Below, piece by piece: positions 1-22,594 of a stretch of 22,594 nucleotides of DNA. Within the stretch, counting starts at the first letter, position 1. The number at the start of each line of letters is the position of its first letter. Source of the DNA: a virus; IMG/VR virus record IMGVR_UViG_3300034272_000253, positions 1 to 22,594 of that record. The stretch is one strand, 5' to 3'. The position numbers were made by a program, and so were the translations under genes. The notes under the pieces are model-generated. The model was given only the letters and a program-made list of their open reading frames with translations, did not search any database and was not told the DNA's origin.

Positions 1-1
1 A

Positions 2-250
2 TTGATGGCTCCGTTCCAACAGATACTTGCTAACGCAGGGTTAAAGCCAAGTGAAGTGTATAAGATGGATATACCTATAGGTTACGGCTACAATGTCAAG
101 ACAGGACAGATGGGTGACCTTATTGATATGGGTGTCATTGACCCGTTTAAGGTAACACGTAGCGCATTGCAAAACGCTGTCAGCGTGGCAACAACTATTC
201 TATCAACTAACGCCATCATCACAATGGCACGGAGCTATGAGCAACAATAA
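2..250 (+). CDS. groEL: GroEL chaperonin, C-terminal fragment (5' end outside window)
   Basis: This is the last ~82 residues of a group I chaperonin, the ring-forming ATPase that encloses and folds client proteins in the cytoplasm. The visible part is the equatorial domain. It carries the GYGYNVKTG segment (compare GYGYN/GYNAxT in GroEL), the IDMGVIDPFKVTRSALQNA stretch typical of GroEL, and a terminal helix ending SYEQQ. The Gly-Gly-Met tail of bacterial GroEL is absent, as is common in divergent phage chaperonins. The frame is open to the left edge and the leading TTG reads as an internal Leu codon, so this is not a true start. It overlaps the next gene by 14 bases and lies two genes upstream of groES. 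Family assignment is confident. Whether the full protein works with host GroES, its own GroES or none cannot be told from this fragment. Confidence 0.93.
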   Translation: MMAPFQQILANAGLKPSEVYKMDIPIGYGYNVKTGQMGDLIDMGVIDPFKVTRSALQNAVSVATTILSTNAIITMARSYEQQ

Positions 251-488
251 TATTCAACAAATAATTGAGATGTATCCTGAAGAGACATTTCTTGTTGCTG
301 ATGGTTTTGATGATGCCATCATTGGCATTGACGAGGAGAACGGGAAGATTGTGTATGACATTGACAAAGTCATCACAATACTGATGAGGGATGACATGAG
401 CATGGACGAGGCTTATGAATTCTATTACTACAATATTGTTGGCTCTTATGTTGGCGACAATACTCCTATCTTTATAAGAACACTATGA
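237..488 (+). CDS. Conserved small acidic protein between groEL and groES
   Basis: An 83-residue acidic protein with no recognised function. It contains a YPEETFLVADGFDDAIIGID segment near the N-terminus, then VYDIDKVITILM and an acidic helix MSMDEAYEFYYYN, ending in YVGDNTPIFIRTL. This pattern, with its GFDDAIIG turn, is familiar as a hypothetical protein in many aquatic phages, which supports a real gene. The ATG overlaps the end of groEL by 14 bases, and its TGA overlaps the groES start in an ATGA, so it is translationally coupled to both. Its position between the two chaperonin genes is suggestive but does not show a chaperone role. Confidence 0.85.
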   Translation: MSNNNIQQIIEMYPEETFLVADGFDDAIIGIDEENGKIVYDIDKVITILMRDDMSMDEAYEFYYYNIVGSYVGDNTPIFIRTL

Positions 489-742
489 GACCAATAGGGA
501 AATACATTGTCGTTAGAGACATACAAGAAGAGGTTCGGACCGAGAGTGGTCTGATACTGTCGGGAGAAGATACCAATCAGCTAAGGTATAAGAGAGCTGA
601 GGTGATAGCCCCGGGTACTGATGTTGATGTGATTGACGAGGGTGATGAGCTGTACTACGACAAGGCACACAGCTTCACCATGTTGATTGACGATACGCAG
701 TATACGATTATTCAAGAGAGAGATGTAGTAGTGGTGATTTAA
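485..742 (+). CDS. groES: GroES-type co-chaperonin
   Basis: An 85-residue protein with the GroES (Cpn10) layout. The N-terminal strand RPIGKYIVVR matches the family's RPLxDRVxVK. The predicted mobile loop lies at residues 15-29 and contains SGLIL, equivalent to the GIVL tripeptide that docks on the GroEL apical domain. It is followed by a KRAEVIAPG strand (compare GxVxAVG), DEGDELYYDK and a final strand ERDVVVVI. It is slightly shorter than E. coli GroES (97). It would cap the GroEL ring and close the folding chamber, probably for capsid or other virion proteins as known for T4 gp31. It is coupled by ATGA to the upstream gene, and its stop overlaps by 3 bases the stop of the convergent regulator gene. 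Confidence is high for the family and moderate for the GroEL partner. Confidence 0.88.
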   Translation: MRPIGKYIVVRDIQEEVRTESGLILSGEDTNQLRYKRAEVIAPGTDVDVIDEGDELYYDKAHSFTMLIDDTQYTIIQERDVVVVI

Positions 743-1188
743 TCATCACTACTATTCTTTTGCTTCTGCTCTCTGTAGTAGGCATTCATCTGCAGAATCA
801 TATTGCGATATACCTTGTCGTTGTATGAGACATTTTTTAAGAACATTGAGTTGTAGGACAGGCTTGTTGGAATTTCTTCGCCTTCAAGCTTTCTGTAGAT
901 GTCCCTAATTACTCGTTTGGCTTTGTCGCTAAGACAGTACAGAGCTTTCCCATCTGACCCTTTTCTTCTGAAACGCTCGAGCCATGCTCTTCTTAGGAGT
1001 GAGTCGAATCGGTCCTTATCCCAACTTACGAGTTCTGAGAAGTAGTCAAACTTCTCCTTTCCAAAATATCCTTCTGAGTACAGAAATAGCAGTATGTCAA
1101 GGTCTGCTTGACTCAGTTCGTGCTTGGCTTTCATGTAATATCTGATTACACGCCAAAACTTTAGGTAGTCACTTGGTGTTGATTTCAT
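739..1188 (-). CDS. MarR-like winged-helix DNA-binding regulator
   Basis: A 149-residue protein and the only minus-strand gene in the window. Residues 25-40 (LSQADLDILLFLYSEG) form the first HTH helices, about 55-70 the recognition helix (SWDKDRFDSLLRRAWL), and about 74-88 a basic wing (RRKGSDGKALYCLSD). A KKLxGEEIP-like segment (near 99-107) and a C-terminal helix follow. This is the MarR-type winged-helix arrangement, so a transcription regulator is likely. The frame is open upstream to 1344, but I chose the ATG at 1188 because the longer version would overlap the divergent + strand gene and would begin with a poor Leu/Phe-rich stretch. Its upstream region holds overlapping divergent promoter elements and an inverted repeat, which suggests it controls itself and the small-protein block to the right. 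Similar genes are known from other Bacteroidota phages. Confidence 0.82.
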   Translation of the reverse strand: MKSTPSDYLKFWRVIRYYMKAKHELSQADLDILLFLYSEGYFGKEKFDYFSELVSWDKDRFDSLLRRAWLERFRRKGSDGKALYCLSDKAKRVIRDIYRKLEGEEIPTSLSYNSMFLKNVSYNDKVYRNMILQMNAYYREQKQKNSSDD

Positions 1189-1210
1189 TAATTTTATTTT
1201 ATTACATTTG
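1179..1210 (+). promoter_or_regulatory. Bacteroidota-type promoter for the small-protein block
   Basis: TACATTTG at 1203-1210 fits the Bacteroidota -7 consensus TAnnTTTG. A TTG lies at 1179-1181 with a 21-base spacer, within the usual 17-23. The first gene of the basic-protein block starts 27 bases downstream of the TTTG. Strong by pattern; no start site has been measured. Confidence 0.7.
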
Positions 1211-1213
1211 TAA
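1202..1213. promoter_or_regulatory. Inverted repeat overlapping the divergent promoters (candidate operator)
   Basis: TTACA-TT-TGTAA is a perfect 5-base inverted repeat with a 2-base centre. It covers the -7 element of the + strand promoter and lies just downstream of the minus-strand -7 element. MarR-type proteins often bind such short AT-rich palindromes, and a winged-helix gene lies next to it, so it is a reasonable operator candidate. Repeats this short also occur by chance. Confidence 0.4.
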
Positions 1214-1215
1214 AG

Positions 1216-1223
1216 CAAAGGTA
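1216..1223 (-). promoter_or_regulatory. Possible -7 element for the minus-strand regulator
   Basis: On the minus strand this reads TACCTTTG, a match to TAnnTTTG, 28 bases before the regulator's ATG. No good TTG was found at the expected -33 distance, so it is weaker than the + strand promoter it faces. A transcript from here would start inside the opposing promoter. Confidence 0.45.
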
Positions 1224-1236
1224 AAAAATTTATAAT

Positions 1237-1500
1237 ATGGCAGAGCCTAAGAAGTCCGAGAGCAAAAAGGAAGAAAAGTCTGTTGAGAAAGAACTGAAAA
1301 ACTTTCGAAACGAACTTGACATGATTACCTTTAAGAATGAGCAAGCTAAAAGGATTAAGGCTATGCAGGAAGGTAAGGAGAAACTCAAAGAAAAACTTGG
1401 CAGTAATCGTAAGAGAAGGATATCTGCATCTACCCGAGTTTCAGGTATGGGAAAGTTAGGCGGATTAGCTACATTTAAACAGAAATACAAAGAGTACTAA
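1237..1500 (+). CDS. Small charged coiled-coil protein (start of basic block)
   Basis: An 87-residue Lys/Glu-rich protein of unknown function. Residues about 1-55 are heavily charged and predicted helical (KKEEKSVEKELKNF, then MQEGKEKLKEKLG). The C-terminal third is basic with KRRISASTRVSGMGKLGG and ends in FKQKYKEY. It has no Cys and no recognised domain. It is the first gene after the divergent promoter, and the + strand frame is preferred over the antisense frame at the same place because it has a promoter, a normal start and gene-like composition. It may be a structural or nucleic-acid-associated protein, but nothing proves this. Confidence 0.75.
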   Translation: MAEPKKSESKKEEKSVEKELKNFRNELDMITFKNEQAKRIKAMQEGKEKLKEKLGSNRKRRISASTRVSGMGKLGGLATFKQKYKEY

Positions 1501-1528
1501 TATTTAAAACTTCAAAACAAAAACAAAA

Positions 1529-1705
1529 ATGAAAAAGGACATTCCAAATCTCCCTGCATCTTCCAAGTTGCAACCACCTTCAGGTGGAGGTCCATCAATT
1601 AAAAATGCATTGAAGGCAAAGCCTTTGGCTATGTCAGGTGGCGTACCTTCTAAAGGTGCTAAGTCTGTAGTAGGTAAAAGCAAACCTAAACTAGGAAAGA
1701 AATGA
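1529..1705 (+). CDS. 58-residue Pro/Gly/Lys-rich protein
   Basis: A short gene of 58 codons plus stop. The protein begins MKKDIPNLPASSKLQPPSGG and ends in a basic tail SVVGKSKPKLGKK. It is low-complexity, probably unstructured and strongly basic, with no recognised family. Support comes from an A-rich leader (AAAACAAAAACAAAA) directly before the ATG, typical of Bacteroidota translation starts, and from a 4-base overlap of its TGA with the ATG of the next gene. Confidence 0.7.
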   Translation: MKKDIPNLPASSKLQPPSGGGPSIKNALKAKPLAMSGGVPSKGAKSVVGKSKPKLGKK

Positions 1706-1980
1706 TGAAGGGTAAAAATACAGGCGGAACAGGAAGCCGTAGAATCGATAGAGCAAAAGGCAAAGTCGAAAAAGCTGAAAAAAAGGCTTCTAAATTAGGA
1801 GTAGATTTTATTGGTAAAGAATTTGGAATTAATATTCCTATTAAGCCAACAAAAACAACTCCTAAAGTAGATAAAGCTCTTTCTAAAATAGACAAGGCTA
1901 AAGATAAATTGCAAAATGTTGCAGGCAAAGTAGTGTCTAAAATTGAAAAGAAAGCTATTAAACAATTAAAAAAGAAGTAA
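1702..1980 (+). CDS. Lys-rich protein with repeated helical units
   Basis: A 92-residue, very basic protein. Two Lys/Ala-rich helical segments flank a hydrophobic centre: RIDRAKGKVEKAEKKASKLG near the N-terminus and ALSKIDKAKDKLQNVAGKV toward the C-terminus, joined by FIGKEFGINIPIKPTK. The two segments share an IDxAKxK core, which suggests an internal duplication. It ends KKAIKQLKKK. It starts in an ATGA overlap with the previous gene (a second ATG follows at once) and is followed 2 bases later by the next gene. It has no enzyme motif. The composition resembles histone H1-like or nucleoid proteins, so nucleic-acid binding is plausible but not shown. Confidence 0.75.
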   Translation: MMKGKNTGGTGSRRIDRAKGKVEKAEKKASKLGVDFIGKEFGINIPIKPTKTTPKVDKALSKIDKAKDKLQNVAGKVVSKIEKKAIKQLKKK

Positions 1981-1982
1981 TC

Positions 1983-2189
1983 ATGGCACCAATGTATGGC
2001 GGAGGTGGTTCAGGTAAAGCTTCTGATAGAAGAGAAGCTAGAGCTGCAAAGAAGATTGAAAAGTTAGATACTAGAATAGCTAAGAAAGCTTTGAAATCTT
2101 CTAATCCGATTTCTGCACTTGAAAAAGGATTAACCAAGTTTGAAAAGAAATCTCAAAAAATCACAGACCGTTACAATAAAAAGAAATAA
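1983..2189 (+). CDS. MAxMYGGGG paralogue 1 (68 aa)
   Basis: A 68-residue basic protein and the first of three adjacent genes sharing the N-terminal signature M-A-x-M-Y-G-G-G-G. Here it reads MAPMYGGGGSGKASDRREAR, followed by a Lys/Ala-rich helix (AAKKIEKLDTRIAKKALK) and a basic end ITDRYNKKK. It lies 2 bases after the previous stop, in the TAATCATGG junction that recurs through this block. The shared start and similar charge pattern indicate descent from a common gene by tandem duplication. Function is unknown. The glycine-rich head followed by a basic helical tail could suit a virion-internal or DNA-associated protein. Confidence 0.8.
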   Translation: MAPMYGGGGSGKASDRREARAAKKIEKLDTRIAKKALKSSNPISALEKGLTKFEKKSQKITDRYNKKK

Positions 2190-2191
2190 TC

Positions 2192-2240
2192 ATGGCAACA
2201 ATGTATGGTGGCGGAGGCGGCAAGGTCGCTAGAGCCGAAA
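2192..2240 (+). repeat. Direct repeat, copy A (5' ends of paralogues 2 and 3)
   Basis: These 49 bases at the start of paralogue 2 match 2482-2530 at 46 of 49 positions. The differences change ACA to GCA (Thr/Ala), GGC to GGT (silent) and GTC to GCC (Val/Ala). The spacing of 290 bases equals one gene plus its junction, as expected from tandem gene duplication. Confidence 0.9.
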
Positions 2241-2479
2241 AAAGAGAAAATAAAAAAGTAGCAAAGGAAGCAGCAAAAACTGTTAAGTCAGTTGTTAAAT
2301 CTATGGCTGAAAAACCAAGTAAGTCTTCAAGCACTTCAGGTTCAAAGCCTATGGTAAGAGACCTATCTTCACTTGACAAGTTTGATAAAAGAATTAAATT
2401 GCGTCAGGTCCCAAAAGAAGATAAAGCTTCTGCAAAAGCTTACAATCAAAGGCTTAAAGAAAAAAGAAAAGGAAAGTAA
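2192..2479 (+). CDS. MAxMYGGGG paralogue 2 (95 aa)
   Basis: A 95-residue, highly basic member of the MAxMYGGGG family: head MATMYGGGGGKVARAEKREN, then a Lys/Val/Ala-rich helix, a Ser/Thr-rich linker (KPSKSSSTSGSKP) and a second basic helical part ending RLKEKRKGK. The first 49 bases match the start of the next gene at 46 positions, which shows recent duplication or conversion. It sits 2 bases after the preceding gene. Function is not recognised. Confidence 0.8.
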   Translation: MATMYGGGGGKVARAEKRENKKVAKEAAKTVKSVVKSMAEKPSKSSSTSGSKPMVRDLSSLDKFDKRIKLRQVPKEDKASAKAYNQRLKEKRKGK

Positions 2480-2481
2480 TA

Positions 2482-2530
2482 ATGGCAGCAATGTATGGTG
2501 GTGGAGGCGGCAAGGCCGCTAGAGCCGAAA
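2482..2530 (+). repeat. Direct repeat, copy B
   Basis: Second copy of the 49-base repeat, covering the MAAMYGGGGG start of paralogue 3. A more diverged third version (similar only in the Met-Tyr-Gly-Gly codons) begins paralogue 1 at 1983. Confidence 0.9.
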
Positions 2531-2868
2531 AGAAAGAAGCTAAAAAAGAGCTTAAAGAAACTAGACAGATGATTAAAGCAGTATCTGCAAGAACTCCTGC
2601 CGTTAGAAAAGCTGAAAGAGCTATTGATAAAAGAGTTAAAGAAAACAAAAAAGAAAATAAGTCTTTTATGAAAGCTGCAGAAAAAGAGTATAAGTCATCA
2701 CTAAAATCATCTCCTAAACCTGCAAAAGAAAAGGGAATCAGCTTGAAAGAGAGAGCAGATAAAATGGCTGCGAATAAAGGAAGACTAGCTCAACTTGATG
2801 TTGTTTCAATTCCTTTGAAGCCTAGTGCTAGAAGAGAGATGATTAAAAATCAAAGAAAAGGAAAATAA
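2482..2868 (+). CDS. MAxMYGGGG paralogue 3 (128 aa)
   Basis: The longest member of the family at 128 residues. It has the head MAAMYGGGGGKAARAEKKEA, long Lys/Glu/Ala-rich helices (about residues 15-75), then a more hydrophobic part GRLAQLDVVSIPLKP (about 100-114) and a basic tail MIKNQRKGK. The tail resembles the RKGK end of paralogue 2, so the similarity is at both ends. Start and spacing are as in its neighbours. Function is unknown; a nucleic-acid or virion-core role is only a guess from charge. Confidence 0.8.
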   Translation: MAAMYGGGGGKAARAEKKEAKKELKETRQMIKAVSARTPAVRKAERAIDKRVKENKKENKSFMKAAEKEYKSSLKSSPKPAKEKGISLKERADKMAANKGRLAQLDVVSIPLKPSARREMIKNQRKGK

Positions 2869-2870
2869 TC

Positions 2871-3122
2871 ATGGCAGCAATTAAAAGCAAAGGCCCCGGT
2901 GACAAGGTTTCTAGACTTGTAAATAAAGCAGCAAAAGCTGTTGGAAAATTTGAAAAGGCTAAATCAGAAGCTAAAGGAAGTTTTAGTAACAAAGTTGTTA
3001 GGCTTGCAGGCAAAGCAGGTAAAGCTATTGGTAAATCTGAAAAAGCTAGAGGTCCTATTAAAACAGAATCTGCAAGACAACCTATGGGTCAAATTCAAAG
3101 AAAAGACGCTAAATATAAATAA
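2871..3122 (+). CDS. Lys/Ala-rich protein with two ~29-residue repeats
   Basis: An 83-residue, strongly basic protein. It contains two copies of a helical unit: KVSRLVNKAAKAVGKFEKAK (residues 12-31) and KVVRLAGKAGKAIGKSEKAR (41-60), a period of 29 residues. These KAxKAxGK-type helices resemble histone H1 and other DNA-compacting tails by composition only. The start MAAI and the TAATCATGG junction match the preceding MAxMYGGGG genes, but the glycine head is replaced by KSKGPGD. The + frame used here is preferred over an overlapping +1-frame reading because of the start context and spacing. Function is unknown. Confidence 0.78.
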   Translation: MAAIKSKGPGDKVSRLVNKAAKAVGKFEKAKSEAKGSFSNKVVRLAGKAGKAIGKSEKARGPIKTESARQPMGQIQRKDAKYK

Positions 3123-3124
3123 TC

Positions 3125-3274
3125 ATGTCAAAGCAAAAAGAAGTAAAGTCAGGACTTGTTGAGGTTGAGAAATCTCACGAGTCTCCTGCTGCTCCAAAGG
3201 CAGCTCCTGTTATTGAGCAAGCTCCTGAGGTAGCACCAACTCCCGGACATTCAACTAGAGCGTTTAGAGGATAA
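3125..3274 (+). CDS. 49-residue Ala/Pro-rich small protein
   Basis: A short gene of 49 codons plus stop. The protein starts MSKQKEVKSGLVEVEKSHES, continues with an Ala/Pro/Glu-rich, probably disordered middle, and ends HSTRAFRG. Unlike its neighbours it is not strongly basic. It begins 2 bases after the previous stop in the same TAATCATG junction, which supports translation. No family is recognised. Confidence 0.62.
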   Translation: MSKQKEVKSGLVEVEKSHESPAAPKAAPVIEQAPEVAPTPGHSTRAFRG

Positions 3275-3279
3275 TCAAA

Positions 3280-3570
3280 ATGGCTGACAAGTCAAAGATG
3301 CCATGTAACCGTCCTGTTGCTTCGGACCGTCCGGGGAAGAAGAAGATGGTTAAAGCCTGTTCCAATGGGGAGGAGAAGCTCCTCCACTTTGGAGCAAAGG
3401 GCTATGGTCATAACTATAGTTCTGCTGCTCGTAAGAGTTTTAAAGCAAGGCATAGTTGTGACACAGCAACAGACAAGTTAACCCCAAGATATTGGGCTTG
3501 TAAGAATCTATGGGCCGGACCGGGTGGTTCAACCAAGTCATCACCAAAAGGACGCAGAGGAAAATACTAA
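3280..3570 (+). CDS. Cys-containing basic protein with GYGHNYS / WACKNLW motif
   Basis: A 96-residue basic protein. Key segments are GAKGYGHNYSSAARKSFKAR (residues 38-57), then HSCDTATDKLTPRYWACKNL (58-77) and WAGPGGSTKSSP (78-89), ending in a basic RRGKY. Cysteines at 9, 27, 60 and 74 could form a metal site, but the spacing is not a standard zinc finger. The NYSxAARKSFKARHxC...YWACKxLW pattern recurs in small basic proteins of aquatic phages as I remember them, usually without assigned function. It lies 5 bases after the preceding gene and 1 base before the next. DNA binding or virion association is plausible but unproven. Confidence 0.8.
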   Translation: MADKSKMPCNRPVASDRPGKKKMVKACSNGEEKLLHFGAKGYGHNYSSAARKSFKARHSCDTATDKLTPRYWACKNLWAGPGGSTKSSPKGRRGKY

Positions 3571-3571
3571 T

Positions 3572-3835
3572 ATGGCAACTCAGAAGTTTATGGGTAGAGG
3601 TCAGTTACTTGAACGGCTTACAGCCCAAGTAGGTGACAGGAAACTAGCTATAGGTATTTTACAAAAGCGTGGCCATCTGAAAGCTGATGGCAAGACATAT
3701 ACTCAGTCGGGTATGAAAAGGAATTCAATGACTGCTGAAGAAAGAGCTAAAGACAGGGCTTCAAAATCAACAGGTCGCTCAAAAGGTGATTTCAAGTACA
3801 ACCCAAAAACAAATAGTGTTAGGTTAAAGAAATGA
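3572..3835 (+). CDS. Small basic protein with RNSMTAEERAKDRA motif
   Basis: An 87-residue basic protein. The ATG at 3572 is chosen because the frame extends 16 codons further upstream, but that part would overlap the previous gene by 47 bases and read as an unlikely His/Gln-rich leader. Residues 8-40 (GRGQLLERLTAQVGDRKLAI, then LQKRGHLKADG) look like a compact helical domain. They are followed by GMKRNSMTAEERAKDRASKS and a tail YNPKTNSVRLKK. The RNxMTAEERAxDRA pattern is familiar from phage hypothetical proteins. It overlaps the next gene by an ATGA. Confidence 0.8.
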   Translation: MATQKFMGRGQLLERLTAQVGDRKLAIGILQKRGHLKADGKTYTQSGMKRNSMTAEERAKDRASKSTGRSKGDFKYNPKTNSVRLKK

Positions 3836-4125
3836 AAAAGGGTAACGGAAAAATTTCTGTAGATTCAACAAGAAGAAGTGCCAACAAGAATGGTAAGTTC
3901 ACCTCCATTCATACGATAGACATAACTACCGATGACACTAAAATGATTTCTCAGAACAAAGTTAAAGGAGACAAAGGCAAGTATCGAAGTGCTTCATTGA
4001 AAAAGAATGAGGATGGGTCTGTGTCAGGAAACTTTGTTAAAGGAGAAAAGGGAAAGTATATTACAGGTAATAAAGCTGAAAGAAAGTTTTCTCGTATTTC
4101 AACTAGAATGAATAGAAAGAAATGA
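3832..4125 (+). CDS. Basic protein with repeated KGxKGKY motif
   Basis: A 97-residue basic, beta-prone protein. It holds the motif VKGDKGKYRSAS (around 44-55) and again VKGEKGKYITGN (around 69-80), separated by KKNEDGSVSGNF, suggesting a duplicated beta-hairpin. The N-terminal part has alternating Thr/Ile/Asp (SIHTIDITTDDTKMI), and the end is ISTRMNRKK. It is coupled at both ends by ATGA overlaps. The function is not recognised. Confidence 0.78.
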   Translation: MKKGNGKISVDSTRRSANKNGKFTSIHTIDITTDDTKMISQNKVKGDKGKYRSASLKKNEDGSVSGNFVKGEKGKYITGNKAERKFSRISTRMNRKK

Positions 4126-4307
4126 GTAATTCTTGGAAGAGTAAAGGGCATTATTTAAAAGACGGTACTGAGTGGAAGGGTCATCAACACGCTAGTGGTA
4201 GTAAGATTATGACAGGTAAAACTCATACTGCTTCTAGTAAGAACCTTTATCATTTTATGGACTTGAGTGCTGAGGCTAAAAGAAAAGTATTATCTAAGAA
4301 AAAATGA
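4122..4307 (+). CDS. 61-residue basic protein with KDGTEWKG...TGKTHT motif
   Basis: A small basic protein with YLKDGTEWKG (11-20), MTGKTHTASSKNLYHFMDLS (30-49) and a Lys-rich end. The DGTxWxG...MTGxTHTxxSKxLxHFxDL pattern is one I associate with small proteins in phages and other large viruses, without a function. His residues at 10, 22, 35 and 44 are noticeable, but no metal site is evident. It is linked by ATGA overlaps to both neighbours, so it is clearly part of one transcript. Confidence 0.78.
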   Translation: MSNSWKSKGHYLKDGTEWKGHQHASGSKIMTGKTHTASSKNLYHFMDLSAEAKRKVLSKKK

Positions 4308-4639
4308 AAGACGCTTGTTACAAAAAAGTAAAGGCATCCTATGATGTGTTCCCCTCAGCTAGGGCATCACAGGCTATTGCAAAATGCCGAAAGGCATCCG
4401 GTAGTGTTAGGAAGTCAGAAGAAGGTACAAGCTTAAAGCGTTGGCAGAAAGAGAAGTGGCAAGATACTAAGACGGGTAAGGCTTGTGGTGCAGGAGGAAA
4501 GAACGAGTACTGCCGACCAACAACACGAGTGTCTTCAAAGACACCAAAGACTAAGAGTGAGATTAGCCCATCAAAGTTAGCTGCAAAAAAGGCTGAGAAG
4601 TCTAGAGTAGGCATGGGCAATAGAGTATCAAAAGTTTAA
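4304..4639 (+). CDS. DUF5872-like basic Cys protein
   Basis: A 111-residue basic protein. Recognisable blocks are VFPSARASQAIAKCRK (15-30), a helix with LKRWQKEKW (44-52) and GKACGAGGKNEYCRPT (58-73), followed by a disordered Lys/Ser-rich tail. Cysteines at 5, 28, 61 and 70 may bind a metal. The FPSARASQAIAKCRK...LKRWxxEKW...CGAGGxxEYCRP pattern matches what I recall of the DUF5872 family, found in phages and in some giant viruses; the exact family name should be checked. It closes the ATGA-linked run 3832-4639. Confidence 0.78.
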   Translation: MKDACYKKVKASYDVFPSARASQAIAKCRKASGSVRKSEEGTSLKRWQKEKWQDTKTGKACGAGGKNEYCRPTTRVSSKTPKTKSEISPSKLAAKKAEKSRVGMGNRVSKV

Positions 4640-4640
4640 T

Positions 4641-4648
4641 TATATTTG
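4641..4648 (+). promoter_or_regulatory. Bacteroidota -7 element (TATATTTG)
   Basis: TATATTTG is an exact TAnnTTTG match in a short intergenic gap. No TTG was found at the proper -33 spacing. The TTTG ends only 10 bases before the next ATG, so a transcript would be almost leaderless for the 53-residue gene but well placed for the 165-residue gene at 4825. Confidence 0.5.
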
Positions 4649-4657
4649 TATAAATCT

Positions 4658-4819
4658 ATGAAAAGCAAAGGACTAGGCGATACTATTGAGAAAGTCACAA
4701 AGGCTACAGGGATTAAGAAAGTCGTTGAAGCTGTTAGCGCAGCCACAGGAAAAGATTGTGGATGTAAAGCAAGAAGAGACGCATTAAATAGAGTGTTTCC
4801 ATATTCAGAAAGCAAATAA
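4658..4819 (+). CDS. 53-residue protein with GKDCGCKARRDALN motif
   Basis: A short gene of 53 codons plus stop. The protein is MKSKGLGDTIEKVTKATGIK, then KVVEAVSAATGKDCGC at 21-36, ending ARRDALNRVFPYSESK. Two amphipathic helices followed by DCGCxxRRxxLNxxFP form a compact pattern I have seen in other Bacteroidota phage proteins, both alone and fused to larger ones. The Cys pair at 34 and 36 may bind metal or form a disulfide. It is the last member of the small basic block and follows a promoter element. Confidence 0.75.
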   Translation: MKSKGLGDTIEKVTKATGIKKVVEAVSAATGKDCGCKARRDALNRVFPYSESK

Positions 4820-4824
4820 AAGAT

Positions 4825-5322
4825 ATGTCAGTTTTCAAATCACAATTCTCACGAGCATTAAAAGTCCTAAAGAGTGACAATGCTAATGTTCCTTTTCCTG
4901 CTCCTGTAGTGTCAGGAACAAACACAAGCCTTGTGAATTTTCAGTTAGTAGACTCTAACGCAGATTTTATTAGTGCAGGTGTAAAAACAGGAGACATTGT
5001 TTATGGTAACACAGGCGGTAGTGCTGCAACTGTTGTTTCTGTAGATAGTGCAACAGTACTTGTTTTAAATACAACTATTTTTGGTTCAACAGGAGATTCT
5101 TATACTGTTTATCAGGCAAGTCCTCAAACTACTATTGGTAATCAAGGATGTAATCTTTACATTGGTAACAACGGTGGTGACCCCGTAAACGTAAAAGTTA
5201 CCACTATTGGTGGTGATATTGTTACATTTTTCTTTGTTCCTGTAGGTACAGTTCTTCCTGTTCAAGTAATTAAGGTTTGGGAAACCGATACTACTGCTTC
5301 TCAAATTATAGCTCTTTGGTAA
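4825..5322 (+). CDS. Beta-rich virion-like protein (165 aa)
   Basis: A Thr/Val/Gly-rich protein with a short helical start (MSVFKSQFSRALKVLKSD), a beta module at about 28-98 (VKTGDIVYGNTGGSAATVVS, then GSTGDSYTVYQ) and a second beta domain at about 104-165 ending PVQVIKVWETDTTASQIIAL W. The middle module has the same order of turns as the insertion in the capsid protein at 19904 (VxxGxxV...TxVxSxT...G...VxxY). The C-terminal PVQVxKVWxTxTTAxxIIALW type end occurs in small structural genes of many tailed phages. A minor virion component such as a decoration or neck protein is likely; the exact site is unknown. Confidence 0.75.
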   Translation: MSVFKSQFSRALKVLKSDNANVPFPAPVVSGTNTSLVNFQLVDSNADFISAGVKTGDIVYGNTGGSAATVVSVDSATVLVLNTTIFGSTGDSYTVYQASPQTTIGNQGCNLYIGNNGGDPVNVKVTTIGGDIVTFFFVPVGTVLPVQVIKVWETDTTASQIIALW

Positions 5323-5323
5323 G

Positions 5324-5461
5324 ATGGCAAAAGCTAAAACTATGACCGTAAGTACCTTTGTTAAGAAACACAAGAGCAAAGGTGTAGCAGCTAAGAACAG
5401 CACTAGCTCTAGCAAGGGCAGTAAGCTATATAAGAAGCCATATAGAGGACAGGGGAGATGA
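5324..5461 (+). CDS. 45-residue basic protein ending KPYRGQGR
   Basis: A short gene of 45 codons plus stop, 1 base after the previous stop, with an ATGA overlap to the holin. The protein is MAKAKTMTVSTFVKKHKSKG, then a Ser/Lys-rich linker and KLYKKPYRGQGR. The KPYRGQG end is familiar from other small phage genes. No function is recognised. Its basic composition resembles the block at 1237-4819. Confidence 0.68.
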   Translation: MAKAKTMTVSTFVKKHKSKGVAAKNSTSSSKGSKLYKKPYRGQGR

Positions 5462-5889
5462 AATACATTCATTACATATTCGCCTCTATACTTCTTTTAT
5501 TTGCTCCGATATACGGGCTATTGATAGCCGTAGCTGCAGCAATTACCCTTGATACACTTACGGGAATATTTAAGTCAATCAAACTAAATGGATTCAAAAG
5601 TATTCGTAGCAGAAAGCTTTCAAACGTGGTAAGCAAAATGCTGCTTTATGAGATATGTGTTCTCTTTCTTTTTTTGATGGACAAGTATCTTTTGAATGAA
5701 TTTGTGGTTAAGAGCTTTGGCATTGAGTTCATGTTCACCAAAATCTGTGCTATTGTTCTAATCTTCATTGAGCTAGTATCAATCAAAGAAAACGTAGAGG
5801 ATTCGTTTAGCATTGAGATTTGGCCAATGATAAAGAAGTTGTTAAGCAGAGCGAAAGAATTTAAATCTGACATTGACGAAATAAAATGA
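5458..5889 (+). CDS. Holin, phage_holin_4-like
   Basis: A 143-residue integral membrane protein. Hydrophobic segments lie at about 5-31 (long enough for two spans), 61-79 (MLLYEICVLFLFLMDKYLL) and 92-108 (MFTKICAIVLIFIELVSI). An LDTLTGIFKS turn (31-40) and SIRSRKLSNVVSKM (48-61) are typical of the holin 4 family, which has DxxTG after the second span and an SxKLxxxxxKM segment. The C-terminus after IKENVEDSF is cytoplasmic and charged. It would assemble in the inner membrane and trigger lysis. It is coupled by ATGA overlap to the lipoprotein/spanin gene behind it, so they form a lysis cassette. No endolysin is next to it. Confidence 0.8.
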   Translation: MKYIHYIFASILLLFAPIYGLLIAVAAAITLDTLTGIFKSIKLNGFKSIRSRKLSNVVSKMLLYEICVLFLFLMDKYLLNEFVVKSFGIEFMFTKICAIVLIFIELVSIKENVEDSFSIEIWPMIKKLLSRAKEFKSDIDEIK

Positions 5890-6419
5890 AGAATCGAAAG
5901 CAGCATTTAAAAGCTCTTGCGTTTCTTTTCCTAATCACTTTAGTCTACTCGTGTTCAAGTAAAAAGCTAACAGTATCTAAAGACGTTAGTAAAGAAAAAG
6001 TTGATAGCGCATACGTAGAGAAGAAGGACAGCACAGCGTTTGTTCAGAAAGGCGTGACTGTAACTGAAAAATTTTTTGAGATTCAGATTGAGCCTGTCGA
6101 TGTCTCAAAGCCAATAATTGTTGATGGAGTTAAGTACGAGAATGCCTATTTAAAAATTAAGAAGGCAGATAAATCTATTGTAGATACTACAAAGACAGTT
6201 GTTTCTGAGGAAGTGGAGAAGGAAGTTCAGCTAGAGAAAGAAACAGAAGAAAAGAAATTTGATAAGGCATTAGTAAAGAAATCAAGTAATTATCTATATT
6301 TTTGGTTATTAGGTATTTTTCTCATCTTGTATTTAGCATACAAGCTTCGAAGGCTAATACCAAATCCATATTCAATTATTCGTTATATTTGTCAAACACT
6401 TAAAAATCAAATCAAATGA
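5886..6419 (+). CDS. Candidate unimolecular spanin (lipoprotein with C-terminal TM)
   Basis: A 177-residue protein with a signal peptide and lipobox (LVYSC, Cys at 23), a Lys/Glu/Val-rich periplasmic part of about 110 residues with beta-prone and coiled-coil stretches (EEVEKEVQLEKETEEKKF, about 108-125), and a C-terminal membrane helix at about 135-152 (YLYFWLLGIFLILYLAYK) followed by a basic tail. This is the arrangement of a u-spanin such as T1 gp11: lipid anchor in the outer membrane, helix in the inner membrane, joining both in the last step of lysis. The residues after Cys (SSKKL) do not look like a surface-export signal. It overlaps the holin by ATGA, which supports the call. The alternative is a generic membrane-anchored lipoprotein. 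Confidence 0.68.
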   Translation: MKNRKQHLKALAFLFLITLVYSCSSKKLTVSKDVSKEKVDSAYVEKKDSTAFVQKGVTVTEKFFEIQIEPVDVSKPIIVDGVKYENAYLKIKKADKSIVDTTKTVVSEEVEKEVQLEKETEEKKFDKALVKKSSNYLYFWLLGIFLILYLAYKLRRLIPNPYSIIRYICQTLKNQIK

Positions 6420-6664
6420 GCAAGCAAGAAGAAACCATCAAATTAACAAGCGAAGAACTAGATTTCATCAAGAATGGAACAGCACAGTATAACGCTGTGA
6501 AATCTAAAATCGGAGACCTTGAAATTCAGAAAGCTAAATTAATCAACGAGGCTGATGCAATTGTTAAAGCGTTCCTTATGAACGAGAAGATGTTGATTGA
6601 AAAATATGGCGAGAACGCTGTAATCAACATGGACTCCGGAGAGGTTACGCAAAAGCAAGACTGA
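6416..6664 (+). CDS. Small coiled-coil protein
   Basis: An 82-residue acidic, helical protein. LTSEELDFIKNGTAQYNAVK (11-30) and IGDLEIQKAKLINEADAIV (32-50) form heptad-like helices, followed by KYGENAVINMDSGEVT. The helical-hairpin plus KYGxxxINxxSGE ending is a common pattern in small proteins of Bacteroidota phages and bacteria. Its function is unknown. It overlaps the spanin-like gene by ATGA and precedes the tail fibre by 23 bases. Confidence 0.78.
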   Translation: MSKQEETIKLTSEELDFIKNGTAQYNAVKSKIGDLEIQKAKLINEADAIVKAFLMNEKMLIEKYGENAVINMDSGEVTQKQD

Positions 6665-6687
6665 TGCCTCTTTAAATAAAGATACAA

Positions 6688-9600
6688 ATGCCAAAGATTA
6701 GTCAATTCACAACCGCAGCTGCGCCATCATTAAGTGACAAGCTAATTGGAACAAGCGTTAGTGGTAGCCCTACTAATCAAACAAACAACTTTACTCTTCA
6801 AGAGATTAAAGATTTGTTTGATGGTGGACCAACTCCTCCTTCTCCAACATTGCAGTCAGTATTGAATGCGGGTAATACTGCTATTCAAAACATCTACCTT
6901 ACAGGTGAGCTTGAGGCTATTGACTTGACTATTGCTAATGATGCATCCTCAAAGAATCTTTATTTAGCTGAGCGTTTTTTTGATAAAAACAATTCTGCAG
7001 GAACAAATGGGCAGTACTTAACTAGTACCGGTTCAGGAGTTCAGTGGTCAACCCTAACAATTCCAATCCCTACTTTACAGCAAGTACTTACCGCAGGTAA
7101 TGTTAGTGATAAAGACATTACTACTACAGGAGACATCCAAGCTGATTCTATCCAAGGTACCAACATAACTGCTAACTCAAACCTAAGAGTAGTCGGCACA
7201 CTAGCTGACTCTACAAACTCTGTTGGTGGTACAGGTCAAGTATTGTCTAGTACAGGAACAGGAACTGATTGGGTTGACCTTCCTGCTTATTCTGCTGTTT
7301 CTCCATTGATTTACAACAATGTATTGAAACAGTTTTCAATTCAGCAGGCAACTAGTACTCAGAACGGGTATCTATCTTCTGCTGATTGGATTACTTTTGA
7401 TGGAAAGCAGAATGCAGGCAACTACATTACTGCATTAACGGGCGAAGCATCTGCTTCAGGACCCGGTTCTGTAAGCATTACATTGAATAACCTTGCTGTA
7501 ATTAACAAGACCCTTACAGGATTTACTGCATTGAGTGGTTCAGTTACGGCTGCTGATAGTATTATTACTGCATTTGGTAAGCTACAGAATCAAATAAACT
7601 CAGCTACATCAGGATTATCTTATCAAGGTGTTTGGAATGCAGCTACCAATACTCCTGCACTTGCTAGTAGTATTGGCTTAAATGGTCAATACTATGTTGT
7701 AGATGTAGCAGGTAGTACCAACTTAAATGGAATTACTGATTGGAAGGTTGGTGATTGGGCCATCTTTAATGGTAGCAGTTGGCAAAAAATTGACAACACA
7801 GATTCAGTTGTTTCAGTAAATGGTCAGATTGGAATTGTAGTTCTTAACAGTGATGACATTGCAGAGGGAACTACTAATCTTTATTATACTGATACAAGAG
7901 CTAGAAACTCTATTAGTTCACTAGCAACAGGATTGACTTATACTGCGGGTACAGGTGTATTTAGTTTGACCACAGGATACTCTATCCCTACTATTGCTAA
8001 TCAAACTGATTGGACCACAGCATACAATAACTCAATTGTAAGTGCTGCAGTTACAGGTACTACTACAAAGACATTAACTCTTACTCAGCAAGACGGTGGT
8101 ACCATTACTGCCAATTGGACTGAGCCTGACTTAACAGGATTTGTTCCTTATGTAGGGGCTACTCAAAATGTAACATTAGGATATAATTCGTTAAGTGGTG
8201 CTCATTTGCTTGTTAATGGACCTTCTGCTCCTCAAGGAGGATTCTTAGGATTTAAGCAAAGCACTAATGTAGTAACAGGTTCGGCAGGTTATACTTCAAT
8301 GTATGCTGTTGGACAAACCTACCTTGGATTTGTATTTCCTCAGACTCCATCAGGATACAAGGAGTTTAGCTTTAATGCATCAGGGATTACAAATAATGTT
8401 CCGGGAGGAAGGATTTATAGTATGCCTGATGCTGATGGAACATTAGCATTAACTAGTAATTTAACTTCGTATGTTCCTTATACAGGAGCTACATCAAATG
8501 TGAACTTGGGTGAGTATGGATTAACCACAGGTTTCTTAGGGTTTGACTTAACTCCTACAGCTACACCTACTACTGTAGGTACGATGTATTGGGATACTGC
8601 ATATAGAACTGCATCATTAGTCGCAGGAGTAGGTACGAATACACTTCAGATAGGACAAGAAGAGGTATTGTTGGTACACAACAATACAGGTTCTGCTTTA
8701 ACTAATGGACAGGTTGTTTATGTTACAGGTTCAACAGGAGAATTGCCAAGTATATCTTTGGCTGATGCATCTTCAGAAAGTACCTCAGCTGCTACATTAG
8801 GTGTAGTTAGTGAATCAATTGCTAATGGTGCTGATGGATTTGTTACTGTAAGTGGCATTGTTCATGGTATTAATACTCTTGCATACAATGAAGGAGATAT
8901 TCTTTGGTTAAGCGAAACAGCAGGACAGTTTACAACTGTAAAACCTATTTCTCCTGCACACTTAGTTTTGATTGGATATGTGATTAAGAAGTCGGGAGGC
9001 AATGGTTCAATCTTAGTTAAGATTCAAAATACTCAAGAGTTAGAAGAGTCTTCAGATGTGTTGATTAGTGCTCCTAAACTTGATGGTCAGGGATTATTTT
9101 TACAGACTGTATCAGGAACTCAACTATGGAGAAACAGAAGCATTTCTGATGTGCTTGGATACACTCCTGCTAATGCGGCTACAGCAATTACATCACTTAC
9201 AGGTGAGGCTACAGCTACAGGTCCCGGAGCATCAAGTGTAACATTATCAAACTCTGCTGTAACAGGGAAAGTATTGACAGGACTAAATGTAACAGGAAAT
9301 GCAATTCTTGCTACTGATAGTGTATTGAGTGCATTTGGTAAACTTCAGAATCAAGTCAATCAACTTATTGGTGGCTTGCAGTATGAAGGCACTTGGAATG
9401 CTTCGACAAATACTCCTGCTATTACTTCAGGTGTTGGCACTGACGGTACTTTCTATATTGTAAGTGTAGCGGGTAGCACAAATATTGACGGTATTACTGA
9501 TTGGCAAGTAGGTGATTGGATTGTTTTTCATACTCCTACTTGGCAAAAGGTTGACAATACTGACTCGGTAAATAGTGTATTTGGAAGAGTTGGTGTAGTT

Positions 9601-11766
9601 ACTGCTGCTAGTGGTGATTATAACACTTCACAAGTAACTGAAAGCGGAAACTTGTATTATACAGACGCAAGGTCTCGTGCTGCATTGTCATTTGCTGCAG
9701 GTAGTGGCGCATATGATAACATCACAGGTGTAATTACCATACCAACTAATAATAATCAAATTACTAATGGTGCAGGATATATAACTAGTGCTGCTTTGGG
9801 TGCTTACCTTCCTTTAACAGGTGGTACTTTGACAGGTGCTTTGAACGGGACTAGTGCTAGTTTTAGCGGTACAGTTACAACTCCTTTTATCGGTGTTACA
9901 GGTTCTACAGGTCAAATAGGAAATATCAATTCTACCAATGCAAATGGTGGATATATTACATGGCAGACAAGCGGTACTACTATTGCGGATTTAGGTTCTG
10001 CACAGCAAATATTTGGAGCAGGAGGAAGTGATACCTTTGGTATAAATGCAAGAGGTGCTAGGTCTTTGATGCTAGGTACAAATGATACTACTAGACTCAC
10101 CATCTCCTCCACAGGAGCAGCTACATTCAGCAGTAGTGTTAGTGCTGCTAGTTTATCAGGTGCTTTTGCTACTTTGTCAAATTATGGTAGTGCAACAAGT
10201 ACTGTATTACAATTAGGTGATGCTAATAATGGTTTATTCAGACCTGCTTTAAACTCTGTTGCAATTGCTACAAATGGTGCTGCTGCCCTTACCATAGCCT
10301 CCACAGGAGCAGCGACCTTCAGCAGTAGTGTGACGGCTACAAGTTTTAATTTAGGCAATGGTCAATTCTTGAGGCTAACTAGAACTAGCGGTGGATTGCA
10401 ATACGATGCACTTGGAATAGTTGCAGGGACAGACAATACAAGGCTAATTTCTACGGGTGATTTTGATATTGTCAATGGTGCATTAACTTCTTATTTTAAA
10501 GTATCCTCCACAGGAGCAGCGACCTTTAGCGGTAGAGTTGGAGTAGGTGGTGCATCCGCTACTTATTCGTTAACTGCTTACAATGCAAGTAATGGTACAA
10601 CTGCTGCATTTGGAGGTACTGCAAGGGGAATAAGAATAGATAACGATGGAGCATTTAGCAGTGGTAGAAGCACTATATTTGGAGTTGATAGTACTTTTTA
10701 TGGATCTTATCAACCTTTAAGCATTGAGGCTTCTTCACTTGCCTTACAAGCAGTTACAGGAGGCAATGTAGGCATCGGCACTTCTTCGCCATCCTATAAA
10801 CTCGATGTAAATGGAAATATTAGAGGTATTGAGTCTTTATATTTAGCATTACCATTTGGTCCAAATAATTTTAATGCGTATAGATTGTGGGCTGACCCAC
10901 TTACTGAGGACTTTATTATTACAAATACGTTTTCTAATTCAAATAACTTTAGGATATCGTATGGAGGAAATGTCTTGATTGGAACATCAACGGATTTAGG
11001 ATTCAGAACAGATTCAAGAGATAGTTTAATTATAAGCAATACTCAACCTGCAAGTAACTTTAGTTCTAATACAGGTGAATTCTATATAAGAGGCGAGGTT
11101 AGGTATGATATGGGTCCAACCATTAACTACTACCCATCTCTTTGGAGACAGCGTCTTGAAAATATTGGTGTATTTAGTGGTACTTCTAATTTAGTTTGGA
11201 CAATGTCCGCTAATGGGGGTGCTTACACAGAGTACATGAGATTAAGAACTGATTCTTTGGAAGCACCTGCATTTGTCCCTACAGGTACTTCAGGTGGTGG
11301 ATATAATGGGATTGTTCTTTCTACATCAAGCGGAGGATTATTATTTAATTCAACAGGTGCTGCTAGACAAGATTTTGATGGAAATGGTCATGCTCGATTT
11401 AAGACAAGTAACTTCTATCAAAACGAGGAGAAAAAGCGAACAATATTTGGTAACGCTAACATTGCACCTAGTGGTAGTATTACAGTGAATGTTACATTTG
11501 CAGCATCATGTTATGTTAGTATTTGCGCTAGAGCAGGAGGACTTTCATTTGGAGGACAGTTCAACGCAATGACATTATTTGGCATTGATACAACCAACTC
11601 AAGTGTTGCTTCTTCAAGCCCTGCTTCAAGTGGGTATATGCAATGGACAGCAACACAAGTTAGCAGTACAAGTTGGAATATAACACTAACTAATTGGAGT
11701 GGTGGAACAACTGCAAGAGTAGCATACGAAATAGAAATAAACGCTTCAAATACTATAACGAACTAA
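6688..11766 (+). CDS. Large repetitive tail fibre (1692 aa)
   Basis: The largest gene in the window and probably the host-binding fibre. Residues 2-48 (KISQFTTAAAPSLSDKLIGT and on to LQEIKDLF) are an anchor motif also seen in the 80-residue protein at 12289. Two copies of a ~160-residue domain lie at about 248-408 and 833-997 (GSTNxxGITDWxxGDW, WQKxDNTDSV, NLYYTDxRxR). VPYxGAxxNVxLG segments occur near 486 and 595, and a Gly/Val-rich module at about 631-779. Three STGAATFS repeats lie around 1140-1283, and a GNVGIGTSSPSYKLDVNG segment near 1358-1375, the familiar linker of Bacteroidota fibres. The end is a beta-sandwich-like domain (VTFAASCYVSICARAGG). No self-cleaving S74 chaperone domain was seen. 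Function is inferred from architecture. Confidence 0.88.
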   Translation: MPKISQFTTAAAPSLSDKLIGTSVSGSPTNQTNNFTLQEIKDLFDGGPTPPSPTLQSVLNAGNTAIQNIYLTGELEAIDLTIANDASSKNLYLAERFFDKNNSAGTNGQYLTSTGSGVQWSTLTIPIPTLQQVLTAGNVSDKDITTTGDIQADSIQGTNITANSNLRVVGTLADSTNSVGGTGQVLSSTGTGTDWVDLPAYSAVSPLIYNNVLKQFSIQQATSTQNGYLSSADWITFDGKQNAGNYITALTGEASASGPGSVSITLNNLAVINKTLTGFTALSGSVTAADSIITAFGKLQNQINSATSGLSYQGVWNAATNTPALASSIGLNGQYYVVDVAGSTNLNGITDWKVGDWAIFNGSSWQKIDNTDSVVSVNGQIGIVVLNSDDIAEGTTNLYYTDTRARNSISSLATGLTYTAGTGVFSLTTGYSIPTIANQTDWTTAYNNSIVSAAVTGTTTKTLTLTQQDGGTITANWTEPDLTGFVPYVGATQNVTLGYNSLSGAHLLVNGPSAPQGGFLGFKQSTNVVTGSAGYTSMYAVGQTYLGFVFPQTPSGYKEFSFNASGITNNVPGGRIYSMPDADGTLALTSNLTSYVPYTGATSNVNLGEYGLTTGFLGFDLTPTATPTTVGTMYWDTAYRTASLVAGVGTNTLQIGQEEVLLVHNNTGSALTNGQVVYVTGSTGELPSISLADASSESTSAATLGVVSESIANGADGFVTVSGIVHGINTLAYNEGDILWLSETAGQFTTVKPISPAHLVLIGYVIKKSGGNGSILVKIQNTQELEESSDVLISAPKLDGQGLFLQTVSGTQLWRNRSISDVLGYTPANAATAITSLTGEATATGPGASSVTLSNSAVTGKVLTGLNVTGNAILATDSVLSAFGKLQNQVNQLIGGLQYEGTWNASTNTPAITSGVGTDGTFYIVSVAGSTNIDGITDWQVGDWIVFHTPTWQKVDNTDSVNSVFGRVGVVTAASGDYNTSQVTESGNLYYTDARSRAALSFAAGSGAYDNITGVITIPTNNNQITNGAGYITSAALGAYLPLTGGTLTGALNGTSASFSGTVTTPFIGVTGSTGQIGNINSTNANGGYITWQTSGTTIADLGSAQQIFGAGGSDTFGINARGARSLMLGTNDTTRLTISSTGAATFSSSVSAASLSGAFATLSNYGSATSTVLQLGDANNGLFRPALNSVAIATNGAAALTIASTGAATFSSSVTATSFNLGNGQFLRLTRTSGGLQYDALGIVAGTDNTRLISTGDFDIVNGALTSYFKVSSTGAATFSGRVGVGGASATYSLTAYNASNGTTAAFGGTARGIRIDNDGAFSSGRSTIFGVDSTFYGSYQPLSIEASSLALQAVTGGNVGIGTSSPSYKLDVNGNIRGIESLYLALPFGPNNFNAYRLWADPLTEDFIITNTFSNSNNFRISYGGNVLIGTSTDLGFRTDSRDSLIISNTQPASNFSSNTGEFYIRGEVRYDMGPTINYYPSLWRQRLENIGVFSGTSNLVWTMSANGGAYTEYMRLRTDSLEAPAFVPTGTSGGGYNGIVLSTSSGGLLFNSTGAARQDFDGNGHARFKTSNFYQNEEKKRTIFGNANIAPSGSITVNVTFAASCYVSICARAGGLSFGGQFNAMTLFGIDTTNSSVASSSPASSGYMQWTATQVSSTSWNITLTNWSGGTTARVAYEIEINASNTITN
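7427..7911 (+). repeat. Fibre domain repeat, copy 1
   Basis: Encodes LTGEASASGPGSVSITLNN through NLYYTDTRARN. At protein level it matches copy 2 along its whole length, with the core AGSTNLNGITDWKVGDWAIF. DNA identity is lower, so the duplication is old or has been diversified. Confidence 0.85.
9184..9680 (+). repeat. Fibre domain repeat, copy 2
   Basis: Encodes LTGEATATGPGASSVTLSN through NLYYTDARSR, the second copy of the ~160-residue domain, with core AGSTNIDGITDWQVGDWIVF. It lies about 1757 bases after copy 1, separated by the VPYxGA and Gly/Val-rich modules. Confidence 0.85.
10106..10538 (+). repeat. Three near-identical DNA repeats in the fibre
   Basis: A ~34-base element around CCTCCACAGGAGCAGC starts at 10106, 10298 and 10505. 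It encodes SSTGAATFSSSV, ASTGAATFSSSV and SSTGAATFSGRV. Spacings are 192 and 207 bases, both multiples of 3, so exchange between copies would keep the frame and change fibre length by whole modules. Confidence 0.85.
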
Positions 11767-11768
11767 AA

Positions 11769-12128
11769 ATGAAAACTTGGTTAGTAAATTCACTACAGGT
11801 TAAACCATCAGAAAATGGGTTAACTAATATTGTTAAGAAAGTACATTGGCACAGAGCTATATGGGAAGTAGTTGATGGTAAAGATTACTATGTATCAAAA
11901 GAAGGAGTTCTTGATTTACCTGATGCAGACCCATCATTGTTTTTAGACTACTACAGTCTAAAACCTGAAGATGTTTATGGATGGTTAGAGTCTATACTAG
12001 ATGTTGCTAAAATAGATTCTGATTTAGAGGAAGAGATGCAAGCAAAGCAAAACCCTCCTCTTGTAAAATTAGAATTACCTTGGTTGGCAAAACAAGAAAC
12101 AGTTGTTGTAGAAAATATAGTAATCTAA
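11769..12128 (+). CDS. Conserved tail-region protein (119 aa)
   Basis: I chose the ATG at 11769, 2 bases after the fibre stop. The open frame extends back to 11694 but would overlap the fibre. The protein starts MKTWLVNSLQVKPSENGLTN, followed by VVKxVHWxxxA-type residues (IVKKVHWHRAIW), an acidic PDADPSLFLDYYSLKPEDVYGW part and a C-terminal LPWLAKQETVVVENI. The LxVKPSExGLTNxVxxVHW start and the LPW near the end are typical of a small conserved protein encoded near phage tail genes (a DUF family). A role in fibre assembly is possible from position only. Confidence 0.8.
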   Translation: MKTWLVNSLQVKPSENGLTNIVKKVHWHRAIWEVVDGKDYYVSKEGVLDLPDADPSLFLDYYSLKPEDVYGWLESILDVAKIDSDLEEEMQAKQNPPLVKLELPWLAKQETVVVENIVI

Positions 12129-12140
12129 AATAAAAATAAA

Positions 12141-12284
12141 ATGGAAATCAAACTTAATGAAGAGCAAATCAAGATGCTTGAAGCATGGGCACAAGAACTT
12201 CCTACTAAGTACGGAATGTCTTTTATTCAATTTCTAGCACAGCAAGTAAAAGAACAAAATCCTAAACCTGTAGAAGCAGAATAA
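12141..12284 (+). CDS. 47-residue acidic helical protein
   Basis: A short gene of 47 codons plus stop, preceded by an A-rich leader (AAAATAAAAATAAA), a typical Bacteroidota start context. The protein MEIKLNEEQIKMLEAWAQEL is followed by PTKYGMSFIQFLAQQVKEQN and an acidic end. It is predicted as two short helices with no known domain. It lies between the fibre-linked genes at 11769 and 12289. Confidence 0.65.
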   Translation: MEIKLNEEQIKMLEAWAQELPTKYGMSFIQFLAQQVKEQNPKPVEAE

Positions 12285-12288
12285 TAAT

Positions 12289-12531
12289 ATGTCACTTATT
12301 AGTTCATACCCAAACGATACCACTCCATCCTATGATGATAGACTAATTGGTACTGATGCTCAAGATGCAAGTGCTACCAAGAACTTTACTATTGGAGCAC
12401 TTCTATCAATGCCTCTTCCTAGCGTGCCTGTATTTGCAAACAATGCAGCCGCTATTGCAGGAGGTCTAGCAGTAGGTCGTGTGTACAGAATCACAGGTAC
12501 AGGTCAGCTAGGAATAGTATATACTCCTTAA
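12289..12531 (+). CDS. Small protein sharing the fibre's anchor motif
   Basis: An 80-residue protein. Residues 5-38 (SSYPNDTTPSYDDRLIGTDA, then SATKNFTIGALL) follow the same pattern as residues 4-44 of the large fibre (SxFxxxxxPSxxDxLIGTxxxxxxxTxNFTxxxx). The second half has FANNAAAIAGGLAVGRVYRI and GTGQLGIVYTP, close to the AAAxAGGLxxGxxYRTxxGxLxIVY ending of many phage tail proteins. It looks like a fibre head joined directly to a terminal module with no shaft. It may occupy the same attachment site as the fibre or be a decayed second fibre. The gene is intact with an ATG after TAATAAT. Confidence 0.75.
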   Translation: MSLISSYPNDTTPSYDDRLIGTDAQDASATKNFTIGALLSMPLPSVPVFANNAAAIAGGLAVGRVYRITGTGQLGIVYTP

Positions 12532-12535
12532 TTAA

Positions 12536-12763
12536 ATGGACATTAGAAAGATTTCAATAGGCCCCGATTACAAGGGCAGTGCTATGCACTACATTGTTGG
12601 TCAACGCATCTTAGGAGATACGAATGAAATTCATTTGATTAAATTCGATGAAATTAAAAATTCTTTTAAGATATTTATAATCAACAACAAGTCAGAGATT
12701 GTACTTTGGAAAGAGTTCAACTCGACAATACCTATTGCAATCGAATACAATATCAATATCTAA
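12536..12763 (+). CDS. Conserved 75-residue phage protein (MDIRKISIGPDYKG)
   Basis: A small protein beginning MDIRKISIGPDYKGSAMHYI, with the VGQRILGDTNEIHLIKFDE, SFKIFIINNKSEIVLWKEFN and IPIAIEYNINI segments. The fold is probably all-beta, as the alternating hydrophobic strands suggest. The IRKISIGPDYKxxAMHYxVGQ and ExxxWKxFNxxxPxxIEYNI pattern is widespread in aquatic phages without a known role. It starts 4 bases after the previous gene and ends in a TAATG junction with the next. Confidence 0.85.
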   Translation: MDIRKISIGPDYKGSAMHYIVGQRILGDTNEIHLIKFDEIKNSFKIFIINNKSEIVLWKEFNSTIPIAIEYNINI

Positions 12764-13326
12764 TGAAATCCCCATTTTACTTTATTGCCAAGCCCGTTGA
12801 TGGAAAGAGGTATGCAAATACCAAAGAGATAGCAGGAGTAGAATTAATAGTCAGCACATCTGAAGAGGACCACAAGTTCTCAAACAGATTTGCTGAGGTG
12901 GTAGAAACACCTCTAGGATATAAAGGTCCAATTGAACCCGGAGACATTTTACTTGTACACCACAATGTGTTCAAGTTTTACAATGATATGAAGGGCCGTC
13001 AAAAAAGCGGTCGTTCTTTTTTTAAGGACGATTTATTTTTTATAGAGACTGAGCAGTTCTATATGTTCAAGAAGAACAATGTTTGGAATTCATACAGCAG
13101 GTATTGCTTTGTCAAACCAATTAAAACAACAGATAGCTACATCAAGAAGCCTTTTACTGAAGAGCCTCTAATGGGGATTATGAAGTACCCTAACGAGTAC
13201 CTCTTATCACAAGGCATTAAAGAAGGTGACCTAGTTTGTTTTAGTCCTGACAGCGAATATGAGTTTACTGTTGACGATGAGAAGCTGTATCGAATGTATG
13301 ACCACCAAATAACAATCAAATTATGA
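12763..13326 (+). CDS. Protein with two GroES-like barrels
   Basis: A 187-residue protein; the ATG at 12763 overlaps the previous stop by 1 base (TAATG). The frame continues upstream but would overlap most of that gene's end. Residues about 5-105 and 112-187 look like two copies of one fold. PFYFIAKPV and RYCFVKPI begin the copies. GPIEPGDILLVHHNVFKFYN (55-74) and GIKEGDLVCF (151-160) match the GroES VKVGDxVLF strand. The last part, EYEFTVDDEKLYRMYDHQIT (165-184), follows the GroES C-terminal pattern GxEVxxDGExYLIMxExDIL. The protein may be a divergent co-chaperonin or a structural protein using the same barrel. The family is known to me as a phage hypothetical; the fold call is my inference. 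Confidence 0.7.
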   Translation: MKSPFYFIAKPVDGKRYANTKEIAGVELIVSTSEEDHKFSNRFAEVVETPLGYKGPIEPGDILLVHHNVFKFYNDMKGRQKSGRSFFKDDLFFIETEQFYMFKKNNVWNSYSRYCFVKPIKTTDSYIKKPFTEEPLMGIMKYPNEYLLSQGIKEGDLVCFSPDSEYEFTVDDEKLYRMYDHQITIKL

Positions 13327-13799
13327 ATCTACTTGTAGTCGAAGATGTATTAAAATATCCAAATGAATATGTATCAGACATTCACCTACACGGATTTGAA
13401 GACTTGGCAGACGGAGAACACGTATTCAGAAACATACAACCTCGTGGGAATAACGATGACTTTGCCAAACTTGTCCTTGAACTATTTCCTGATTACGGGA
13501 TAGCATTTAACTTTGTAAGGAAGTCACCATTAAATCAAGAGGAGCCAAATTTTATCCATAGTGATGAGATGATGGGTGACATTACTTGTATATTGTATCT
13601 CAATGAGATGTCTCCTGTTGAAGACGGTACTACAATATATGATGACGAAAAGAATCCTTCAGTAAAAATTTATTCGAAGTACAATAGAATGGTTGCATTT
13701 GATTCAGATGTGTTGCATTCTAGAAATATATTTGAAAACTTTGGTGAAGGAGATACATCTAGATTGATTCAAGTAATTTTCTTAAAGGCTAAGGAATGA
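13323..13799 (+). CDS. 2-oxoglutarate/Fe(II)-dependent oxygenase-like protein
   Basis: A 158-residue cupin-fold enzyme candidate. The iron-binding triad is visible as H79 and D81 in FIHSDEMMGDITCILYLN (78-94), and H132 in AFDSDVLHSRN (125-135), with R147 in DTSRLIQVIFL as the likely 2-oxoglutarate anchor. Spacing fits the HxD...H...R pattern of prolyl- and lysyl-hydroxylase-like oxygenases. Such enzymes hydroxylate proteins or small molecules and use 2-oxoglutarate and oxygen. The substrate is unknown; nearby proteins such as the fibre or barrel protein are possible only by position. It is translationally coupled by ATGA overlap to both neighbours. It is smaller than most family members but holds all key residues. 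Confidence 0.85.
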   Translation: MNLLVVEDVLKYPNEYVSDIHLHGFEDLADGEHVFRNIQPRGNNDDFAKLVLELFPDYGIAFNFVRKSPLNQEEPNFIHSDEMMGDITCILYLNEMSPVEDGTTIYDDEKNPSVKIYSKYNRMVAFDSDVLHSRNIFENFGEGDTSRLIQVIFLKAKE

Positions 13800-14086
13800 A
13801 AGAAGTAAAAGAAATTAAGCTCAGAATTATTGCCGCAGGATACAAAGCCGTTGATGAATTAATAAAGGTTGCCGAGGAGAATGTGGTAAAGAGCGGAGAT
13901 GTAGAAGGCGAGCTTGCGGCTGATAGATTAAAGAATGCTGCGGCAACTAAGAAGCTTGCCATATTTGATGCCTTTGAGATTCTAAATAGAATAGAAGCAG
14001 AGAAGGAGAGTCTTGAGGCAGTAGAAAGAGGAGTAAGTAAAACAGATACCAAACAAGGATTTGCAGAACGAAGGTCAAAACAATAG
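13796..14086 (+). CDS. terS: Candidate small terminase subunit
   Basis: A 96-residue helical protein directly upstream of the large terminase, where the small subunit normally lies. It begins KEIKLRIIAAGYKAVDELIK, followed by AADRLKNAAATKKLAIFDAF and EILNRIEAEKESLEAV, and ends in a basic GFAERRSK. The helical core and length fit a DNA-recognition subunit of a small type, but no clear helix-turn-helix is visible, so the call is based on position and resemblance to similar genes in related phages. It overlaps the oxygenase by ATGA. It would recognise phage DNA and regulate the motor subunit. Confidence 0.65.
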   Translation: MKEVKEIKLRIIAAGYKAVDELIKVAEENVVKSGDVEGELAADRLKNAAATKKLAIFDAFEILNRIEAEKESLEAVERGVSKTDTKQGFAERRSKQ

Positions 14087-16310
14087 TTTATGCCGAGTCC
14101 TAAAGGACCAAATACCGGCAGCCGTAATCTCTAATAAGAATAGAGTACGGTCTTGGCTGTATGGGTATAATGAGCAGTATGATGTTGTTGTGATATCTAA
14201 GAGTGGTCAGATAGGTCAGATAATAGAGATATCAGGACTAAAGATTGCATTGCCTGCAGCCCCTGATAAATGCTTTGCAAGGGATTCAAAGCCATCAGAG
14301 CAATATTGGGAGAGACAGGATATCCCTAGAGACTTAGCAAAGATTCAATCTATATTCCAATGGAATGAAAAGCCAAAGGAGTTTAAGGATAGATGGGTTG
14401 ATTACATCGAGCAGGAGTTCGACTACAGAGAGCAGGGCTATTGGTTTATGAACAACGGTGTGAAGACCTATATTACAGGCTCACACTATATGTATCTTCA
14501 ATGGTCTAGTATTGACGTAGGATATCCTGACTTCCGTGAGGCTAACCGTATCTATTGGATATTTTGGGAAGCGTGCAGAGCAGACCCTAGAAGCTTTGGA
14601 ATGGTATATCTAAAAATTAGACGTTCAGGTTTCTCTTTTATGTCATCTTCAGAGTGCGTGAATATAGGAACACTTGCACGTGATTCTCGTATTGGTATTC
14701 TGTCTAAGACAGGTGCCGATGCTAAGAAGATGTTTACTGATAAGGTTGTACCTATCAATAGTCGTCTTCCTTTCTTCTTTAAGCCTATCATGGATGGTAT
14801 GGACAAACCAAAGACTGAGCTTGCGTTCAGGGTTCCTGCTGCCAAGATTACAAAGAAGAATATGTATGAATCAGATGATTCACAAATAGAAGGTCTTGAT
14901 ACTACAATAGATTGGAAGAATACAGAAGACAACTCTTACGATGGTGAGAAGCTATTGTTCTTGGCACATGACGAATCAGGAAAGTGGACTAAGCCTGTAA
15001 ACATCAAGGAGAATTGGCGTGTAACTAAAACCTGTCTTCGCTTGGGTAGCAAGATTATCGGTAAATGCATGATGGGTTCTACTTCCAACGCCTTGAATAA
15101 AGGTGGTCAGAACTTCAAAGACATTTACGAAGAGTCAAATGTAAAGCATAGAAACGCAAACGGTCAAACCAAAAGTGGTTTGTACGCAATATTTATTCCT
15201 ATGGAATGGAACATGGAAGGGTTCATTGATATTTATGGACACCCTGTGTTTAACAAGCCAAAAGAAAAGATACGAGGAGTAGATGGAAATTGGATTACGA
15301 ATGGAGCGATTGATTATTGGGAGGCGGAAGTTGAGTCATTAAAGAATGACCCTGATGCGTTAAATGAATTCTATCGTCAGTTTCCACGAAGTGAGTCCCA
15401 TGCTTTCCGTGATGAGAGTAAGTCATCTTTATTTAACTTGACTAAAATCTATCAGCAGATTGACTACAACGACTCAATGATTAAGGAGCATTACCTTACT
15501 CGTGGGTCTTTCTCTTGGAAGGATGGGATTAAAGATACTCAAGTAATATGGACTCCTGACCCAAGGGGCAGGTTTTTGGTAAGTTGGTTCCCTCCTAAAC
15601 ATATGCAAAATAATGTACATATTAGGAATGGAATTAAGTATCCCGGCAATGAACATATTGGGTCATTTGGATGTGATTCATACGATATATCTGCTGTGGT
15701 TGGCGGACGTGGTTCTAACGGGGCATTACATGGAATGACCAAGTTCCACATGGATGATGCACCTGTTAATGAGTTCTTTTTAGAATACATTGCAAGACCA
15801 CAGACCGCTGAGATATTCTTTGAAGAAGTATTGATGGCTTGTGTGTTTTATGGTATGCCAATCTTGGTTGAAAACAACAAGCCACGTTTGCTGTATCATT
15901 TAAAAAATAGAGGGTACAGAGGCTTCTCTATCAATAGACCTGACAAACAGTTTGCGAAACTGACAAAGACTGAACGAGAGTTAGGCGGAATACCTAACTC
16001 ATCAGAAGATGTGAAGCAATCACACGCTTCAGCTATTGAGTCGTACATTGAGAAGTTTGTTGGCCTTGACCTAGAGGGTAAATATAGAGATGCTGACCTA
16101 ATGGGTACGATGCCATTCACTAGAACACTTGAGGATTGGGCTAAATTTGACATCAATGACAGAACAAAATTTGATGCTTGTATTAGCTCAGGACTAGCAA
16201 TAATGGCTAATCAGAAGCACCTATATGTGCCTGAAAAAAAAGAATCGAAATTAATTATTAACTTCGCTAAATATAAGAACGAAGGGGTAATCAGTCAATT
16301 AGACAAATGA
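14061..16310 (+). CDS. terL: Terminase large subunit (packaging ATPase and nuclease)
   Basis: A 749-residue packaging motor. The ATPase has a degenerate Walker A at about 185-198 (KIRRSGFSFMSSSE), Walker B LLFLAHDES (298-306, D304 E305) and a coupling motif GSTSN (339-343). The nuclease half has GCDSYDIS (537-544, D539), with further acidic residues downstream, including E604 in ILVENN. The enzyme pumps DNA into the prohead through the portal and cuts the genome. It overlaps the portal gene by ATGA. The start is odd: this ATG lies 26 bases inside terS, whereas other overlaps here are 1-14 bases, and residues 1-24 look like out-of-frame sequence. A separate ATG at 14090 reads a better-looking start but meets TAA (see that entry). 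Confidence 0.93.
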   Translation: MQNEGQNNSLCRVLKDQIPAAVISNKNRVRSWLYGYNEQYDVVVISKSGQIGQIIEISGLKIALPAAPDKCFARDSKPSEQYWERQDIPRDLAKIQSIFQWNEKPKEFKDRWVDYIEQEFDYREQGYWFMNNGVKTYITGSHYMYLQWSSIDVGYPDFREANRIYWIFWEACRADPRSFGMVYLKIRRSGFSFMSSSECVNIGTLARDSRIGILSKTGADAKKMFTDKVVPINSRLPFFFKPIMDGMDKPKTELAFRVPAAKITKKNMYESDDSQIEGLDTTIDWKNTEDNSYDGEKLLFLAHDESGKWTKPVNIKENWRVTKTCLRLGSKIIGKCMMGSTSNALNKGGQNFKDIYEESNVKHRNANGQTKSGLYAIFIPMEWNMEGFIDIYGHPVFNKPKEKIRGVDGNWITNGAIDYWEAEVESLKNDPDALNEFYRQFPRSESHAFRDESKSSLFNLTKIYQQIDYNDSMIKEHYLTRGSFSWKDGIKDTQVIWTPDPRGRFLVSWFPPKHMQNNVHIRNGIKYPGNEHIGSFGCDSYDISAVVGGRGSNGALHGMTKFHMDDAPVNEFFLEYIARPQTAEIFFEEVLMACVFYGMPILVENNKPRLLYHLKNRGYRGFSINRPDKQFAKLTKTERELGGIPNSSEDVKQSHASAIESYIEKFVGLDLEGKYRDADLMGTMPFTRTLEDWAKFDINDRTKFDACISSGLAIMANQKHLYVPEKKESKLIINFAKYKNEGVISQLDK
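14090..14134 (+). other. Alternative terL start ending at a stop: possible +1 frameshift or indel
   Basis: The ATG at 14090 is 3 bases after the terS stop, the usual spacing in this genome. It reads MPSPKGPNTGSRNL, then TAA TAA. Skipping T14132 in CTC-TAA would join it to the terL frame as SRNL-NKNRVRSW. This could be a programmed +1 shift at a stop (as in RF2 CUU-UGA), an assembly indel, or chance. Confidence 0.4.
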
Positions 16311-18742
16311 AGAATATAACAATCGAAATCAATGCGGTATCGTTCCCTAGTCAGTTGGCTACGGATGCTGAGAAAGCATCTGATACCTTTGGTTTGCAGG
16401 TTGGTCAGGCTATTCAATATGAGTGGTTCCGTAAGGATGGTAACTCATGTAGATACTATGGCCAATGGCAAGACTTTAGAAGACTTAGACTATATGCCCG
16501 TGGAGAACAGCCCATTGGTAAATATAAGAATGAATTAGCAATTGATGGAGATTTATCTTATTTAAATCTTGATTGGACTCCTGTTCCTATTCTTCCTAAG
16601 TTCATTGACATTGTAGTAAATGGTATGTCTGACCGATTATTTAAGGTTAAGGCGTATGCTCAAGATGCAATGTCTCAAGCAAAGAGAAGTAAGTATCAAG
16701 ACCTTATTGAAGCTCAAATGATAGCTAAGCCTGTGCTTGAAATTATTCAAGAAGAGACAGGTGCTAATCCTTTTATGATGGAGCCTGATGAGCTTCCTGA
16801 AACTGATGAGGAGCTATCACTATATATGCAGCTTAACTATAAGCCTGCTATTGAAATCGCTGAAGAAGAAGCTATCAATACTATTTTTGATGAGAACCAT
16901 TACGATGATATCAGAAGAAGAATTGATTATGATATTACAGTAATTGGGATTGGTATTGCTAAGCATGAGTTCTTACAAGGAACAGGTGTTAAGCTTTCTT
17001 ATGTAGACCCCGCTAATGTAATCTATAGTTATACTGAGGACCCATACTTCAAAGATTGTTTTTATTGGGGAGAGATTAAGACTGTTCCTATCACTGAGCT
17101 AATGAAGATAGACCAATCGCTCACGAAAGAAGACCTTCAGCAAATTACTCAGTACAGTCAATCATGGTATGATTATTATAACGTAGCTCAGTTCTATGAG
17201 AACAGTATGTTCTACAGAGATACTTGTACGTTGTTGTACTTTAATTACAAGACCACTAAGAAGATTGTTTACAAGAAGAAGAATCTTGAAGGCGGTGGGT
17301 CTAGAGTAATTGAGAAAGACGAAAACTTTAATCCTCCTGCTGAAATGATGGAGGAAGGAAACTTTGAAAAGATTGAAAAGACTATTGATGTATGGTATGA
17401 AGGCATCATGGTTATGGGTACAAATATCCTTTTGCAATGGAAAATGTCTGAGAATATGGTTCGTCCTAAATCAGCATCTCAACACGCTTTACCAAACTAT
17501 GTGGCAGTAGCTCCACGAATGTATAAAGGAGTTATTGAATCATTGTGCAGAAGAATGATTCCTTTTGCTGACTTGATTCAGATTACCCACTTAAAGTTAC
17601 AGCAGGTTATTGCTCGTACGGTACCTGATGGTGTATTTATTGATGCTGATGGATTGAATGAGATTGACTTGGGAACAGGTCAGGCATATAGTCCTGAGGA
17701 TGCATTAAGACTATACTTCCAAACAGGTTCTGTTATTGGACGTAGCTATACTCAGGATGGTGAATTCAATAATGCACGAGTTCCTATTCAGCAGCTTACA
17801 TCCAATTCAGGGGCATCTAAGACGCAGATGTTGATTACTAATATGAATCATTACATTGATATGATTCGTTCTGTAACGGGACTTAATGAAGCTAGAGACG
17901 GTTCTACACCTGACCCTAATTCTTTGGTTGGTATACAGAAGTTAGCAGCGTTGAATTCAAATACAGCAACAAGACATATTCTAGATGGCTCATTGTATCT
18001 GTATCGTTCAATGGCTGAAGCTTTGACATATAGAGTTGCTGACATTTTGGAATACTCTGACTTTGCTGACGAGTTTGCAAATCAAATTGGTAAATACAAT
18101 GTATCTATCCTTAATGAAATTAAGGACCTATACATTTATGACTTTGGTATTTTTATTGAAGTATCTCCTGATGAAGAGCAGAAGGCTCAGCTAGAAGCTA
18201 ATATTCAGATGGCTTTGTCTAAAGGTGACATTAACCTTGAAGATGCAATTGACATTCGTGAGATTAGAAATCTAAAGCTTGCTAATCAATTGCTCAAGAT
18301 GAAGCGAATGAAGACGCAGGAGCGTGCAGAAAAAATGGCTATGCAGCAACAAGCAATGCAAGCACAGCAGCAAATGCAGATTCAACAAATGGCTTCTGAA
18401 ACAGCAATGCAAAAGATACAGTTAGAGACTCAAGCTAAGATGCAGTTGAAGCAAGCTGAAATTGCATTTGATATTGAGAAAAGCAAAAACGAAGCTATGT
18501 TGAAATCTCAATTGATGAGAGAAGAGTTTGAGTATAATATGCAATTGAGAAACATGGAAGTTGGTAGCTTGACTGAAAGAGAAAAAATGAAGGAAGAAGC
18601 CAAAGCAAAAAGAATTAGTCAACAGAATAGCGAGCAATCTAAGTTGATTAATCAACGCAAGAATAATCTTCCTCCTTTGAATTTTGAATCTAATGAGGAT
18701 AGCCTAGATGGATTTGATTTAGCTGAATTTGAGCCTCGATAA
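16307..18742 (+). CDS. Portal protein
   Basis: An 811-residue portal, the dodecameric ring at one capsid vertex that docks terminase and connects to the tail. The N-terminal half contains LPKFIDIVVNGMSDRLFKVK (about 97-116) and wing-type alpha/beta sequence. The central core has RRMIPFADLIQITHLKLQQV and DGVFIDADGLNEIDLGTGQA, then RLYFQTGSVIGRS and TGLNEARDGSTPDPNSLVGI. These blocks are characteristic of portals of Bacteroidota phages including crAss-like ones. From about residue 665 to 770 there is a long Gln/Met/Lys-rich coiled coil (QQQAMQAQQQMQIQQM), probably the barrel or tail-side extension. It is coupled by ATGA to terL. Family confidence is high; the crAss-like link is remembered, not tested. 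Confidence 0.9.
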   Translation: MKNITIEINAVSFPSQLATDAEKASDTFGLQVGQAIQYEWFRKDGNSCRYYGQWQDFRRLRLYARGEQPIGKYKNELAIDGDLSYLNLDWTPVPILPKFIDIVVNGMSDRLFKVKAYAQDAMSQAKRSKYQDLIEAQMIAKPVLEIIQEETGANPFMMEPDELPETDEELSLYMQLNYKPAIEIAEEEAINTIFDENHYDDIRRRIDYDITVIGIGIAKHEFLQGTGVKLSYVDPANVIYSYTEDPYFKDCFYWGEIKTVPITELMKIDQSLTKEDLQQITQYSQSWYDYYNVAQFYENSMFYRDTCTLLYFNYKTTKKIVYKKKNLEGGGSRVIEKDENFNPPAEMMEEGNFEKIEKTIDVWYEGIMVMGTNILLQWKMSENMVRPKSASQHALPNYVAVAPRMYKGVIESLCRRMIPFADLIQITHLKLQQVIARTVPDGVFIDADGLNEIDLGTGQAYSPEDALRLYFQTGSVIGRSYTQDGEFNNARVPIQQLTSNSGASKTQMLITNMNHYIDMIRSVTGLNEARDGSTPDPNSLVGIQKLAALNSNTATRHILDGSLYLYRSMAEALTYRVADILEYSDFADEFANQIGKYNVSILNEIKDLYIYDFGIFIEVSPDEEQKAQLEANIQMALSKGDINLEDAIDIREIRNLKLANQLLKMKRMKTQERAEKMAMQQQAMQAQQQMQIQQMASETAMQKIQLETQAKMQLKQAEIAFDIEKSKNEAMLKSQLMREEFEYNMQLRNMEVGSLTEREKMKEEAKAKRISQQNSEQSKLINQRKNNLPPLNFESNEDSLDGFDLAEFEPR

Positions 18743-18760
18743 AATGTCGAAATAATTAAT

Positions 18761-18768
18761 TAAGTTTG
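18761..18768 (+). promoter_or_regulatory. Possible promoter before scaffold gene (TAAGTTTG)
   Basis: TAAGTTTG matches the -7 consensus 21 bases before the scaffold ATG. No TTG occurs at 17-23 bases upstream. The TTTG lies within a perfect palindrome TTTGTACAAA (18765-18774), which might be an operator or chance. Confidence 0.45.
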
Positions 18769-18788
18769 TACAAATAAAATCTAATAAA

Positions 18789-19883
18789 ATGGAATTGAAA
18801 GTAAGAGCACTAGACGTAATCGAACCAAAAGGGGTTCGAGAGTTAGAGAATGAATTAGTTGAGAAACATGAGCAGTCACTAAATAGTGACAACAACGAAT
18901 ATGCATCTGAAGGTGCAGTTCCCGTTGAAGATTCTGAGGCTGCTGAGTTTAATTTCAAAGATGAGGATGTTCTCTCATATATTGGTAAAAGATATAATAA
19001 GCAGATTAATTCATTGGATGATTTGGTTGCTGAGCGTCAAAACTCCGAACAATTGCCTGAAGATGTAGCTGCTTATTTGAAATACAAAAAAGAAACAGGT
19101 AGAGGATTTGAGGATTTCTTGCAATTGAAGAAAGACTTTGATTCAATGAATCCCGATGACCTACTTAAAAATTACCTTACTGCCACTCAAGAAGGATTGG
19201 ATAGTGAGGATATTGAGGCTTTAATGGATGAGTATTCATACGATGAAGATTTGGATGATGAATCAACTATTAAGAAAGCCAAAATAGCTAGAAAGAAAAT
19301 TATTGCTGAAGCTAAAAAGTACTTCAACAATCAGAAGGAAAAATATAAGCTCCCGCTTGAGTCAAGTACGGGGTTTGTTTCCGATGAAGAGAAGGAGTTG
19401 TACGAAAGCTACAAGCAGTATGTTCAAGAGGCTAAGACTATCGAAGAGGAGACGAATCGAAAGCGTAGATGGTTTGACCAAAAGACAGATGAGGTCTTTA
19501 GTAAAGACTTCAAAGGATTTGAGTTCAATGTCAACGATAAAAGAATCTCGTTTTCTCCGGGTGATGCTAATGAGTTGAAAAGACTTCAGGCTACTCCCCA
19601 AAACTTTATTAACAAGTTTTTGGACGAGAGCGGAATGATTAAGGACGCAGCAGGTTATCACAGGTCACTAGCCGTAGCAATGAACCCTGAAAAGTTTGCC
19701 AAGTTCTTCTACGAGCAAGGCATGGCTGATGCTACTGATGACGTTACACGTAAAATCAAAAACATCAACATGACTGAGCGTAGAGCTCCTGAAGTAGGCA
19801 AGCCAACAGGAGGAATGCAGGTGAGAGCGGTAAACCCTGATTCAGGTAGAAACCTGAAAATCCGCAGCGCAAAAAAAATGTAA
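18789..19883 (+). CDS. Scaffold-like head assembly protein
   Basis: A 364-residue, acidic and largely helical protein between portal and major capsid, the usual place of a scaffold. The N-terminal part is Glu/Asp-rich (EKHEQSLNSDNNEYASEG and AEFNFKDEDVLSYIGKRYNK), the middle is coiled-coil (KKAKIARKKIIAEAKKYFNN; EELYESYKQYV-type residues near 204-216), and the C-terminus turns basic (GGMQVRAVNPDSGRNLKIRS, ending AKKM). A basic helical tail often binds capsid subunits in scaffolds. No protease motif was seen. It would guide assembly of the prohead and then leave or be cleaved. The call rests on position, length and composition. Confidence 0.72.
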   Translation: MELKVRALDVIEPKGVRELENELVEKHEQSLNSDNNEYASEGAVPVEDSEAAEFNFKDEDVLSYIGKRYNKQINSLDDLVAERQNSEQLPEDVAAYLKYKKETGRGFEDFLQLKKDFDSMNPDDLLKNYLTATQEGLDSEDIEALMDEYSYDEDLDDESTIKKAKIARKKIIAEAKKYFNNQKEKYKLPLESSTGFVSDEEKELYESYKQYVQEAKTIEEETNRKRRWFDQKTDEVFSKDFKGFEFNVNDKRISFSPGDANELKRLQATPQNFINKFLDESGMIKDAAGYHRSLAVAMNPEKFAKFFYEQGMADATDDVTRKIKNINMTERRAPEVGKPTGGMQVRAVNPDSGRNLKIRSAKKM

Positions 19884-19903
19884 AACTTAAAAACTAAAAA
19901 ACA

Positions 19904-21322
19904 ATGGCAAGTGCTTTATTGGCGAATCCTACCTACCAATTGCAGCCAAGTGCTGAACAGGTGGCTTTGCAAACCAACTACATTACCAACTTCAACTTCT
20001 TGAATCAGTATCTTCCTGATACTTACGAGAAAGAATTTGAGCGTTATGGTAACAGAACCATCGCTTCTTTCCTACGAATGGTAGGAGCTGAGATGCCTTC
20101 TAACTCTGACCAAATCAAATGGGCTGAACAAGGCCGTTTGCACATTAAGTACACCAACGTAACTTCAGCTGCTGCTGCAGGTTCCGCTACAGCTACTTTC
20201 ACAGTTGCTGACTCAGGTGTTACTTACATCGCAATCCGTGTTGGTCAAACTGTAATGATTCAGAACAACACTTCAGGTGTGTTCAACAAGGCAATCGTTA
20301 CTGCTGTACCTTCTGCTACTACCTTCACTGTTGCTTTCTACGAAGCTGCAGGTCAGGCTTTCGCAGTATCTACTCAGTGTACTGTATTCATCTACGGTTC
20401 TGAGTTTAAGAAAGGAACTAACGGAATGGTTGGTTCTTTGGAATCTGAAGACGAAATCTTCTCTAATAACCCTATTATCATCAAAGATAAGTATGCGGTT
20501 AACGGTTCTGACATGGCTCAAATCGGTTGGGTTGAGGTTACTACCGAGAATGGTGCTACAGGTTATTTGTGGTATTTGAAGTCTGAGCACGAGACTCGTC
20601 TTCGTTTCGAAGATTATCTTGAGACTGCAATGATTGAAGCAGTTCCTGCTGCTACAGGTTCAGGTGCTAAAGTTGCCGGAATGATGGGTTCTGAAGGTAT
20701 CTTCTATGTTGTTAACAACAGAGGTAACGTATGGGGCGGTGGAACTCCAACCACTCTTTCTGATTGGGATACTATCGTTTCTCGTCTTGACAAGCAAGGA
20801 GCTATCGAAGAGAACGTAATCTTCGTTAACCGTGGATTGTCTTTCGACATCGACAATATGTTGGCTCAGTTGAACGGATATACCTCAGGTGGTGTAGCTC
20901 AGTCTGCATCCTTCGGTTTGTTCGACAACGATGTTGACATGGCGTTGAACCTTGGATTCACAGGATTCCGTAGAGGTTATGACTTCTACAAGTCTGATTG
21001 GAAGTACTTGAACGACCCAACTATGCGTGGTGGTCTTAACACTACTGCTGCTACTGCTACCGGTACTATCACAGGTTTGATGGTTCCTGCAGGTTCTACT
21101 TCAGTGTATGACCAAATCATGGGTAAGAACGCTAAGCGTCCATTCTTGCACGTACGTTACAGAGCTTCTGAAGCTGAAGACAGACGTTACAAGACTTGGA
21201 TTACAGGTTCTGCAGGTGGCGCAGCTACTAGCGACCTTGATGCAATGGAGGTTAACTTCCTATCTGAGCGTTGTGTTTGTACCTTGGGTGCTAACAACTT
21301 CGTATTGTTCAGATACGGATGA
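19904..21322 (+). CDS. Major capsid protein, HK97-like fold
   Basis: A 472-residue major head protein. Order: N-terminal helical part (PDTYEKEFERYGNRTIASFL, about 39-58), a beta insertion at about 84-168 (AAAAGSATATFTVADSGVTY through FIYGSEF), then the core with GWVEVTTENGATGYLWYLKS (about 209-228), NRGNVWGGGTPTTL, FRRGYDFYKSDWKYLNDPTM and the end DAMEVNFLSERCVCTLGANN FVLFRYG. The FYKxDWKYLND and RRPFLHVRYRAS-like blocks are characteristic of capsid proteins of Bacteroidota phages related to crAss-like ones. It begins after an A-rich leader (AAAACTTAAAAACTAAAAAAC) suited to strong translation and is followed by a strong terminator, as expected of the most abundant virion protein. Confidence 0.9.
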   Translation: MASALLANPTYQLQPSAEQVALQTNYITNFNFLNQYLPDTYEKEFERYGNRTIASFLRMVGAEMPSNSDQIKWAEQGRLHIKYTNVTSAAAAGSATATFTVADSGVTYIAIRVGQTVMIQNNTSGVFNKAIVTAVPSATTFTVAFYEAAGQAFAVSTQCTVFIYGSEFKKGTNGMVGSLESEDEIFSNNPIIIKDKYAVNGSDMAQIGWVEVTTENGATGYLWYLKSEHETRLRFEDYLETAMIEAVPAATGSGAKVAGMMGSEGIFYVVNNRGNVWGGGTPTTLSDWDTIVSRLDKQGAIEENVIFVNRGLSFDIDNMLAQLNGYTSGGVAQSASFGLFDNDVDMALNLGFTGFRRGYDFYKSDWKYLNDPTMRGGLNTTAATATGTITGLMVPAGSTSVYDQIMGKNAKRPFLHVRYRASEAEDRRYKTWITGSAGGAATSDLDAMEVNFLSERCVCTLGANNFVLFRYG

Positions 21323-21335
21323 TAAGTAAATAGAT

Positions 21336-21368
21336 GGGGGGTGTCTTTAAAGACACTCTCCTCTTTTT
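21336..21368 (+). terminator. Rho-independent terminator after the capsid gene
   Basis: A 10-pair stem formed by 21336-21345 (GGGGGGTGTC) and 21352-21361 (GACACTCTCC), with two G-U pairs and a TTTAAA loop that could close further, followed by CTCTTTTT. It lies 14 bases after the capsid stop and would end the high-level head transcript. Confidence 0.85.
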
Positions 21369-21400
21369 AAAATTAAGAATCGAATTAAATCAAATAACAA

Positions 21401-22141
21401 ATGGCAAAGAATATCCCTGTAGACAAGGTCTACAAATTAAAAAACGGCACACCACTTTCTTATACTCTAGCATCTAGAAACCACCCAAGATTCCCCCTTA
21501 TGTGGTTTGATGAGAAGAACAATGTTAATAGAGCATTGAGATACGCTACAAATCAAAAGTCTCCTTTTGAGGATGAGCAAGACGGAAACGCAATTATTGA
21601 GCCTATCATTTTTGAAGACGGCTTCTTGAGAGTTCCAAAAAATAATCCTGTACTACAACAGTTTCTACACTATCACCCATTGAATGGCGTAGTGTTCTCT
21701 GAGGTTGACAAAGAGAAAGAAGCAGCTGAAGAGGTTGAGGATTTGAATCTAGAAGTTGAAGCTTTGATTGAAGCTAGACAACTAAGCATTGACCAAATTG
21801 AAACTCTTACTAGAGTAATGTTTGGCAAAGACCCATCAACTGTGTCTACCGCTGAGCTAAAGCGTGACATCTTGGTCTTTGCTAAGACTGACCCTAGAGA
21901 GTTCTTAAACATATTGAATGACCCTGAGTTAAAGTTCCAAGCCAAGGTTAGGATGTTCTTTGAGAACAAGCTGTTGGTATTGAGAAACAATGACAAGGAG
22001 ATTTGGTTTAACACAGCAACTAACAAAAAGAAGATGATGTCTGTCCCTTACGGTGAAGACCCTTACGAAATGGCAGGAGGATTCTTGCAGAGTGATGAGG
22101 GAATCGACTCATTGAAGATGTTAGAAGCAATCTTATCTTAA
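21401..22141 (+). CDS. Conserved head-region protein of unknown function (246 aa)
   Basis: A 246-residue protein. The first ~90 residues are beta-rich (YKLKNGTPLSYTLASRNHPR, then EPIIFEDGFLRVPKNNPVLQ and FLHYHPLNGVVF). An acidic helix follows (EVDKEKEAAEEVEDLNLEVE, near 101-120), then a helical domain with SIDQIETLTRVMFGKDPSTV, TAELKRDILVFAKTDP and NDPELKFQAKVRMFFENKLL. It ends SDEGIDSLKMLEAILS. The order beta domain, coiled coil and helical domain is one I know from conserved hypothetical proteins near Bacteroidota phage capsid genes. It could be a minor capsid or maturation protein. It lies between two terminators, so it may be expressed separately from the capsid gene by readthrough or by its own unseen promoter. 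Confidence 0.8.
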   Translation: MAKNIPVDKVYKLKNGTPLSYTLASRNHPRFPLMWFDEKNNVNRALRYATNQKSPFEDEQDGNAIIEPIIFEDGFLRVPKNNPVLQQFLHYHPLNGVVFSEVDKEKEAAEEVEDLNLEVEALIEARQLSIDQIETLTRVMFGKDPSTVSTAELKRDILVFAKTDPREFLNILNDPELKFQAKVRMFFENKLLVLRNNDKEIWFNTATNKKKMMSVPYGEDPYEMAGGFLQSDEGIDSLKMLEAILS

Positions 22142-22163
22142 AATGATTGATTGATTGGTTAAT

Positions 22164-22194
22164 AAGGGGGGCATTGATATGCCTCCTTTTTTTT
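22164..22194 (+). terminator. Rho-independent terminator after the 246-residue gene
   Basis: An 11-pair stem of 22164-22174 (AAGGGGGGCAT) with 22179-22189 (ATGCCTCCTTT), including G-U pairs, with a 4-base TGAT loop and a T-tract to 22194. It begins 22 bases after the stop codon. Confidence 0.88.
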
Positions 22195-22205
22195 GTTTAT
22201 ATTTG
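22174..22205 (+). promoter_or_regulatory. Bacteroidota promoter for the connector gene
   Basis: TATATTTG at 22198-22205 with a TTG at 22174-22176, spacer 21 bases. The TTG lies in the loop edge of the preceding terminator, so terminator and promoter share DNA. The TTTG ends 15 bases before the ATG at 22221. Confidence 0.72.
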
Positions 22206-22220
22206 TAAAAAGGCGAAAAA

Positions 22221-22594
22221 ATGATAAACTCTGTTAGGAATACGGTACTATCCGTTTTGAACAAGAACAACTACGGCTACATTTCCCCGTCAGATTTTAA
22301 TTTGTTTGCGGCAAATGCACAGATGCAAATCTTTGAGGAGTATTTCGACAGCTATAACAAAGTTATAAATGCCGAGAATGCTAGAATGGCAGGCACAGAT
22401 TATGCTGATTTAGAGCAGCCAATGTCTGAGACAATTGAAACATTTCTTAGGACAGATTACTTGACTAAAATTTCTGCTAATAAATTCTCAGCTCCATCAC
22501 TTACCACTACAGGATTTAATTCTTACTATATTTTAGATGTTGTATGTAAGCCTGTGATTTTAGCTATAGGTACAAACACATCAGTATCGTCAGG
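22221..22594 (+). CDS. Head-tail connector (ring-like) protein, 5' part only
   Basis: The first 124 residues of a gene that runs off the right edge, so the 3' end is missing. It begins MINSVRNTVLSVLNKNNYGY and continues ISPSDFNLFAANAQMQIFEE and YFDSYNKVINAENARMAGTD. It then has ADLEQPMSETIETFLRTDYL and a beta-type part. The VLNKNNYGYISPxDFNLxAxxAQMxIFEEYF start is typical of a protein encoded just after the capsid genes in crAss-like and related Bacteroidota phages, described there as a head-tail connector or ring protein. It would sit under the portal and join head to tail. The start is supported by the promoter and the leader AAAAAGGCGAAAAA. The exact connector type is uncertain. Confidence 0.75.
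   Translation, partial: MINSVRNTVLSVLNKNNYGYISPSDFNLFAANAQMQIFEEYFDSYNKVINAENARMAGTDYADLEQPMSETIETFLRTDYLTKISANKFSAPSLTTTGFNSYYILDVVCKPVILAIGTNTSVSS

Follow-up and report, generated by a model that had tools for sequence, protein, structure and literature searches.

A probable unimolecular spanin of the phi12:1/FCL-2 family directly follows the holin in a flavobacterial phage fragment

Unimolecular spanins (u-spanins) of Bacteroidota phages are known chiefly from bioinformatics. Kongari et al. 2018 (PMC6139136, Table 5) catalogued 58 u-spanins, including those of phi12:1, phi17:1, phi18:1, FCL-2, 11b and RAP44, which split into 13 separate sequence families with FCL-2 as a singleton. Putative u-spanins were annotated in the Cellulophaga phages Ingeline and Nekkels in a 2021 study (PMC8776804), and according to a 2025 survey Bacteroidetes phages use only u-spanins (PMC12596118). 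Even in T1 these proteins have received little study, and in the literature we found no experimental test of a u-spanin from a Bacteroidota phage, including any member of the family described here. Three arrangements are relevant for comparison. In phage T1, the u-spanin gp11 closes a holin–endolysin–spanin cassette (gp13-gp12-gp11), and Cellulophaga phi12:1 has the order holin (gp62), endolysin (gp63) and gp64, a homologue of the protein studied here. In the FCL-2/FCV-1 type, found in Flavobacterium columnare phages, the corresponding gene follows an M15 peptidase by a few genes and is upstream of head genes.

We analysed a 22,594-base IMG/VR virus record (hereafter the window), a fragment without closed ends, for which a holin gene followed by a coupled u-spanin gene had been proposed. 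The holin gene (5458–5889, + strand) was confirmed: it encodes 143 aa with three hydrophobic segments and matches PF05105 (Phage_holin_4_1) with 40.9 bits (E 2.4e-10), exceeding the curated cut-off of 22.2. The candidate u-spanin gene (5886–6419, + strand; 177 aa) begins within it, its start overlapping the holin stop by 4 nt (ATGA). The encoded protein opens with MKNRKQHLKALAFLFLITLVYSC, and later come a charged linker, a single hydrophobic helix and a tail that is basic. Residues 1–22 (5886–5951) are a predicted signal peptide, in which a basic start (MKNRKQHLK) is followed by a hydrophobic core and AlphaFold places a helix at 3–22. The lipobox LVYSC (residues 19–23; 5940–5954) was found in the sequence and by a rule-based scan. 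It has Tyr at −2, which is not in the standard consensus, and the putative lipidated C23 is followed by SSKKL at +2 to +6. From this Cys, the predicted mature periplasmic linker (residues 23–135; 5952–6290) extends for 113 residues to a transmembrane helix predicted at residues 136–157 (6291–6356) both by hydropathy and by AlphaFold. The remaining residues, 158–177 (6357–6416), form a predicted cytoplasmic tail with an AlphaFold helix at 161–176. Besides C23, the only Cys is residue 169 in the tail, leaving none in the periplasmic part. The features expected by the original prediction (lipobox, C-terminal membrane helix and a linker of ∼110 residues) were thus all located, and the signal peptide and membrane predictions that it proposed as a check were made with the rule-based scan, hydropathy and AlphaFold. 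The full AlphaFold model gives the order helix, beta linker, helix, helix, with linker strands at 52–70, 76–79, 82–85 and 87–105 that have low confidence (pLDDT about 40–65). Because the model is poor overall (mean pLDDT 62, pTM 0.27), a beta-rich linker, which would recall the beta-rich periplasmic domain typical of the T1 family, is only tentatively indicated. The best matches in a fold-library search were phage lipoproteins, one of them from phi17:1.

A scan of IMG/VR with the single window spanin protein returned no relatives, and the spanin alignment is too variable for pattern scans. Therefore, the holin was used as bait, which identified 80 IMG/VR loci with holins 63–92% identical to that of the window. 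Profile searches of these loci, the window and two phage records detected the u-spanin family in 67 sequences, and 55 non-identical members were aligned. Mean column identity was 41% in the spanin alignment and 79% in the holin alignment, the two being built from different sets of sequences. C23, K27 and N86 are invariant among the 55 members and P70, Y84 and W140 nearly so; P70, Y84 and N86 belong to a conserved core in the linker, PVDVSKPIIVDGVKYENAYLKIKK (residues ∼70–94; 6093–6167, + strand). The distance from Cys to helix is 103–119 residues in every aligned member. Tails of 5–11 residues are commonest in the family, and those of 23–25 residues occur only in the window and in loci L001–L003 and L005, which share a long amphipathic tail of the LLPNPYSIISYICRTLKN type (6357–6416 in the window). 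About 15 members (L030, L033, L040, L046, L052, L072 and others) have one periplasmic Cys near the conserved core; there are no periplasmic cysteines in the 58 u-spanins of Kongari et al. 2018 (PMC6139136). Searches of Pfam, NCBIfam and PDB sequences with the family gave no meaningful match. The window ORF itself matches phrog_5885 (E 6.9e-12), which is annotated as 'unknown function'.

The layout of the window protein is not a product of chance. In the window and the 80 related loci, we scanned ATG-initiated ORFs of ≥90 aa for a basic start, a hydrophobic core, a lipobox within 36 residues and exactly one helix near the C-terminus. This layout was present in 61 of 63 full-length family members and in none of 746 unrelated ORFs, two of which had a lipobox alone. 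No other window ORF of 70 aa or longer has a lipobox, and slightly looser rules applied to 12 kb of phage T1 picked gp11 and no other ORF. The same results bear on a reading in which the protein would be an outer-membrane lipoprotein of o-spanin type, paired with a separate i-spanin, its C-terminal hydrophobic stretch being incidental. Although two-component spanins are the commoner type, the C-terminal helix is kept in those 61 of 63 relatives with W140 near-invariant, and the window has no type II membrane ORF that overlaps the candidate or adjoins it. A search for a partner around 5886–6419 found no + strand ORF of at least 25 aa with an N-terminal membrane helix, the holin excepted. We consider an o-spanin assignment very improbable.

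The u-spanin assignment is reinforced by similarity to catalogued proteins. By tblastn, the window protein matches Cellulophaga phi12:1 with 42.2% identity over residues 8–93, or 49% of the query (E 7e-5), placing it just over the threshold for membership of a u-spanin family (a minimum of 40% identity across 40% of the length; PMC6139136). In agreement, a family profile built without them matched phi12:1 gp64 (E 3.9e-14) and the FCV-1 protein (E 1.1e-9). The phi12:1-type u-spanins, a SpaninDB family from the Cellulophaga phages phi12:1, phi17:1 and phi18:1, share with the window protein a C-G/A/S-x-R/K-K motif, the core motif and the C-terminal helix; they differ in that gp64 follows both holin and endolysin, whereas the window gene lacks an intervening endolysin and encodes a longer tail. 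The FCL-2/FCV-1 type has the same layout and motif, but its gene is not beside this holin and its direct pairwise similarity to the window protein is weak (E 0.04). Ingeline and Nekkels also have predicted u-spanins in flavobacterial phages, here likened to the window protein by description only. T1 gp11 resembles the window protein in its lipobox and single C-terminal helix, with a linker of about 86 residues versus 113. Homology to gp11 was considered and rejected, as hhalign gave a probability of 9% over 13 columns around the lipobox only. The likeness to T1 that had been proposed therefore holds for layout and gene order and fails for sequence relationship. Since the window protein just reaches the family threshold with phi12:1, and its kin were catalogued as u-spanins in 2018 (PMC6139136), the family was already known by bioinformatics, and the earlier view that such lysis genes are poorly described does not apply to it. 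The central proposal, that this Bacteroidota (flavobacterial) phage encodes a u-spanin, is upheld, with the layout, the setting in a lysis cassette and the homology to catalogued proteins of this kind all in agreement: ORF 5886–6419 very probably encodes a u-spanin of the phi12:1/FCL-2 family.

Relative to the holin, the gene occupies a consistent place. In 66 of the 70 loci that carry both, holin and spanin are separated by a further gene. Among these 66 slot proteins, Pfam recognised M15_4 (28), M15_3 (24), Phage_lysozyme (9), DUF5675 (1), Muramidase (1) and Amidase_2 (1), so up to 64 of 66 are recognised or likely peptidoglycan hydrolases from six Pfam families; the DUF5675 protein is included as a presumptive endolysin from its position alone. 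At one locus (L043:5435–6930), two genes separate holin and spanin, and the second (339 aa) is probably the metallophosphoesterase that the Pfam scan of slot proteins also returned. The holin–endolysin–spanin order is also found in Flavobacterium genome contigs, including that of the isolate F. urumqiense, and the T1 cassette has a matching order with unrelated proteins. Thus, a conserved holin and a spanin-like protein flank interchangeable endolysins, and because the gene keeps its place after endolysins of varied type, a lysis gene is the best interpretation of it. This bears on another reading, that of a phage lipoprotein with an effect on the host envelope, for example in superinfection exclusion, which lies in the late region by coincidence. 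One of the 55 members does weakly match the Cor exclusion family (E 0.0054), but this is one among many matches at chance level. The position after holin and endolysin is also fixed in these 66 loci while the endolysin family varies, and such a role would not need a C-terminal anchor in the inner membrane. We give this exclusion role very little credence.

A role as u-spanin would involve the following steps. The signal peptide would export the chain and signal peptidase II, acting at the lipobox, would leave a lipidated C23, while the C-terminal helix would remain embedded in the inner membrane, leaving the tail on the cytoplasmic side. The linker of 113 residues, which may be rich in beta strands, would span the periplasm, restrained by the peptidoglycan mesh. 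After opening of the inner membrane by the holin and degradation of the wall by an endolysin, the linker would be freed and could collapse, drawing the two membranes towards each other and breaking up the outer one. This collapse-and-fusion step is borrowed from the u-spanin model in PMC6139136, and for the window protein we infer lipidation, outer-membrane location, topology, collapse and fusion alike. The predicted topology follows from an exported N-terminus and a single later helix, which would place the C-terminus in the cytoplasm. Net charge is nearly equal on the two sides of the helix (family mean +2.7 before and +2.9 after; +2 and +4 in the window), so positive-inside counting adds no support for the topology. 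None of the 37 distinct mature N-termini has D at +2 or any acidic residue at +2 to +6, and the Bacteroidetes surface-export signal C-X-K-(D/E)2 is absent after the Cys; hence, neither a retention nor a surface-export signal is seen.

The window and L001–L003 are the only loci (4/70) in which holin and spanin are directly adjacent. In the window, the empty endolysin slot corresponds to the 4-nt overlap itself (5886–5889, + strand). The coupled holin/u-spanin pair of the original prediction is accordingly real in the window, where the genes adjoin and overlap, but it is an exception, with an endolysin normally in between. No endolysin was recognised in the 22.6-kb window by searches for M15_3, M15_4 and Amidase_2 or by a Pfam scan of 29 of its ORFs, and the lack of an endolysin neighbour counts against the u-spanin assignment. 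The endolysin of this phage must either be encoded beyond the ends of the fragment or represent a family that is not recognised. A location elsewhere is plausible, since a related 56-kb contig (L016/G007), whose holin is accompanied by neither a slot gene nor a spanin, has an Amidase_2 gene ∼6 kb upstream of the holin. Judged by terminase, the closest complete genome is MW202828 (79.5% identity), which has an M15 peptidase and is without this holin or spanin family, and for this reason gives no indication of where the window's endolysin is. L016 (and G007, 56.5 kb), L017 and L022 keep the holin (74–78% identity) and lack any member of the spanin family. A search for a lipobox ORF across the whole 56-kb G007 contig found none, and these are apparently spanin-less phages.

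The long tail adds a second point on the empty slot. L005 has both the long tail and an endolysin gene still in place, so the tail probably predates the loss of the endolysin. One possible scenario for the window and L001–L003 is that the endolysin was lost from between holin and u-spanin, that holin and spanin are now translated from overlapping genes, that lysis proceeds through an endolysin whose gene lies elsewhere or whose type is unrecognised, and that the longer amphipathic cytoplasmic tail couples the spanin to the holin to some extent; we regard this combination as unlikely. The window reading frame has a dN/dS of ∼0.18 against both L001 and L002, with dS near 1.4 and thus close to saturation, and judged by these substitutions it is under purifying selection. 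That the gene is real but now a decaying or non-functional lysis remnant, its endolysin gone from the cassette, would fit the empty slot in the window and L001–L003 but is scarcely credible, as all four have kept the ORF, the lipobox and the helix intact and dN/dS is this low.

Other features of the window were also recorded. Positions 2–742 encode the end of a chaperonin-like protein, to which longer ORFs of GroEL type in relatives can be aligned, as well as GroES (Cpn10); GroEL/GroES are also present in podovirus relatives. Just upstream of the terminase region is a 2OG-Fe(II) oxygenase-like gene (13323–13799; E 2.8e-5, below the Pfam cut-off). At 1702–3122, several small basic proteins encoded in a row begin almost identically (MYGGGGGK..., MAAMYGGGGGKAARAEKKE...) and apparently represent a duplicated gene series. 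On the related contig G007, L102:69–800 matches the crAssvirus muzzle C-terminal domain PF25729 (E 2.7e-18), which suggests that this podovirus group is related to crAss-like phages.

The empty endolysin slot is the sole oddity of an otherwise ordinary find, and the family leaves the picture of how lysis works unchanged. More than 60 family sequences (55 aligned) show a near-fixed linker length and a conserved core beside interchangeable endolysins. The family helps to annotate lysis genes now listed as 'hypothetical protein' (phrog_5885) and to choose residues to test.
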